Source: Solimonas sp. SE-A11
GTDB lineage: Bacteria > Pseudomonadota > Gammaproteobacteria > Nevskiales > Nevskiaceae
Length of the DNA stretch: 64,000 nt
Reading direction: 5' to 3'
Assembly: GCF_030345715.1 (NCBI RefSeq)
Contig: NZ_JAUASX010000010.1
Span: 62,001-126,000, forward strand
A model generated the notes under the pieces. It saw only the letters and a list, made by a program, of their open reading frames with translations. It made no database searches and was not told the origin of the DNA. Each line of letters begins with the position of its first letter. Positions within the stretch are counted from its first letter, which is position 1. Both the position numbers and the translations under genes were made by a program. Positions 1-64,000 of the stretch are shown piece by piece.

Positions 1-1485
1 GCTGGCGTAGTACGGGCTACCCTGCAGTTCGAACTGCGCACGAGTCGGGGCCTTGAACTTCTCCTCCTCCTCCATGCTCCAGGTCTTGCCCTGGGCTTCC
101 AGGCCGTCACGGCGCACCGTGGCGAGCACCGAGGCCGCCTGTTCGCCGCCCATCACGGAGATGCGCGAATTCGGCCAGGTCCACAGGAAACGCGGCGAGT
201 AGGCACGGCCGCACATGCCGTAGTTGCCGGCACCAAAGGAGCCACCGATCAGCACGGTGAGCTTCGGCACCTGGGCGGTGGCGACGGCCGTTACCAGCTT
301 GGCGCCGTCCTTGGCGATACCTGCGTTCTCGTATTTGCGGCCGACCATGAAGCCGGTGATGTTCTGCAGAAAGAGCAGCGGGATGCCACGCTGCGCGCAG
401 AGCTCGATGAAGTGCGCGCCCTTCTGGGCCGACTCCGAGAACAGGATGCCGTTGTTGGCGACGATCCCCACCGGGTAGCCGTGGATGTGGGCGAAGCCGG
501 TGACCAGCGTGCTGCCGTAGCGCGCCTTGAACTCGTCCAGGCGCGAGCCGTCGACGATGCGGGCAATGACCTCGCGCACGTCATAGGGCTTGCGCGTGTC
601 AGCCGGGATGATGCCGTAGATCTCTTCCGGGTCGTACAGCGGCGCTTCCGGCGTCTGGATGTCCACGCCCGGCTGCTTGCGGATGTTGAGGTTGCCGACG
701 ATGCGGCGCACCAGCGACAGCGCGTGGTGGTCGTTCTCGGCAAAGTGATCGGCCACACCGGAGATGCGCGTGTGCACGTCCGCGCCGCCCAGGTCCTCGG
801 CGCTCACCACCTCGCCCGTCGCCGCCTTCACCAGCGGCGGGCCGCCGAGGAAGATCGTGCCCTGGTTCTTGACGATGACGGTCTCGTCCGACATCGCCGG
901 CACATAGGCACCGCCGGCGGTGCAGGAGCCCATCACGCAGGCGATCTGCGGAATGCCCTGAGCCGACAGGTTGGCCTGGTTGTAGAAGATGCGGCCGAAA
1001 TGGTCGCGATCCGGGAAGACCTCGTCCTGCATCGGCAGGAAGGCGCCACCCGAGTCCACCAGATACACGCAGGGCAGCCGATTCTCGCGGGCGATCTCTT
1101 GCGCGCGCAGATGCTTCTTCACCGTGACCGGGTAGTAGGTACCGCCCTTCACCGTAGCGTCATTGGCCACGATCATGCACTCGCGACCGTTGATGCTGCC
1201 GATGCCGGCGACCACGCCCGCGCAAGGCACCTCGCCGTTGTACATGCCGTTGCCGGCCAGCGCAGAGATCTCGAGGAAGGCCGAGCCCGGGTCGAGCAGG
1301 CCGTCGATGCGGTCACGCGGCAGCAGCTTGCCGCGCGCGGTGTGCTTCTGGCGGGCGCTCTCGGAACCGCCGCGTGCGGCTTCGGCGGTCCTGGCGCGGA
1401 GCTCCTCGACCTGCGCGCGCATCTGCGCGGCATTGGCCTGGAACTCGGCGGAGTTCGTGCGGATCTTGGATTTGATGGCGCTCAT
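1..1485 (-). CDS. liuB: Methylcrotonyl-CoA carboxylase carboxyltransferase (beta) subunit, C-terminus cut by window edge
   Basis: Carboxyltransferase half of methylcrotonyl-CoA carboxylase, which carboxylates 3-methylcrotonyl-CoA in leucine/isovalerate breakdown. The frame is open from an ATG at 1485 ([16 protein letters not shown]) to the window edge, 495 codons; the family is about 535 residues, so only a short C-terminal piece is missing. Crotonase-fold signatures are visible: [16 protein letters not shown] near residue 185 and [16 protein letters not shown] near residue 415. It starts 4 bp after the stop of the isovaleryl-CoA dehydrogenase gene, so the two are one operon. The related propionyl-CoA or geranyl-CoA carboxylase beta subunits are the alternatives; the liuA neighbour favours methylcrotonyl-CoA. 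Confidence 0.9.
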
Positions 1486-1489
1486 AGGA

Positions 1490-2656
1490 TCAGTGCTTGG
1501 ATTCGCCGAACAGCTCGCGGCCGATCAACATGCGGCGGATTTCCGAGGTGCCGGCGCCGATCTCGTACAGCTTGGCGTCGCGCCATAGGCGGCCGGTGGG
1601 GAATTCGTTGATGTAGCCGTTGCCACCCAGGGCCTGGATCGCCTGCCCGGCCATCCAGGTGGCCTTCTCGGCGGAGTACAGGATCGCGCCGGCGGCGTCC
1701 TTGCGCGCGGTCTCGCCGCGGTCGCAGGCGCGGGCCACGGCGTAGACATAGGCGCGGCAGGCCGCCAGGCCCACATACATATCGGCCAGCTTGCCCTGCA
1801 TCAGCTGGAACTCGCCGATCGACTGGCCGAACTGCTTGCGGTCGTGGATGTACGGCACCACCACGTCGAGGCAGGCCTGCATGATGCCCAGCGGGCCGCC
1901 GGAGAGCACCACGCGCTCGTAGTCCAGGCCTGACATCAGCACGTTGACGCCGCGGCCCACCGCGCCGAGCACGTTCTCTTCCGGCACCTCGCAGTCCGTG
2001 AACACCAGCTCGCAAGTGTTGGAGCCACGCATGCCGAGCTTGTCCAGCTTCTGCGCCGTGCTGAAGCCCTTGAAGGTCTTCTCGACGATGAACGCCGTCA
2101 TGCCGCGCGAGCCGGCGGCCATGTCGGTCTTGGCATAGATGATCAGGGTGTTGGCGTCAGGGCCGTTGGTGATCCACATCTTGTTGCCGTTGAGCACATA
2201 GCGGTCGCCCCTCTTGTCGGCGCGCAGCTTCATGCTGACCACGTCGGAGCCGGCGCCCGGCTCGCTCATCGCCAGCGCGCCGATATGCTCGCCGCTGACC
2301 AGCTTGGGCAGGTACTTCTGCTTCTGTGCCTCGTTACCGTTCTTGCGCAACTGGTTCACGCAGAGGTTGGAGTGCGCGCCGTAGGACAGGCCGATCGCCG
2401 AGCAGGCACGGGAGATCTCCTCCATCGCCACCACGTGGGCCAGGTAGCCCATGTTGGTGCCGCCGTACTCCTCCTCCACCGTCAGGCCCAGCAGGCCCAG
2501 CTCGCCGAACTTGCGCCAGAGCTGGTTGGGGAAGGCGTTCTCGTGGTCGGCCTGCGCCGCCAGCGGGGCGACCTCGCCCGCGGCGAAGCGCTGGGTGGCC
2601 TCGCGCAGCTGGTCGATGTCTTCACCCAGGTCGAAATTGAGGCTCTTGTAGGTCAT
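1490..2656 (-). CDS. liuA: Isovaleryl-CoA dehydrogenase
   Basis: FAD-dependent acyl-CoA dehydrogenase (388 aa) converting isovaleryl-CoA to 3-methylcrotonyl-CoA, the step before liuB. The N-terminus [18 protein letters not shown] aligns with the family; an in-frame ATG 33 codons upstream would add a non-family Pro/Gly-rich tail that overlaps the operator, so 2656 is chosen. Visible motifs: substrate-binding [13 protein letters not shown], the catalytic Glu at about residue 247 in [13 protein letters not shown] (the position typical of isovaleryl-CoA dehydrogenase rather than other acyl-CoA dehydrogenases), and the C-terminal [20 protein letters not shown]. First gene of the liu operon, divergent from a TetR regulator. 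Confidence 0.95.
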
Positions 2657-2715
2657 GGTCTGGCTGCCTGCTGGAAACGGTGGACGACGGGGTCCGGGAC
2701 CCCCGGAAGGCCTGC

Positions 2716-2744
2716 ATCCTAAGCCTCCCCTGGAAAAAAGTGAA
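2716..2744 (-). promoter_or_regulatory. Putative liuA promoter
   Basis: On the minus strand TTCACT (2744-2739) and TAGGAT (2721-2716) are separated by exactly 17 bases, fitting a sigma-70 promoter reading into liuA. The -35 hexamer lies inside the palindrome at 2737-2752, so a regulator bound there would block it. Predicted by eye only. Confidence 0.5.
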
Positions 2745-2752
2745 GTCACTTT
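2737..2752. promoter_or_regulatory. Palindromic operator between liuA and the TetR gene
   Basis: AAAGTGA-AG-TCACTTT is a perfect 7-bp inverted repeat with a 2-nt centre. It overlaps the proposed -35 element of liuA and lies just upstream of the TetR gene promoter. The arrangement is typical of a divergently transcribed TetR repressor controlling both its target operon and itself. Confidence 0.65.
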
Positions 2753-2776
2753 CACAAATTTAACCAGGATTCATTT

Positions 2777-2782
2777 TATACT
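2777..2782 (+). promoter_or_regulatory. -10 box of the TetR gene; probable leaderless start
   Basis: TATACT ends 6 nt before the ATG at 2789, so the predicted +1 falls on the start codon itself. No Shine-Dalgarno precedes the ATG. The -35 region is weak (TTCACA lies at a long 20-nt spacing). An in-frame ATG at 2813 also lacks a ribosome-binding site. Confidence 0.5.
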
Positions 2783-2788
2783 CGCAAC

Positions 2789-3433
2789 ATGGCCTACCAG
2801 CGCTCCGCCCTGATGCAGGAACGCCTCGCGGAAAACCGCGAGCGGATCCTGCGTGCGGCCCGCACCCTGGTCGCCCAGGGCGGCTTCCGCGATGCCTCGA
2901 TCAACGCTGTGGCGGCCGCCGCCGGCCTGTCCACCGGCGCCCTGTATCGCTACTTCCCCTCCAAGGCGGACCTGTTCGTGGAGGTACTGACCGAGGCCGT
3001 GCGGCGCGAATGCGCCATTCTGCGCGAGATCATCGCCAAGCCCGGCACGGCGGATCAGCGCCTGCGCGCCGCCGTCGAGTCCTTCGCCCGCCGCGCCCTG
3101 GAAGGCCCGCACCTCGCCTACGCCTTCATCGCCGAGCCGATCGACCCCGAGGTCGATGCCGCCCGTATCCTCTGCCGCCAGGAGTTCAGCGACGTGTTCA
3201 AGACCGTCCTGGGCCAGGGTGTGGCCTCCGGAGAGTTCCCCCCGCAGTCCGTGGACGTGGCCGCCGCCTGCATCGTCGGCGCCTTCACCGAGGCCCTGGT
3301 GCGCCCGGTGGCCCCGACCACCCCGCGCAGCAAGGACGAGAAGCTGGTCACCGCCATCGTCGATTTCTGCGCCCGCGCCGTGGCTGGCATCCCCGTCGCC
3401 CCTGCGAAACAGCCCAAGCGCCAACGCGTCTAG
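2789..3433 (+). CDS. TetR-family regulator of the liu operon (LiuQ-like)
   Basis: 214-aa one-component repressor. An N-terminal TetR helix-turn-helix spans about residues 12-60 (RILRAARTLVAQGGF, then AAAGLSTGALYRYFPSKADL), followed by a variable all-helical ligand domain. It is transcribed away from liuA with the palindrome 2737-2752 between them, so it most likely represses liuAB and itself and responds to an acyl-CoA or acid intermediate. Many gammaproteobacteria use a MerR-type LiuR for this job; a TetR regulator (LiuQ) is the known alternative. The function is inferred from position. Confidence 0.8.
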   Translation: MAYQRSALMQERLAENRERILRAARTLVAQGGFRDASINAVAAAAGLSTGALYRYFPSKADLFVEVLTEAVRRECAILREIIAKPGTADQRLRAAVESFARRALEGPHLAYAFIAEPIDPEVDAARILCRQEFSDVFKTVLGQGVASGEFPPQSVDVAAACIVGAFTEALVRPVAPTTPRSKDEKLVTAIVDFCARAVAGIPVAPAKQPKRQRV

Positions 3434-3494
3434 CGGCTTAAAATGTGCGACAAAATCCTTGTCGTGCCGAACGCCGCCTCAAGTCATTTGTCAA

Positions 3495-4487
3495 GTGACT
3501 GATATAGAACGTAAATTTTGCGTCGCCCCCATGATGGACTGGACCGACCGGCACTGCCGGTTCTTCCTGCGCCTCATGTCCCGCCGCGCCTGGCTCTACA
3601 CCGAGATGGTCACCACCGGCGCCATCATCCATGGCGACCGCGAGCGCCACCTGCGCTTCCACCCCGGCGAACACCCCGTGGCCCTGCAGCTCGGCGGCTC
3701 CGAACCGGAGGACCTGGCCCGCTGCGCCGAGATCGGCACGGCCTATGGCTACGACGAGATCAACCTCAACTGCGGCTGCCCTTCCGACCGTGTGCAGGAA
3801 GGCCGCTTCGGCGCCTGCCTGATGAAGGAGCCGGAGCGCGTCGCCGCCGCCGTGGCCGCCATGCGCCGCGCCACCCACCTGCCGGTCACGGTCAAGACCC
3901 GTATCGGCGTGGACGAGTCCGAGGACTACGTCTTCCTCAAGCAGTTCATCGAGACCGTCGCCGCCGCCGGCTGCACGATCTTCGTGGTCCACGCGCGCAA
4001 GGCCTGGCTCAAGGGCCTTTCGCCCAAGGAGAACCGCGAGATCCCGCCGCTGCAGTACGAGGTGGTGCACCGCCTCAAGCGCGAATTCCCGCAGCTCACC
4101 ATCGTGCTCAACGGCGGCCTCAAGACGCTGGATGCCTGCGCCGATCAGATGCAGGAGCTGGACGGCGTCATGCTCGGCCGCGAGGTCTACGAGAACCCTT
4201 ACCTGATGTCCCAGGTGGATTCGCGCATCTACGGCGAGCCCGCCGTGGAACTGACGCGCCCGGCCGTGATCGAAGCGCTGCTGGACTACGTAGACCGCGA
4301 GCTGGCGGCCGGTGCCCATCTCAACCACATCAGCCGCCACATCCTCGGCCTGTTCCGTGGCCAGCCCGGCGGACGAGCATTCCGCCGCGTGATCTCGCAG
4401 AATGCCACCCGGCCCGGTGCCGGCTCGGACGTGATCCGTGCCGCATTGGCCGAGGTGGAGGCCGCCACCCTGCGACCCGCTGCCTGA
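3495..4487 (+). CDS. dusA: tRNA-dihydrouridine(20/20a) synthase DusA
   Basis: FMN-dependent reductase that makes dihydrouridine in the tRNA D-loop. The chosen GTG start at 3495 gives 330 aa, the usual DusA length, beginning [20 protein letters not shown]; a longer open frame upstream only shadows the TetR gene. Motifs: [13 protein letters not shown] at the FMN site, [12 protein letters not shown] with the catalytic Cys at residue 95, VKTRIGVDE, and LNGGLKT at the phosphate loop. The DusA-specific signature [16 protein letters not shown] is present. Two small inverted repeats (CGACAA/TTGTCG at 3448-3464, AGTCA/TGACT at 3481-3500) lie before the start; their role is unknown. Confidence 0.93.
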
Positions 4488-4507
4488 ACTCATTGAAGGA
4501 CAAAAAC

Positions 4508-5056
4508 ATGAAACAATTGCTGCTCTCTCTAGCCCTGGGACTCACCATGTCGATTGCAAATGCCGCACCCGTGAAGGTGCTGATGGAAACCACCGAAGGC
4601 AACATCACGCTGGAGCTCGACTCCGCCAAGGCGCCCAAGTCGGTCGCCAACTTCGTCCAGTACGCCAAGGACGGTCACTACGACGGTCTGGTATTCCACC
4701 GCGTGATCAAGGGCTTCATGATCCAGGGCGGCGGCATGGACGAGCAGGGCAACCAGCGCAAGACCCGCGCCTCGATCGAGAACGAGGCCAAGAACGGCTT
4801 GAGGAACGACCGCGGCACCATTGCCATGGCCCGCACGTCGGTGCCGCACTCGGCCAGCTCGCAGTTCTTCATCAATCACAAAGACAACGACTTCCTCAAC
4901 TACCCGGGCCAGGACGGCTGGGGCTACGCCGTGTTCGGCAAGGTCACAGAGGGCATGGAAGTGGTGGACAAGATCGCCGTGACCCGTACCGGCCCTGGCG
5001 ACGTGCCCGTCACCCCGATCGTGATCACCAAGGTCACGGTCGTCGAAGGCAAGTAA
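4508..5056 (+). CDS. ppiA: Periplasmic peptidyl-prolyl cis-trans isomerase (cyclophilin)
   Basis: 182-aa cyclophilin-type prolyl isomerase. A signal peptide [19 protein letters not shown] with an ANA-AP cleavage site after residue 19 places it in the periplasm. The catalytic fold is visible as [32 protein letters not shown] and [16 protein letters not shown]. The start is supported by GAAGGA at 4495-4500, 7 nt before the ATG. It lies 20 bp after dusA and 24 bp before lpxH, probably one transcript. A cytoplasmic PpiB-type role is unlikely because of the signal peptide. Confidence 0.9.
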
Positions 5057-5080
5057 GACCGCAATGCAGGTCCGACTAGC

Positions 5081-5797
5081 GTGACCCCGCGCACGCTGTT
5101 CCTGTCCGACCTGCACCTGCCGCCGGGGCCCTCGCCTTTCCGCGAGGGTTTCCGGCGGTTCCTCGAAGGACCCGCCCGCGACGCCGAGGCGGTCTACATC
5201 CTCGGGGACCTCTTCCAGTACTGGATCGGCGATGATCTCGGCATGCAGGAATACGCCGCCGAGGTGGCTCTGCTCGCCACGCTGTCGCAGCAGGGCGTGA
5301 AGCTCTACTTCCAGCGCGGCAACCGTGACTTCCTGATCGGCGAGGACTTCTGCGCCCTCAGCGGCATGGAGCTGCTGCGCGACCCCGCCGTCATCGAGCT
5401 CTACGGCAGCATCATCGTCCTGTCGCATGGGGACCTGCTGTGCACCGACGACATCGGCTACCAGCGCTGGCGCCGCTTCGCCCACAACCCCACCGCACAA
5501 CGCATCTTCCGCGCCATGCCCCGCGTCTGGCGCGAGCGCATCGCCCAGCGCGTGCGCCAGCGCAGCAACACCGGCAAACGCTATAAGCCGGAAGACATCA
5601 TGGACGTCAACGCCACCGCCGTGGAGGCCTTCTTCAAGCTCTCCGGCGCCCACCAGCTGATCCATGGCCACACCCACCGCCCCGCCCAGCACGACCTGGC
5701 CGAAGGCATGCAGCGCATCGTGCTGGCCGACTGGCGGCCCGAGCGCATGGAATACCTCGCCATGACCCGCGAGGGGATGTTCCGGCTGACGGTCTGA
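5081..5797 (+). CDS. lpxH: UDP-2,3-diacylglucosamine diphosphatase
   Basis: 238-aa metallophosphoesterase that removes UMP from UDP-2,3-diacylglucosamine to give lipid X in lipid A synthesis at the inner membrane surface. All metal-binding blocks are present: FLSDLHL (D10, H12), YILGDLFQYWIGDD, GNRDFLIG, VLSHGDLLCTDD and IHGHTHRPA. It uses a GTG start and follows ppiA closely. The length matches the family (about 240 aa). Confidence 0.93.
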   Translation: MTPRTLFLSDLHLPPGPSPFREGFRRFLEGPARDAEAVYILGDLFQYWIGDDLGMQEYAAEVALLATLSQQGVKLYFQRGNRDFLIGEDFCALSGMELLRDPAVIELYGSIIVLSHGDLLCTDDIGYQRWRRFAHNPTAQRIFRAMPRVWRERIAQRVRQRSNTGKRYKPEDIMDVNATAVEAFFKLSGAHQLIHGHTHRPAQHDLAEGMQRIVLADWRPERMEYLAMTREGMFRLTV

Positions 5798-5885
5798 CGC
5801 CGGGCGGCTGCCTTGCACGCAGCCGTCATCCGCCAGCGCCTATACTGGTGACCGGGCGGTGCCACCGCTCGTGAAGGAGGAAACG

Positions 5886-7565
5886 ATGACGGTATGGCCA
5901 TCCTGGCTGCCGGCGCGCTTTTTCGCATTCGCAGCCGCCTGCCTGTTGACCCTGCTGAGCCTTGCGGCCGGCTTCGTCCAGCCCGGCTGGTGGCTGGTGG
6001 CCGCCGTGGCCGGCTTCTTCGTATTCGTCGGCGTCTGGGACCTGGCGCAGGGCAAGCAGTCCATCCGCCGCAACTACCCGATCCTGGCGCACCTGCGCTT
6101 CATCCTGGAATTCATCCGCCCCGAGATTCGCCAGTACTTCCTGGAGTCGGACACCGAGCCCATTCCCTTCTCGCGTGCGCAGCGCTCCCTGGTCTACCAG
6201 CGTGCCAAGAGCCAGATCGACCTGCGCCCCTTCGGCACGCAGCACAACGTCTATGCCAACGACTACGAGTGGATCAACCACTCGATGATGCCGCTGCGCA
6301 TCGCCGACACCAATTTCCGCGTGACCATCGGCGAGAAGAACTGCGCCCAGCCCTACAACGCCTCCGTGTTCAACATCTCGGCGATGAGCTTCGGCGCGCT
6401 GTCGGCCAACGCCGTACTGGCTCTGAACAAGGGCGCGCAACTCGGCGGCTTCGCCCATGACACCGGCGAGGGCTCCATCAGCCGCTACCACCGCGAGCAC
6501 GGCGGCGACCTGATCTGGGAGATCGGCAGCGGCTACTTCGGCTGCTGCGACAGCCAGGGCCGCTTCGACGCCGACCTCTTCGCCCGCAACGCGCGCGATC
6601 CGCAGGTCAAGATGATCGAGATCAAGCTGTCGCAGGGCGCCAAGCCCGGCCACGGCGGCGTGCTGCCCGCCGCCAAGGTCACGCCGGAGATCGCCGAGGC
6701 GCGAGGAGTACCCATGGGCGTGGACTGCATCTCGCCGCCGCGTCACTCCGCCTTCACCACGCCGATCGAGCTGATGCAGTTCATCGCGCGCCTGCGCGAG
6801 CTCTCCGGCGGCAAGCCCGTCGGCTTCAAGTTCGCCCTCGGCCACCCCTGGGAATTCTTCGCCATCTGCAAGGCCATGCTGGAGACCGACATCACGCCGG
6901 ACTTCATCGTGGTGGACGGCGGCGAGGGCGGAACCGGCGCCGCCCCGGTGGAGTTCAGCGACCACGTCGGCACACCGCTGCAGGAAGCCCTGCTGCTGGT
7001 GCGAAACACCCTGGTGGGCCTGAACCTCAAGGACCGCGTCAGCATCGGCGCCAGCGGCAAGATCATCTCGGCATTCGACATGGCGCGCTACATGGCGCTG
7101 GGCGCGGACTGGTGCAACAGCGGCCGCGGCTTCATGTTCGCGCTCGGCTGCCTGCAGGCCCAGACCTGCCACACCGGCCACTGTCCCACCGGCGTAACCG
7201 CCCAGGACAAGCTGCGCCAACGCGCCTTGGTGCCCGCCGACAAGGCCGTGCGCGTACACCAGTTTCACCACCATACCCTGCACGCCCTGGGCGAGCTGGT
7301 GGGCGCGGCCGGCATGCAGCATCCCTCAGAGCTGCAGCCGCGCCATATCGTGCGGCGCGTCTCCGCCAACGACGTGCGCCTGGTCTCCAACCTGATCACC
7401 TGGCTCAACCCCGGCGACCTGCTGGAGAACCGCGCCAACCACCCGGTGTACCAGTATTTCTGGCACATGGCGGCGGCGCATACCTTCGAGGCCCAGGTGC
7501 CGGCGGACAAGGAACTGCCGCCGCCGAAATTCAACGGCATCAAAACCTCCCAGATGGCGCACTGA
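5886..7565 (+). CDS. FMN-binding glutamate synthase-like protein with N-terminal membrane anchor
   Basis: 559-aa protein with the FMN-binding/TIM-barrel domain of the glutamate synthase large subunit but no amidotransferase domain. Two hydrophobic segments at about residues 8-28 and 33-52 suggest inner-membrane anchoring. Conserved parts: FNISAMSFGALSANAVLALN, DTGEGSISRYH, IEIKLSQGAKPGHGG, VDGGEGGTGAAPVEF and the cysteine cluster CHTGHCPTGV, likely for an iron-sulfur centre. The ATG at 5886 is preceded by GAAGGAGG, so the longer frame from 5859 is rejected. A -10-like TATACT lies at 5841-5846. The substrate is unknown; glutamate synthesis is not proven for this stand-alone family. Confidence 0.85.
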   Translation: MTVWPSWLPARFFAFAAACLLTLLSLAAGFVQPGWWLVAAVAGFFVFVGVWDLAQGKQSIRRNYPILAHLRFILEFIRPEIRQYFLESDTEPIPFSRAQRSLVYQRAKSQIDLRPFGTQHNVYANDYEWINHSMMPLRIADTNFRVTIGEKNCAQPYNASVFNISAMSFGALSANAVLALNKGAQLGGFAHDTGEGSISRYHREHGGDLIWEIGSGYFGCCDSQGRFDADLFARNARDPQVKMIEIKLSQGAKPGHGGVLPAAKVTPEIAEARGVPMGVDCISPPRHSAFTTPIELMQFIARLRELSGGKPVGFKFALGHPWEFFAICKAMLETDITPDFIVVDGGEGGTGAAPVEFSDHVGTPLQEALLLVRNTLVGLNLKDRVSIGASGKIISAFDMARYMALGADWCNSGRGFMFALGCLQAQTCHTGHCPTGVTAQDKLRQRALVPADKAVRVHQFHHHTLHALGELVGAAGMQHPSELQPRHIVRRVSANDVRLVSNLITWLNPGDLLENRANHPVYQYFWHMAAAHTFEAQVPADKELPPPKFNGIKTSQMAH

Positions 7566-7580
7566 GCGCCGCCGGCGGTA

Positions 7581-8474
7581 TCAGCCCGCCGCGACCGCCT
7601 CCATCCGCCAGCGCCGCGCCGCCTGTGCCGGCGGATGGCCGAACAGGCGCCGGAACTCGCGGCTGAACTGCGAAGGGCTCTCGTAGCCCACCGCATAGGC
7701 CACCTCGGCCGCGTCGGCGGATTCGCTCATCAACCGCTCGCGCGCCGCCTGCAGCCGCAAATGCTTCTGGTACTGCAAGGGGCTTAGGCGCGTCGCCGCC
7801 TTGAAATGCCGGTGCAGCGACGACGGGCTAAGCGCCACCTGCGTCGCCAGCGCCTCGACCCGCAGCGGGCGGTCGTAGTGCTCGCGGATCCAGGCGATGG
7901 CCTGCTGCACCTGTCCCAACCGACCCTCGCCGCGTGCGATCTGGCGCAGCATCGGGCCATGCGGGCCGGTCAGCAAGCGATACAGCACCTCGCGCCGCAG
8001 CAGCGGCGCGAGGATCGGGATGTCAGCCGGCGCATCCAGCAGCTCCGCCAGTCGCTGGCAGGCGCTGACCAGCTGCGGCGACAGCGGCGTGACCTCCAGC
8101 CCGGCGAAGTCCTGCACTGGTGGCGGTGAGGACGGCATCTGCAGCAGCAACGCCGCCAGTTCCACGCGATCCAGCCGTAGCGACAGCGACAGGTACGGCA
8201 TCTCCCGCGTGGCCTCGCAGACCACGCCCACTACCGGCAGGTCCAGGGACGCCACCAGGCTATGGGCCGCGTCGTAGTGGCAGACCGTATCGCCCAGCGT
8301 AACCCGCTTGCGCCCCTGCACGATCACGCAAAGCATCGGCTCGTACACCACCGGCATCGGCAGGCTCACGGTATCCGAGCGATACAGCGTCAAGCCGGGC
8401 ACCGAGGTCGGCGTGGTCGCCGCCACCGCATGCCGCAGCACCAGGTCCCGCAGTTCCGGAAGGATGCTCGTCAT
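7581..8474 (-). CDS. AraC-family transcriptional regulator (AraC_N type)
   Basis: 297-aa regulator. The N-terminal AraC_N cupin-like domain is recognised by TTPTSVPGLTLYRSD and PMPVVYEPMLCVIVQGRKRV; the C-terminal AraC DNA-binding domain contains two helix-turn-helices (LATQVALSPSSLHRHFKAAT and VAYAVGYESPSQFSREFRRL). It is divergent from an SDR gene, which it probably controls, as is common for this subclass. An alternative ATG lies 4 codons upstream (8486). Effector unknown. Confidence 0.88.
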   Translation of the reverse strand: MTSILPELRDLVLRHAVAATTPTSVPGLTLYRSDTVSLPMPVVYEPMLCVIVQGRKRVTLGDTVCHYDAAHSLVASLDLPVVGVVCEATREMPYLSLSLRLDRVELAALLLQMPSSPPPVQDFAGLEVTPLSPQLVSACQRLAELLDAPADIPILAPLLRREVLYRLLTGPHGPMLRQIARGEGRLGQVQQAIAWIREHYDRPLRVEALATQVALSPSSLHRHFKAATRLSPLQYQKHLRLQAARERLMSESADAAEVAYAVGYESPSQFSREFRRLFGHPPAQAARRWRMEAVAAG

Positions 8475-8532
8475 GGGAACGACCATAGCAGAGAGCCTAT
8501 CCATACCGCTCGGCTTTGGCAGGATCGGGCAA

Positions 8533-8549
8533 GCATTGGGCAGGAATGC
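8533..8549. promoter_or_regulatory. Inverted repeat in the AraC/SDR divergent region
   Basis: GCATT-GGGCAGG-AATGC is a 5-bp inverted repeat with a 7-nt spacer. Together with the upstream GGCAGGATCGG it also gives a near-direct repeat of GGCAGGA. It lies between the divergent AraC and SDR starts, where an AraC-type activator would bind. Confidence 0.35.
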
Positions 8550-8609
8550 GTTCACGGTCCTCCCAGCGGTGGGAGCAGCATGAGCTCCCCAATGAGCAGG
8601 AGCCTCCAC

Positions 8610-9452
8610 ATGTCCACCAACCCCGCCTGGTTCATCACCGGCGCCAGCCGCGGCATCGGCCTGGAACTCGCCCGCGCCGCCCTGGCCGCCGGCCGCCGCG
8701 TGGCTGCCACCTCCCGACGCGCCGTCGACGTCACCGCAGCCCTCGGCCCGCACGACTCCCTGCTGGCCCTGGACCTCGACGTCACCCAGCCGGCGCAGAT
8801 CACCGCCGCGGTCGCTGCCGCGCAGGCCCGCTTCGGCGCCATCGACGTGCTGGTCAACAACGCCGGCTACGGCCACCTCAGCCTGTTCGAGGAAAGCAGC
8901 GACGCCGACGCGCGCGCCCAGTTCGACACAAACGTCTTCGGCCTGTTCGACGTCACGCGCGCCGTGCTGCCCGGCATGCGCGCCCGCCGCAGCGGCCACA
9001 TCATCAACGTCTCATCCGTGGGAGGCATCATCGGCGCCGTGTCCGCCAGCCTGTACTGCGCCAGCAAGTTCGCAGTGGAGGGCTTTTCACTCTCGCTGGC
9101 GGACGAGGTCAAGGCGCTGGGCATACATGTGAGCATCGTCGGTCCCGGCTACATCCGCACCGACTTCCTCGACCCGCGCTCGGTGCGCTACGCCGACTCC
9201 ACGATCCCGGACTACGCCGAGCTTTCCACGCAGTTGCGTAGCTTCTACGAACAGCGCAGCCACCAGCAGCCCGGCGACCCGGTGCACCTGGCCCAGGCCA
9301 TGCTCAAGCTCGCTGCCATGGAGAATCCGCCGCTGCGCTTCTCCGCCGGCAGCGATTCGCTGGAAATGGTCGAGGCGCGCCTTGCTCAGGTCCATGCGGA
9401 GATGGATACACATCGCGAGCTATCTCGCTCGGTGGATGGACAGTGGGACTGA
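8610..9452 (+). CDS. Short-chain dehydrogenase/reductase (classical SDR)
   Basis: 280-aa NAD(P)-dependent oxidoreductase of unknown substrate. The Rossmann glycine motif TGASRGIG is at residues 10-17; NNAGYG and the catalytic Ser and YCASK (Tyr-x3-Lys) follow. A basic residue in the glycine motif and SRR around residues 36-38 hint at NADP(H). Start choice: ATG 8610 has AGGAG 7 nt upstream, better than the in-frame ATGs at 8580 and 8592. Divergent from the AraC regulator. Confidence 0.88.
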   Translation: MSTNPAWFITGASRGIGLELARAALAAGRRVAATSRRAVDVTAALGPHDSLLALDLDVTQPAQITAAVAAAQARFGAIDVLVNNAGYGHLSLFEESSDADARAQFDTNVFGLFDVTRAVLPGMRARRSGHIINVSSVGGIIGAVSASLYCASKFAVEGFSLSLADEVKALGIHVSIVGPGYIRTDFLDPRSVRYADSTIPDYAELSTQLRSFYEQRSHQQPGDPVHLAQAMLKLAAMENPPLRFSAGSDSLEMVEARLAQVHAEMDTHRELSRSVDGQWD

Positions 9453-9528
9453 TCGCAACCCGCCCGACAACCCATACTTAGTGGCGGCTTTGCCAACATG
9501 GCGAGCACCCCTGAGGGCAGAAAAGCCC

Positions 9529-10314
9529 TTAGCGCGGGGCCGCCAGCAACGCGTCCATCTCATCCTCGGCAAAGCCCGCCCTGACCCGCGCCTCGCGGTT
9601 CAGCGGCGGCGCCACGCGCACGCGGTGCTCGGCCAGCAGCCTGGCGAAGGTGGGCTGCGGTTCCAGCCCACGCTGCCCGCAGAGGAACTCGAACCAGCGC
9701 GTGCCGATCGCCACGTGGCGCACTTCCTCGTCGAGGATCACGCGCAGGATCGCCACCGTCTCGGCGTCGCCCACTTCAGTCAGCCGCCCGATCATCCCCG
9801 GCGTCACGTCCAGGCCGCGAGCCTCCAGCACCCGCGGCACCAGCGCCATGCGCAGCAGCGGATCGGTGGCCGTCTTCTCCGCGGCTTCCCACAGCCCGTT
9901 GTGCGCTGGCAGCTCGCCATAGGCAGCGCCGAGCTGGGCCAGGCGCGCCGACAGCAGCGAGAAATGCCGCGCCTCGTCCTGGGCCACGCTGAGCCAGTCG
10001 CGGTAGTAGTCGGCCGGCATGCCGCGAAAGCGCCAGCAGGCATCCAGCGCCAGGTTGATCGCATTGAACTCGATATGCGCCACCGCATGCAGCAGGGCCA
10101 CGCGCCCGGCGACGCTGCCCAGGCCACGGTGCGGCACGTCACGCGGGCGGATCAGCGCCGGGCGCTCGGGACGGCCCGGAACCCCGGCGCCATCCTCGGC
10201 CACCGGCGGCGCGCCGAAATCACCTTCCGGCAGCACCAGCGCCGCCACCCACCCACACTTGACCATCGGATCGCGCTCCGCCAGCGCGTCATATATCGCG
10301 GCAAAGGCAACCAC
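9529..10314 (-). CDS. DUF455 ferritin-like domain protein
   Basis: 261-aa DUF455 protein. Ferritin-like di-iron ligands appear as ALLHAVAHIEFNAINLALD, SVAQDEARHF and ILDEEVRHVAIG. Members are often annotated as uncharacterised or as a tRNA-modifying-type diiron protein; the role here is unknown. The GTG start at 10314 (VVAFAAIYDALAERDP) agrees with the family N-terminus and has AGGAG 7 nt upstream. A longer frame from an ATG at 10386 would translate an intergenic repeat and is rejected. The Shine-Dalgarno itself belongs to the repeat at 10322-10377. Convergent with the SDR gene. Confidence 0.8.
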   Translation of the reverse strand: MVAFAAIYDALAERDPMVKCGWVAALVLPEGDFGAPPVAEDGAGVPGRPERPALIRPRDVPHRGLGSVAGRVALLHAVAHIEFNAINLALDACWRFRGMPADYYRDWLSVAQDEARHFSLLSARLAQLGAAYGELPAHNGLWEAAEKTATDPLLRMALVPRVLEARGLDVTPGMIGRLTEVGDAETVAILRVILDEEVRHVAIGTRWFEFLCGQRGLEPQPTFARLLAEHRVRVAPPLNREARVRAGFAEDEMDALLAAPR

Positions 10315-10321
10315 GTCTTCA

Positions 10322-10377
10322 CTCCTCTCTCCCGCTTGCGGGAGAGAGGCCGGGAGAGAGGGTTTCTGTAACTCCCG
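10322..10377. repeat. CCCTCTCCC-family hairpin repeat, copy 1
   Basis: CCTCTCTCCCGC-TT-GCGGGAGAGAGG (10324-10349) is a perfect 12-bp hairpin, followed by CGGGAGAGAGGG and a CTGTAACTCC tail. Related copies lie at 14484-14509 and 27277-27382. Its edge supplies AGGAG, the ribosome-binding site of the DUF455 gene. Confidence 0.75.
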
Positions 10378-10404
10378 CAGAGTCATCCGTGCGCCGCCTG
10401 GAAC

Positions 10405-11598
10405 TCAGGCCAGCCCGCGCTCCAGGTCGCGGATGATGTCCTCGATGTCCTCCAGGCCCACCGAGATGCGCAGCAGGCTCTCGGTGATGCCGGCCTGCTC
10501 ACGCGCCTCCGGCGTCACGCGCGCATGCGTGGTGGTCGCCGGGTGCGTGATCGTGCTGCGCGTATCGCCGAGATTGGCGGTGATCGACAACATCCTGGTG
10601 CTGTCCACCAGCTTCCAGGCCGCCTCGCGGCCGCCCTCCACTTCGAAGCTGACGATGCCGCCGAAGCCGCTCTGCTGCTTCTTGGCCAACTCGTGCTGCG
10701 GATGCTCCGGCAGGCCCGGGTAGAACACACGTTTCACGCGCGGCTGCGTCTTCAGCCACTGCGCCAGCTTCAGCGCGCTGTCGCTGTGCGCGCGCATGCG
10801 CAGAGCCAGCGTCTCCAGGCCCTTCAGGAAGACCCAGGCATTGAACGGCGACAGGCAGGGCCCGGCCGTCCTCATGTAGCTGTAGATGTCCTTGCCCACC
10901 CGCTGCGCATCGCCAACGATGGCGCCGCCGATACAGCGCCCCTGGCCGTCGATGTACTTGGTGCCCGAGTGGATCACGAAGTCGGCCCCCAGCTTCAGCG
11001 GCTGGCTCAGCACCGGCGTCAGGAAGCAGTTGTCCACTGCCAGCAGTGCGCCATGCGCATGGGCGATATCCGCCAGCGCGCGGATGTCCGCCAGCTCCAT
11101 CAGCGGGTTCGACGGCGTCTCCACGAAGAACAGCTTCGTGTTCGGCCGCACTGCCGCCTCCCAGGCCGCAGGATCGGTCGGGTCGACCCAGGTCGTCTCC
11201 AGGCCGAAGCGCGACAGGATGTTGTTGAACAGGTTGATGCTGGCGCCGAACAGCCCACGCGAGGCGAGGATATGGTCACCCGCCTTCAGCAGGGCCAGGC
11301 ACAGGGTCTGGATCGCCACCATGCCGCTGGCCGTGGCGATGCAGGCCTCCCCGCCCTCCAGCGCCGCCAGGCGCTTCTCGAAGGCCTCTACCGTGGGGTT
11401 GGAAAAGCGCGCATAGATATAGCCCGGCTGCTGCCCGCTGAACACCGCGGCAGCCTCGGCCGCGCTGCGGTACACGTGCGAGGAGGTCAGCGAGACCGAA
11501 GCGGAGTGCTCCATGTTCTCCGTGCGCGGCTCGGCGGCACGGATGCCCAGGGTGGCATAGCCCCATTCAGGGTCGAAATACTCGGTCTTGTCGGTCAC
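10405..11598 (-). CDS. metZ: O-succinylhomoserine sulfhydrylase
   Basis: 397-aa PLP enzyme of the Cys/Met metabolism family that makes homocysteine from O-succinylhomoserine and sulfide. The N-terminus VTDKTEYFDPEWGYATLGIR is typical of MetZ, and ATASGMVAIQT, NPTVEAFEKRLAALEGGEA and the PLP lysine motif HSGTKYIDGQGRC are present. The GTG start at 11598 has AGGAG 9 nt upstream; the longer open frame to 11712 runs through the riboswitch and is not coding. Expression is expected to be switched off by SAM through the leader at 11623-11732. MetB-type cystathionine gamma-synthase is the main alternative, but the purF-cvpA synteny supports metZ. Confidence 0.93.
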   Translation of the reverse strand: MTDKTEYFDPEWGYATLGIRAAEPRTENMEHSASVSLTSSHVYRSAAEAAAVFSGQQPGYIYARFSNPTVEAFEKRLAALEGGEACIATASGMVAIQTLCLALLKAGDHILASRGLFGASINLFNNILSRFGLETTWVDPTDPAAWEAAVRPNTKLFFVETPSNPLMELADIRALADIAHAHGALLAVDNCFLTPVLSQPLKLGADFVIHSGTKYIDGQGRCIGGAIVGDAQRVGKDIYSYMRTAGPCLSPFNAWVFLKGLETLALRMRAHSDSALKLAQWLKTQPRVKRVFYPGLPEHPQHELAKKQQSGFGGIVSFEVEGGREAAWKLVDSTRMLSITANLGDTRSTITHPATTTHARVTPEAREQAGITESLLRISVGLEDIEDIIRDLERGLA

Positions 11599-11622
11599 CG
11601 CCCTGCACTCCTGCGGGCAATG

Positions 11623-11655
11623 AAAAAGCCCGTCGGTCAAAAACCAAACGGGCTT
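11623..11655 (-). terminator. Attenuator terminator in the metZ leader, with competing antiterminator
   Basis: Reading the minus strand, AAGCCCG (11655-11649) can pair with CGGGCTT (11632-11626), followed by TTTC: an intrinsic terminator. The overlapping hairpin AAACGGG (11667-11661) with CCCGTTT (11652-11646) would use the same CCCG and act as antiterminator. The GGG of the antiterminator is also the 3' strand of the riboswitch pseudoknot, so ligand binding would favour termination. Confidence 0.65.
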
Positions 11656-11659
11656 CCAG

Positions 11660-11732
11660 CCCCGTTTAGCGATATTTATTGGGCTTTCCCGGGGGAAGGC
11701 CCGCGCCTGCAAGCTGGGATCAAAGTAGCGCG
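11660..11732 (-). ncRNA. SAM-II (SAM-alpha) type riboswitch
   Basis: On the minus strand P1 is CGCGC (11732-11728) with GCGCG (11706-11702). Its loop carries CTTTGATCCCAGCTTGCAG, and the 3' strand AATAAATATCGCTAAACGGGG follows; this resembles the SAM-II conserved core with UUGCA before P1 and AUAAAU then GCUAAA after it. Pseudoknot pairing is possible between loop CCC (11718-11716) and GGG (11663-11661), and between AGC (11715-11713) and GCT (11670-11668). An extra hairpin (GGCCTTCCC with GGGAAAGCC, 11701-11682) sits between P1 and the 3' strand. It lies directly upstream of metZ, a standard SAM-II target, and begins at the predicted transcription start. Confidence 0.82.
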
Positions 11733-11738
11733 CTGCGA

Positions 11739-11767
11739 ACTCTACTGCCTAACGGCGGCCTTCTCAA
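11739..11767 (-). promoter_or_regulatory. metZ: metZ promoter
   Basis: On the minus strand TTGAGA (11767-11762) and TAGAGT (11744-11739) are separated by exactly 17 nt. The predicted +1 is about 11732, the first base of riboswitch stem P1. The promoter begins 6 bp after the stop codon of the DUF2059 gene, making metZ its own transcription unit. Confidence 0.65.
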
Positions 11768-11772
11768 GCGGC

Positions 11773-12330
11773 TCAAGGCGCTGGTATGGGCGTCAGCGCG
11801 GGTGCCGGTGCCGCTGCCGGCTCCGAAAGCGACTGCTGCAGCTCGGCCTGCATCTCTTCGGCCAGGACCTGCATCTGCGGCTCCATCGAGCGCACCCATT
11901 CCAGGCTCAGCTGCATGGACTGCTGGGTGATCTGCGGCATCTTGCGCATCATCGAGCGGCCGCTGGCCGACTCGTAGAACGCGATGATGTCCTTCACCTC
12001 GCGGGCGCTGAGCTGGTCGGTATAGACCTTCGAGACGATACCGGTAACCTGGGCCACGCTCTGCTCGGAGAACATCAGCTGGGCCATGCGATCCATGTAC
12101 GTCTGCAGGATCGCCTGCTGGGGCGCGCTGAGCCTGCCACCGCCGGCAGCCAGCGCGGACTGGGTCATGCTCTCCCCGATCTGCTCGCGCATACCCGCGA
12201 ACATGCGGTCTACCTGCATCAGCTGCATCAGGCGGGCGACATCCTCGGGCTTGGCCCTGGCCTCCGCCGCCTGCGCACCGCCGCCGAGCGCCAGCGCCAG
12301 CAGCGCGGCAGCCAGCACCCCGGCCTTCAT
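11773..12330 (-). CDS. DUF2059 domain-containing exported protein
   Basis: 185-aa protein with a signal peptide ([21 protein letters not shown], cut near A21) and a helical DUF2059 domain ([15 protein letters not shown], then [20 protein letters not shown]). The C-terminal tail is Ala/Pro-rich. The start overlaps the purF stop by 4 nt (12327-12330), so it is translationally coupled to purF. Periplasmic location is expected; the function is unknown for the family. Confidence 0.8.
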
Positions 12331-13841
12331 GCGTTCTGTATCTCGATGATGGTGGGCGCCGCGCGCTTGCGCGCCGCCTTCGCCGCGTCGGACCGGAACA
12401 ACTCCAGCTGGTTGAGGTACTCGGTGGTGATGTCCTGAGTGATGTACTCACCAGTGAACACCGAGGTGTCGAAGCGGGTGATGCGCGGGTTGCCGGCACG
12501 CACCGCCTCGATCAGGTCGTTGAGATCCTGGTAGATCAGCTTGTCGGCGCCGAGCATGCGCTCCAGCTCCTCCACCGTATGGCCATGCGCCACCAGCTCC
12601 GAGGCCGTCGGCATGTCGATGCCGTAGACGTTCGGGTAGCGCACCGGCGGCGACGCCGAGGCGAAGTAGACCTTCACCGCGCCGGCCTCGCGGGCCATCT
12701 GGATGATCTCCTTGGAGGTGGTACCGCGCACGATGGAATCGTCCACCAGCAGCACGTTCTTGCCCTTGAACTCCAGGTCGATCGGGTTCAGCTTGTGGCG
12801 CACCGACTTCTTGCGCTGGGCCTGGCCCGGCATGATGAAGGTGCGGCCGATGTAGCGGTTCTTGATGAAGCCCTCGCGGTACGGCACCCCGAGGCGCGCC
12901 GCCAGCTCGGCGCCGGCCACACGGCTGGTGTCCGGGATCGGGATCACCACGTCGATATCGTGGTCCGGCCACTCCCGCAGGATCTTCTCGGCCAGCTTCA
13001 CGCCCATGCGCAGGCGCGCCTTGTAGACATAGATGTTGTCCATCACCGAGTCCGGACGAGCCAGGTACACATACTCGAACAGGCAGGGCGAATACACCGG
13101 GTTGGCGGCGCACTGGCGCTTGTGCAGCTTGCCGTCGATGGTGATCAGCACCGCCTCGCCCGGCGCGATGTCGCCGATGATCTCGAAGCCCAGCGCATCC
13201 AGCGCCACCGACTCGGAGGCGATCAGGTAGTCCACGCCGTTGGGCGTGAGGCGGCGGCCGTACACCGCCGGGCGGATGCCGAAGGGATCGCGGAAGCCCA
13301 CCACGCCGAAGCCGGTGATCATCGCCACGCAAGCGTAGGCGCCGCGGCAGCGCTGGTGCACGCCCGACACGGCGGCGAAGACGTCGTCCGGCGACAGGCG
13401 CAGCGCGCCGCGCGACATCAGTTCATGGGCAAAGACGTTCAGCAGCACCTCGGAGTCGGACTCCGTGTTGAGGTGGCGGCGATCCTGCAGGAACAGCTCC
13501 TGCTTCAGCTCCTCGGCATTGGTCAGGTTGCCGTTGTGCGACAGCGAGATGCCGAAGGGCGTGTTGGTGTAGAACGGCTGCGCCTCGGCCGAGGTCGAGC
13601 AGCCCGCGGTGGGATAGCGCACATGCGCCACCCCCATGTTCCCGCGCAGCATCACCATGTGCTCGTCCTTGGCGAAGACGTCGCGCACCAGGCCGTTCTC
13701 CTTGCGCAGGTACAGGCGATCGCCGTCGTTGGTGATCATGCCTGCCGCATCCTGGCCGCGATGCTGCAGCATGGTCAGGGCGTCAAAGAGCTCCGAGTTG
13801 ACCCCGCTGCCCTGGGTGACGATACCGGCGATTCCGCACAT
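12327..13841 (-). CDS. purF: Amidophosphoribosyltransferase
   Basis: 504-aa class II glutamine amidotransferase catalysing the first step of purine synthesis, PRPP plus glutamine to phosphoribosylamine. The N-terminal nucleophile Cys2 (MCGIAGIV) follows the initiator directly, so there is no propeptide as found in Bacillus-type Pur[15 protein letters not shown] (glutaminase domain), [16 protein letters not shown] and the PRPP loop [17 protein letters not shown] are present. It starts 2 bp after cvpA, the same pair as in E. coli and Pseudomonas. Confidence 0.97.
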
Positions 13842-13843
13842 GG

Positions 13844-14365
13844 TTAGCCTTGCTGAGTCTGAGTGGTTGTAGTGGGGTCGGGACGCAGGACTTCAAGCCA
13901 GCGTTCCGGTACCAGCGTGGCAAGCCCGTCGGCCAGCCACTCGAATTTGCCGATCAGCAGCGATTGCTGCCACCAGGATTCCGTCTTTGCGCCCATCTGG
14001 CCCGCCACCAGCACGAAGCCGGCGGTCAGCACTGCGGCGCGCGCCAGGCCGTATCCGCCGCCCACCATGCGATTGGGCAGGCTCAGGAAGCTGTCCTTGA
14101 CCGCCTCCGAGACGAAATGGGTCACCAGCGCTCCTACCAGCAGGCCGCCGAGGAACAGCAGCAGGTAGGCGCAGCCGAGGCGCAGTGCGGGGTTGCTGAT
14201 TTTCCCAGCCAGGGCATCGGCCAGGGTATGGCCGAGCAGCCAGGCCAGCAGCAGGGCGAAAAGCCAGGTGGCAAGTCCGAGGACTTCGCGGGTGAACCCG
14301 CGCAGCAGGCCGATGGCGACTGACAGGATGAAGACGGCAAAGATGCAGTAGTCAACCCAGATCAT
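13844..14365 (-). CDS. cvpA: CvpA family inner-membrane protein
   Basis: 173-aa protein with four predicted transmembrane segments (about residues 5-22, 28-48, 65-87, 105-123). The CvpA signature [19 protein letters not shown] is near the N-terminus. In E. coli cvpA is required for colicin V production and its physiological role is unclear. It is coupled to purF. Confidence 0.92.
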
Positions 14366-14483
14366 GCGTCCTAGCTCGGTAGCAAGACAGGGATTTTAAC
14401 ATCCCTTCACCGCAGTCGGGGCACTTGAAGCGACAGCCGTAGAGTCAATGGGATACAGGTGGAGAGAAGCCACTGCCCTGACT

Positions 14484-14509
14484 CCCTCTCCCCGCCTGCG
14501 GGGAGAGGG
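14484..14509. repeat. CCCTCTCCC-family hairpin repeat, copy 2
   Basis: CCCTCTCCCCGC-CT-GCGGGGAGAGGG, a perfect 12-bp hairpin in the 185-bp gap between cvpA and the SPOR-domain gene, followed by AAGGGGTGAGGGGCGAACCC. No gene is seen in this gap. Confidence 0.75.
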
Positions 14510-14550
14510 CAAGGGGTGAGGGGCGAACCCCGGACTCACCCCACGGACAC

Positions 14551-15483
14551 TCAATCCGTCCGGATCGTCGCCTGGGCGAAACCCGCCTGCACCGCCTTGG
14601 CCTTGGCCGCCTGCGCCGCCGCCTCATCGGCCAGCGGCCCGACGCGCACGCGATACAGCACACCCTTGGCCGTATCCACCGGCCCGAACTGGGTCGGCAG
14701 GCCTGCGGCCTTCAGCTTGCTTTCCGCAATGCGCGCGTTCTCCAGCGCCGCATAGCTGCCCACCTGCACGCTCCAGCGCGACTTGCCGGCCGGTTTGGCC
14801 GGCTCGGCGAGCTTGGCCACGGCCACCTCCGGTTGCGGCTTCGGCGCTACGGGCACGGGTGCTGCCGGAGCCGGCTCTGGCTTGGCCACCGGCACCGCCG
14901 GCCTGGCGGCCGGAGCGTCCACCGGCGCCCGGGGCGTCGGCGGTTCGAGCTTGGGCCGCGCCGCAATCTCCGGCTTGGCCGGGGGAGGCGCTACCGGCTT
15001 GGCTGCCGGGACTGCCGCCGTCGCCGGCGCGGTCTGCGCCGGCACGGCCGGCAGGCCCTGCAGGCTATCGTCCTGCTTGAGTTGCACCGGTGGCGCCTTG
15101 CCTGGAGACGGCAGCACGCGGCCCGGGGCGGCCTGCGCCAGGGTGTCCGAAGGACGGATCGTCACCGGGGCCGCCGCCGTGCGGCTGTCCGCATCGCCAC
15201 CCGCCAGTCCGGATTCGTCGATTTCCGGCTCGCCCTCCATGGGCACCGGATCCCCGGCAGGCTCGCCATCCTCGCCCGGCTCCGGCGCCGCGATCACCGG
15301 CGGCGTCACGCGGTCACCCTGGGCCACCGGGGGCGGCGTTCCGCCGTCCAGGTCGATCGTCACCCGGCGCACACCGTCGTCGCGCTCCACGTGCCCGGGC
15401 TTGGGTAGCAGGAAAGCCATCAGCAGCGCCACGGCCAGCAGGATCAGGGCGCCGATCAGGCGATGCTTGAGTTGCTCATTCAT
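14551..15483 (-). CDS. dedD: SPOR-domain cell-division protein (DedD-like)
   Basis: 310-aa protein with a short cytoplasmic N-terminus, one membrane helix (LIGALILLAVALLMAFLL, about residues 9-26), a long Pro/Ala-rich periplasmic linker and a C-terminal SPOR domain (about residues 232-308, SRWSVQVGSYAALENARIAE) that binds denuded septal glycan. The ATG at 15483 is chosen because it overlaps the folC stop by 8 nt and starts the family motif MNEQLKHRLIGA. It occupies the dedD position between folC and cvpA. Confidence 0.88.
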   Translation of the reverse strand: MNEQLKHRLIGALILLAVALLMAFLLPKPGHVERDDGVRRVTIDLDGGTPPPVAQGDRVTPPVIAAPEPGEDGEPAGDPVPMEGEPEIDESGLAGGDADSRTAAAPVTIRPSDTLAQAAPGRVLPSPGKAPPVQLKQDDSLQGLPAVPAQTAPATAAVPAAKPVAPPPAKPEIAARPKLEPPTPRAPVDAPAARPAVPVAKPEPAPAAPVPVAPKPQPEVAVAKLAEPAKPAGKSRWSVQVGSYAALENARIAESKLKAAGLPTQFGPVDTAKGVLYRVRVGPLADEAAAQAAKAKAVQAGFAQATIRTD

Positions 15484-16741
15484 GCAGTACGTCCAGGGCC
15501 GCAGCCACGGTAACAAACGATCCGGTCACCACCACCAGGTCTTCCGGCGCCGCCTGCGCCAGCGCACGGCGCAGCGCTTCCGGTATGTCGCGGCAGGCCT
15601 CGGTTTCCATGCCCAGGCTGCGCAGGCGGGCCTGCAGGACCGGCGCGTCCAATCCTCGCGCCCCCGGCAACCCACCCAGGAAAGCCCGCGACACCAGCGG
15701 CTGCAGCAGGCGGGCAAAGGCCTCCACCGGCTTGTCCGCCAGCATGCCCAGCACCAGCAGCACACGGCCTGCCGGACGAAGGCTGCGCAGGTGCTCGGCC
15801 AGCACTTCGGCCGCCTCGGCATTGTGTCCGACATCCAGCAGGCACGCACCTACGCGCTGCAGGCGTCCAGGGAGCTGCAGCGAGCGCAGCGCCGCAGCGA
15901 TGGCCGCCGGCGTCACCGGCAACTTGCCACGCAGGGTTTCCACCAGGGCCAGCACACCGCTGGCATTCTGCAACTGCATGGCGCCCGGCAAGGCCGGCAG
16001 CGGCAGCTCGTCCAGCGCGCCGGACGGTCCCTGCCAGCGCCAGGCCGCATCGCGCGGCGAGAAATCGTAGTCGCGGCCCAGGCGCAACAGCGGCACCTGC
16101 AGGTCTTCCGCGACCGCCAGCACCGACTCCGGCGGATGCCGCTCCACCAGCACGGCCGGGCAGCCCTGGCGCAGCACGCCGGCCTTCTCGCGGCCGATGC
16201 TCTCACGGTCGTCGCCCAGCCAGTCGGTGTGATCCAGCCCGATGTTGGTGATCAGCGCCGCGTCGGCATCCACGATATTGACGGCATCGAGCCGCCCACC
16301 GAGCCCCACCTCGAGCACCTGGACGCGCACGTCCGCCTCGCGGAACAGCCACAGCGCCGCCAGGGTGCCGAATTCGAAATAGGTCAGCGGCGTCGCGCCG
16401 CGTGCCTGCTCGATCGCCAGGAACGCGTGGCATAGGTCCGCGTCGGACGCCTGCACGCCATCGATCGCCACGCGCTCGTTGTAGCGCTGCAGGTGCGGCG
16501 AGGTATAGAGCCCGGTGCGATAGCCGGCCTCGCGATAGATCGACGCCGCCAGCGTCGAGCTGGAGCCCTTGCCGTTGGTCCCGGCGATGGTCAGCGTTAC
16601 CGCCCGCGCCGGCAGCAGGCCGAGGCGCAGCGCGACGCTACGGACGCGCTCCAGCCCCAGCTCGATGCTCTTCGGGTGCAGTTGCTCCTGCCAGGCCAGC
16701 CACTCGGCAAGCGACCACGCCGCCGTGGGGGCTGCGGGCAC
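15476..16741 (-). CDS. folC: Bifunctional dihydrofolate synthase/folylpolyglutamate synthase
   Basis: 421-aa ATP-dependent ligase adding glutamate to dihydropteroate and to folates. The P-loop TIAGTNGKGSSS is near residue 55; TSPHLQRYNERVAIDG, the conserved lysine-serine region FEFGTLAALWLF and EVGLGGRLDAVN are visible. The C-terminal Mur-ligase-like domain contains LDVGHNAEA. It lies 2 bp after accD, an order conserved in gammaproteobacteria. Confidence 0.95.
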   Translation of the reverse strand: MPAAPTAAWSLAEWLAWQEQLHPKSIELGLERVRSVALRLGLLPARAVTLTIAGTNGKGSSSTLAASIYREAGYRTGLYTSPHLQRYNERVAIDGVQASDADLCHAFLAIEQARGATPLTYFEFGTLAALWLFREADVRVQVLEVGLGGRLDAVNIVDADAALITNIGLDHTDWLGDDRESIGREKAGVLRQGCPAVLVERHPPESVLAVAEDLQVPLLRLGRDYDFSPRDAAWRWQGPSGALDELPLPALPGAMQLQNASGVLALVETLRGKLPVTPAAIAAALRSLQLPGRLQRVGACLLDVGHNAEAAEVLAEHLRSLRPAGRVLLVLGMLADKPVEAFARLLQPLVSRAFLGGLPGARGLDAPVLQARLRSLGMETEACRDIPEALRRALAQAAPEDLVVVTGSFVTVAAALDVLHE

Positions 16742-16743
16742 GC

Positions 16744-17622
16744 TCAGTTCGTCTGCTCCACGACCGTGGGCGAGAAGTGCGTCAGCATCGACAGGATGCG
16801 GTACAGCTTCTCGCGCATCTCGCGGCGGTCGATGATCATGTCGATCGCGCCCTTCTCCAGCAGGAACTCGGCACGCTGGAAGCCCTCTGGGAGCTTCTGG
16901 CGCACGGTTTGCTCGATCACGCGCGGGCCGGCAAAGCCGATCAGCGCGCGCGGCTCGGCGATATTGATATCACCCAGCATCGCCAGGCTCGCCGACACGC
17001 CGCCCATGGTCGGGTGCGTCAGCACCGAGATGAACGGCAGCCCACGCTCGGACAGGCGCGCCAGCGCCGCCGAGGTCTTGGCCATCTGCATCAGCGAGAA
17101 CAGCGACTCCTGCATGCGCGCGCCACCGGTGGCGGCAAAACAGATCATCGGCGTGCCGTACTCCAGCGCCTGGTCGACGCCCTGCACGAACTTCTCGCCC
17201 ACCACACTGCCCATCGAGCCGCCCATGAAGCTGAACTCGAAGGCCGCCGTCACCACCGGCAGGCCCATGAGCTGGCCGCGCATGACCACGAGCGCATCCT
17301 TCTCCTGGGTCTCGGCCTGCGCTTCCTTGATGCGCTCGGTGTACTTGCGGCTGTCCTTGAACTTCAGCGGGTCGGTCGGGATCACGTTGTTGGCGATCTC
17401 GAAGCGCGGCTCCGGGTCCAGGAAATGGTTGAGGCGCTCACGCGCATCGATCGGACGGTGCGTGCTGCACTTGGGGCAGACCTCCAGGGTCCGCTCCAGC
17501 TCCGCGCGGTACAGCACGGACTGGCAACTCTCGCACTTGGTCCAGAGGCCCTCGGGGACGCTCTTGCTGCGGCGCCCGTTGGTCAGCAGCTTGGAACCTG
17601 AAATCTTGTCGAGCCAGCTCAT
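16744..17622 (-). CDS. accD: Acetyl-CoA carboxylase carboxyltransferase subunit beta
   Basis: 292-aa subunit of the AccAD carboxyltransferase, making malonyl-CoA for fatty acid synthesis. The N-terminal zinc ribbon has CESC and CPKC motifs (about residues 30-53). The carboxyltransferase core carries [16 protein letters not shown] and [20 protein letters not shown]. It follows trpA by 7 bp, so fatty-acid and tryptophan genes share a transcript here. Confidence 0.97.
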
Positions 17623-17629
17623 CGGCTAC

Positions 17630-18439
17630 TCAATTCCCTTTGTCTAGAGCCTCGCGCAGCGGCGCCAGCTTCTCGGCCAGGCGCCCAGGCAACGTTGAAG
17701 GCTCATTCTGATGCTTCTCGATTTCGGCGACCAGTGCGCTACCCACGATCACGGCATCGGCCACCGCCCCTACCGCGCGCGCCGAAGCGGCATCGCGGAT
17801 CCCGAATCCAACAGCCAGCGGAAGCTTCGTAAACCGCCGGATTTCCTGCAATTTCTCGGCCACACTGGCCACATCCAGACTGACCGCGCCGGTCACGCCC
17901 TTGAGCGAAACGTAGTACAGATAGCCGCTGGCCTGGCGGGCCACTGCCTCAATGCGCTCCGCCGGGCTGGTCGGCGCCAGCAGGAAGATGCAATCCAGGC
18001 CTTGCGAGCGTAGCGCAGGCAGGTACTCGTCCGCTTCCTCCACCGCCAGGTCCACGATCAGCACCCCGTCCACCCCGGCGCGCGCCGCGCGCTCGGCGAA
18101 GGCGGCCACGCCGCGCATCTCGATCGGGTTCAGGTAGCCCATCAGCACCACCGGCGTCTCGCCATCGGTCTTCCGGAACTCCGCCACCATGTCGATGATG
18201 TCCCACAGCCCGGTACCGTGCTTCAGCGCGCGCTCGCAGGCCAGCTGGATCACCGGGCCGTCGGCCATCGGGTCCGAGAACGGCACGCCCAGCTCGATCA
18301 CATCGGCGCCGGCCTTCACCAGCGCATGCATCAGGCCCACGGTGACGTCGGGCTGCGGATCGCCAGCGGTGATGTATGGGATCAGCGCCTTGCGGCCCTG
18401 GCTGCGGATGCGCTCCAGGGTGTCCTTGATACGGCTCAT
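17630..18439 (-). CDS. trpA: Tryptophan synthase alpha subunit
   Basis: 269-aa TIM barrel that splits indole-3-glycerol phosphate to indole. The catalytic Glu and Asp lie in [27 protein letters not shown] and [10 protein letters not shown] are conserved. The start overlaps the trpB stop by 4 nt (18436-18439), giving coupled expression of the alpha2beta2 complex. Confidence 0.97.
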
Positions 18440-19635
18440 AGCAGCGAGATCCCTTCGAGCTTGGCGATCGTGAAGATGTCCTTGTCGCCACGGCCGGACA
18501 GGTTGATGACGATGTTCTGCTCCGCCGACAGCGTCGGCGCCAGCTTCTTGGCCTGCGCGATCGCATGCGAGGACTCCAGCGCCGGGATGATGCCCTCGCT
18601 GCGGGTCAGCTCGTGGAACGCCGCCAGTGCCTCGTCGTCATTGATCGCCGCGTACTCCACGCGGCCGATATCCTTCAGCCAGGAATGCTCCGGACCCACG
18701 CCCGGGTAATCCAGGCCGGCCGAGATCGAGTGCGTCGGCAGGATCTGGCCGTTCTCGTCGGCCATGATGTAGGTGCGGTTGCCGTGCAATACGCCTGACC
18801 GGCCCGCCGTCAGCGGCGCCGCGTGGTCCGGCGTCTGCACGCCATGGCCACCCGCCTCTACACCGATCATGCGCACGCCCTTGTGCTCGATGAACGGGTG
18901 GAACAGTCCGATCGCATTGGAGCCGCCGCCGACGCAGGCCAGCAGCACGTCCGGCAGCTGGCCCATCTGCTTGCGCGACTGCTCGATCACCTCGCGGCCG
19001 ATGATGCACTGGAAGTCGCGCACCAGCATCGGGTAAGGATGCGGACCCGCGACCGTGCCGATCACGTAGAACGTATCGTCGACATTGGTCACCCAGTCGC
19101 GCATCGCCTCGTTCATGGCGTCCTTGAGCGTCTTGGTGCCGCTGTGCACCGGGCGCACTTCAGCGCCCAGCAGCTTCATGCGGTAGACGTTGGGCGACTG
19201 GCGCTCCACGTCCTCGGCGCCCATGTACACCACGCACTTCAGGCCCAGCCGCGCCGCGATGGTCGCGGACGCCACGCCGTGCTGGCCGGCGCCGGTCTCC
19301 GCGATGATCCGCGTCTTGCCCAGGTGCTTGGCCAGCAGCGCCTGGCCGATGGTGTTGTTCACCTTGTGCGCGCCGGTGTGGTTCAGGTCCTCGCGCTTGA
19401 GCCAGACCTGCGCCCCGCCCCAAGCCTTGGTCAGGCGCTCGGCCAGGTACAGCGGGCTGGGCCGGCCCACGTAGTGCGTCAGGTCGCGGTCCAGTTCCGC
19501 CAGGAACGCCGGATCGCCCTTCAGGCGCCCGTAGGCCTCGGAGAGCTGCCGCAGTGGCGACATCAGGGTCTCGGCGACGAACTGTCCGCCATAGGGGCCG
19601 AAGTGGCCTTTCTTGTCAGGAAAATCGTAGGTCAT
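18436..19635 (-). CDS. trpB: Tryptophan synthase beta subunit
   Basis: 399-aa PLP enzyme condensing indole with serine. The Schiff-base lysine motif [10 protein letters not shown] and the phosphate-binding [12 protein letters not shown] are present, as is the usual N-terminus [19 protein letters not shown]. It overlaps trpF at its start and trpA at its end by 4 nt each, so trpFBA is a tightly coupled unit. Confidence 0.97.
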
Positions 19636-20264
19636 TGTTTTCGCTTGTCCGCGCGCTGCACCGCTTCGACAAAGGCACGCATCTTGTCGTGATCCTTGAC
19701 GCCCGGCTTGGCCTCGATGCCGGACGACACGTCCACACCATAAGGCCTCAACTGGCGCACCGCCCTACCCACATTGCCCGGATTCAGGCCACCGGCCAGT
19801 ACCAGCGGCGTCTTCACCGCCGTCACCCGGCTCCAGTCGAAGGTCTCGCCCCGCCCACCCATGCCACCCTTGCTGTGACCGTCCAGCAGCAGGCCGACCG
19901 CACCCCGGTAGCGCCGCGCCAGGGCCGCCAGGCTCTGTTTCTCGCCCATGGCCACCGCCTTCAGGTACGGCAGGCCGAAGCTGGCGCAGAAATCCGCCGG
20001 CTCCTCGCCATGGAACTGCAGCAGATCGGGTTTCAGGACATCGATGGCGTCCTGCACGAAGGCCGCATCGGCATCCTTGAGCAGCGCCACGGTGCTGATG
20101 AAGGGCGGCAGCCGGCGCCGGATGGCCGCAGCCTTGTCGGCCGTGATGTGGCGCGGGCTGGCCGGCACCAGGACGAAACCCAGGGCGTCCACGCCCAGCG
20201 AGATGGCCGCCTGGGCGTCCTTTTCTCGGGTGATACCGCAAAACTTGATACGGGTTCGGGTCAA
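19632..20264 (-). CDS. trpF: Phosphoribosylanthranilate isomerase
   Basis: 210-aa TIM barrel isomerase in tryptophan synthesis. The catalytic Cys is in [13 protein letters not shown] and the Asp region in [21 protein letters not shown] forms the phosphate site. It starts 10 bp after truA and is stop-start coupled to trpB. Confidence 0.95.
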
Positions 20265-20274
20265 GATCGCCTGC

Positions 20275-21057
20275 TCAGGCCGGGAAATAGGGTTCCGGCC
20301 GTTCGGGGAGGGCGAATTCTGCCGGATATTCGGGTCCTACGAAATACAGGCCCTCTGCAGGGCCCGTCATTCCGGCCTTGTTACGGTCGCGCCCGGCCAG
20401 GACTTCCGCCACCCAGGGCACTGGCCGCTTGCCCTGTCCCACCTCGGCCAGGGTGCCGGCGATGTTGCGGACCATGTGGTGCAGGAAGGCGTTGGCACAG
20501 ACGTCCATGACCACGAAATCGCCCCGCCGGAACACATTCACGTAGCGCATGTAGCGCATCGCCGTGGGCGACTGGCACTCCGAATCGCGGAACGCCGAGA
20601 AATCCTGCTCGCCCAGCAGGGCCTGCGCGGCCTGGTGCATGGCCTGTGCATCCAGGCGCTGCGGCCACCAGGCCACGCGCCTGTGCAGCAGCGCGCTGCG
20701 AGCCCGGCAGTTGTGGAACACGTAGCGGTAGTGCCGCGCCCTCGCCGAGAAGCGCGCGTGGAAATCCTCCCGCACCGGCTGCACCCAGCACAGCGACAGG
20801 TCCTCCGGCAGGTTGGTATTGGTGCCCAGCAGCCAGGCATAGTCGCTGCGGCGCGCATCGGAATCGAAATGCACCACCTGCTGCAGCCCGTGCACGCCGG
20901 CATCGGTGCGCCCCGCGGCCGTTACCGCCACCGGGTGGTCCGCCACCTTCGACAGCGCCGCCTCCAGCGAGCTCTGCACGCAGCGCAGGTTCGTGTGGGT
21001 CTGCCAGCCGCGGAAGCCGCTACCCACGTACTCCACCCCGGCGGCCCAGCGCGTCAT
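20275..21057 (-). CDS. truA: tRNA pseudouridine(38-40) synthase
   Basis: 260-aa synthase modifying the tRNA anticodon arm. The catalytic Asp is in AAGRTDAGVHGLQQVVHF, and HHMVRNIAGTLAEVGQG is conserved near the C-terminus. It lies between fimV and trpF as in Pseudomonas. A terminator at 21098-21120 separates it from fimV, so it may use a promoter of its own. Confidence 0.95.
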   Translation of the reverse strand: MTRWAAGVEYVGSGFRGWQTHTNLRCVQSSLEAALSKVADHPVAVTAAGRTDAGVHGLQQVVHFDSDARRSDYAWLLGTNTNLPEDLSLCWVQPVREDFHARFSARARHYRYVFHNCRARSALLHRRVAWWPQRLDAQAMHQAAQALLGEQDFSAFRDSECQSPTAMRYMRYVNVFRRGDFVVMDVCANAFLHHMVRNIAGTLAEVGQGKRPVPWVAEVLAGRDRNKAGMTGPAEGLYFVGPEYPAEFALPERPEPYFPA

Positions 21058-21090
21058 GCCTCGGCCCTCATTGCGGAATCGCCGGCGTAA

Positions 21091-21120
21091 AGAAAAAGGC
21101 CGCCGCGATAAGCGGCGGCC
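21091..21120 (-). terminator. Intrinsic terminator after fimV
   Basis: GGCCGCCGC (21098-21106) and GCGGCGGCC (21112-21120) form a perfect 9-bp stem with a 5-nt loop. On the minus strand it is followed by TTTTTCTTT, a good U-tract directly downstream of fimV. Confidence 0.85.
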
Positions 21121-21141
21121 CGGAAGAAACCCATGGCCGGA

Positions 21142-23922
21142 TCAGGCAAGACGCGACAGCAGGGCCTGAGCCTCTACCTTCTGCGTCTCGCTGCCCTGCT
21201 GCAGCACCTCGTTGAGCAGGTTGCGCGCCATCTCGTTGTCGCCCATGTCCACGTAGGCCCGCGCCAGGTCCAGCTTGGTGCTGGCCTCGTCGCCCGCCGA
21301 GATGCTGTCGCTGTCGCCACCCAGGTCGCCGATGTCGAAATCGTCCAACTGGATCTCGTCGACCTTGATCTCGGCCATCGCCGGCCCGGTCATCGTCGAG
21401 GAAGCGGGCGAATCGAAGCCGGAGAGGTCGAACTCCAGCGCATTGCTGTCATCCGCGCGCGACGAGACCGGGGCGGGAGCCGCCGGGGCCGGCTTGGCGC
21501 CGCCCAGGTCGAAGTCACCCAGGTCGAACTCCAGCGCATCCTCGTTCTTCAGCGTGGGCTCGCGCGACTTGGAAGCGGTCTCCATCGGCGGCAGCTCGAG
21601 CTCTTCCAGTCGGAAGTCCAGGCCGTTGCCAGCCGAGACCGGCGGCGCCTCGGCGGCGCTCGGCTCCGGCATGCTCTCGAACGACGGCGCAGATGGCTCG
21701 TCGAACGCGAGATCGAAATCGGTATCCACCGCGGTGACGTCGCCGCCCTTGAACATCTGCACGTCCGGGCACAGCTGCTGGCCCATGATGGCGATCTTCT
21801 GCCAGGCGGCATCGTCGACCCGGCCCTTCAGGCTCTCGGCGGTCTCCTGGAATTCCACCGGGCGGCCGGCGGCGAAGTAGGTCTCGGCCAGCTTGACCTT
21901 CAGCTCGGTACGCGACGGATCGCGGCCGGAAGCCTGACGCAACAGCAGGATCGCCTCGTCATAAAGCCCGTAGGCCAGGTGGAAATCGGCCTCGGCCATC
22001 GGATCGTTGGCGTCAAGGTTGATCTGCACCGTCTCGGCCGCAAACTGGCCGGTGACGTCGAAATCGATGTTGCCCGTCTCCACCGCCTTGCGGGCGAAGG
22101 CCAGATCCTCGGCGCCGAAGGCCTGCGTCGAATCGAAGGTCGGCAGCATCGCCGTATCGTCCAGCGACGGATGCACCGGAGCCGGCGGGATGATCTGCGT
22201 GGACTGCGCCTGCGGCGGAACCTGCTGGGTGCGCAGCTGCTTGGTATTGAAGTCGGCGGTTTCCTCGCCGCTCAGCGTGTCATCCAGGTTCTCCAGCTCG
22301 CGGCGCGCGGCATCCGGGGACTTCGGCGGCAGCTTGATGCCCGGCGGCGGGATGGTGCCCAGCGTGCTGCGGGCCAGGATCGGCGCCGCCGCCGGCAGCG
22401 ACGGCATGCCCGGGGCCGGCGTGGCCACCGGCAGATCGGGCGCCTGCTGGGTGCGGCGCTTCTTGAGTACGTTGCGGACCAGGTAGCCGACGCCACCCAG
22501 CACCAGCAGCAGGCCCAGCACCGGCACGATGAAATCCGCGATGCCGCCGGACTCAGCCTGGGGGATCGGCTTCGGCAGCTCGGGCTTCGCCGGCGCGGGA
22601 GCCGGCTCGGGAGCCGGCTCGGCCTCGACCACCGGAGCTTCCGTGGTTACGGCAGCTTGGGCCGCAGGGGCATCGACCGGTGCCTCGCTGACCATGGGAG
22701 CGGCAGGCGCCTCCGACGCGGCAGGCGGCGGCTCCACCGGAGCGGGTGCGGGTGCGGGTGCGGGAACAGGCTCGGGTGCCGGGGCGGGCACCGGAACCGG
22801 CGCTGCAGCCTTCGGCTCGGGCTTCGCAACCGGCTTGGGCTCTGGAACCGGAGCCGGAGCCGGCATGGGCTTGGGCGCCGGCATGGGCTTGGGCGCCGGC
22901 AGCGGCTTGGCGGCCGGAGCAGGCTTTGCCGGAGACGGAGACGCCGGCACTGCCGGCGCTTCGGACACGATGGCGGGCTTCGGCGCCTTGATCGGCGGCT
23001 CGGCCGCGGCTTCCGCCGGTCGAGGCTTGGGCTTGGCCACGCCGCCACCGTTGCGCAGCGCGGTGACGCGAGTCTTGGCGGTTGCCGGGGGCACCGACCC
23101 CATCTCGGCCGCGGAAGGAATCGTCAGCTGAGAGCCGATTCGCAAGCCGTTGATGCCGCCATCGAAGGCACCGCGGTTGGCCTCATAGATCGCCAGCAGC
23201 ACCTGGTCCATGGTCAGCGACGGATCCGGACGCAGCTTGGTGGCGATGCTCCAGAAAGTTTCCTTGGCCTGGACCGGACCATAGCTGTCGCCCGACGCCA
23301 TGCTCAGCGGCGCCGCTGGCGCCGGAGCGGCGGCCGGGGCCGGAGTGACGGGAACCACCGGCGGTGCGGTCGGGCGGACCGGCTCGGCGGGAGCGGCCTG
23401 GGCCACCGGTGCCGGACGGCGCACGGACTCCTCGGAGGTCTCGAAGAACTCGGACGACGGGCGCTGCGGAGCAGCGGCCACGGGAGCCGTCGCGCGGGGC
23501 GCCTGGGCCACCGGCGCAGCGGGCTGCGGCAGCGACGGCGGATCGAGCAGGATCGTGTACTCGCGCAGCAGGCGGCCGCCTCGGGACTTCACCTCGACCA
23601 GGAAATTGACGAACGGCTCGCGCGCGATCTGGGCGCTGCGGACTTCGATACGGGGCTGGCCGCCATCGCTGGCGACGGTAAAGCGCAGGCTGCTGAGATA
23701 GTCGCTGCGATCCAGGCCGGCACGCTGGAACTCGGCCACGCTGGCCAGGGTCACCTGCACGCCTTCGGCCTCCTCTGGCGAGGTCGACGTGAGCGGGATG
23801 GAAGCGGCAAAACGCTGGTTGAGGCCGGATTTGACCTCGATTTCGCCCAGGCCGATGGCCGTAGCCGTGGAAAGCCACAACACGGGGCTCAGTGCTGCAA
23901 GCAGTGCCAGTTTACGCAACAT
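21142..23922 (-). CDS. fimV: FimV-like LysM/TPR inner-membrane protein
   Basis: 926-aa FimV homologue, a polar hub of type IV pilus and twitching systems in Pseudomonas. Domains in order: signal peptide (MLRKLALLAALSPVLW...), FimV N-terminal beta domain (GLGEIEVKSGLNQRFAASIP), LysM-like domain (VQAKETFWSIATKLRPD), a long Pro/Ala-rich linker, one transmembrane helix (about residues 459-485), an acidic cytoplasmic part with TPR-like helices (LAYGLYDEAILLLRQA), and the conserved C-terminal FimV motif (KLDLARAYVDMGDNEMARN). ATG 23922 is preceded by GGAGAGAAT and starts the signal peptide; two upstream in-frame ATGs (23991, 24009) are rejected. Confidence 0.93.
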   Translation of the reverse strand: MLRKLALLAALSPVLWLSTATAIGLGEIEVKSGLNQRFAASIPLTSTSPEEAEGVQVTLASVAEFQRAGLDRSDYLSSLRFTVASDGGQPRIEVRSAQIAREPFVNFLVEVKSRGGRLLREYTILLDPPSLPQPAAPVAQAPRATAPVAAAPQRPSSEFFETSEESVRRPAPVAQAAPAEPVRPTAPPVVPVTPAPAAAPAPAAPLSMASGDSYGPVQAKETFWSIATKLRPDPSLTMDQVLLAIYEANRGAFDGGINGLRIGSQLTIPSAAEMGSVPPATAKTRVTALRNGGGVAKPKPRPAEAAAEPPIKAPKPAIVSEAPAVPASPSPAKPAPAAKPLPAPKPMPAPKPMPAPAPVPEPKPVAKPEPKAAAPVPVPAPAPEPVPAPAPAPAPVEPPPAASEAPAAPMVSEAPVDAPAAQAAVTTEAPVVEAEPAPEPAPAPAKPELPKPIPQAESGGIADFIVPVLGLLLVLGGVGYLVRNVLKKRRTQQAPDLPVATPAPGMPSLPAAAPILARSTLGTIPPPGIKLPPKSPDAARRELENLDDTLSGEETADFNTKQLRTQQVPPQAQSTQIIPPAPVHPSLDDTAMLPTFDSTQAFGAEDLAFARKAVETGNIDFDVTGQFAAETVQINLDANDPMAEADFHLAYGLYDEAILLLRQASGRDPSRTELKVKLAETYFAAGRPVEFQETAESLKGRVDDAAWQKIAIMGQQLCPDVQMFKGGDVTAVDTDFDLAFDEPSAPSFESMPEPSAAEAPPVSAGNGLDFRLEELELPPMETASKSREPTLKNEDALEFDLGDFDLGGAKPAPAAPAPVSSRADDSNALEFDLSGFDSPASSTMTGPAMAEIKVDEIQLDDFDIGDLGGDSDSISAGDEASTKLDLARAYVDMGDNEMARNLLNEVLQQGSETQKVEAQALLSRLA

Positions 23923-24015
23923 ATTCTCTCCGGAAGCCGTGTCCCCCAACCGGGGCTGCCTTGAGTTCACAGCAAGGGTGAACTTGCGCATGTAAGCCCT
24001 TTTATACACGACATT

Positions 24016-25035
24016 TTATAAATAGTCACGACTCAACAGTTCGGCGATCTGCACGGCATTGAGCGCGGCCCCTTTGCGGATATTGTCGCCGGTCAGCCAC
24101 AGGTTCAATCCCCGGGGGTGCGTCGGGTCTTTTCGCAGCCGGCCGACGAACACTGCGTCCTGTCCGCTGGCCTCCGTCACGGGAGTGGGAAAGCCGTCCA
24201 CGGAGGGCTCGTCCAGCAATTCCAGGCCCGGGGCCTGCTCCAGCAATTCGCGGGCCACTTCCAGGGCCAGGGGTTCGCGCGTCTCCAGGTGGACGGTGGC
24301 GCTGTGACCGTAGAACACCGGCACTCGCACTGCCGTGGCATTGACCCGCACCGACTCGCCCAGCAGGCGGGCGGTCTCGCGTACCAGGCGCAGTTCCTCG
24401 CCGGTGTGGCCGCCCTCCTCCACTTCGTCGATCCGCGGCAACACGTTGAAGGCGATCTGCCGCCCGTAGACCTCCGGCTTGATCTCGCGGAAGCTCAGCA
24501 GGTCGGCGGTCTGCCGGCCCAGTTCCTCCACTGCCTTGATGCCGCTGCCCGACACCGCCTGGTAGGTCGCCACGTTGACCCGCTCGATGCCGGCGGCATC
24601 CAGCAGCGGCTTCAGCGCCAGCGCCAGCAGCGTCACCGTGCAGGTGGGGTTGGCCACGATCCCGCGCACATCGTGCTTCGCCAAGTCCTGCGGATTGACC
24701 TCCGGCACCACCAGCGGCACCTCCGGATCGAGCCGGAACGCCGTGCTGTTGTCGATCACCACGCAACCCTCGACCGCGGCCTTGGGCGCGTACTCGGCGG
24801 CCACGGCCGGCCCGGCGGAGAACAGCGCCAGTTGCACCTGCGAGAAATCGAAGCGCGCCACATCCCCTACCGGCAGTTCGCGACGGCCAAAGCTGGCCGT
24901 GCCGCCCGCCGCCTCGCCCACGTCCAGCGGAAAGACCTTGCCCAGGGGAAAATCGCGCTCGTGCAGCAGGTCGAGCATCGCCGCGCCGACCAGGCCGCTG
25001 ACCCCCACCACCGCGATATCGAACTTCCTTGTCAT
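24016..25035 (-). CDS. Aspartate-semialdehyde dehydrogenase, second type (Usg position)
   Basis: 339-aa member of the short ASADH branch, occupying the place of the usg/PA3116-type paralogue between asd and fimV. Unlike an inactive paralogue it keeps the catalytic set: Cys in VANPTCTVTLL, Gln in TYQAVSGSGIKAVEEL and His in RVPVFYGHSATVHLE, plus the NADP loop VVGVSGLVGAAML. It may therefore reduce aspartyl phosphate alongside the gene at 26141-27253, or act on another acyl phosphate. It is separated from that gene by the plus-strand hemO/ybaN pair. Confidence 0.85.
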   Translation of the reverse strand: MTRKFDIAVVGVSGLVGAAMLDLLHERDFPLGKVFPLDVGEAAGGTASFGRRELPVGDVARFDFSQVQLALFSAGPAVAAEYAPKAAVEGCVVIDNSTAFRLDPEVPLVVPEVNPQDLAKHDVRGIVANPTCTVTLLALALKPLLDAAGIERVNVATYQAVSGSGIKAVEELGRQTADLLSFREIKPEVYGRQIAFNVLPRIDEVEEGGHTGEELRLVRETARLLGESVRVNATAVRVPVFYGHSATVHLETREPLALEVARELLEQAPGLELLDEPSVDGFPTPVTEASGQDAVFVGRLRKDPTHPRGLNLWLTGDNIRKGAALNAVQIAELLSRDYL

Positions 25036-25140
25036 GGCACGCCCCTGAAAAATCGAGCGGCGGAGTTTAGAGTCATCTGGCTACAAAACCCATGGCTTGA
25101 AACGAAAAAGCACAGGTGGTCGCCCAGGAATGTCGTGACT

Positions 25141-25159
25141 ATAATTGAGAATCAATAAC
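25141..25159 (+). promoter_or_regulatory. Putative Fur box upstream of the heme-oxygenase-like gene
   Basis: ATAATTGAGAATCAATAAC matches 13 of 19 positions of the GATAATGAGAATCATTATC form of the Fur box, including the core TGAGAATCA. It lies 17 bp before the -10 box TAGAAT at 25177-25182, covering the -35 region, where Fur would repress. Confidence 0.6.
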
Positions 25160-25176
25160 AATTACAGGCTGTGCCC

Positions 25177-25182
25177 TAGAAT
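25177..25182 (+). promoter_or_regulatory. -10 box of the heme-oxygenase-like gene; probable leaderless start
   Basis: TAGAAT ends 6 nt before the ATG at 25189, so the +1 is predicted at or next to the start codon. CCCCGC between them contains no Shine-Dalgarno. Confidence 0.45.
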
Positions 25183-25188
25183 CCCCGC

Positions 25189-25662
25189 ATGGACACCTCC
25201 ACGCTTACCTCCGCCGGCATCAAACCGCGCAGCGCCATCCTGAGCGCCGCCACCGACGACCTGCGCGAAGCCCTGCACGGCGTCGTTGCCGCCGCCGCGC
25301 CCTTCACCAGCCGCGAGCATTTCACCCCCTGGGTGCTGGTGCAGCACCGCTTCCAGCGCGAGATCGAGCCGCTGTACCGCATCTCCGCGCTGCAGGACTG
25401 GCTGCCGGACCTGGCCAACCGCGGCCGCCTCGCCGCCACCGAGGCCGACCTCTCCGACCTGAGCGCCGCCGTGCTGTTCAGGAAAGCCCAGACCCTGGGC
25501 CTGTCCGAGAACTTCGGCTCGCGTCATCTCGCCGCTGCCCCGGAAGGCCGCACACGCCACTGGAGACAGTTCATCGAGGCCCTGGGCCGGCTCGAGCTGG
25601 ACGCAGCCGACGAGACCCGCATGCGCGAGGCGGCCCGGGACGTCTGCGCCATGCCGGCATGA
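25189..25662 (+). CDS. hemO: Biliverdin-producing heme oxygenase-like protein with internal deletion
   Basis: 157-aa relative of the HemO/PigA heme oxygenases used to release iron from heme. The proximal heme-ligand helix is intact (LREALHGVVAAAAPF, His30), as are HFTPWVLVQHRFQREIEPLYR and the C-terminal FGSRHLAAAPEGRTRHW. PigA-type proteins are about 198 aa and have a Gly-rich distal helix (GWLxVxEGSxLGAAF) after ADLxDL. Here ADLSDLS runs directly into AAVLFRKAQTLGL, so roughly 30-35 residues including that helix are missing in frame; the C-terminus is also about 10 residues short. A Fur box is upstream and ybaN overlaps the stop. Activity is doubtful. Confidence 0.75.
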   Translation: MDTSTLTSAGIKPRSAILSAATDDLREALHGVVAAAAPFTSREHFTPWVLVQHRFQREIEPLYRISALQDWLPDLANRGRLAATEADLSDLSAAVLFRKAQTLGLSENFGSRHLAAAPEGRTRHWRQFIEALGRLELDAADETRMREAARDVCAMPA

Positions 25663-26084
25663 CCGATCCCGGCCATGCCAATCCTCGGCGCCCGCTGGCG
25701 GCGCCGCTGCGCTACCTGCTGATGGCCTTCGCCGCGCTCTGCGTGGCACTGGGCGTGATCGGCATTTTCGTGCCCGGCCTGCCTACCACGGTGTTCATCC
25801 TGATGGCCGGCTGGGCCGCCGCGCGCAGCTCGCCCCGATTCTCCGCCTGGCTGGAATCACACCGCCTGTTCGGGCCCATGCTCAAGAACTGGCGCGAGAC
25901 GCGCAGCGTCAGCCGCCGCGCCAAGTGGAGCGCCACGGTGATGATGGCGTTCTGTGCCGTGATCCTGTTCCTCACCACCAGCAAGCCCTGGTTGGCCGAA
26001 GCCATCACCGCCGTCATGGCCCTGGTGCTGGCCTGGCTCTGGCACCGCCCGGAACCGATGCCCGCCCCTCGGGAAAGCACCTGA
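25659..26084 (+). CDS. ybaN: YbaN family (DUF454) small membrane protein
   Basis: 141-aa DUF454 protein with three hydrophobic segments (about residues 22-52, 90-108, 112-128). Family motifs: GVIGIFVPGLPTTVFILMAGWAAARSSP (quoted in two overlapping parts elsewhere as GIFVPGLPTT and AARSSPRFSAWLESH) and GPMLKNWRE. The ATG overlaps the preceding stop (ATGA), so it is translationally coupled to the heme-oxygenase-like gene and shares its Fur-type control. The biochemical role is unknown. Confidence 0.85.
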   Translation: MTDPGHANPRRPLAAPLRYLLMAFAALCVALGVIGIFVPGLPTTVFILMAGWAAARSSPRFSAWLESHRLFGPMLKNWRETRSVSRRAKWSATVMMAFCAVILFLTTSKPWLAEAITAVMALVLAWLWHRPEPMPAPREST

Positions 26085-26092
26085 AACGACAA

Positions 26093-26119
26093 GGCCCCGA
26101 TGGTCTGACCATCGGGGCC
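26093..26119. terminator. Convergent terminator between ybaN and asd
   Basis: GGCCCCGATGGT (26093-26104) and ACCATCGGGGCC (26108-26119) form a perfect 12-bp stem with a 3-nt loop between two convergent genes. On the minus strand it is followed by TTGTCGTTT, a weak U-tract; on the plus strand by CTGGCTTG. Confidence 0.75.
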
Positions 26120-26140
26120 CTGGCTTGATCCGGCACTCCC

Positions 26141-27253
26141 TCAGAGCTTGCCGAGCACGATACGCAGCATGCGGCGAAGCGGCTCCGCCGCGCCCCACAG
26201 CAGCTGGTCGCCGATGACGAAGGCCGACACGTACTCGGGGCCAAGGTTGAGCTTGCGCACGCGGCCCACGCCGACCTTAAGGCCGCCGGTGATCGAAGCC
26301 GGGGTCAGCTCCTTGACGGTGACCGGCTTGTCGTTGGGCACCCACTTCACCCAGTCGTTGCCGCTCTTGATGATCGACTCGATCTCGGCCAACGGCAGGT
26401 CGCGCTTGAGCTTCAGGGTCAGCGCCAGGCTATGGCAGCGCATGGCGCCGATACGCACGCAGAGGCCGTCCACCGGGATCGGCTGGGCGTTGCCCAGGAT
26501 CTTGTTGACCTCGGCCTGGCCCTTCCACTCTTCCTTGGACTGGCCGTTCTCGAGCTGCGAATCGATCCAGGGGATCAGGCCACCGGCCAGCGGCGCGCCG
26601 AAGAACTCGGTCGGCACGTCACTGCGGATCGACTGCGCCACCTTGCGGTCGATGTCCAGGATCGCCGACGACGGGGTCGCCAGCTCGTCGGACACCGCGG
26701 CGTTGATCACGCCCATCCCCTTGAGCAGCTCGCGCATGTGGTTGGCGCCGCCGCCGGAAGCCGCCTGGTAGGTCATGGAACTGACCCAGTCCACCAGCCC
26801 CTCGCGGAACAGGCCGCCCACGCCCATCAGCAGGATGCTGTTGGTGCAGTTACCGCCGATGTAGTTCTTCACGCCCTTGCCCAGCGCCGCGTCGATCACG
26901 CCGCGGTTCACCGGGTCCAGGATGATGACGGCGTCGTCCTTCATGCGCAGCGCCGAGGCCGCGTCGATCCAGTAGCCCTCCCAGCCGCTGGCGCGCAGCT
27001 TCGGGTAGATGTCGTTGGTGTAGTCGCCACCCTGGCAGGTGATGATCACATCCATCGCCTTGAGCGCGTCGATGCTGTTGGCATCCTTCAGCGGCGGCGT
27101 GTCCTTGCCACCCACCTTCGGGCCGGGGCCACCAGCGCTCGAGGTGCTGAAGAAATGCGTCTCCACCAGCGCGAAGTCGTTCTCTTCCTGCATGCGCTGC
27201 ATCAGCACCGAGCCGACCATGCCGCGCCAACCCACCATACCCAGCTTCTTCAT
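26141..27253 (-). CDS. asd: Aspartate-semialdehyde dehydrogenase (main, gammaproteobacterial type)
   Basis: 370-aa NADPH-dependent reductase of aspartyl phosphate, the branch point to lysine, methionine, threonine and cell-wall diaminopimelate. [16 protein letters not shown], the catalytic Cys in [31 protein letters not shown] and [16 protein letters not shown] are typical of the E. coli/Pseudomonas form. AAGAGGA lies just before the ATG. Downstream of leuB as in Pseudomonas, but separated from it by a repeat cluster. Confidence 0.97.
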
Positions 27254-27276
27254 CTCGATTCCTCTTGCTCTTGTCT

Positions 27277-27382
27277 CCTCTCGCCCGCTCGCGGGAGAGA
27301 GGTCGGGAGAGAGGGGCTGTAAAACTCCGGAGAGTTACAGAACCCCTCTCCCCTAGCCCCTCTCCCGTAAACGGGAGAGGGG
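27277..27382. repeat. CCCTCTCCC-family repeat cluster, copy 3
   Basis: Three hairpins in series: CCTCTCGCCCGC/GCGGGAGAGAGG (27277-27302), CTGTAA/TTACAG (27317-27340) and a perfect 12-bp CCCCTCTCCCGT-AA-ACGGGAGAGGGG (27357-27382). The stretch GGGAGAGAGGGGCTGTAAAA is close to the flank of copy 1. It fills the gap between asd and leuB. Confidence 0.8.
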
Positions 27383-27393
27383 AATTAGGTCTG

Positions 27394-28470
27394 TTACTTC
27401 TTCAGCGCCGCCACCACCGCATCGCCCATCTCCTGCGTACCGATGATCTTCTCGCCCGGCTGCGCGATATCACCCGTACGCTTGCCTTCGCGCAATACCC
27501 TCTTCACCGCCACGTCGATGCGGTCGGCCAGGTCGGCGCGGTTGAAGGTGTAGCGGAACATCATGCCCACCGACAGGATCGTCGCCAGCGGATTGGCCTT
27601 GCCCTGCCCGGCGATGTCCGGCGCACTGCCGTGGATCGGCTCGTACAGGCCCTTGTTGTTCACGTCCAGCGAGGCCGAGGGCAGCATGCCGATGGAGCCG
27701 GCCAGCATCGAGGCCTCATCCGACAGGATGTCGCCGAAGATGTTGCCGGTGACGATCACATCGAACTGCTTGGGGTTCTTCACCAACTGCATCGCGGCGT
27801 TGTCCACGTACATGTGGCTCAGCGCAACATCCGGGTACTGCTTGCCCACCTCGATCACCACCTCGCGCCACAGGCGCGAGGTCTCCAGCACGTTCTCCTT
27901 GTCCACCGAGCAGAGGCGCTTGTTGCGCTTCTGCGCCGCCTGGAAGGCGACATGCGCGATGCGCTCCACCTCCGGACGGCTGTAGTGCATGGTGTCGTAG
28001 CCTTCCTCGGCACCCTCGGCGTTCTGCCGGCGGCCGCGCGGCTGGCCAAAATAGATGTCGCCGGTGAGCTCTCGCAGGATCAGCAGGTCCAGGCCCGCGA
28101 TGACCTCGGGCTTGAACGAGGACGCGGCAGCCAGCTCTTCATAGGCCAGCGCCGGGCGCAGGTTGGCGAACAGGCCCAGATCCTTGCGGATGCCCAGGAT
28201 GCCCTGCTCCGGACGCACGGCACGCGGCAGGCTGTCGTACTTCGGGCCGCCGACGGCACCCATCAGGATGGCATCGGCCTCGCGGGCCGCCTTCTGCGTG
28301 GACGGCGGGTACGGATGGCCCTCGGCGTCGTACGCGGCGCCGCCCAGGTGACCGAAGGACCACTCGATCTGCTCGCCCTCGGCCTTCAGCAGTTCCAGCA
28401 CCTTCACGGCCTCGGCCATGATCTCAGTGCCGATGTAGTCGCCGGGCAGAATCAGGATTTTCTTGCTCAT
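27394..28470 (-). CDS. leuB: 3-isopropylmalate dehydrogenase
   Basis: 358-aa NAD-dependent oxidative decarboxylase of leucine synthesis. Substrate residues are in [10 protein letters not shown] and [20 protein letters not shown]; the metal/NAD region appears as [20 protein letters not shown] and [20 protein letters not shown]. Start chosen at [11 protein letters not shown]; an upstream frame only translates a repeat. Odd: the usual GDGIGPE motif near the N-terminus reads GDYIGTE. Separated from leuD by a GGGAATCG repeat, so leuB may be expressed differently from leuCD. Confidence 0.95.
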
Positions 28471-28486
28471 TTCATTCGCAACGGAA

Positions 28487-28567
28487 ATAGGGAATGGGGA
28501 ATCGGGAATCGTAGAAGCAAGAACGGGAGTGTCTTTTACGATTCCCGATTCTCCATTCCCGATTCCC
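28487..28567. repeat. GGGAATCG hairpin repeat, copy 1
   Basis: Tandem GGGAAT(C/G)G units on the left and CGATTCCC units on the right form a long hairpin. The inner stem is GGGAATCGT (28504-28512) with ACGATTCCC (28538-28546) around a 25-nt loop that begins AGAAGC and ends GTGTCTTTT. A second copy at 56281-56380 keeps both arms and loop. It lies between leuD and leuB. Confidence 0.85.
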
Positions 28568-28573
28568 ATCTTT

Positions 28574-29212
28574 TCAGTTGAACAGCCAGGGCGCTTCCGC
28601 GCGGCGCTTCGCCTCGTAGGCTTTGATCGCATCGCCCTGCTGCAGCGTCAGTCCGATCTCGTCCAGGCCGTTGACCATGTTGTGCTTGTGGTGCGGGTTG
28701 ATCTGGAACTTGAATACGCGGCCGTCCGGCAGGCGCACTTCCTGCGCCGGCAGGTCGATTACGATCTGCGCCGCCGCATCCGCATTCACGATCTCGAAGA
28801 TCGCCTGCACCTCCTCGGCCTGCAGCGTCACCGGCAACACGCCGTTCTTGAAGCAGTTGGAGAAGAAAATGTCGGCGAAGCTCGGTGCGATCACGGCGCG
28901 GAAGCCGTAGTCGTCCAGCGCCCACACCGCATGCTCGCGCGAGGAACCGCAGCCGAAGTTGTCGCGCGCGATCAGCACCTGCGCGCCGGCATGCCTGGCA
29001 TCATTGAGCACGAACTCCGGGTTCGGGCGGCGCGTCGCCGGGTCCACTTCCAGCGTGCCCGGGTCCAGGTAGCGCCAGTCATCGAACAGGAACGGACCAA
29101 AGCCCGTGCGCCGGATCGACTTCAGGTACTGCTTGGGAATGATCGCGTCGGTGTCCACGTTGGGACGATCCAGCGGCGTGACGTGCGAGGTGACCTGCGT
29201 GAATGCCTTCAT
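28574..29212 (-). CDS. leuD: 3-isopropylmalate dehydratase small subunit
   Basis: 212-aa swivel domain of isopropylmalate isomerase, pairing with Leu[21 protein letters not shown] is the conserved N-terminus and [20 protein letters not shown] the substrate-binding loop. The ATG at 29212 follows a purine-rich AAGGAAGAAAGAC. Separated from leuC by a GNAT gene, which is unusual. Confidence 0.96.
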
Positions 29213-29223
29213 GTCTTTCTTCC

Positions 29224-29841
29224 TTACAACTTCATTTCCAGGCGCCGGCAATCCGGCACCGGTGCCCGTGCCCGGTCGCCGCGGAAGCGGCGCTCGCGCA
29301 CGAACCTGAATCCGATTCCCTCGTACAGCTTCTGGGCGCGCGGGTTGGTCACCGCCACGTCCAGTGCATAGGTGCCGTAGCCGCTCTTGCGCGCCTCGGC
29401 CATCTTGAAATTCAGCATCCGCGCGCCGATACCCTGGCCGCGGCATTCCGGCGCCACGCCGAAGTTCGCCACGTACAGCATGTCCGGCGTCAGCGGCTTG
29501 AGCATCGGCGCCAGTTCCAGCCCGCGACGGATCACGCCGAGGACGGCCGCCAGCGGATAGAACGACAGCACCTGCCGCATCAGCCCCAGCGTCAACTGGC
29601 CTTCCATGCGCTGGCCGTAGAAGGCACCCACGCCCACCACCACGCCGTCGCGCTCCGCCACCCAGTGGTTGCGGTAGCCCTGGAATCCGCCGCCCTGGCG
29701 GAAGGCATGGCGCAGGAAATCCAGCGCCTCGCGCCCTCCCGCACGGAACATGTAGTCGAAGGCCTCGGGCCCGGCGCTGTACACCAGCGGCGCCGCGGCA
29801 TCCGCGTCCTCCGCTCGCGCCGGCCGGAATTCCAGGCTCAT
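29224..29841 (-). CDS. GNAT family N-acetyltransferase
   Basis: 205-aa acetyltransferase of unknown substrate. The acetyl-CoA loop is [20 protein letters not shown] (about residues 135-154), with [20 protein letters not shown] and RRLEMKL at the C-terminus as in small-molecule/peptide GNATs. It sits 16 bp after leuC and 11 bp before leuD on the same strand, so it is co-expressed with leucine synthesis; a role in that pathway is not evident. Confidence 0.85.
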
Positions 29842-29857
29842 CGTCCTGCTCCTGCCC

Positions 29858-31261
29858 TTACAGCGCGCGCACGTCGACGAAGTGGCCGGCGATACCCGCC
29901 GCCGCCGCCATCGCCGGGCTCACCAGGTGGGTGCGGCCACCCTGCCCCTGGCGGCTCTCGAAGTTGCGGTTGCTGGTGGAGGCGCAACGCTCGCCTGGCT
30001 CCAGCCGGTCGGCATTCATCGCCAGGCACATCGAGCAACCCGGCTCGCGCCATTCGAAGCCGGCCTCCAGGAAGACCTTGTCCAGCCCCTCGCTCTCGGC
30101 CTGCGACTTCACCAGGCCCGAGCCCGGCACCACCATCGCTAGCTTCACGTTCGCCGCCTTCTTGCGGCCCTTCACGACCGCCGCCGCGGCACGCAGGTCC
30201 TCGATGCGCGAGTTGGTGCAGGAGCCGATGAACACCTTGTCGATGTTGATCTGCTCGATCGGCGTGTTGGCATCCAGGCCCATGTAGGCCAGCGCCTTCT
30301 CCATGCCGTTGCGCTTCACCGGATCGGCTTCCTGGGCCGGATCGGGCACGCGTGCCGAGACCGGGCCCACCATCTCGGGTGAGGTGCCCCAGGTGACCTG
30401 CGGCTCGATGTCCTTGGCATCCAGTTCCACCACGGCGTCAAACTTCGCGTCCGGGTCGCTGTGCAGCTGCTTCCAGTTGGCCACGGCCGCATCCCACTGC
30501 TCGGGCTTCGGCGAATAGGGTCGACCCTTGGCGTAGGCGATGGTCTTGTCGTCCACCGCCACCAGGCCGGCGCGCGCGCCACCCTCGATGGCCATGTTGC
30601 ACAAGGTCATGCGGCCTTCCATCGACAGGTCCTGGATCGCCTCGCCGGCGTACTCCACGACGTAGCCGGTGCCGCCGGCGGTGCCGATGCGGCCAATGAT
30701 CGCCAGCGTGATGTCCTTGGCCGTCACGCCGGGACCGACGTGGCCGTTGACGCGGATCAGCATGGTCTTGGCTTTCTTCAGCACCAGCGTCTGCGTGGCC
30801 AGCGTGTGCTCGACCTCGGAGGTGCCGATACCGAAGGCCAGCGCGCCGAAGGCGCCGTGCGTGGAGGTGTGCGAGTCGCCGCAGACCACGGTCATGCCCG
30901 GCAGTGTCGCACCCTGCTCCGGGCCCACCACGTGGACGATGCCCTGGCGGTGGTCGTTCATGCGGAATTCGGTAATGCCGTATTCCGCGCAGTTAGCGTC
31001 CAGCGCGTCGACCTGGGCGCGGGAGATCGGGTCCTTGATGCCATTCACGCGGTCCGGCGTGGTCGGCACGTTGTGATCCGCCACCGCCAGGTTGGCATTC
31101 AGGCGCCAGGGCTTGCGCCCGTTCATGCGCAGGCCGTCGAAGGCCTGCGGGCTGGTGACTTCATGCACCAGGTGGCGATCGATGTAGATCAGCGCGGAGC
31201 CGTCACCGTTGTCGGCGACCACGTGGGCGTCCCAGATCTTGTCATACAGAGTCTTTGCCAT
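29858..31261 (-). CDS. leuC: 3-isopropylmalate dehydratase large subunit
   Basis: 467-aa aconitase-family subunit of isopropylmalate isomerase. Fe-S cluster cysteines are in [13 protein letters not shown] and [31 protein letters not shown] is conserved. The ATG at 31261 starts [15 protein letters not shown] as in the family; the 16 codons upstream are intergenic. Divergent from a LysR regulator, as in Pseudomonas. Confidence 0.97.
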
Positions 31262-31325
31262 GGCTGGACCTCGATAATCCTGATGCTTGGTCTTGCGAAT
31301 GGCGCGCATTCTAGGAGCGTGCTAT

Positions 31326-31353
31326 TGATAACTCCAATGAATCGTTTTTATCA
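31326..31353. promoter_or_regulatory. Candidate LysR-type operator between leuC and lysR
   Basis: TGATAA (31326-31331) and TTATCA (31348-31353) form an inverted repeat. Within it ATTGAT-AACTCCA-ATGAAT (31324-31342) has the dyad form of a LysR box. It lies in the 116-bp divergent region and is the only AT-rich stretch there. Confidence 0.4.
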
Positions 31354-31377
31354 GGTCCATTCCAGACAGGAATTCAC

Positions 31378-32265
31378 ATGGAAACCCAGAACCTGGTCAC
31401 CTTCATCGCCGTGGCCGAGGCCGGCTCCTTTACCCAGGCGGCTGAGTTGCTGCACCTGTCCCAGCCCGCCGTGAGCAAACGCATCACCGCCCTGGAGGAG
31501 CAGGTCGGCCAGCCCCTGCTGGACCGCGTCGGCCGCCAGGTGAGCCTGACCGACGCCGGCCGGACCCTGCTGCCTTACGCGAAGAAAGTGCTGCAAGACC
31601 TTGAAGATGGGAGGCGTGCGCTGTCCCACCTGCACGAGAAAGTCGCCGGGCGCCTCTCCATCGGCACCAGCCACCACATCGGCCTGCACCGCCTGCCGCC
31701 GGTGCTGCGCGCCTTCACCCAGCAGTACCCGGACGTGGACCTGGACATCCATTTCATGGACTCCGAGGTCGCCTGCCAGGCCGTGCTGGCCGGCAAGCTG
31801 GAACTAGGCATTGTCACCCTGCCCACCCAGCCCCTGCCGCAACTGCAGCAGCGCTCCGTCTGGGACGACCCCCTATCGGTGGTCGTCGCCCCCGGCCACC
31901 CCCTACTGGACCAGCCCCAGGCCCAGCTGCAGGACCTCGCCGGTCATCCCTCGGTGCTGCCGGACGAGGCCACCTACACCCACCGCATCGTCACCCGCGC
32001 CCTGCAGCAGCATGGCCTGGTGCCGCGCATCCGCCTGGCCACCAACTACCTGGAGACCCTCAAGATGCTGGTCGGCATCGGCCTGGGCTGGAGCGTGCTG
32101 CCGGATTCCATGATCGACGGCAGCATCCGCCAGTTGCCGATCCCGCAGCTGGCCCTGCATCGCGAACTGGGCGCGGTCTGGCACGAGCGCCGTACCCTGT
32201 CCGGCGCCGGTATGGCCCTGCTGGGCTGCCTCGAATCCGACATACGGCGCCGTATGGCCCGCTGA
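31378..32265 (+). CDS. LysR-family regulator next to leuC
   Basis: 295-aa LysR regulator. The N-terminal winged helix-turn-helix spans about residues 1-60 (FIAVAEAGSFTQAAELLHLS, then PAVSKRITALEEQVGQPLL); the C-terminal periplasmic-binding-like effector domain follows. AGGAA precedes the ATG. The divergent position next to leuC is conserved in Pseudomonas, so it most likely controls leuC(D). Effector unknown. Confidence 0.88.
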   Translation: METQNLVTFIAVAEAGSFTQAAELLHLSQPAVSKRITALEEQVGQPLLDRVGRQVSLTDAGRTLLPYAKKVLQDLEDGRRALSHLHEKVAGRLSIGTSHHIGLHRLPPVLRAFTQQYPDVDLDIHFMDSEVACQAVLAGKLELGIVTLPTQPLPQLQQRSVWDDPLSVVVAPGHPLLDQPQAQLQDLAGHPSVLPDEATYTHRIVTRALQQHGLVPRIRLATNYLETLKMLVGIGLGWSVLPDSMIDGSIRQLPIPQLALHRELGAVWHERRTLSGAGMALLGCLESDIRRRMAR

Positions 32266-32358
32266 ACAGTCGTTTACTGTTCCTGCGGCCAATGTCTCTG
32301 GGGTCAATGGGTGTCCAAAATACGCCCACTTATTTAGCTCCGTGACGAGGTCTTTCCC

Positions 32359-34176
32359 ATGCCTGCCTACAAAGCTCCGCTGCGCGACATGCGCTTCCTG
32401 ATGAACGAGGTGTTCGATTACCCCGCTCACTACGCCGGCCTCTCCAACGGCAAGGACGCGGACCCGGACACCTGCGAGGCGATCCTGGGTGAAGCTGCCA
32501 AGTTCTGCGAGGAGGTCCTGGCCCCCCTGAACCTCTCCGGCGACCTGGAAGGCTGCCACTTCGAGAACGGCAAGGTCACCACGCCCAAGGGCTTCAAGGA
32601 AGCCTACGAGCAGTTCGTGCAGGGCGGCTGGCAGGGTCTGTCGCACCCCACCGAGTACGGCGGCCAGGGCATGCCGATGTCGCTGGGCCTGCTCAAGTCC
32701 GAGATGATGGGCACGGCCAACTGGTCCTTCACCATGTACCCGGGCCTGTCGCTGGGTGCCATGAACACCGTCATGCAGCACGCCTCCGAAGAACTGAAGG
32801 CGATCTACATGCCGCCGCTGACCGAAGGCCGTTGGACCGGCACCATGTGCCTGACCGAGCCGCAGTGCGGCACCGACCTGGGCCAGGTCAAGACCAAGGC
32901 CGAGCCCCAGGCCGACGGCAGCTACAAGATCACCGGCACCAAGATCTTCATTTCCGCCGGCGAGCATGACCTGACCGAGAACATCGTCCACATCGTGCTG
33001 GCGCGCCTGCCGGACGCGCCTCCGGGCACCAAGGGCATCTCGCTGTTCATCGTGCCCAAGATGAATGTCAATGCCGATGGCAGCGTCGGCGAGCACAACA
33101 GCGTGGTCTGCAGCGCCATCGAGCACAAGATGGGCATCAGGGCCTCCGCCACGGCCGTGATCAACTTCGAGCAGTCCACCGGCTTCATGATCGCCAAGCC
33201 CAACAAGGGCCTGGAGGCGATGTTCACCTTCATGAACACCGCCCGCATCGGCACTGCCGTGCAGGGCATCGCCCACGCCGAGGCCTCTTTCCAGGGCGCC
33301 CTGGCCTACGCCAAGGACCGCCGCTCGATGCGCGCCCTGCGCGGCAAGCAGGAGCCGGACAAGGTCGCCGACGCGCTGATCCACCACGCCGACGTGCGCC
33401 GCATGCTGCTGACGCAGAAGTGCTTCGCCGAAGGTGGCCGCGCGATGATCTACTTCGCCGCGCAGCTGGCGGACCACATGACCAACGGCATCATCGAGAA
33501 CGACCAGGCCAAGTACGAGGAATGGGACGACAAGCTCGGCTTCTTCACCCCGATCCTCAAGGGCTTCCTGACCGAGATGGGCCTGGAAGCGGCCAACCAG
33601 GGCATTCAGGTGTTCGGCGGCCACGGCTACATCAAGGAACACGGCATGGAGCAGATCGCTCGCGACGCGCGCATCTCCACGCTGTACGAAGGCACCACCG
33701 GCATCCAGGCCCTGGACCTGCTGGGCCGCAAGGTGCTGCTGCAGACCCGCGGCAAGGCCGTGCGCGAGTTCACCGGCCACATCGCCAAGTTCGCCGTGGA
33801 CAACCTGCGTGACGCCCGCCTGCGCAACTTCGCCACCACCCTGGCCAAGTACGCTGCCGAGTGGAACGTGCTGACCATGCGCGTCATGCTGATGGCCCGC
33901 AAGGACCGCGAAGTGGTCAGCTCCGCCAGCCATCACTTCCTGATGTACTCGGGTTACGTGACCATGGGCTACTTCTGGGCACTTCAGGCCGCGGTGGCCA
34001 GTGAGAAGCTCGCCAAGGGCGGCTCCGAGGAGCCGGCGTTCTACAAGGCCAAGATCGCCACGGCGAAGTTCTACTTCGACCACATCCTGCCGCGCGCCAA
34101 GGGCCACGCCCACTCGATGACCAAGCCCAGCAAGTCGATGCTGCGCCTGCCGGTGGAAAGCTTCGTCTTCGAATAA
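32359..34176 (+). CDS. Long-form acyl-CoA dehydrogenase
   Basis: 605-aa flavoprotein of the extended acyl-CoA dehydrogenase group. The N-terminal extension begins MPAYKAPLRDMRFLMNEVFD, typical of this group. FAD/substrate motifs MCLTEPQCGTDLGQVKTKA and GYIKEHGMEQIARDARISTL with YEGTTGIQALDLLGRK follow, then a C-terminal helical extension. It probably oxidises fatty acyl-CoAs in beta-oxidation; exact chain length is not visible. GAGG lies 8 nt before the ATG and a strong terminator follows. Confidence 0.92.
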   Translation: MPAYKAPLRDMRFLMNEVFDYPAHYAGLSNGKDADPDTCEAILGEAAKFCEEVLAPLNLSGDLEGCHFENGKVTTPKGFKEAYEQFVQGGWQGLSHPTEYGGQGMPMSLGLLKSEMMGTANWSFTMYPGLSLGAMNTVMQHASEELKAIYMPPLTEGRWTGTMCLTEPQCGTDLGQVKTKAEPQADGSYKITGTKIFISAGEHDLTENIVHIVLARLPDAPPGTKGISLFIVPKMNVNADGSVGEHNSVVCSAIEHKMGIRASATAVINFEQSTGFMIAKPNKGLEAMFTFMNTARIGTAVQGIAHAEASFQGALAYAKDRRSMRALRGKQEPDKVADALIHHADVRRMLLTQKCFAEGGRAMIYFAAQLADHMTNGIIENDQAKYEEWDDKLGFFTPILKGFLTEMGLEAANQGIQVFGGHGYIKEHGMEQIARDARISTLYEGTTGIQALDLLGRKVLLQTRGKAVREFTGHIAKFAVDNLRDARLRNFATTLAKYAAEWNVLTMRVMLMARKDREVVSSASHHFLMYSGYVTMGYFWALQAAVASEKLAKGGSEEPAFYKAKIATAKFYFDHILPRAKGHAHSMTKPSKSMLRLPVESFVFE

Positions 34177-34197
34177 GGCGAATCGAGGCTGATACTG

Positions 34198-34230
34198 AAA
34201 ATGGGGCGCCGCAAGGCGCCCCATTTCTTT
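34198..34230 (+). terminator. Intrinsic terminator after the acyl-CoA dehydrogenase gene
   Basis: AAATGGGGCGCC (34198-34209, with C34210) pairs with GGCGCCCCATTT (34215-34226) around a GCAA-type loop, followed by CTTT. The 12-bp stem is perfect. Confidence 0.85.
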
Positions 34231-34315
34231 CCACAGCCTACCCCGCCATTTTCTCTATCCAGACCCTCCACAGGCCGCCGCTACCCCGGACAGATCGTTC
34301 TGGAGGGCGTAAGCC

Positions 34316-34690
34316 ATGGATATCCGTCACAGCACCCGTCTCGCCGCCCTGGTGATCGTCACCAGCGGCCCGCTGGCGCATACCGATCATTATTCCTGGA
34401 GCCTGCTGTCGGCCAGCTGGCGCAGCACCGGCCTGCGCCAGAGCGACCTGCGCGAGGTACTGTCCTTCTGCGTCGCCGAGGGCTTGCTGGAGCTGCATGG
34501 CGACGAGCACGAGGCCAGCTACCGCATGTCCCCCGGCGGCCGCGCTGCCATCGCCGAGTTGCGCGGCTTCCCCTGGACGCGCTGGCGCGACAGCCGCACC
34601 CTGGCCCAGTTGCGCATGCGTAGCCGCATTCCATCCAAGGACGGCATCAACCGGCGCGACAACGATCCGATGCCGGCGCCCGTCCACTAG
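34316..34690 (+). CDS. Small winged-helix-like protein, paralogue A
   Basis: 124-aa protein of unknown function. The core (about residues 10-75) looks like a small winged helix: STGLRQSDLREVLSFCVAEG is followed by an acidic wing-like turn and SYRMSPGGRAAI. It is clearly related to the gene at 35426-35794: both share GPL-x2-TD-x-YS, W-R-x-TGLRQ-x-DL and a Y-x(1)-(M/L)(S/T) segment. GGAGG precedes the ATG. The C-terminal basic tail differs between the two. Confidence 0.7.
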   Translation: MDIRHSTRLAALVIVTSGPLAHTDHYSWSLLSASWRSTGLRQSDLREVLSFCVAEGLLELHGDEHEASYRMSPGGRAAIAELRGFPWTRWRDSRTLAQLRMRSRIPSKDGINRRDNDPMPAPVH

Positions 34691-34697
34691 GCTCGAC

Positions 34698-35324
34698 TCA
34701 ACCGGCGCGGATCGCGGCGTCGAACTGGTCCATGCTGGCGTAACCCGGCTGCGCCGCCACCCGCGCCAGCCAGGCCTGCACGGCCGGATAGTCCGCAAGA
34801 TCGAAGCCGCCCTCGTGCGCCACATGCGTGTAGGCGTACAGCGCGATGTCGGCGACGCTGTAGTGGCTCCCAACGAACCACTCGCGCTCCGCCAGGTGCC
34901 GCTCCATCACGCCCAGTGCGGCGTAGCCGCCCGGCCGGCGCTCCTGGAGGCGTGCCTCCTGCTCCGGCGGGCGGCCCAGGTAGCGGATGATGTAGCGCGA
35001 GGTGGCGATGTAGGGCTCGTGGCTGTACTGCTCGAAGAACATCCATTGCAGCACCTGCGCATGCGCGAGGCGGTCCGCCGGCAGCAGCGGCGTGCCCTCG
35101 GCCAGGTAATGCAGGATGGCGTTGGACTCGGCCAGGAAGACTCCGCCCGGCAGCTCCAGCAGTGGTACGCGGCCATTGGGGTTCATGGCCAGGAACTCCG
35201 GCGTGCGGGTCTGCTTCTTCAGGATGTCCAGGTGCACCCAGGCATGCGGCAGCCCCAGCTGCGCCAGCAGCAGCTTCTGCTTGTAGCAATTGCCCGAGTA
35301 GATGTCGCCGTAGACCTTCAGCAT
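34698..35324 (-). CDS. Glutathione S-transferase family protein
   Basis: 208-aa GST. N-terminal thioredoxin fold (MLKVYGDIYSGNCYKQKLLL) with the cis-Pro region NPNGRVPLLEL and the glutathione-contact ESNAILHYLAEG; the C-terminal helical domain ends WLARVAAQPGYASMDQF. ATG 35324 is preceded by GGGGGT; a 7-codon longer start is less likely. Convergent with paralogue A and divergent from paralogue B of the winged-helix pair. Confidence 0.9.
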   Translation of the reverse strand: MLKVYGDIYSGNCYKQKLLLAQLGLPHAWVHLDILKKQTRTPEFLAMNPNGRVPLLELPGGVFLAESNAILHYLAEGTPLLPADRLAHAQVLQWMFFEQYSHEPYIATSRYIIRYLGRPPEQEARLQERRPGGYAALGVMERHLAEREWFVGSHYSVADIALYAYTHVAHEGGFDLADYPAVQAWLARVAAQPGYASMDQFDAAIRAG

Positions 35325-35425
35325 GCCGCTACCCCCGTTATACACCGCCGCGCGCGATATTTTGTCCCTGTTGTCACGACGATGACAGCCGTATCTTGGA
35401 ATAGGCCCGCTTCCGGAGCATCGTC

Positions 35426-35794
35426 ATGCGCATCAGCCCGACCGTCCTCAGCCTTGCCCTGGCCCGCCAACTGGCCGGGCCGCTGCGCTATACCGACGAC
35501 TACTCACCCCAGGTGCTGGAGATGATCTGGCGGCGTACCGGCCTGCGCCAGCGCGACCTGGCCACGGCGCTGGAGGCGTTCTGCAAGCAGGGCTGGCTCA
35601 GGCGCTACCAGCGCGAGGGCCATGAGCGCTACCACCTGACCATCGACGGTGGCATCCGGCTGCACGGACAGCGCGAGCCCTACTGGAAGCACTGGCACGA
35701 GGACCTGATGCTGCAACGACTGCTCCAGCGCCGCCGCGATCCGGCCGCGGCCGGGCAGCCGCAGCGCCGCGCCGAGGATGCGGTGGCGGCCTGA
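35426..35794 (+). CDS. Small winged-helix-like protein, paralogue B
   Basis: 122-aa protein related to 34316-34690. Its core WRRTGLRQRDLATALEAFCK, then GWLRRYQREGHERYHLTIDG reads as a recognition helix followed by a beta wing, suggesting DNA binding; it is strongly basic at the C-terminus. CCGGAG lies 7 nt before the ATG. It is divergent from the GST gene, which it could regulate. No named family recognised. Confidence 0.7.
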   Translation: MRISPTVLSLALARQLAGPLRYTDDYSPQVLEMIWRRTGLRQRDLATALEAFCKQGWLRRYQREGHERYHLTIDGGIRLHGQREPYWKHWHEDLMLQRLLQRRRDPAAAGQPQRRAEDAVAA

Positions 35795-35800
35795 GGCCGG

Positions 35801-36949
35801 CTAGATGCGAATGTCCTTGAGCCCACGCCAGGCGATCAGCCAGGCCAGCAGCGCCACGCCCGTGGAGACCAGCCACAGCAGATCCGGGTGCATCACTTCC
35901 CACAGCAGGCCGCTGCCGAAGCCGCCGATGGCACCGCCCACGCCGTAGCTGAGGCCGGTGTAGATCGCCTGTCCCCGACCCTGCATCGCGCCGGGGAACA
36001 GCTGCTGGATCAGACTGACGGCGGCGAAGTGGTAGATCGCGAAACTGACCGCATGCAGGGCCTGCACCGCCGTCATCCACGGCATGTTGTCGATGAAGGT
36101 CATCTGCAGGAACCAGCGCAGCGCGGTACCGGCCAGCGCCCACAGCATCATGCTGCGCAGGCTCCAGAAGCGGCGCAGGCGGTGGATGAAGAAGAAGATG
36201 CCGACCTCGGCGACCACGCCGAAGGCCCACAGGAAGCCGATCTCGAACTTGCTGTAGCCGTGGTCCTTCAGCCAGATGCTGAAGAAGTTGTAGTAGGGCC
36301 CGAAGCTCATCTGCGAGAGCAGGCAGGCCGCCAGCAGGGCGATGACCTCGGGCCGGCGCATCACGCCCATCACCGATTCCGAGCCGCCGGAGCGCGGCGC
36401 CGCCGGCGCCTCGGGAATGCGCAGGCCGGTCAGCCAGCACAGCGCGAACATGCCGGCGACCCACAGCGGCATGGTCTGCACGCCGATGTGCTCGAACACC
36501 GGCCCCATCGCCATCACCGTGATGACGAAGCCGATGGAGCCCCAGAGACGGATGCGGCCGTAGCGGTCGCCGTTGGCGCCCAGGTGGTTGAAGGTCACCA
36601 CCTCGAACTGCGGCATGGTGCCGTTGTTGAACATGCCGTAGACGAGGAAGCACAGCGCCAGCAGCCAGAATCCCGGTGCGAACTGCGCCGCGGCGAAGGC
36701 CAGCAGGCCGGCGCCCAGGGTGATGCGGATGGCCGCCATGCGGCGCGCGTCACGGTCAGCGTACTGCCCCCAGAGATAAGGCGAGACGATGCGGGTGAGC
36801 GCCATCAGGCCGCCGATGGCGCCGATCTGCGCGGGGGTGCAGCCCCGGTCCTGCAGGAACAGGCCGGTGAAGGGCATCAGCGTGCCGATCGCGGCGAAAT
36901 ACCAGAAGTAGAAGCCCGCCAGCCGCTTGGCCGGTACGTGCGCGCTCAT
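35801..36949 (-). CDS. MFS transporter (MFS_1-like/nucleoside-symporter type)
   Basis: 382-aa inner-membrane permease with about 11-12 hydrophobic helices. The N-terminus RLAGFYFWYFAAIGTLMPFT and PYLWGQYADRDARRM (loop 2-3 motif) resemble the HcaT/LacY-like MFS_1_like family. Substrate unknown. Monocistronic: short gaps on both sides. Confidence 0.85.
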   Translation of the reverse strand: MSAHVPAKRLAGFYFWYFAAIGTLMPFTGLFLQDRGCTPAQIGAIGGLMALTRIVSPYLWGQYADRDARRMAAIRITLGAGLLAFAAAQFAPGFWLLALCFLVYGMFNNGTMPQFEVVTFNHLGANGDRYGRIRLWGSIGFVITVMAMGPVFEHIGVQTMPLWVAGMFALCWLTGLRIPEAPAAPRSGGSESVMGVMRRPEVIALLAACLLSQMSFGPYYNFFSIWLKDHGYSKFEIGFLWAFGVVAEVGIFFFIHRLRRFWSLRSMMLWALAGTALRWFLQMTFIDNMPWMTAVQALHAVSFAIYHFAAVSLIQQLFPGAMQGRGQAIYTGLSYGVGGAIGGFGSGLLWEVMHPDLLWLVSTGVALLAWLIAWRGLKDIRI

Positions 36950-37003
36950 GGCAGGAAGGGGTGCATGGGGGCGGCATTGTAGCGCCGCCCCCGGTACCCA
37001 GAC

Positions 37004-38317
37004 CTACCCTGCCGCGGCCCTGGCGGCGGCGACCAGGTCGCCCAGGCCGCGGGACTCGGCCAGGCCGGCCAGCTTGCGCACCAGTTCAGGCCGCTGGGAG
37101 GCGATGCGCCGTACCGTGTCCGCCAGCGCCGCACGCCCTTCGGCGGGAATCGCCCGGGCCACCTCGAACAGCGGCTCCCACAGGCCGGCATCGTCTACTT
37201 CCTCGGCGAAGCGCTCCTGCAACTCGGCCGGCATCGCCGCGGCGATGGTGGCCATCCAGGCGCGTTCCTCGGGGCTGAACTGGTCGACCAGGCCCAGCAG
37301 CTTGGGCACCAGGTGGGCCTGCTCCGCGGCGCGGAACAGCCGCAGCAGCTTCTCCGGCTGCGCGGCCCTGGCGGCGTCCGCCATCTCGCCCTGGGTCATG
37401 CCCGCCACCAGCGGCAGCATCAGGCGCCAGAGCTGCTCCTCTTCCGCCGTGCGGAAGATGCTCTTGAGCACCTGCGGATCGGCCAGCGCGTCCAGATGCA
37501 CCAGGCGCGACTGCTTGTCCGGGCTCATCTGTGCGATCACCGGCAGGATCGAACCCCAGAGGTCCTGTTCCTGGCTGCGCTGCAGCAGGCGCGTCAGCGC
37601 TGCGTCGCCCTCGTCGGCCATCAGGTCGCCGAGCTTGCGCATCATGGCGGCATCGGCATAGGCCATCAGCGACAGCGCCTCGGCCCAGAGATTCTTGCTC
37701 TCGTCCTGCGCCAGCTTCAGGAAACGCGGGAAGCGCGCCTCCGGCACCATGTGCATCAGCTTGGGCACCTGGTCCTTGGCCTCGATGAACAGGCCGATGC
37801 GCAGCAGGTGTTCCTCGTCGGTGATCGCCGCCATCACCCGGCGGATCGCCTCGTCGGTGAGGTAGCCGACGAACAGGCCCATGGTGATGTACTCGCGGCG
37901 CCGGATCAGCTCCAGCGCCACGTCGCGCACGATCTCCACCGGCATCTGGCGGATAATGTCGCCGACGCGTCTCGGGTCCAGCTCCAGCGTGACGTCCGCC
38001 AGGAACGGAATCTCCATGCGCTGCGCGATCTCCACCGCGCGGTCCGTCGGCATCTCGCCGGCGATGCGTGCGATGAACACCGGAGCAAAGGCCTTCTGGC
38101 CGATGAAGGCCGTCAGCTTGCCCGGCAGCAGCTTGGTGGTGGCGGCCAGCTTCTGGAACAGCGAGCGTCCGCGGTTGAACAGGTACTCGTGCGTGGTCTC
38201 GCGCAGGTGGCGGATTTCGGCTGCCGGCGTGTGGGCCAGGAATTCCAGCTGCTCGGGCTTGAGGCCGAGCACGCGGGACAGCTTGATGATCTCCGCCTTG
38301 ATTTCGAGCGTGCTCAC
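37004..38317 (-). CDS. Unrecognised helical-repeat protein
   Basis: 437-aa soluble, mainly alpha-helical protein without signal peptide. About residues 60-330 carry repeated units of roughly 30-35 residues with alternating Asp/Glu-Pro turns and phrases such as RRVGDIIRQMPVEIVRDVAL and EEHLLRIGLFIEAKDQVPKL, resembling the superhelix of MgtE N-terminal or HEAT-like domains; this is a visual impression. The first about 70 residues resemble the whole 76-aa product of the gene at 38317-38547. The two genes overlap (ATGA at 38317-38320), so they are coupled. Function unknown. Confidence 0.7.
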   Translation of the reverse strand: MSTLEIKAEIIKLSRVLGLKPEQLEFLAHTPAAEIRHLRETTHEYLFNRGRSLFQKLAATTKLLPGKLTAFIGQKAFAPVFIARIAGEMPTDRAVEIAQRMEIPFLADVTLELDPRRVGDIIRQMPVEIVRDVALELIRRREYITMGLFVGYLTDEAIRRVMAAITDEEHLLRIGLFIEAKDQVPKLMHMVPEARFPRFLKLAQDESKNLWAEALSLMAYADAAMMRKLGDLMADEGDAALTRLLQRSQEQDLWGSILPVIAQMSPDKQSRLVHLDALADPQVLKSIFRTAEEEQLWRLMLPLVAGMTQGEMADAARAAQPEKLLRLFRAAEQAHLVPKLLGLVDQFSPEERAWMATIAAAMPAELQERFAEEVDDAGLWEPLFEVARAIPAEGRAALADTVRRIASQRPELVRKLAGLAESRGLGDLVAAARAAAG

Positions 38318-38547
38318 TACTTGATCCCCAGTACTTTCTTCACCGGGCCGCGCAGCAGCATAGGGATATGCCCGAGCGCATCCTCGATGGCCTTGGCCAG
38401 CGCCTCGCGCTGGCGCTGCTGGGTTTGCACCACGGCATTGGCCAGCAGGTCGATCTGCGCCGGCTGCAGGCTACCCAGGGTCTGGAACTCGGCGGGCTGC
38501 CGGCCCAGCGATTCCGCCAGCCGCTGCAATGAGGCTTCAGAGGACAT
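38317..38547 (-). CDS. Small protein, paralogue of the N-terminus of its downstream neighbour
   Basis: 76-aa cytoplasmic protein. LAESLGRQPAEFQTLGSLQP lines up with LSRVLGLKPEQLEFLAHTPA of the 37004-38317 product, and the ends (LRGPVKKVLG versus LPGKLTAFIG) also align. It may form a heteromeric contact with that domain. Its ATG is preceded by GCAGGAGAATC. No known family recognised. Confidence 0.7.
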   Translation of the reverse strand: MSSEASLQRLAESLGRQPAEFQTLGSLQPAQIDLLANAVVQTQQRQREALAKAIEDALGHIPMLLRGPVKKVLGIK

Positions 38548-38687
38548 GATTCTCCTGCGAGGTTCTTTTCGGAATAGGCGGGATCATGCCACCGGGTGGC
38601 AAAGCGCGGCCTTGGCGCTGGCGACAGGCGAGTCGGCGCGGGCGCCAGTGGCCCAGTGCCAGCAATCGCCTCCTGCGACTCCGCTAA

Positions 38688-39779
38688 CTACGCCGGAATG
38701 CGAGGCGTACCCGGCACCACATCCGCATTTTGCGCACGATGCCGCAGGTAATGGTCCATCAGCACCAGCGCCAGCATCGCCTCGGCGATCGGCGTGGCGC
38801 GCAGGCCCACGCAGGGGTCGTGGCGGCCGGTGGTGCGCATGTCCACGGCATTGCCCTGCTCGTCGATGGACTTGCCCGGCGTGGTGATGCTGGACGTGGG
38901 CTTGATGGCATAGCGGGCGTAGATGGTCTGGCCGGTAGAGATGCCGCCGGCGACCCCGCCCGAGTGATTGGCGAGGAAGCCCTGCGGGGTCATCTCGTCG
39001 CGGTGCTCGGTACCGCGCATGCCGGCCACGCGCATGCCGTCGCCGATCTCCACGCCCTTCACGGCGTTGATCGACATCAGCGCGAAGGCGATCTCGGCAT
39101 CCAGGCGGTCATAGACCGGCTCCCCCAGGCCCGGCGGCACGCCGGTGGCCTCGACGTAGAGCTTGGCGCCGATCGAGTCACCCTCGCCGCGCAGCCCCTC
39201 CACCAACGTTTCGAGCTGCGGAATCTTGTCAGGGTCGGCGCAGAAGAAGGGGTTGTTGCCCACGGCGGACCAGTCGCGGATCTCGCAGTGGATGTCCCCC
39301 ACCTGCTCGGTACAACCGCGGATCTGGATGCCCAGGCGCTGCTTCAGGTACTTCCTGGCGATGGCGCCGGCGGCCACGCGCACGGCGGTTTCGCGCGCCG
39401 AGGAGCGCCCGCCGCCGCGGTGGTCGCGGATGCCGTACTTCTGGATGTAGGCGTAGTCCGCATGGTTGGGGCGGAACACCTGCTGGATCTTGGCGTAGTC
39501 GTAAGAGCGCTGGTCGGTGTTGCGGATCAGCAGTGCGATCGGCGTGCCGGTAGTCTTGCCCTCGAAGACGCCGGACAGGATCTCGACCTTGTCCTCTTCC
39601 TTGCGCTGGGTGACGAACTTGCTGGTGCCGGGTTTGCGGCGGTCCAGCTCCGGCTGGATGTCGGCCTCGCTCAGTTCCAGGCCCGGCGGGCAGCCGTCGA
39701 CCACGCAGCCGATGCCGGCGCCGTGGCTCTCGCCGAAGGAGGTGACGCTGAACAGCTTGCCGATGGTGTTTCCGGACAT
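38688..39779 (-). CDS. aroC: Chorismate synthase
   Basis: 363-aa FMNH2-dependent lyase making chorismate from [43 protein letters not shown] with [20 protein letters not shown], and the C-terminal [20 protein letters not shown] are all conserved. It lies 3 bp after prmB, a conserved gammaproteobacterial pair. Confidence 0.97.
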
Positions 39780-39782
39780 GAC

Positions 39783-40685
39783 TTAAAGATGCTCGATCAG
39801 GTCTTCACGCGAAATGATGAACACGCCGTCGCCGCCGCGCTCGAACTCCACCCAGGTCACGGGCAGGCGCGGCCAGCGCGCCTCGAACTCGGGCACGCTG
39901 CCGCCGACCTCGCAGACCAGCCAGCCGCCCTCGACCAGGCGCGACGGCGCCTCGGCCAGGATGCGGGCGACCAGGTCCATGCCGTCCTTGCCGGCGGCCA
40001 GGGCCATGCGCGGCTCCTGGTGGAACTCCTGCGGCAAGGCCTTCCACTCGGCGACAGGCACGTAGGGCGGGTTGCTGACGATCAGGTCGTAGCGCATCTC
40101 GCCCAGGCCGTTGAACAGGTCGGACTTCAGCGCGCGCACCTGCTCGCCGCAATCATGGCGCTCGATGTTGGCCTTGCAGACCGCCAGCGCGCCCGGCGAC
40201 AGCTCGGCCAGGTCCACCTGGGCGTCCGGGAAAGCCAGGGCGCAGGCGATGCCGATGCAGCCGCTGCCGGCGCAGAGGTCTAGGATGGTCTGCGGCTCCT
40301 GCTGCAACCAGGGCGCGAAACGGCGCTCGATCAACTCGCCGATCGGCGAGCGGGGCACCAGCACGCGCTCGTCCACCGTGAACGGCAGGCCGCAGAACTG
40401 GATCTCGCCGATCAGGTAGGCGGCCGGCTGGCGCGTCTTGATGCGCTGCTGCAGCAGCTTGATGACGGCGGCGCGCTCGGCGTCGGTCACCGCGGCCTCT
40501 AGGTAGACCGTGGGCAGGTCGGGCGTCAGGTGCAGGGCGTGCAGCACGAGGTGGAACGCCTCGTCCAGCGCGTTGTCCGTACCGTGTCCGAAGTACAGGC
40601 CGTTCGCCTTGAACTGGCTCGCCCCCCAGCGCACGAGGTCGCGGACACTGCGAAGCACGGAAGTCTGGGTGGACGGGGAAGGCAT
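39783..40685 (-). CDS. prmB: Ribosomal protein uL3 N5-glutamine methyltransferase
   Basis: 300-aa SAM-dependent methyltransferase of the HemK family. SAM motif ILDLCAGSGCIGIACALAFP and the catalytic NPPY motif in VSNPPYVPVAEWKAL are present. PrmB is preferred over PrmC because of the aroC neighbour and the CNPPYVxxxE-x2-LPxEF-like downstream sequence. ATG 40685 (MPSPSTQTSVLRSVRD) is chosen; a much longer open frame upstream is antisense to the Sco1/PCu(A)C genes. Confidence 0.93.
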   Translation of the reverse strand: MPSPSTQTSVLRSVRDLVRWGASQFKANGLYFGHGTDNALDEAFHLVLHALHLTPDLPTVYLEAAVTDAERAAVIKLLQQRIKTRQPAAYLIGEIQFCGLPFTVDERVLVPRSPIGELIERRFAPWLQQEPQTILDLCAGSGCIGIACALAFPDAQVDLAELSPGALAVCKANIERHDCGEQVRALKSDLFNGLGEMRYDLIVSNPPYVPVAEWKALPQEFHQEPRMALAAGKDGMDLVARILAEAPSRLVEGGWLVCEVGGSVPEFEARWPRLPVTWVEFERGGDGVFIISREDLIEHL

Positions 40686-40769
40686 GGGCGGCGGGCTGTG
40701 GGATAATCCGGGTAGGTCGCGAATTATACGCGGCGGCTGCCTCGCTGATCCGAAAACACCCTGAAAATC

Positions 40770-41387
40770 ATGGCCAACGCCCAGAAATCCGTTCTTTACG
40801 GCATGATCGCCGCCCTTGCCGCCGTCCTCGGCGTAGTGGTGGCCGTCACCGTCTCCCAGCCTCGCGGCTCCGCCGAGCTGCGGTCCGGCACCCTGCTGCC
40901 GCAGCCGCGCGCCCTGCCCGCCTTCACCCTGAAGGACCAGGATGGCCAGCCCTTCACCAATGCCAGCCTGAACGGCAGCTGGACCCTGCTGTTCCCCGGC
41001 TTTACCTACTGCCCCGACGTCTGCCCCACCACCCTGGCCCTGCTCAAGCAGGTCAAGGCCGGCCTGGGGCCGGACCACCCGCTGCGGGTGGTGTTCCTGT
41101 CGGTGGACCCGGAGCGCGACACCCCCGAGCGCATGAGGAGCTACCTCGGGCAGTTCGACCCCGCCTTCGTCGGCGTCTCCGTGAGCGAGCCGCAGCTGGC
41201 CGAGATCACCCGCGCGCTGGGCATCGCCTACGCCAAGGTGCCGGGCGCCAGCCCCGAGAGCTACCAGATGGATCACTCGGCCTCGATGATCCTGCTCAAT
41301 CCGCAGGGCAATATCACCGCCTACCTTACGCCCCCCTTCGACCCGGCCCGGCTGGTGTCGGACCTCAAGCCCTTGGTGGGCCCCTGA
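40770..41387 (+). CDS. SCO1/SenC family copper chaperone
   Basis: 205-aa membrane-anchored thioredoxin-fold protein that delivers copper to cytochrome c oxidase CuA. An N-terminal helix (about residues 9-28) anchors it. The copper-binding motif CPDVC is in FPGFTYCPDVCPTTL, with the third ligand His in MDHSASMILL. Its stop overlaps the next gene, another copper chaperone, so both act on oxidase assembly. Confidence 0.93.
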   Translation: MANAQKSVLYGMIAALAAVLGVVVAVTVSQPRGSAELRSGTLLPQPRALPAFTLKDQDGQPFTNASLNGSWTLLFPGFTYCPDVCPTTLALLKQVKAGLGPDHPLRVVFLSVDPERDTPERMRSYLGQFDPAFVGVSVSEPQLAEITRALGIAYAKVPGASPESYQMDHSASMILLNPQGNITAYLTPPFDPARLVSDLKPLVGP

Positions 41388-41806
41388 TGCGCGCCGCCCT
41401 GCTGGCCCTGTTGCCGCTGCTGGCCCTGGCCGCCTGCCGGCAGGCGCCGGGTGAGCTGCAGTTGAAGGACGCCTGGATCCGCGAGGCCCCGGCCGACGGC
41501 CCCATGGCCGGCTACCTGCGTATCGACAACGGCCTGCCCGAGGCCCTGCGCTGCGACAAGGCCAGCAGCCCGGACTTCGGCGCCGTGGAGATCCACCGCA
41601 GCGCACTGGAGAACGGCATGTCGCGCATGCTGCGCGACCAGGTCATCGAGGTCCCCGCCCGCGGCCAGGCCCTGCTGCAGCCCGGCGACTACCACCTGAT
41701 GCTGTTCCGCCCGCAGCGTCCGCTGAAGGCCGGCGACAGCGCCTCCGTCACCCTGCTTTGCGGCAGCCGCCACGCCAGCGCCGAATTCACCGTCCGAGCC
41801 CCATGA
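41387..41806 (+). CDS. Periplasmic copper chaperone PCu(A)C, lipoprotein
   Basis: 139-aa copper-binding protein. A lipobox (LLALAAC, Cys16) predicts membrane anchoring. The Met/His copper site appears as EIHRSALENGMSRM and GDYHLMLF. ATG overlaps the last base of the Sco1 gene and its stop overlaps psd (ATGA), giving a coupled trio. It transfers copper to the oxidase together with Sco1. Confidence 0.9.
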   Translation: MRAALLALLPLLALAACRQAPGELQLKDAWIREAPADGPMAGYLRIDNGLPEALRCDKASSPDFGAVEIHRSALENGMSRMLRDQVIEVPARGQALLQPGDYHLMLFRPQRPLKAGDSASVTLLCGSRHASAEFTVRAP

Positions 41807-42693
41807 TGAAACTCCGCGGCAAACCCCACACCGACGCCAGCCAGGGCGACCTGCTGTTCGCCCGCCTGCAGCTGATTCTGCCGACGCGTTTCCTGTCCTG
41901 GCTGATCTACCTGGTGACGCGCATCGAGCAGCGCGCCTTCAAGAACATCTTCATTCGCCAGTTCATGAAGCTGTACCGCATCAACTTGGCCGAGGCCCAG
42001 CATGGTCGCGCCGAGGACTACGCCAGCTTCAACGACTTCTTTACCCGCGCCCTCAAGCCCGGCGCCCGCGTGCTGGACCCGGACCTGCAGACCCTGCTGA
42101 GCCCGGTGGACGGCACCGTCAGCCAGGCCGGCGACATCCCGGACGGCCGCATCTTCCAGGCCAAGGGCCACGAGTACAGCGCCTCCGAACTGCTCGGCAG
42201 CGAGGAACTTGCCGCCCCCTTCAAAGGCGGCAAATTCACGACGATCTACCTGGCGCCCTACAACTACCACCGCATCCACATGCCGCTGGCCGGAACACTG
42301 CGCCACTGGGTCTATGTCCCCGGGCGGCTGTTCAGCGTCAATCCCGCCACCGCGCGCGCCATGCCGGGCGTGTTCGCCCGCAACGAGCGCGTCTGCGCCG
42401 TGTTCGACAGCGAGCGCGGCCCGTTTGCGATGGTCCTGGTCGGCGCCCTGTTCGTCGGCTCCATGGAGACCGTCTGGGCCGGCCGCATCAGCCCGCCGCA
42501 CAAGCGTTCCGGCATCGAGCATTTCCACCCGATCCACCCGGTCAACCTGGAGCGCGGCGCCGAGATGGGGCGCTTCAACATGGGCTCCACGGTGATCCTG
42601 CTGACCCCGCCGGGCATGCTCGACTGGCAGCCGGTGATGGCCCAGGGCAACCCGCTGCGCATGGGCCAGCGTATCGCCCGGTTCCGGAGCTGA
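41803..42693 (+). CDS. psd: Phosphatidylserine decarboxylase proenzyme
   Basis: 296-aa membrane-associated enzyme making phosphatidylethanolamine. The self-cleavage site is GST in FNMGSTVILL, near residue 262, which generates the pyruvoyl group. SPVDGTVSQAGDI and YNYHRIHMPLAGTL are conserved. ATG 41803 overlaps the preceding stop; the start at 41758 lies inside the copper-chaperone gene. Confidence 0.95.
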   Translation: MMKLRGKPHTDASQGDLLFARLQLILPTRFLSWLIYLVTRIEQRAFKNIFIRQFMKLYRINLAEAQHGRAEDYASFNDFFTRALKPGARVLDPDLQTLLSPVDGTVSQAGDIPDGRIFQAKGHEYSASELLGSEELAAPFKGGKFTTIYLAPYNYHRIHMPLAGTLRHWVYVPGRLFSVNPATARAMPGVFARNERVCAVFDSERGPFAMVLVGALFVGSMETVWAGRISPPHKRSGIEHFHPIHPVNLERGAEMGRFNMGSTVILLTPPGMLDWQPVMAQGNPLRMGQRIARFRS

Positions 42694-42781
42694 GGCCGGG
42701 CCCGGCCGGGCGGCTGAACCAAAGCACGCGGGCCGCGTCCAAGCGGCTACACTGCCGTCATCCTCCTGGCACCGCCGCCAC

Positions 42782-44251
42782 ATGAAGAAAGCGCTCCTCA
42801 GTTGCTTCACCGCCGTCGCCATCCTGGGCGCGGCCGCCACGCAGGCGGACTCCCCGGCGGCGCTGGACCTGCCGCAGATCGGCGAGCCGGCGGACAACAC
42901 CCTGTCGCCTTCCGAGGAGAAGACCCTCGGCGGCCGGGTGGTGGCACAGCTCTACGGCGCCAACTACATGCTGGAAGACCCGGAGCTGCGGGAATACATC
43001 TCGACGCTGGGCTGGCGCCTGGCATCGGCCAGCCAGACCAAGCCGCCCAGCCTGACGTTCTTCATGATCCGCGATCCACGGATCAACGCCTTCGCCCTGC
43101 CCGGCGGCTACATCGGCGTCAACGCCGGCCTGCTGCTCGCCGCAAGCAATGAAAGCGAAGTCGCCGGCGTGCTGGGCCATGAACTCGCCCACGTCACCCA
43201 GCGCCACATTGCGCGCACCCAGGAAGACACCCAGGTCGCCACCGTGGCCACCTGGCTGGCGGTGATCGCCGCCATCATCGCCGGCTCTGCCGATCCGGAC
43301 GTGGTGATCGGCGCGCTGTCCGTGGGCCAGGCCATGAACTACCAGCGCCAGGTCAACTACACCCGCGCACACGAGCTCGAGGCCGACCGCATCGGCATCC
43401 AGACCATGGCGCGGGCCGGCTTCGACCCAGCCGGCATGGGCGGATTCTTCTCCAAGCTGGAGCAGCAGTCGCGCCTCTACGGCAGCGGCCTGCCGGAAAT
43501 CCTGCGCACCCATCCGCTGACCACCAACCGTATCGCCGAAGCGCGTGGCCGCGCCGCGGAGATGCCCAAGGTCGTGCTGAAGGAATCGATCGAGTTCGGC
43601 TTCATGCAGGCCCGCGCCCGCGTGCTCACCGCCGAGCGCCCCAGCGAGGCGATGGACCACTACAGCAACGAGCTGGCCGCCGGCCACGACACGCCGACCA
43701 ACCGCTACGGCCTGGCGCTGGCGTTGTCCGTGCAGGGCCAGGCCGACAACGCCGACCGCGTGCTCGCGCCACTGCTGGAGAAGTATCCGCGACACGTGAC
43801 GCTCAACCTGCTGCAGGCCCGCATCCTGGCCTTGCAGCAGAAGAACGACGAAGCCCTGGCCGTGCTGGCCCGCACCACGCAGCTCTACCCGCGCTATGCA
43901 CCGGCCCTGCTCGAATACGCCGACACGATGATGGCCGCCGGCAAGCCCGCCGAGGCCCGCCAACTGCTGATCACGCGAGAACAGACCCTGGGCACGCAGC
44001 TGGAAACCTACAACTTGCTGGCCCAGGCCGCACGCGAGCTCAATAACCTGCCCGAGGCGTCCTACCAGACCGGGGTCTACCTCTTCCTGCGAGGCGACGC
44101 CGGTAATGCCATCGCCCAGCTCGATGCGGGCCTGCGCCTGCCCGACCTCACGCCGCAGGAACGCGCACGCCTGGCTGCAAAACGCCAGGAGGTGCGTGAT
44201 ACCTTGCCGGAGAACTGGCGGCCGCCGCGGGAGCGGAGAGACCGGATGTAA
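42782..44251 (+). CDS. bepA: BepA-like periplasmic M48 metalloprotease with TPR repeats
   Basis: 489-aa outer-membrane quality-control protease and chaperone. A signal peptide (MKKALLSCFTAVAILGAAATQA) leads to the M48 domain with zinc motif HELAH in GVLGHELAHVTQRH (about residue 138) and the third ligand Glu in AHELEADRIGIQTM. The second half carries TPR-like helices that in BepA contact LptD/BAM. A strong terminator follows. Confidence 0.92.
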   Translation: MKKALLSCFTAVAILGAAATQADSPAALDLPQIGEPADNTLSPSEEKTLGGRVVAQLYGANYMLEDPELREYISTLGWRLASASQTKPPSLTFFMIRDPRINAFALPGGYIGVNAGLLLAASNESEVAGVLGHELAHVTQRHIARTQEDTQVATVATWLAVIAAIIAGSADPDVVIGALSVGQAMNYQRQVNYTRAHELEADRIGIQTMARAGFDPAGMGGFFSKLEQQSRLYGSGLPEILRTHPLTTNRIAEARGRAAEMPKVVLKESIEFGFMQARARVLTAERPSEAMDHYSNELAAGHDTPTNRYGLALALSVQGQADNADRVLAPLLEKYPRHVTLNLLQARILALQQKNDEALAVLARTTQLYPRYAPALLEYADTMMAAGKPAEARQLLITREQTLGTQLETYNLLAQAARELNNLPEASYQTGVYLFLRGDAGNAIAQLDAGLRLPDLTPQERARLAAKRQEVRDTLPENWRPPRERRDRM

Positions 44252-44253
44252 AC

Positions 44254-44285
44254 AAAAAAACGGACCTCCAGGGTCCGTTTTTTTT
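44254..44285. terminator. Terminator between bepA-like gene and the orphan gene
   Basis: CGGACC (44261-44266) and GGTCCG (44272-44277) with TCCAG loop, flanked by seven A upstream and eight T downstream. The symmetrical A/T tracts allow termination in both directions between the convergent genes. Confidence 0.9.
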
Positions 44286-44303
44286 GGCGCGCCCTTCTAG
44301 CGC

Positions 44304-44630
44304 TTAGATTAAGCCGCGCGGCGGAGCCGCGTTGGCTTGAAGCGCTTGTTGGGCAAAGAGCGCGGAGTTGATCAACTCGAGAAGCTCCACGCAGTACTGG
44401 CCGGCCTCGTCAGTGCCGGAAACGTGGTAGCCGCTCTGTTCAACGGCTGCAGCCACACTTGCATCGCCGGCCGAAGCTCGAAATATTCCATCTGCAAGGA
44501 TGGAGACAAATTCTTCTTTCATCTCCGGATAGCTGAGGATGAGGTCCACAATACGGGAGGCGGCTTCTTCCAAAGTATCCTGGGCCACATAAGCGCCGAA
44601 AATATTCTCCAAGGTCTCGGTCGTCGCCAT
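44304..44630 (-). CDS. Hypothetical protein, low-GC orphan
   Basis: 108-aa acidic helical protein (MATTETLENIFGAYVAQDTL at the N-terminus), no signal peptide or membrane segment, no motif recognised. The interval is visibly richer in A/T than its neighbours (for example around 44470-44530), which suggests recent acquisition. No good Shine-Dalgarno is seen before the ATG. The reading frame is open over the whole length and lacks an equally good alternative, so it is probably real. Confidence 0.55.
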   Translation of the reverse strand: MATTETLENIFGAYVAQDTLEEAASRIVDLILSYPEMKEEFVSILADGIFRASAGDASVAAAVEQSGYHVSGTDEAGQYCVELLELINSALFAQQALQANAAPPRGLI

Positions 44631-44657
44631 GCTTTAGTCCGTTGCGCCCAACACTAC

Positions 44658-45656
44658 CTAGCGCGGCGCCTTCTTCAGCAGGCCCGTCGTCAGCATCCAG
44701 TCGTAGCAATCCTTCAGCATGGCGTCCATCGGCTGCGGCTGGTAGCCGAGCTCGTTCTGCGCCTTGCGGCTGCTGCAGTAGATGTTCTGCGACAGCAGCA
44801 CCACCGTATCGGCGGTGATCTCCGGCTCGCGGCGGAACAGTGGCGCGAAGACTTCCTCGAGCTTGGCGTAGCCGTGCATCAGGCGCGGGTGCAGCGGGTA
44901 GAAACGGCGACGCAGGCCCATCACGCGGCTGACGTCGCGGGCCAGGCCCAGGTAGCTGGACTGGGCGCCACCCAGCAGGTAGTTCTGCGCCACGGAGCCG
45001 CGCTCGGCGGCGGCAACATGGGCGCGGGCGACTTCGCGGGCGTGGCAGAAGCTGCCGCCGCCGGCGGGCACGCCAGGCAGGCGGCCCTGCTGGATCAGGC
45101 GAAACATGCGTGACCAGTTGGCGGTGTCGTAACGGCCCAGGATGTTCGAGGGGTTCACTACCACCGCCTGCAGGCCATTGGCGATGCCTTTGTGGACCTC
45201 GCGCTCGGCCAGGGCCTTGCTGCGGATGTAGTTGATCGGCGCGGCGCTGCCGCGGGTCGGCGTGTCCTCGGTGACGATGCCGCCGTGCAGGCCGTAGGCC
45301 ACCACGCTGGAGGTATGTACGAAGCGCTTCACGCCGGAATCCAGCGACGCCTTCACCATGTTGCGGGTGCCGCGCACGTTGACCTTGATCTGCTCGGCAT
45401 GCGAGCGCGACCATAAGCTGGTGTTGCCAGCCACGTGGAAGACACAGTCCACATGCCGCGGCACGAGGCCTTTGAGCGTGCGGGAATCGGTGATGTCGCC
45501 GCAGACGCGCTCGACCTGGGGATAGCGCTGCAGCGGCGAGACATCGGACTGCGGCCGATGCATGGCAATGACGTCCCAGCCCTGGTCGACCAGTTCATCG
45601 ACCAGGTTCAGCCCGACGAAGCCCGTCGCGCCCGTGACGAATGCCGTCCTTGCCAC
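44658..45656 (-). CDS. NAD-dependent epimerase/dehydratase (extended SDR)
   Basis: 332-aa extended SDR. The cofactor motif TGATGFVGLNLVDEL is at the N-terminus, VFHVAGNTSLW and HTSSVVAYG follow, and the catalytic pair is Tyr-x3-Lys in INYIRSKALAE. It resembles HpnA/dihydroflavonol-reductase-like epimerases rather than sugar-nucleotide GalE. Substrate unknown. GGAGGAGA precedes the ATG. Confidence 0.88.
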   Translation of the reverse strand: MARTAFVTGATGFVGLNLVDELVDQGWDVIAMHRPQSDVSPLQRYPQVERVCGDITDSRTLKGLVPRHVDCVFHVAGNTSLWSRSHAEQIKVNVRGTRNMVKASLDSGVKRFVHTSSVVAYGLHGGIVTEDTPTRGSAAPINYIRSKALAEREVHKGIANGLQAVVVNPSNILGRYDTANWSRMFRLIQQGRLPGVPAGGGSFCHAREVARAHVAAAERGSVAQNYLLGGAQSSYLGLARDVSRVMGLRRRFYPLHPRLMHGYAKLEEVFAPLFRREPEITADTVVLLSQNIYCSSRKAQNELGYQPQPMDAMLKDCYDWMLTTGLLKKAPR

Positions 45657-45796
45657 CCGATCTCCTCCACGCTCTGCGGCGATGATAATCGCGCAACGGT
45701 GACAGAAGTATGAGACAGAGTCAAAAACGCCCGTTTTATTAGCAGGATACGGAAGTTACTTCGCGTGAAAACCCGACATGGGACCCATCACTCGCC

Positions 45797-45919
45797 GAAG
45801 TCCCGAGGAGGCCGTCGCGAGCAGGGCCGAGCTTGCAGCCGAGACGCACAGCCGTACAGAAGTACGGCGAGCATCGCGGATGCAAGATCGGCCCGCACAG
45901 CAGGCCTATTCGGGACTTC
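45797..45919. repeat. Large imperfect hairpin at the end of lapB
   Basis: GAAGTCCCGA (45797-45806) pairs with TCGGGACTTC (45910-45919). Inside, GGGCCGAGCTTGCA (45824-45837) pairs with TGCAAGATCGGCCC (45880-45893) with one mismatch, and GCCGTAC-AGAA-GTACGGC (45851-45868) caps it. The whole 123-bp element is one long stem starting in the lapB stop codon. No U-tract follows. The rest of the 261-bp gap (45657-45796) holds no gene. Confidence 0.7.
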
Positions 45920-47081
45920 AGGACTTCAAGACGTCGTCGATGGGGGTGATGGTGGCCCACTGCTTGCAGCTGGGGCACTGCCAGAACAGCTGGCGTGGGC
46001 TGAAGCCGCAGTGGCCGCAGCGGTAGCGCGGCGTGGTTTCCATCAGTTTGCGGATGGCGCTGCGCAGGCTCGCGGCCGGCTTGTCCAGGCCCGCGGCGAC
46101 CACGCCCGGCTGGTGCTCCAGCACCTCAAGGAACTCCGCCAGCACGGCGCGACCCGGACGCGTCTCCAGGCCTTGGGCCAGGTAGTCCGCCACCTCCAGG
46201 CCTTCCTGGCGCATCAGGTGCGCCTCGGCCAGGATCGGCAGGCTGCTGGGGGACATCTCCTTGGCATCCTGCAGGAACAGCAGATAGCCCTGCGCATCGC
46301 CGGTCTTCTCGGCGCAGCGACGCAACGGCTCGATCACCTCGGGCAGGAAGCGCTGATCGCGCTCGAAGGCCAGGCGGTAGTGCTTGGCGGCATCAGCCTC
46401 TTCGCCGGCAGCCTCCTGCAGCGCACCGAGCAGCAGCTGTGCGCGAATGCAGGCGGGGTCTTCGGCGGCGGCGCGCTCGGCCAGTTCCAGGGCGGCGTCG
46501 GCTTGCTTGCGCGCCCTCGCCTCCTCGGCGAGCTCGCAGTAGTACTGGGCGATCACCTCGCGCTTGGACTCACCCTTGGCGGATTCGATACGGCGCGAGA
46601 TCTTGATCGCCTGCTGCCAGTCGCGGCCCTGTTCATAGATGGTGCGCACCAGCTCCAGGCACTGCACCACCTGGTGTCCCTCGGCGGCGAGCGCCAGCGA
46701 GATTTCCTCGGCACGGTCCATCAGGCCGGCCTTGTGGTAGTCCTGTGCCAGCTCGAGGCGGGTCTGGGTGCGCAGCTCCGGCGACAGGTTGGGCCGGGCC
46801 AGCAGGTCTTCGTGGATATGCAGCGCGCGATCCACTTCGCCGCGCTTGCGGAACAGGTTGCCCAACGTCAGGTGCATCTCGGCCGCGGAGCTGTCCATTT
46901 CGGCGGCTTCGCTGAGTGCCGCGAGGGTCTCGTCCGGGTTGTCGCTGACCAGGTGCGTGACCAGGCCACCGAGCTTCTCCGGCGTGATGGCACGACCCTG
47001 GTGCGGATAACCACGCGACAAGGCCCAGCCGAGGGCGAATCCCAGCGGCAGCAGCAGCCAGGAGAACAGGACATCGATCAC
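45918..47081 (-). CDS. lapB: Lipopolysaccharide assembly protein B (YciM)
   Basis: 387-aa membrane-anchored regulator of LpxC turnover in lipid A synthesis. An N-terminal helix (about residues 3-20) anchors it, TPR units fill the middle, and the C-terminus carries a rubredoxin-type metal site, YRCGHCGF and WQCPSCKQW. It follows lapA by 1 bp as in E. coli. Confidence 0.95.
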   Translation of the reverse strand: MIDVLFSWLLLPLGFALGWALSRGYPHQGRAITPEKLGGLVTHLVSDNPDETLAALSEAAEMDSSAAEMHLTLGNLFRKRGEVDRALHIHEDLLARPNLSPELRTQTRLELAQDYHKAGLMDRAEEISLALAAEGHQVVQCLELVRTIYEQGRDWQQAIKISRRIESAKGESKREVIAQYYCELAEEARARKQADAALELAERAAAEDPACIRAQLLLGALQEAAGEEADAAKHYRLAFERDQRFLPEVIEPLRRCAEKTGDAQGYLLFLQDAKEMSPSSLPILAEAHLMRQEGLEVADYLAQGLETRPGRAVLAEFLEVLEHQPGVVAAGLDKPAASLRSAIRKLMETTPRYRCGHCGFSPRQLFWQCPSCKQWATITPIDDVLKS

Positions 47082-47082
47082 G

Positions 47083-47427
47083 TCAGGGAACCTTGGGCAG
47101 CGCGGACGGCGATGCGGTCAGGGTGGGCGGCGGCGCGGACAGGGCGCGCAGGTTGCGCAGCTCGGTTTCGCTGTCGCGGAGCTGCTTGCGCAGGCGGCGG
47201 ATTTCGGACTTGAGGCTCAGCACCCGCAGGAAACCCGCCCCCAGGGTCAGCAGCGCCACCAGCACGAACTCGGCGACCAGCAGCGCGATCAGCGGCAGCT
47301 CGATCATGCCGAACAAGTAGTTGAACTCGACCTTCTGGCTGTTGAAGAAGCCGATGGTGGTGCCGAGCACGAAGACCGGCAGGATCACCAGGAAGAAGAC
47401 CAGCGAGGCCGGCGCCTTGAAGGCCAC
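47083..47427 (-). CDS. lapA: Lipopolysaccharide assembly protein A domain protein (DUF1049)
   Basis: 114-aa inner-membrane protein with two hydrophobic segments (about residues 9-27 and 43-66) and a cytoplasmic coiled-coil-like tail (LKSEIRRLRKQLRDSETELR). NSQKVEFNYLFGMIELPL is the DUF1049 signature. Between ihfB and lapB as usual. Confidence 0.92.
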   Translation of the reverse strand: MAFKAPASLVFFLVILPVFVLGTTIGFFNSQKVEFNYLFGMIELPLIALLVAEFVLVALLTLGAGFLRVLSLKSEIRRLRKQLRDSETELRNLRALSAPPPTLTASPSALPKVP

Positions 47428-47429
47428 GA

Positions 47430-47786
47430 TCAGCCCTGGCTATCGGCAGTGGCGGCAGCAGCCGCAGCCTTGGCCGCCGCGGCGGCGGCTTCAGCCTCGG
47501 CCTGGGCGTTGGCGTTGACGCGCTCGCGCATCTCCTTGCCCGGCTTGAAGTGCGGGACGCGCTTCGGCGGGATTTCCACCGGCTCGCCGGTCTTGGGATT
47601 GCGACCGACGCGCGCCGGACGGTGATGCAGGGCGAAGCTGCCGAAACCGCGGATTTCCACGCGGTCGTCCTTGGCCAGCGCCATGCTGATCTGGTCCAGC
47701 ACCAGCTTGACCGCCAGTTCCACGTCCTTCTGCATCAGGTGGGTCTGCTTGGAGGCCAGCCGTTCGATCAGTTCGGATTTGGTCAT
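47430..47786 (-). CDS. ihfB: Integration host factor subunit beta, with Ala-rich tail
   Basis: 118-aa DNA-bending protein that pairs with Ihf[38 protein letters not shown] (with the intercalating Pro) and [14 protein letters not shown] are conserved. E. coli IhfB ends at about residue 94; here about 25 extra residues form an Ala-rich tail ([20 protein letters not shown]). A start 3 codons earlier (47795) is possible. Downstream of rpsA, the conserved order. Confidence 0.93.
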
Positions 47787-47932
47787 AAGGCTCATGGATG
47801 CGGTCTAATTGATTGAACCTTATAGAAAAAAAACAGGGCATGCAAGAGTCCCCGCCGCCCCGGGGGCTGACAGGCCCGAAACAGGGGGCCAGCCGGCTGC
47901 CGGCCAGGGGATGCGGGGCGCCGTGCAAAAAG

Positions 47933-47957
47933 AAAGGGGCCGCATGGCGGCCCCTTT
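47933..47957 (-). terminator. Intrinsic terminator after rpsA
   Basis: AAAGGGGCCGC (47933-47943) pairs with GCGGCCCCTTT (47947-47957). On the minus strand the stem is followed by CTTTTTG, directly downstream of rpsA and before ihfB. Confidence 0.85.
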
Positions 47958-47987
47958 CCGATACATCCAAGTACTGCGAAGGACAGC

Positions 47988-49670
47988 TTAGCGGTCGTTG
48001 TTGCCGCCAATCTGTTCCTTGAGCAGGTCGCCCAGGCTGGTGCGGCCGGTGCTGGCGTTACGGTTGCCGTACTCCGCCATGACCTCCTGCTCTTCCTGGA
48101 TTTCCTTCTCGCGGACCGACAGCTGCACGATGCGGTTCTTGCGGTCCAGGCCGACGTAGCGGGATTCCAGCGTGTCGCCTTCCTTGAGCACCTTGGTCGC
48201 GTCTTCAACGCGCTCACGGGCCAGGTCGTTGGCACGGATGTAACCCTCGACGCCATTGCCCAGGTCGATGAAGGCGCCGCGCGGGTCGACGGTCTTCACG
48301 ATGCCCTTGACGATGGTGCCCTTGACCGTGTCGGCGATGAACTGCGACAGCGGATCCTGCTGGACCTGCTTGACGCCCAGCGAGATGCGCTCGCGCGCGC
48401 CGTCGATGGCCAAAACCACGGCGTCCAGCTCCTGGCCCTTCTGGTAGCGGCGCACGGCGGTTTCGCCGGCTTCGTTCCAGTCGAGGTCGGACAGGTGCAC
48501 CAGGCCGTCGATACCGCCGTCCAGGCCGATGAAGATGCCGAAGTCGGTGATCGACTTGATGGCGCCGCGGACGCGGTCGCCCTTCTGGTGGTTCTGGGCA
48601 AACTCTTCCCAGGGGTTCGGGCGGCACTGCTTCATGCCCAGCGAGATACGGCGGCGCTCGCCGTCGATGTCGAGGATCATGACTTCGACCTCGTCGCCGA
48701 CCTGCACGACCTTGCCCGGGTTGACGTTCTTGTTCGTCCAGTCCATCTCGGACACGTGCACCAGGCCCTCGACGCCCGGCTCGATCTCCACGAACGAACC
48801 GTAGTCGGTGATGTTGGTGACCTTGCCGAACAGGCGGGTCTTCTCGGGGTAGCGACGCTCGATGTCCATCCACGGATCGGCGCCCAGCTGCTTGAGGCCG
48901 AGGCTGACGCGGCGACGCTCGCGGTCGTACTTGAGGACCTTAACTTCGATTTCCTGGCCGACGGTGACGACTTCGGCCGGATCCTTGACGCGCTTCCACG
49001 TCATGTCGGTGATGTGCAGCAGGCCGTCGATGCCGCCGAGGTCGACGAACGCGCCGTACTCGACCAGGTTCTTGACCACGCCGCGGAGGACCACACCTTC
49101 CTGCAGGTTGGCCAGGAGGGTGTCACGCTCGGCGCTGTACTCGGCCTCGAGCACTTCGCGACGCGAGACCACGACGTTGTTGCGCAGCTTGTCGAGCTTG
49201 ATGACCTTGAACTCGAGCGGCTTGCCCTCGAGGTAGGACGTGTCGCGCACCGGGCGGACGTCGACCAGCGAACCGGGGAGGAAGGCGCGCACGGTGCCGA
49301 TGTCGACCGTGAAACCGCCCTTGACCTTGCCGGTGATGATGCCGATGACGGTTTCCTTGCCCTCGAAGGCCTTCGCGAGGCGCTCCCAGGTCTTGATCCG
49401 CTCGGCCTTCTCCTTGGAGAACTTGGTTTCGCCGAAACCGTCTTCGACGGTCTCCAGCGCCACTTCTACGTCGTCGCCGGCAGCAACCTTGATCTCGCCG
49501 TCGACCATGAATTCCTGGATGGGGATCACGCCTTCGGACTTGAGGCCCGCGTCGACGATCACGACATCCGGCTTAACAGCCAGCACCTTGGCATTGACGA
49601 TGGTGCCCGACTGCATGGACTGGCCGCCCTTGAGGCTGGCCTCAAACATTTCAGCAAAACTTTCGATCAT
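47988..49670 (-). CDS. rpsA: 30S ribosomal protein S1
   Basis: 560-aa protein with six S1 RNA-binding domains; the last four show repeated phrases such as [20 protein letters not shown] and [23 protein letters not shown] 49670 ([13 protein letters not shown]) is chosen. Its upstream ATTACAAAAACACTCG-type region lacks a Shine-Dalgarno, as known for rpsA in enterobacteria, where S1 controls its own translation. Between cmk and ihfB. Confidence 0.97.
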
Positions 49671-49781
49671 TACAAAAACACTCGTTGGTGGTGGGTGGAA
49701 CATCCGCCGCGTCCCTGCGGTCGGTCCTGGTTGATAAAAGAAACGGCCCACATCCTGTGGACCGGCTGTCTGCGGGGGAAA

Positions 49782-50477
49782 TCAGAACCCGTAGCGACGC
49801 AGCAGGGTTTCCACTTTTCCGATGACCTCGGCAGGGGAAAGTCCCGTTGTATCAACCACTTCAGCCCTTTCGGCCGGCTTGAGCGGGGCGATGGGGCGGT
49901 TGCGGTCGCGCGCGTCGCGGGCGCGGATCTCTACGCAGAGACCATCGAGCGTAGCAGGTATTCCCTTATCGCTCAACTGCTTGTAGCGGCGGGCCGCCCG
50001 TTCGTCGGGGCTCGCGTCCATGAAGATCTTGAGGGGCGCGTCGGGGAAAACCACGGTGCCCATGTCGCGGCCGTCGGCGATCAGGCCCGGCGCGCGGCGG
50101 AAGTCCTTCTGCAGTTGCAGCAGCGCAGCGCGCACTTCCGGCAGCGCGGCGATGCGCGAGGCCAGCGCCCCGGAGGTCTCGGCGCGCACGGTGTCGACCC
50201 AGTTCTCGCCGTTGACCCGGATAGCCTCGTCATGCTCGGTGTCGCCGGTGAACTCGATGGCCAGGCCCGGCACCAGGGCGGCCACGGCGGGGCCGTCGGC
50301 GTCCGGCACCCCTGCCCGCTCGGCGGCCAGGGCCAGGATGCGGTATAGCGCGCCGCTATCCAGGCGGTGCCAGCCGCCCAGGCGCTGGCTCAGCCAGCGC
50401 GTCACCAGGCCCTTGCCGACGCCGCTGGGGCCGTCGACGGTGATGACAGGCACGAGAGTGTTGTTCTGGGACGGCAT
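49782..50477 (-). CDS. cmk: Cytidylate kinase
   Basis: 231-aa CMP/dCMP kinase. The P-loop is TVDGPSGVGKGLVTRWL; LDSGALYR, DGRDMGTVVFPDA and the lid R-x-RD-x2-R-x-RDRNRPIAPL follow. It starts 7 bp after aroA and precedes rpsA, the standard arrangement. Confidence 0.96.
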   Translation of the reverse strand: MPSQNNTLVPVITVDGPSGVGKGLVTRWLSQRLGGWHRLDSGALYRILALAAERAGVPDADGPAVAALVPGLAIEFTGDTEHDEAIRVNGENWVDTVRAETSGALASRIAALPEVRAALLQLQKDFRRAPGLIADGRDMGTVVFPDAPLKIFMDASPDERAARRYKQLSDKGIPATLDGLCVEIRARDARDRNRPIAPLKPAERAEVVDTTGLSPAEVIGKVETLLRRYGF

Positions 50478-50484
50478 GGGCGGA

Positions 50485-51810
50485 TCAGGAGGTAGTCAAC
50501 GCGGCGAGCCGCGAAAAATAGTCCGGGAAGGTCTTGGCGACACAGCCCGGGTCGTTGATGCGCACGGAAATGCCGCCGCAGGCCGCCAGCGAAAAGCTCA
50601 TCGCCATGCGATGATCGTCGTAGGTGTCGATGGCCGCTGTTCGCGGCGCCGCCGGAGGCGCGACGCGCAGGTAATCGGCGCCGGCTTCCACCGTGGCGCC
50701 GAGCTTGGTCAGCTCCGCCGCCATGGCGGCGATGCGGTCGGTCTCCTTGACGCGCCAGCTGCCGATGTTGCGCAGCACGCTGGGGCCGTCGGCGAACAGC
50801 GCCACCACCGCCACGGTCATCGCCGCGTCGGGGATGTGGTTGAAGTCGGCGTCTATGGCCTTGGGCCGGAAGCCTGCGGATAGTCCAGGCGAGCGCACCT
50901 CGGTCCACTGCTCACCCTGGGTAACCTCGGCGCCCATGGCCGCCATGACCTCGGCAAAGCGCACGTCACCCTGCAGGCTGGCACTGCCCATGCCCTGCAC
51001 CCGCACCGGTCCGCCGGCCAGGGCGCCCAGCGCCAGGAAGTAGGAGGCCGACGAGGCATCGCCCTCGACCGCGAACGCACCCGGCGCGCGGTAGCGCGAG
51101 CCGGCCGCGACGGTGAAGCGCGGTGTGCCGGCGGCGGTCGTGCCGCGCTGCACCTCGACGCCGAAGCGGCGCATCAGGGCGATGCTCAGCTCGATGTAGG
51201 GCTTGGAGATCAGCTCGCCCTCGACCTCGACCACCAGATCCTGCTCGCGTGCCAGTAGCGGCGCCGACTGCAGGATGCCGGTGAGAAACTGGCTGGAAGC
51301 GTCGCCGCGCACGCGCACCGGCTGCGCCGCGCGCACCTGCGCGGGCTCGATCAGCAGCGGCGGAAAGCCGTCCTTCTGCTGGTAGCCGATCCGAGCGCCC
51401 AGCGGCTGGAGGGCGTCCACCAGGTCGCCGATCGGCCGCTCATGCATGCGCGGGATGCCGGACAGTCGGTAGCGGCCATCCATGAAAGCCAGCACCGCGA
51501 CCAGCGTGCGGATCGACAGCCCGGAGTTGCCGACGAAGATGTCGGCCTCGCGCAGCGGCAGCCGCGGCGCGCCCTGCACCCGCCACCCGCCCTCGCCCAG
51601 GTCCTGCAGCGGCACGCCGCAGGCCTTCAGGGCCTCGCGCATCACGCGGGTGTCGTCGGAGTCGAGCAGGCCGCTGAGGGTCGTCTCGCCCTCCGACAGC
51701 GCGGCCAGCAGCAGTGCGCGGATCGACACGCTCTTGGAGCCGGGCAGCCGCAGTTCGCCCCGCGCCGCGCGGATGGGTGCCAGGTCCAGGAAATCGGCGG
51801 AAGAACTCAT
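50485..51810 (-). CDS. aroA: 3-phosphoshikimate 1-carboxyvinyltransferase (EPSP synthase)
   Basis: 441-aa enzyme making EPSP, target of glyphosate. [20 protein letters not shown], the [20 protein letters not shown] region (usual family consensus is GNAGTxxR; here GNSGLSIR), and the C-terminal [13 protein letters not shown] are present. It overlaps tyrA by 4 nt (51807-51810). In Pseudomonas aroA is fused to tyrA; here it is separate but coupled. The GNSGLSIR variant deserves note for inhibitor sensitivity. Confidence 0.95.
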
Positions 51811-52700
51811 GGCTTCTTCGCGGCAGCCGGCTTTTCGACCAGCTCCAGGTAACGCTCGCGGGCATCGCGGGCGCGGGTGTAGATGTCGAGGATGGCGGGA
51901 CCGTCGTCCTCGGTGATGGCGTCGCGCAGCTTCTGCAGTTCGCCCAGGTAGCCGTCGAGCGCGCCGAGCACCGCCGAGCGGTTGGCGCGGGTGATGTCGT
52001 GCCACATCTTCGGGCTGCTGGAGGCGATGCGCGTGAAGTCGCGGAAGCCGCCGGCGGCGTAGGCGAAGATTTCCTTGCGCGAATCCAGGGTGTTGAGGAA
52101 ATCCACCAGGGCGAAGGCCAGCACGTGCGGCAGGTGGCTGGTCGCGGCCAGCACCTCGTCGTGGTGCTCGGCGCTCATTTCGCAGACCAGGCTGCCGGCG
52201 GACTCCCATAGCGCCCGCACCGTGGCCAGCGCGGCCGGGTCCTGGTGCGCATGCGGGGTCAGGATGCAGCGACGCCCCTGGAACAGCTCAGCGAAGGAGG
52301 CCTCCACCCCGCTCTTCTCGTTGCCAGCCACCGGGTGGCCGCCGACGAAGCGCGCGGGCAACGCGCCGAACACGGCCGCCACGTCCTGCTCCACCGAGAC
52401 CTTGGTGCTGCCGACGTCGGTAAGGATGGCGTCCTCGCGCAGGTAGGAGGCGAGCTGCGACAGCACTTCGCGGGTCTGCAGCACCGGCACCGACAGCAGC
52501 ACCACGTCGGCGTCGCGCACGGCGGCTTCCAGCGATGCGGCCGCGTGGGTGGCGACACCCAGTTCGACGGCCGCGGCGACGCGCGCCGGGTCGGCGTCAT
52601 AGCCGATCACCTCGCGCACGGCGCCGGCCTTCTGCACGGCGCGCGCGAAGGAGCCACCGATGAGGCCCAGTCCGATGACGGCAAGTCGCTGCACGCTCAC
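51807..52700 (-). CDS. tyrA: Prephenate/arogenate dehydrogenase
   Basis: 297-aa NAD(P)-dependent dehydrogenase of tyrosine synthesis. The nucleotide motif [15 protein letters not shown] is at the N-terminus and [16 protein letters not shown] contains the catalytic His. The GTG start at 52700 overlaps the hisC stop (GTGA); the open frame upstream is a shadow of hisC. No chorismate mutase domain; that activity is on PheA. Confidence 0.94.
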
Positions 52701-53830
52701 GATGCGAGGATCTCCCCGAGGGCCGCCACCAGGCGGTCGTTCTCGGCCTCGGTGCCGATGCTGAAGCGCAGGAACTGCGGCATCTGGTAGGAGGCCACCG
52801 GCCGCACGATCACGCCGCGCTGCATCAGCGCCTGGTTGATCGGCGCTGCGTCGCGGCCGAAGCCCACGGCGATGAAGTTGGCCTGGGAGGGCAGCACGGT
52901 CAGGCCCATGCCGCCGAGTGTCTGCGTCAGGCGCGCACGCTCGCGGTTGTTGAGCTCCACCGAGCGGGTGACGTGGGCCTGGTCGGCCAGCGCGGCTTCC
53001 GCCGCCAGCAGGGCCAGGCTGTTGTTGTTGAAGGGCTGGCGCACGCGGTTGAGCAGGTCGGCCAGCTCGGGGCTGGACAGCGAGTAGCCCACGCGCAGGC
53101 CGGCCAGGCCGTAGGCCTTGGAGAAGGTGTGGAACAGCACCAGGTTGGGGTACTTCTCCAGCCACTCGCGCGAGGGGCTGCGCAGGGCCGGCTCCATGTA
53201 CTCGTCGTAGGCCAGGTCCAGGGCCACCACCACGTGCGCGGGCACCTGGCGGATGAAGCCCTCGATGTCCTCCGGCGCCAGCCAGGTGCCGGTGGGGTTG
53301 TTGGGGTTGGCGATGAACACCAGAGACACGTCGGGATTGGCCTTCAGTGCCTCGGCGAAGGCCTGCATGTCATGCCCCAGCGGCTGGGCATCATGGGCCG
53401 GGCGCGCCGGCACCACCACCGCGCGGGCACCCTGCGCCTGGGTGATGATCGGGTAGACCGCGAAGGCGTGCTGCGAGAACAGCGCGGCGCGGCCGGGGCC
53501 GAGGAACACGCGGCCCAGCAGCTCGATGATGTCGTTGGAGCCGTTGCCCAGGGTGACGCGCTCCGGGGCGATGCCGCGGAAGTCGCCGATAGCCTTCTTC
53601 AGGCGGAAACCACCGCCGTCCGGGTACAGGGCCAGGTTGCCGCCGGCCACGGCCTCGGCGATGGCGGCCTTCACCGCCGGGCCGGGGCCCAGGGGATTTT
53701 CGTTGGACGCCAGCTTGATCGCGTCGGCGATGCCCAGGCGGCGCTGCAACTCTTCCAGCGGCATGCCCGGGGCGTAGGCCTCCAGGCTCAGCACGCCGGT
53801 GGCGGCGTTCTTCAGCAGGGGTGAGGTCAC
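52697..53830 (-). CDS. hisC: Histidinol-phosphate aminotransferase-type enzyme
   Basis: 377-aa PLP aminotransferase, fold type I. SNENPLGPGPAV at the N-terminus, NPNNPTGTWL, and the PLP lysine in HTFSKAYGLAGLRVGY are visible. Its place between pheA and tyrA suggests that it also serves phenylalanine/tyrosine transamination, as proposed for hisC copies in aromatic operons. GTG start at 53830, 8 bp after pheA. Confidence 0.93.
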   Translation of the reverse strand: MTSPLLKNAATGVLSLEAYAPGMPLEELQRRLGIADAIKLASNENPLGPGPAVKAAIAEAVAGGNLALYPDGGGFRLKKAIGDFRGIAPERVTLGNGSNDIIELLGRVFLGPGRAALFSQHAFAVYPIITQAQGARAVVVPARPAHDAQPLGHDMQAFAEALKANPDVSLVFIANPNNPTGTWLAPEDIEGFIRQVPAHVVVALDLAYDEYMEPALRSPSREWLEKYPNLVLFHTFSKAYGLAGLRVGYSLSSPELADLLNRVRQPFNNNSLALLAAEAALADQAHVTRSVELNNRERARLTQTLGGMGLTVLPSQANFIAVGFGRDAAPINQALMQRGVIVRPVASYQMPQFLRFSIGTEAENDRLVAALGEILAS

Positions 53831-53838
53831 GTTCGTCC

Positions 53839-54933
53839 TCAGAAGGGGGCAGTCGGGTAGGACCCGAGGATCTTGAAGTAGGCGGCGGCCGCGCGGACCT
53901 CTCCCAGCACCGACTCGATGCGCGGGTCCAGTGCGTGGCCGCGGAAGTCGATGAAGAAGTAGTAGTCGCGCACCGCCGCACCCTTGACCGGCCGCGACTC
54001 GATGCGCGTCAGGTCGATGTTCTCGCGGGCGAAGGGCTGCAGCAGCTTGAACAGCGCGCCCGGGTTGTTGCGCTGCGCGGTCATCACCACGGAGGTGACG
54101 TCGTCGCCGGTGGGCGACGGATCGTGCTTACCGATGATCAGGAAGCGCGTGGTGTTGTTGGGATCGTCCTCAATGTTCGAGGCCAGGATATTCATGCCGT
54201 AGAGCCGCGCCGCCTGCTGGCCGGCGATGGCCGCCCCGCCCTTCTCGCGGGCGATCAGCACCGCCTGGGCGTTGCTGGCCACGGTCTCCTTCTCGGCCTT
54301 GGGCAGGCGCGCGTCGAGCCATTTGCGGCACTGCGCGAAGGACTGTTGGTGCGAGTAGATGTGGGTGATCGCCTCCACCGAGGTCTCGGTGGATAGCAGG
54401 CAGTGATGGATCGGTAGCGTCACCTCGCCGCAGATGCGCAGCGTGGTCTGGGCCAGCTCGTCCAGCGTGTGGCTGACGATGCCGCCCAGCGAGTTCTCCA
54501 CCGGCACCACGCCGTAATCGGCATTGCCGGTCTCGACGTCGCGGAATATTTCGTCGATGGCCGCCACCGGGCGCGCCGTGATGCTGTCGCCGAAGTGCTT
54601 CAGCACCGCCGCCTGGGTGTAGGTGCCCTCAGGCCCCAGGTAGGCGATCTTCAGCGGCGATTCCAGCGACAGGCAGGCCGACATGATCTCGCGCATCAGC
54701 CGCGCCACGGTCTCGTCGGTCAGCGGGCCGGTGTTGCGCTCCATGGCGCGGCGCAGCACCTCCGCCTCGCGCGACGGGCGATAGTGGTTGCCGGTGCTGT
54801 CGCCCATCCGTTCCTTGATATGGGCGACTTCCTGGGCGATGCGCGCGCGCTGGGAGATCAGCGCCTGGATCTGTTCATCCAGGGAGTCGATCCGGGTGCG
54901 GGCCTGGGCCAGTTCGTTGTTCATGGGTGCCAT
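53839..54933 (-). CDS. pheA: Bifunctional chorismate mutase/prephenate dehydratase
   Basis: 364-aa protein with an N-terminal AroQ chorismate mutase (about residues 5-90, RIDSLDEQIQALISQRARIA), a prephenate dehydratase domain (KIAYLGPEGTYTQAAVLKHF, VPVENSLGGIVSHTLD) and a C-terminal ACT domain with the Phe-binding ESRPVKG. Feedback inhibition by phenylalanine is expected. An alternative ATG lies at 54924. Confidence 0.96.
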   Translation of the reverse strand: MAPMNNELAQARTRIDSLDEQIQALISQRARIAQEVAHIKERMGDSTGNHYRPSREAEVLRRAMERNTGPLTDETVARLMREIMSACLSLESPLKIAYLGPEGTYTQAAVLKHFGDSITARPVAAIDEIFRDVETGNADYGVVPVENSLGGIVSHTLDELAQTTLRICGEVTLPIHHCLLSTETSVEAITHIYSHQQSFAQCRKWLDARLPKAEKETVASNAQAVLIAREKGGAAIAGQQAARLYGMNILASNIEDDPNNTTRFLIIGKHDPSPTGDDVTSVVMTAQRNNPGALFKLLQPFARENIDLTRIESRPVKGAAVRDYYFFIDFRGHALDPRIESVLGEVRAAAAYFKILGSYPTAPF

Positions 54934-54943
54934 AACGAAAACA

Positions 54944-54967
54944 GGGAGCGCGATTGTACGCGCTCCC
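54944..54967 (-). promoter_or_regulatory. Hairpin with -10-like loop before pheA
   Basis: GGGAGCGCG (54944-54952) and CGCGCTCCC (54959-54967) form a perfect 9-bp stem. On the minus strand the loop reads TACAAT, a -10 box, and the stem is followed by TGTTTTCGTT and then the pheA ATG. It could act as a terminator/attenuator or as a promoter; the sequence alone does not decide. Confidence 0.45.
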
Positions 54968-55000
54968 CGCTCATGCCCCTAGCCCTTCCAAGACCAGGCA

Positions 55001-55074
55001 GTCCGCGAATGAACGCAAATAAACGTAAATTAATATTCCGGCCTATTCGCGTTCATTTGCATCCATTTGCGGAC
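55001..55074. repeat. GTCCGC...GCGGAC hairpin repeat between serA and pheA
   Basis: GTCCGCGAATGAACGCAAAT on the left pairs imperfectly with ATTTGCATCCATTTGCGGAC on the right around an A/T-rich centre. It fills most of the 158-bp serA-pheA gap. Single copy in the window. Confidence 0.65.
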
Positions 55075-55091
55075 CGATTTGCTGCTTAGGC

Positions 55092-56267
55092 TCAGCGGGC
55101 CGGGATGCAGCGCACCGACAGCACGCCCTGGATGGCCTGGAGCTCCTCCACCACGTCCTGGGCGCAACCGGAGTCCACGTCCACGATGGTGTAGGCCAGG
55201 TCGCCGCGCGACTTGTTGAGCAGGTCGGCGATGTTCAGGTTGCGCTTGGCCAGCGTCGTGGAGATCTGGCCCACCATGTTCGGCACGTTCTCGTTGACGA
55301 TGCACAGGCGGGTCTTGCCCGGCAACAGCGCCATGACGGCCTCGGGGAAGTTGACCGAGTTGCGTACGTTGCCCAGTTCCAGGAACTCGCGCAACTGGTC
55401 GGCGACCATCACGGCGCAGTTGTCCTCGGCCTCGCCGGTGCTGGCGCCCAGGTGCGGGGTGGCGATGACGCGCGGGTGGCCCTTCAGCGCGTTGCTGGGG
55501 AAGTCGCAGACGTAGGCGTGCAGGCCGCCGGCATCCAGGGACTCGATCACGGCCTTCTCGTCGACGATGGCCTCGCGGGCGAAGTTCAGGATCACGCCCT
55601 TCTTCGGCATCAGCTTCAGGCGGTCGGCGTTGATCAGGCCGCGGGTGGCGTCCAGCAGCGGCACGTGCACCGAGATGAACTGGCTCTTGGAGACCAGATC
55701 GTCCACCGACAGGGCCTGGCGTACGCCGGAGTTCAGCTGCCAGGCGTTCTGCACCGTCATGGCCGGGTCATAGCCGTAGACCGTCATGCCCAGCTCCAGG
55801 GCGGCGTTGGCCACCTTGACGCCGATGGCGCCCAGGCCGATCACGCCCAGGGTGCGGCCCGGCAGCTCGAAGCCAACGAACTTCTTCTTGCCATCTTCCA
55901 CGGCCACATGCATGGCCTTGTCGTCGCCTTCGAGCTTCTTCACGAAGTCCAGGGACTGCGGGATGTTGCGGGCTGCCAGGAACATGCCGGCCAGCACCAG
56001 CTCCTTCACGGCGTTGGAGTTGGCGCCCGGGGCGTTGAACACCACCACGCCACGCTTGGACAGGGCGGCGACCGGGATGTTGTTGGTGCCGGCGCCGGCG
56101 CGGCCGATGGCCTTGATGCTGGCCGGGATGTCGATCTTGTGCATGTCGGCCGAGCGCACCATCACGGCGTCCGGGTTGGACATCTCGGAGGCGACTTCGT
56201 AACGCTCGCGCGGCAGGCGCTCGAGGCCGAGGACGGAAATGTTGTTGAGGGTCTGGACCTTGAACAT
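55092..56267 (-). CDS. serA: D-3-phosphoglycerate dehydrogenase
   Basis: 391-aa NAD-dependent dehydrogenase for serine synthesis. The nucleotide motif LGVIGLGAIGVKVANAALEL, NFAREAIVDEKAV and the catalytic His region TPHLGASTGEAEDNCA are conserved. A C-terminal ACT domain (IVNENVPNMVGQISTTLAKR) suggests serine feedback. Next to serC on the same strand, with a repeat between them. Confidence 0.95.
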   Translation of the reverse strand: MFKVQTLNNISVLGLERLPRERYEVASEMSNPDAVMVRSADMHKIDIPASIKAIGRAGAGTNNIPVAALSKRGVVVFNAPGANSNAVKELVLAGMFLAARNIPQSLDFVKKLEGDDKAMHVAVEDGKKKFVGFELPGRTLGVIGLGAIGVKVANAALELGMTVYGYDPAMTVQNAWQLNSGVRQALSVDDLVSKSQFISVHVPLLDATRGLINADRLKLMPKKGVILNFAREAIVDEKAVIESLDAGGLHAYVCDFPSNALKGHPRVIATPHLGASTGEAEDNCAVMVADQLREFLELGNVRNSVNFPEAVMALLPGKTRLCIVNENVPNMVGQISTTLAKRNLNIADLLNKSRGDLAYTIVDVDSGCAQDVVEELQAIQGVLSVRCIPAR

Positions 56268-56280
56268 GGATTTTCTCGAG

Positions 56281-56380
56281 AATCGGGATTAGAGAATCGG
56301 GAATAGGGAATCAGGAATCGTCAGAAGCGAAGAAACAGGGGTGTTTTTTTACGATTCCCCATTCCCCATTCCCGATTCCC
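56281..56380. repeat. GGGAATCG hairpin repeat, copy 2
   Basis: Homologous to 28487-28567, same orientation. Stem GGAATCGT (56314-56321) with ACGATTCC (56351-56358); loop begins CAGAAGCGAAGAAAC and ends GTGTTTTTTT. It occupies almost the whole serC-serA gap. Confidence 0.85.
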
Positions 56381-56387
56381 GTCTTGA

Positions 56388-57470
56388 TCAGCCGCGCGTC
56401 CGCGCGAACTCTTTCATGTATTCAACCAAGGCATTGACACCCTCGATGGTCATCGCGTTGTACAGGCTGGCACGCATGCCGCCCACCGAGCGGTGGCCCT
56501 TGAGACCCGACAGGCCGGCAGCCTTGGCTCCCTTGAGGAAGTCGGCGTCCAGCTCGGCGTTGGCCAGCACAAAGGGCACGTTCATGCGCGAGCGGTCGGC
56601 CTTGGCCACCGGGTTGCTGTAGAAGTCCTGGCTGTCAATATAGTCATACAGCGCCTTGGCCTTGTTCGCGTTGCGCTCGCCCACGGCAGCCAGGCCGCCG
56701 TTGTCCTTGATCCACTTGAACACCAGACCCGACACGTACCAGGCGAAGCACGGCGGCGTGTTGAGCATCGACTCGTTGTCGGCCATCTGCTTGTAGTCGA
56801 AGATGCCCGGCGTCAGCGGCGCGGCGCCACCGATCAGGTCCTCGCGCACGATCACGATGGTGATGCCCGAGGGGCCGATGTTCTTCTGGGCGCCGGCGTA
56901 GATCAGGCCGTACTTGCTGATGTCGATCGGGCGCGACAGGATGTTCGACGACATGTCGGCTACCAGCGGCACGCCGTTGGTCTCCGGCTCCTGGTGGAAC
57001 TCGACGCCGTGGATGGTCTCGTTCGGCGTGATGTGCACGTAGGCGGCGTTCGGGTCCAGCTTCCAGTTCTTGACGTCCGGGATGTTGGTGAACTTGTCGC
57101 CCTCGCTGCTGGCGGCGATGTTGACCTTGCCGTACTTGCCTGCTTCCTTGGCAGCCTTCTTGCCCCAGTCGCCGGTCAGCACGTAGTCGAAGCCGGTCTT
57201 GCCGCGCAGCAGGTTCATCGGCAGGAAGGTGAACTGGCCGGTGGCGCCACCCTGCAGGAACAGCACCTTGTAGTTGGCCGGGATGCCGGCGATCTCGCGC
57301 AGGTCCCTCTCGGCTTCCTGGGCGATGCTCATGAATTCCTTGTCGCGGTGCGACATCTCCATGACCGACATGCCCGAACCGCGCCAGTCCAGCAACTCGG
57401 CTTGCACCTGCTCAAGGACTACCAGCGGGAGGGTCGCGGGGCCGGCGCTGAAATTCACGATACGCTTCAT
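56388..57470 (-). CDS. serC: Phosphoserine aminotransferase
   Basis: 360-aa PLP enzyme of serine (and pyridoxal phosphate) synthesis. NFSAGPATLPLVVLEQ, EMSHRDKEF, the Schiff-base region LIYAGAQKNIGPSGITIVIV and SVGGMRASLYNAM are typical. ATG 57470 has AGGAG at 7 nt; the ATG at 57476 would be only 1 nt from it. In Pseudomonas serC lies between gyrA and pheA; here serA, vapBC and an antiporter have been added around it. Confidence 0.96.
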   Translation of the reverse strand: MKRIVNFSAGPATLPLVVLEQVQAELLDWRGSGMSVMEMSHRDKEFMSIAQEAERDLREIAGIPANYKVLFLQGGATGQFTFLPMNLLRGKTGFDYVLTGDWGKKAAKEAGKYGKVNIAASSEGDKFTNIPDVKNWKLDPNAAYVHITPNETIHGVEFHQEPETNGVPLVADMSSNILSRPIDISKYGLIYAGAQKNIGPSGITIVIVREDLIGGAAPLTPGIFDYKQMADNESMLNTPPCFAWYVSGLVFKWIKDNGGLAAVGERNANKAKALYDYIDSQDFYSNPVAKADRSRMNVPFVLANAELDADFLKGAKAAGLSGLKGHRSVGGMRASLYNAMTIEGVNALVEYMKEFARTRG

Positions 57471-57542
57471 GGTCATGCTCCTGGGCAATGAGATAACTGA
57501 TTTTTCTTTAGCAGAATCGACGAGCGTCGCTTCCGTACTGCT

Positions 57543-57941
57543 TTAATTCCATCTCTCTACATCAAGATTCGGCACGCCCGCAAAAGCCTGCGGCCGGTCC
57601 GTCACCAGCACCAGCTGGTGGGACAAGGCCGTGGCCGCCACCAACAGGTCGTAGGCGCCTATCTTCTCGTCCATCTGCTGCGCATAGGCCGCCAGCGTCA
57701 CCGCCTGCTGGGTCTCTGCCACGTCGAAGGCGATCACCTTCACGTTGGCGAAGAATTCCTTCAGCAGCTTGGCATAGCGCGCCTGGGCCCGCGGCTGCGC
57801 CCGCAGCGCCGCCTCGGCTTCCATCCGGGTCACCGCCGCCACCGCGATATCGCTGGGCTTGAGCTTGGACAGCTTCAGCACCACCGGCAGCCGCCCCTTG
57901 ATGGCGCCCGCGATCACGTCAGAGTCCAGCAGGTACTTCAC
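57543..57941 (-). CDS. vapC: PIN-domain toxin, VapC type
   Basis: 132-aa PIN-domain ribonuclease. Acidic residues of the active site are in LLDSDVIAG (Asp6), VTRMEAEAAL (Glu) and IGAYDLLVAATALS with LVTDRPQAF. The GTG start at 57941 overlaps the antitoxin stop (GTGA); the longer open frame upstream overlaps the antitoxin and is rejected. It forms a toxin-antitoxin operon with 57938-58189. Confidence 0.85.
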   Translation of the reverse strand: MKYLLDSDVIAGAIKGRLPVVLKLSKLKPSDIAVAAVTRMEAEAALRAQPRAQARYAKLLKEFFANVKVIAFDVAETQQAVTLAAYAQQMDEKIGAYDLLVAATALSHQLVLVTDRPQAFAGVPNLDVERWN

Positions 57942-58189
57942 CAGCGCGTTTCCGCCGGGCCACCCAGGTGCTCGCGCCAGGCCTGGAAATCCAGGGTGTC
58001 CTGCGCCAGCTCCGGGGCCGGGTTGCGGAAGTGCGCCAGCAGCGACTCCGGCCAGTCCTTTTCCTCGTTCCGCGCCAGCCATTCCTGCACCGCCATGGAA
58101 ATCAGGCGATTGCGCGTGACGCCCGCCCGCTCGACCGCCTTGTTGAGGCGCTCCACGGTGGCATCGTCAAAATGAACGCTGAAATTCAT
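57938..58189 (-). CDS. vapB: Ribbon-helix-helix antitoxin of the VapC-like toxin
   Basis: 83-aa protein. The N-terminus MNFSVHFDDATVERLNKAVE, then RNRLISMAVQEWLARNE, is a ribbon-helix-helix DNA-binding domain; the C-terminal part (LDFQAWREHLGG) would bind and block the toxin. The adjacent promoter carries a matching inverted repeat for autoregulation. Confidence 0.82.
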   Translation of the reverse strand: MNFSVHFDDATVERLNKAVERAGVTRNRLISMAVQEWLARNEEKDWPESLLAHFRNPAPELAQDTLDFQAWREHLGGPAETRW

Positions 58190-58195
58190 GAGCTT

Positions 58196-58226
58196 ATTTT
58201 ATCACCTAACAGGACATGTTAGTCAA
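58196..58226 (-). promoter_or_regulatory. vapBC promoter with operator
   Basis: On the minus strand TTGACT (58226-58221) and GATAAA (58203-58198) are 17 nt apart. Between them lies the inverted repeat CTAACA-GGACA-TGTTAG (plus strand 58206-58222), a likely VapB operator. The predicted +1 is only about 2 nt before the vapB ATG, a near-leaderless message. Confidence 0.6.
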
Positions 58227-58267
58227 TACTGCGCAACGGAATCAGCCCACTAGCCTACACTTAAGAG

Positions 58268-58608
58268 ATGAAGCCCATCCGCACCAAGCTATCCGATCAC
58301 TTGGAGGTCAATGGCTGGGATGTCGTGCGGATCGAGCATGAAGACCTGGACTTGTGGGCCTATGAAATCTGGGAATTGGCTTCGCGCTGGGCGCCCAAGG
58401 CGCCCTGGCCTTCCTGACCTTCCTGGCTGATCCGCAGTGGGATGGCCCACGCCCACAGAGCAGCGCCGTTTGGGCTATTGGCGCCTGCAGACGACTCCCG
58501 AAAGACCGCCACGAAGCCCAGGCAGCCGGTCTGATCTACAGCAGCGCCTCGAAGGCCGACTTCGAATCCCTGCTAGACGCCCTGGAACAACTCAGGCGCC
58601 CCCGGTAG
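58268..58608 (+). pseudogene. Frameshifted small gene
   Basis: From ATG 58268 the product reads MKPIRTKLSDHLEVNGWDVV... and stops at TGA 58415-58417 after APKAPWPS. Moving to the other frame at about 58397-58400 continues GALAFLTFLADPQWDGPRP to a TAG at 58606-58608, giving an otherwise coherent protein of about 112 residues. Insertion of one G in AAGGCGCC (making AAGGGCGCC) restores the frame. It is either a one-base deletion or a sequencing error. The -10-like TACACT ends 6 nt before the ATG. No known domain recognised. The end overlaps the antiporter gene by 17 bp. Confidence 0.6.
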
Positions 58609-60250
58609 CGGCCGGCAGCCGCAGCTGCTCCACCATGCTGCGGGCAATCTCGCGCTCGCCCATGACGATGAAGCTGGCGCCGCGCTTGCGCAGGTAGTCG
58701 ACCTCGGCGTCGGAATGCGCGCGGGCGAAGATCGGCAGCTCGGGCTGCACGCTGCGCGCCTGCTGGATCACCTGCCCGGCCTCGAAGGCATTGGGCACGG
58801 CCAGGATCAGGGTGCGCGCCTTGGTCAGCTGGGCCGACTTGAGGGTGTTGGGCTGGGCAGCATTGCCGACCAGCACGGGGATGCCCAGCTCACGCAGACG
58901 CTGCACCCGCTCGTCGTTCTCCTCGATCACCAGGAAGGACTGCCCCTGTGCCTGCAGCGTCTCGGCTACGGCGCTGCCGACGCGGCCGTAGCCCACCAGC
59001 ACGACGTGGTCGGAGATGACCGGCGTGAAGGCACCGACGGCCCGCACCTGGCCCCAACGGCGTTCAAGCCGGTCGGAGATGATGAAGAAGAACGGGTTGG
59101 CGATGATCGAGAAGATCGCCGCGGCCAGGATCACGTCGCGCGCGGGCTCGGTCAGCAGCCCCAGGTCCACGCCCAGCGTCGCCAGGATGAAGGAGAACTC
59201 GCCGATCTGCGCCAGGCTGGCGGCAATGGTCAGGGCGGTGCCGCGGGGATACTTGAAGGCCAGCACGATCACCATGGCGGCGATGGACTTGCCCAGTACG
59301 ATGATCAGGAAGGCCGCCAGCACCAGCCAGGGCTGCTCGACCAGAATCTCCGGGTTGAACAGCATGCCCACGGAGACGAAGAACAACACGGCGAAGGCGT
59401 CGCGCAGGGGCAGCGTCTCTTCCGCCGCCTCGGAGCTGAGCTCGGACTCGCTCAGCACCATGCCGGCGAAGAACGCACCCAGTGCGAAGGACACGCCGAA
59501 CAACTGCGCCGAGCCGAAGGCGACGCCCAGCGCCACGGCCAGGACCGCCAGGCGGAACAACTCCTTGGAACCGGTACGTGCAATGACATGCAGCACCGCC
59601 GGGATCAGGCGGCGACCGACGATCAGCATGAAGGCGACGAAGCCGGCAACCTTGGCCAGGGTCAGCAGGATGGCGCCGAGCACGCTGGTCTCGCCGCCGC
59701 TGGGCGAAGGCTCGGCCTTGCCGCCCAGAACGCCGGCGAGCACCGGCAGCAGCACCAGGGCCATGACCATGGCCAGGTCCTCGACGATCAGCCAGCCGAC
59801 GGCAATGCGCCCGCGCGTGGTCTCGATCTGCCTTCGTTCTTCCAGGGCACGCAGCAGAACCACGGTACTGGCGACCGACAGCGCCAGGCCGAAGACGAAG
59901 CCCTGACCCAGCGGCCAGTCGACGGCCCAGGCCAGCGCGATACCCAGCACCGTGGCCACCGCCATCTGGACGATGGCGCCGGGAATGGCGATACGTTTCA
60001 CCGCCATCAGGTCGTCCAGCGAGAAATGCAGGCCAACGCCGAACATCAGCAGGATCACGCCGATCTCGGCCAGCTCGGTGGCCAGACCAGGATCGGCGAC
60101 GAAACCAGGGGTGAAAGGACCGACGACAATGCCGGCGAGCAGGTAACCGGCCAGGGGTGGCAGGCGCAGGCGGTTGGCCACAGCACCGAACACAAAGGCC
60201 AGTACCAGACCCATGACGATAGTGGCGATCAGGGGTGTATGGTGCGGCAC
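58592..60250 (-). CDS. ybaL: CPA2 cation:proton antiporter with TrkA-N domain (YbaL/KefB type)
   Basis: 552-aa inner-membrane antiporter. VPHHTPLIATIVMGLVLAFV begins the first helix; about 12 membrane helices follow, with the CPA2 pattern VGLHFSLDDL and LSVASTVVLLRALEER. The cytoplasmic Rossmann domain (VVLVGYGRVGSAVAETLQAQ) binds nucleotide. The GTG start at 60250 matches the E. coli YbaL N-terminus and length (558 aa); a longer frame from 60382 adds a Pro/Gly-rich tail. The ion is probably K+, as inferred from the family. Confidence 0.88.
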   Translation of the reverse strand: MPHHTPLIATIVMGLVLAFVFGAVANRLRLPPLAGYLLAGIVVGPFTPGFVADPGLATELAEIGVILLMFGVGLHFSLDDLMAVKRIAIPGAIVQMAVATVLGIALAWAVDWPLGQGFVFGLALSVASTVVLLRALEERRQIETTRGRIAVGWLIVEDLAMVMALVLLPVLAGVLGGKAEPSPSGGETSVLGAILLTLAKVAGFVAFMLIVGRRLIPAVLHVIARTGSKELFRLAVLAVALGVAFGSAQLFGVSFALGAFFAGMVLSESELSSEAAEETLPLRDAFAVLFFVSVGMLFNPEILVEQPWLVLAAFLIIVLGKSIAAMVIVLAFKYPRGTALTIAASLAQIGEFSFILATLGVDLGLLTEPARDVILAAAIFSIIANPFFFIISDRLERRWGQVRAVGAFTPVISDHVVLVGYGRVGSAVAETLQAQGQSFLVIEENDERVQRLRELGIPVLVGNAAQPNTLKSAQLTKARTLILAVPNAFEAGQVIQQARSVQPELPIFARAHSDAEVDYLRKRGASFIVMGEREIARSMVEQLRLPAATGGA

Positions 60251-60391
60251 AGCATGGGTCCCTTTTAGTTCGTGGGACCCGGAGCGTGTCCCCGGGCCCG
60301 CTGGATTCGTCGGCGCCCCCGTGGACCCCGCCCCTGCTCCTTCTGATCGCAAAACCAGCGCCAAGTTCGGCGCCGGTCTCACATGTCCTGC

Positions 60392-63148
<2,757 letters not shown>

Positions 63149-63240
63149 ATGCGAGCCTGCGTCCGCCTTGCGCGGAGCCGCGATTTATGTCTAGGAATTT
63201 GTCGATAGATTCTAACATAAACCGGGGGCCGGATGGGCCT

Positions 63241-63270
63241 CCGGGCAGGGGCGGCCCGCCCCCTGCCCGG
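63241..63270. other. Strong GC hairpin between the PepSY gene and gyrA
   Basis: CCGGGCAGGGG (63241-63251) pairs perfectly with CCCCTGCCCGG (63260-63270). It lies 28 bp after the stop of the upstream minus-strand gene but no U-tract follows, so it may protect the 3' end or assist Rho rather than act as an intrinsic terminator. Confidence 0.55.
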
Positions 63271-63297
63271 CACCCGGAAAACTGCACAAATCCGCGT

Positions 63298-64000
63298 CTA
63301 GCGACGGCGGCGCAGGGCCAGCCCGAACAGCGCCGCCAGCATGCCCAGCAGGGCCCCGGCGCTCAGCACGGCATCGCGCCAGGCCTTGCCCAGGAAATCC
63401 AGCAACTGCCATTTGTGCAGGCTGGAAAACGTCCACTGCTCGGCCACGTCCAGCGCACCGACCCGCGCCGCCACCTGGCCGAACGCGGTATCGACAAAGG
63501 CCAGCCCCTGGGGCTGCTCCACGCGCCAGACCGGCAGCCGCTTGTTGGCAAAGCCGTACTCCGGCGAGAAGCCGGCCTGCCGCGTGGCGGAACTGACCGG
63601 CGGCGTGCTGGCCAGCCACTGGGCCAGTTCCGCGTCGCCGCCCGCCAGGCGCTCGCCGCTGCGGGCGTCGTACAGCGCCAGGCTCTGCGGCCCGAAGCGG
63701 GCCCGCCACACCGCCCTGTCCTCGGCCAGCGGCAGCAGGGTCAGGGCGCGAGCGCCCTCCAGCTCCGCCGGCCAGGCCAGCGGCCCCTGCACCGTCGGGC
63801 TGATGCTCGCGGGCACCGGCTGCAGCAACGGTGACAGCCGCAGCAGGTGGAACAGGCCACTGACCGAGAACATCAGCACCGGCACCCAGGCTGCCCAGGC
63901 CAGCAGCCGGTGGCGCCGGCGCATGGCAGGCGCGCCGGGGCGCGCCCGCCGGCCCAGCAGCATCCCGATGCCCAGCATGGCCATGGCCAGCACGCTGCCG
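63298..64000 (-). CDS. PepSY-associated membrane protein, N-terminus beyond window
   Basis: At least 234 residues, open to the window edge. Visible helices are MLAMAMLGIGMLLGRRA, LLAWAAWVPVLMFSVSGLFH and a C-terminal LSAGALLGMLAALFGLALRR. The periplasmic part ends WTFSSLHKWQLLDFLGKAWR, the His-containing motif typical of PepSY-TM proteins associated with iron reduction or siderophore uptake. The role cannot be narrowed without the missing part. Confidence 0.75.
   Translation of the reverse strand, partial: GSVLAMAMLGIGMLLGRRARPGAPAMRRRHRLLAWAAWVPVLMFSVSGLFHLLRLSPLLQPVPASISPTVQGPLAWPAELEGARALTLLPLAEDRAVWRARFGPQSLALYDARSGERLAGGDAELAQWLASTPPVSSATRQAGFSPEYGFANKRLPVWRVEQPQGLAFVDTAFGQVAARVGALDVAEQWTFSSLHKWQLLDFLGKAWRDAVLSAGALLGMLAALFGLALRRRR

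Follow-up and report, generated by a model that had tools for sequence, protein, structure and literature searches.

The window analysed here, a 64,000-nt stretch of the Solimonas sp. SE-A11 genome, carries on its minus strand, in this order, genes for a Colicin_V-type protein (PF02674), purF (TIGR01134, 508.4 bits) and a DUF2059 protein, then a leader region, metZ and a gene for a DUF455 protein. metZ was assigned through two family models, NF006003 (669.7 bits, cut-off 522) and TIGR01325 (592.8 bits, cut-off 510.05). At the head of the leader we found the promoter-like pair TTGAGA-17-TAGAGT (11767-11762 and 11744-11739), which agrees with the consensus at 9 of 12 positions and occurred once where 0.1 would be expected from shuffles of 401 bases; the 17-nt-spaced promoter proposed in an earlier sequence-only reading of this DNA is in this sense present. 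The features of the locus are as follows.

11762-11767, minus strand: -35-like hexamer TTGAGA, from a hexamer scan; all four genomes of the genus (L001-L004) keep TTGAG
11739-11744, minus strand: -10-like hexamer TAGAGT, 17 nt from the -35-like hexamer; P1 starts 7 nt beyond it
11727-11732, minus strand: P1, 5' strand, CGCGCU (letters checked; P1 covaries in 149 relatives)
11713-11726, minus strand: L1 and 5' strand of P2a, ACUUUGAUCCCAGC; U10-U12 (11724-11722) are kept
11726 and 11725, minus strand: G8 changed to A and A9 changed to C, inside the L1 stretch (alignment-based numbering)
11709-11712, minus strand: UUGC, that is U20, U21, G22 and C23 of the SAM pocket, 5' side of P2b (roles from PMC3764141)
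11702-11707, minus strand: P1, 3' strand, GGCGCG (letters checked)
11682-11701, minus strand: extra hairpin, 3 + 4 base pairs flanking a C.A mismatch, directly 3' of P1 and ahead of L3 proper
11671-11681, minus strand: L3 proper, CAAUAAAUAUC, 11 nt, the usual length among compact relatives
11660-11670, minus strand: P2, 3' strand, including U44-A47 of the pocket (from sequence pairing)
11644-11669, minus strand: putative antiterminator hairpin, 9 bp with one G.U, pairing 11669-11661 with 11652-11644; its 7-bp core was recovered by a mechanical scan
11623-11655, minus strand: putative intrinsic terminator, 8 bp and an inner 3-bp stem, then a U tract; its outer arms were recovered by a mechanical scan
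10405-11598, minus strand: metZ, O-succinylhomoserine sulfhydrylase, 397 aa, GTG start

The upstream part of the leader contains the pairs of an H-type pseudoknot with stems P1 and P2, both of which covary in the 149 relatives described below. P1 has six pairs, P2a consists of G11714-C11664 together with C11716-11718 and G11663-11661, and P2b consists of two pairs (11710-11709 with 11669-11670), with GCUAAA at 11670-11665. We assigned SAM-II position numbers by our own alignment to a SAM-II sequence. PMC3764141 lists U10-U12, U20, U21, G22, C23, G42, C43, U44 and A45-A47 as completely conserved in SAM-II, and all 13 of these pocket nucleotides are present in the window element, including every one reported to contact SAM (U11, U21, G22, U44 and A47).

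The one departure seen in the core is the change of G8 and A9, and it is the main reason to doubt the affinity of the element. These two positions are altered in all four genomes of the genus, to A,C in the window and to A,C, C,U and C,C in its congeners, against near-invariance in the relatives, where all 149 sequences have A in alignment column 8 and 148 of them have G in column 7. Since G8 is A in the window, the G8-G42-C23 base triple of PMC3764141 cannot form as such; that triple is not one of those which the paper counts as fully conserved. Three different changes in four genomes are what might be expected if the genus, having lost G8 and A9, carried a SAM-II relative with a shifted ligand scope or affinity, binding SAM weakly or tolerating SAH. 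The SAM-contacting nucleotides are nonetheless kept, the gene is still metZ and the attenuator is intact, and we consider such a shift rather unlikely.

Beginning with a TTG at 11712, the leader also runs without a stop codon in the metZ frame up to the gene (11712-11599, minus strand), probably by chance. This frame is the one feature that speaks for attenuation by a leader peptide, or by another trans-acting factor, in place of a ligand-binding aptamer. Ahead of the metZ start, however, it has no methionine besides its own start, and the conserved letters of the leader are those of the SAM-II pocket, set in a pseudoknot that covaries in relatives, so that we give this explanation a very small probability.

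Downstream of the putative SAM-II aptamer, two hairpins draw on overlapping letters. The antiterminator would pair CUAAACGGG (11669-11661) with CCCGUUUGG (11652-11644), and the terminator would pair AAGCCCGU (11655-11648) with ACGGGCUU (11633-11626), with UUUUU at 11627-11623. By their pairings and energies the two are mutually exclusive, and the computed energies are close, at -13.9 kcal/mol for the antiterminator and -14.8 kcal/mol for the terminator. The GGG at 11663-11661 is common to P2a and the antiterminator. Mutually exclusive hairpins and a shared GGG had both been read from the sequence before; with the letters checked and the energies computed, the pairings lie where they had been placed, and the same GGG serves in both. 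When the RNA was folded up to 11644 or 11634, the lowest-energy structure had P1, the extra hairpin and the antiterminator, and the unconstrained fold at full length had the terminator, with P1 replaced by other pairings. The folding program does not treat pseudoknots, and the ligand-dependent step is therefore one that we infer. The folding energy of the leader was not better than that of shuffles (z -1.09), and whole-leader folding energy, not being significant, was dropped as evidence. A mechanical terminator scan of the leader picked a different short hairpin (11662-11650) and not the terminator at 11655-11626.

Automatic detection of the two hairpins in other Nevskiales leaders proved to be a poor measure. 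Scanning 38 leaders returned antiterminators in 13 (P<=0.05), terminators in 31 and overlapping pairs in 7, and in the genus of the window the scan misread the leader by taking a T-run in the loop as the tail and reporting the antiterminator as a terminator. A regular expression applied to 45 stretches, the first L070 row among them being no leader, found the antiterminator in 20 and the terminator in 26, and it missed the terminator of the window itself. Since the antiterminator was recovered in 13 of 38 leaders by the one method and in 20 of 45 stretches by the other, the exact expression platform is apparently not uniform in Nevskiales.

No Rfam model scored above its cut-off anywhere in the 64-kb window. 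RF00521, through which the earlier reading had expected the element to be recognisable, aligned to it only over model positions 10-42 of 79, with 14.1 bits (cut-off 36) and an E-value of 1.1, which is not significant. Since RF00521 alone is not significant and the leader folds like its shuffles, the SAM-II claim is carried by comparative evidence. Of 85 genomes of the order, 10 have an RF00521 match above the cut-off and 22 have one at E<=1e-3, with none of the four genomes of the window's genus among them. At 21 of these 22 loci, including all 10 above the cut-off, metZ lies at most about 140 nt downstream (the exception is L050), and many metZ leaders of Nevskiales show the SAM-II core. We built a model, R1, from 30 Nevskiales cores, that of the window included, whose E-values are rough; it matched 47 of the 85 genomes of the order and, in a class-wide sample of 369 genomes, at least 175. 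In the same 369 genomes RF00521 reached E<=1e-3 in 117 and passed its cut-off in 30, and its cut-off is for this reason better regarded as a search threshold than as a structural feature. The occurrence of SAM-II in a gammaproteobacterium, which had been thought notable, is consequently not unusual; PMC2704228 already places SAM-II in alpha-, beta- and gammaproteobacteria, and PMC2258182 names alphaproteobacteria, gammaproteobacteria and Bacteroidetes and reports terminators for alpha- and betaproteobacteria.

A position ahead of methionine or SAM genes was found both in the window, with metZ, and in the relatives. Among the matches listed, 153 of 176 class loci contain metZ (120), metK (14), metN (11), metF (5) or metX (3); a MoxR-like gene was found in 2 of the remaining loci and none of the query genes in 21, these counts recording presence in the locus, with downstream position not checked individually. 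In genome G329 we observed at least seven SAM-II matches, and five of its loci (L145, L146, L157, L163 and L183) lack the queried methionine genes. In L126 (121-288) and L085 (about 1500-1670, read on the minus strand), from two genomes of one genus, two tandem SAM-II cores, the first followed by a terminator-like stretch, precede a MoxR-like AAA ATPase (PF07728, PF20030).

Covariation was assessed in a set of compact relatives that excluded the genus of the window. Two of 146 class loci (L092, L211) could not be parsed and three with other L3 lengths (L199, L202, L233) were skipped; the 162 compact cores comprised 155 distinct sequences, and dropping four ambiguous ones (L130, L190, L227, L234) left 151, of which 149 were used. 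For L126 the parser used the second of the two tandem cores, and the long L016 was left out of the first (A1) alignment. The parser required UUU, UUGC, GCUAA and at least five of six P1 pairs, which fixes these letters from the outset and biases P1 towards pairing; P2a was not required, and GATTTG merely scored a bonus. In these 149 sequences the P1 and P2 pairs were formed in 91.2% of cells, compared with 87.1% when the letters were re-dealt, and both sides had changed in 88 cells, compared with 39.2; none of 500 shuffles was as high in either measure. Four pairs account for the 88 double changes, and the outer P1 pair and the P2a pair 20-59 together contribute 84. Shifting the pairing by 1-3 columns left only 20-47% paired. 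Unpaired cases numbered 34 at the outer P1 pair and 47 and 41 at two P2a pairs. Covariation of P1 and the pseudoknot in relatives, a comparison which the earlier reading had proposed as a check, was thus observed, and together with the complete pocket it upholds the claim of a SAM-II-like aptamer. When the 149 relatives were turned into a model, R2, and run over the 64-kb window, the best two of 13 matches were 11732-11702 (20.4 bits, E 3.7e-4) and 11701-11659 (17.5 bits, E 0.0024). These two matches adjoin one another and are split at the extra hairpin; the next match in the window had an E-value of 0.35.

The extra stem lies at exactly the coordinates given for it earlier, 11682-11701, and we asked how often relatives carry such an insert. 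From 80 Nevskiales loci, many of them one place fetched twice, 68 were parsed into 45 distinct cores; the 12 unparsed were mostly metZ loci. An insert directly after the 3' strand of P1 was present in 21 of the 45 cores, with 22 compact, one shorter (L019) and one mis-parsed (L254). The inserts differ in sequence between genera yet fold as hairpins, the outer stem reaching P<=0.05 by shuffling in 16 of 20 (L016 and L254 left out; the folds defined the insert borders, a choice that favours pairing); the values above that threshold were 0.057 for the window, 0.077 for L002, 0.053 for L004 and 0.38 for L252. Judged from these sequences, the extra hairpin is a recurrent insertion at one site after P1, and it hides the element from the standard RF00521 model. 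Outside Nevskiales such inserts are rare in the class: among the class matches listed, L3 measures 11 nt in 129 of 144 parses and 11 or 12 nt in 141 of 144; since R1 and R2 score inserts down, the share of inserts is probably underestimated. By eye, inserts could be seen in several of 30 low-scoring genomes (for example L264, L278, L280 and L282).

Other departures from the compact form were noted as well. L016 (1324-1454) has a SAM-II core with an 88-nt L3 holding two long hairpins ahead of metZ, and the metZ locus L286 (about 1500-1580) has a core in which L1 instead of L3 seems enlarged. The metZ leaders L019 and L020, from one genus of the family, carry shortened SAM-II-like cores (GCCGATTTC ... 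GCTTGCGGGC ... GCTAAG) with a very short L3, which neither R1 nor RF00521 found.

On the opposite (plus) strand, the Rfam family RF02424 (Bp2_287) matches 11623-11760 over its full length with 25.9 bits, below its cut-off of 70. In 185 genomes of the class RF02424 matched 21 places in 20 genomes, none above the cut-off, and all 21 overlap SAM-II places on the opposite strand. Among 299 genomes of the phylum there were three matches, one of them above the cut-off (G680). We took the family of that genome to be Burkholderiaceae, since the name of the Rfam family refers to Burkholderia. In 100 genomes of this inferred Burkholderiaceae, 38 matched, 23 of them above the cut-off. Out of 39 places, 30 loci were fetched, and every one of them parses as a SAM-II core on the opposite strand, followed by metZ in the orientation of the core. 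P1 in these 30 cores reads GCGUC:GACGC in 25, ACGUC:GACGU in 4 and GCGUA:GACGC, one pair short, in 1, and L3 spans 15-35 nt, in many with just a 3-bp hairpin. A pattern for the GACGC form of P1 matched 1 of 369 class genomes, and L290 and L291, which score 28 bits with RF02424 outside the inferred Burkholderiaceae, gave no SAM-II parse.

The metX leaders of the inferred Burkholderiaceae fit the same layout. Among 30 genomes, of which 24 had matched RF02424 and 6 had not, 29 metX leaders could be parsed as SAM-II carrying a hairpin in L3. The five outer pairs of this hairpin were formed in 95.7% of cases over 28 distinct sequences, against 76.4% after re-dealing (0 of 1000 as high), at a tail length of 12; four tail lengths were tried, of which 11 gave 45% (40 of 1000) and 10 and 13 gave nothing. 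For the metZ inserts of the inferred Burkholderiaceae the figures were 84.7% against 78.7% (0 of 1000; 18 of 27 distinct inserts were long enough). R2 matched 65 of 66 loci, 60 from the inferred Burkholderiaceae and six from Nevskiales, with best E<=2.7e-4, the one miss being the metX locus L348. Rfam gave no RF00521 match at E<=0.5 in 10 metZ loci of the inferred Burkholderiaceae and six Nevskiales loci, and nothing whatever in 15 metX loci of the former. A search with MetX against plasmids returned 29 records, none recognised as Burkholderiaceae.

The full-length match would also suit a small RNA read from the plus strand, as RF02424 proposes, and a figure legend of PMC3521395 places the Bp2_287 candidate among verified sRNAs. 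Set against this are the score below the cut-off, the overlap at 21 of 21 class places and the reading of the SAM-II core towards metZ at 30 of 30 loci; moreover, PMC3521395 describes cDNA made with an oligo(dT) primer, and its authors themselves suggest a cis-acting methionine element. We think an opposite-strand small RNA highly improbable. These observations suggest that the element behind RF02424 is a SAM-II riboswitch and that the Rfam model represents the wrong strand, one and the same DNA element having been modelled as an sRNA.

A SAM-II riboswitch with a hairpin in L3 can be placed among known systems as follows. It resembles RF00521 (SAM_alpha) in the H-type pseudoknot, the pocket nucleotides, the methionine gene downstream and the terminator platform, and differs by the 20-nt hairpin between P1 and L3 and by the changed G8 and A9. 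SAM-V (RF01826) gave no match in the Rfam search of the window leader. Its SAM core is nearly superimposable on that of SAM-II, whereas its control is translational and its P2a has just 2 bp, according to PMC6061858. "SAM-II long loops" (RF01726) is by name a SAM-II form with enlarged loops, but PMC2864571 lists it for Bacteroidetes and marine sequences, and neither the stretch 11500-11900 (E<=10) nor any of 31 loci (E<=0.5) matched it. A terminator is predicted with SAM-II for metZ of Sinorhizobium in PMC9373788. The closest description is the metXZ element of betaproteobacteria, for which the relevant section of PMC4239095 gives a pseudoknot of regions 1:4 and 2:6, an alternative fold and a terminator ahead of metX or metZ; the paper lists metXZ apart from SAM_alpha, and that section does not call it SAM-II. 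From topology and position we infer that what Leyn et al. 2014 described as the metXZ element belongs to the SAM-II riboswitches with an L3 hairpin. In the literature searched, which excluded most subscription papers, we found no paper that connects SAM-II to RF02424 or to the metXZ element, or that reports an L3 hairpin for SAM-II of Proteobacteria.

On the comparative sequence evidence, the element ahead of metZ is very likely a SAM-II riboswitch that acts through a transcription attenuator. At low SAM, the P2 3' strand (11669-11661) would pair with 11652-11644 as the antiterminator, occupying the 5' arm of the terminator and allowing read-through into metZ. When SAM is plentiful, it would bind the L1/P2b triplex and P2 would close, holding 11669-11661 in the pseudoknot; the terminator 11655-11626 could then form, and transcription would stop near 11623. 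Lying outside the pocket, between P1 and L3, the extra hairpin is probably a passive or folding-assisting insertion stacked on P1. SAM binding, the direction of the switch and the role of the hairpin are our deductions, and by the same reasoning the SAM-II type, the attenuator, the extra stem and the shared GGG of the sequence-only reading would all stand. More tentatively, and with less than even probability, SAM-II with a hairpin in L3 may form a sizeable unrecognised structural subclass with repeated origins at a single site (in Nevskiales ahead of metZ, in Burkholderiaceae ahead of metZ and metX, and in scattered other cases), its hairpin stacked on P1, functional in tuning folding or affinity, and permissive for the drift of G8 and A9 in the genus of the window.

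If the SAM-II assignment is true, it would provide a ligand and a mechanism for a beta-proteobacterial RNA element described in 2014 without one. It would also mean that, of 369 sampled genomes of the class, only 30 pass the RF00521 cut-off where R1 matches at least 175, and the genus of the window, lacking the G8 triple, would offer a naturally occurring form on which the tolerance of SAM-II could be tested.
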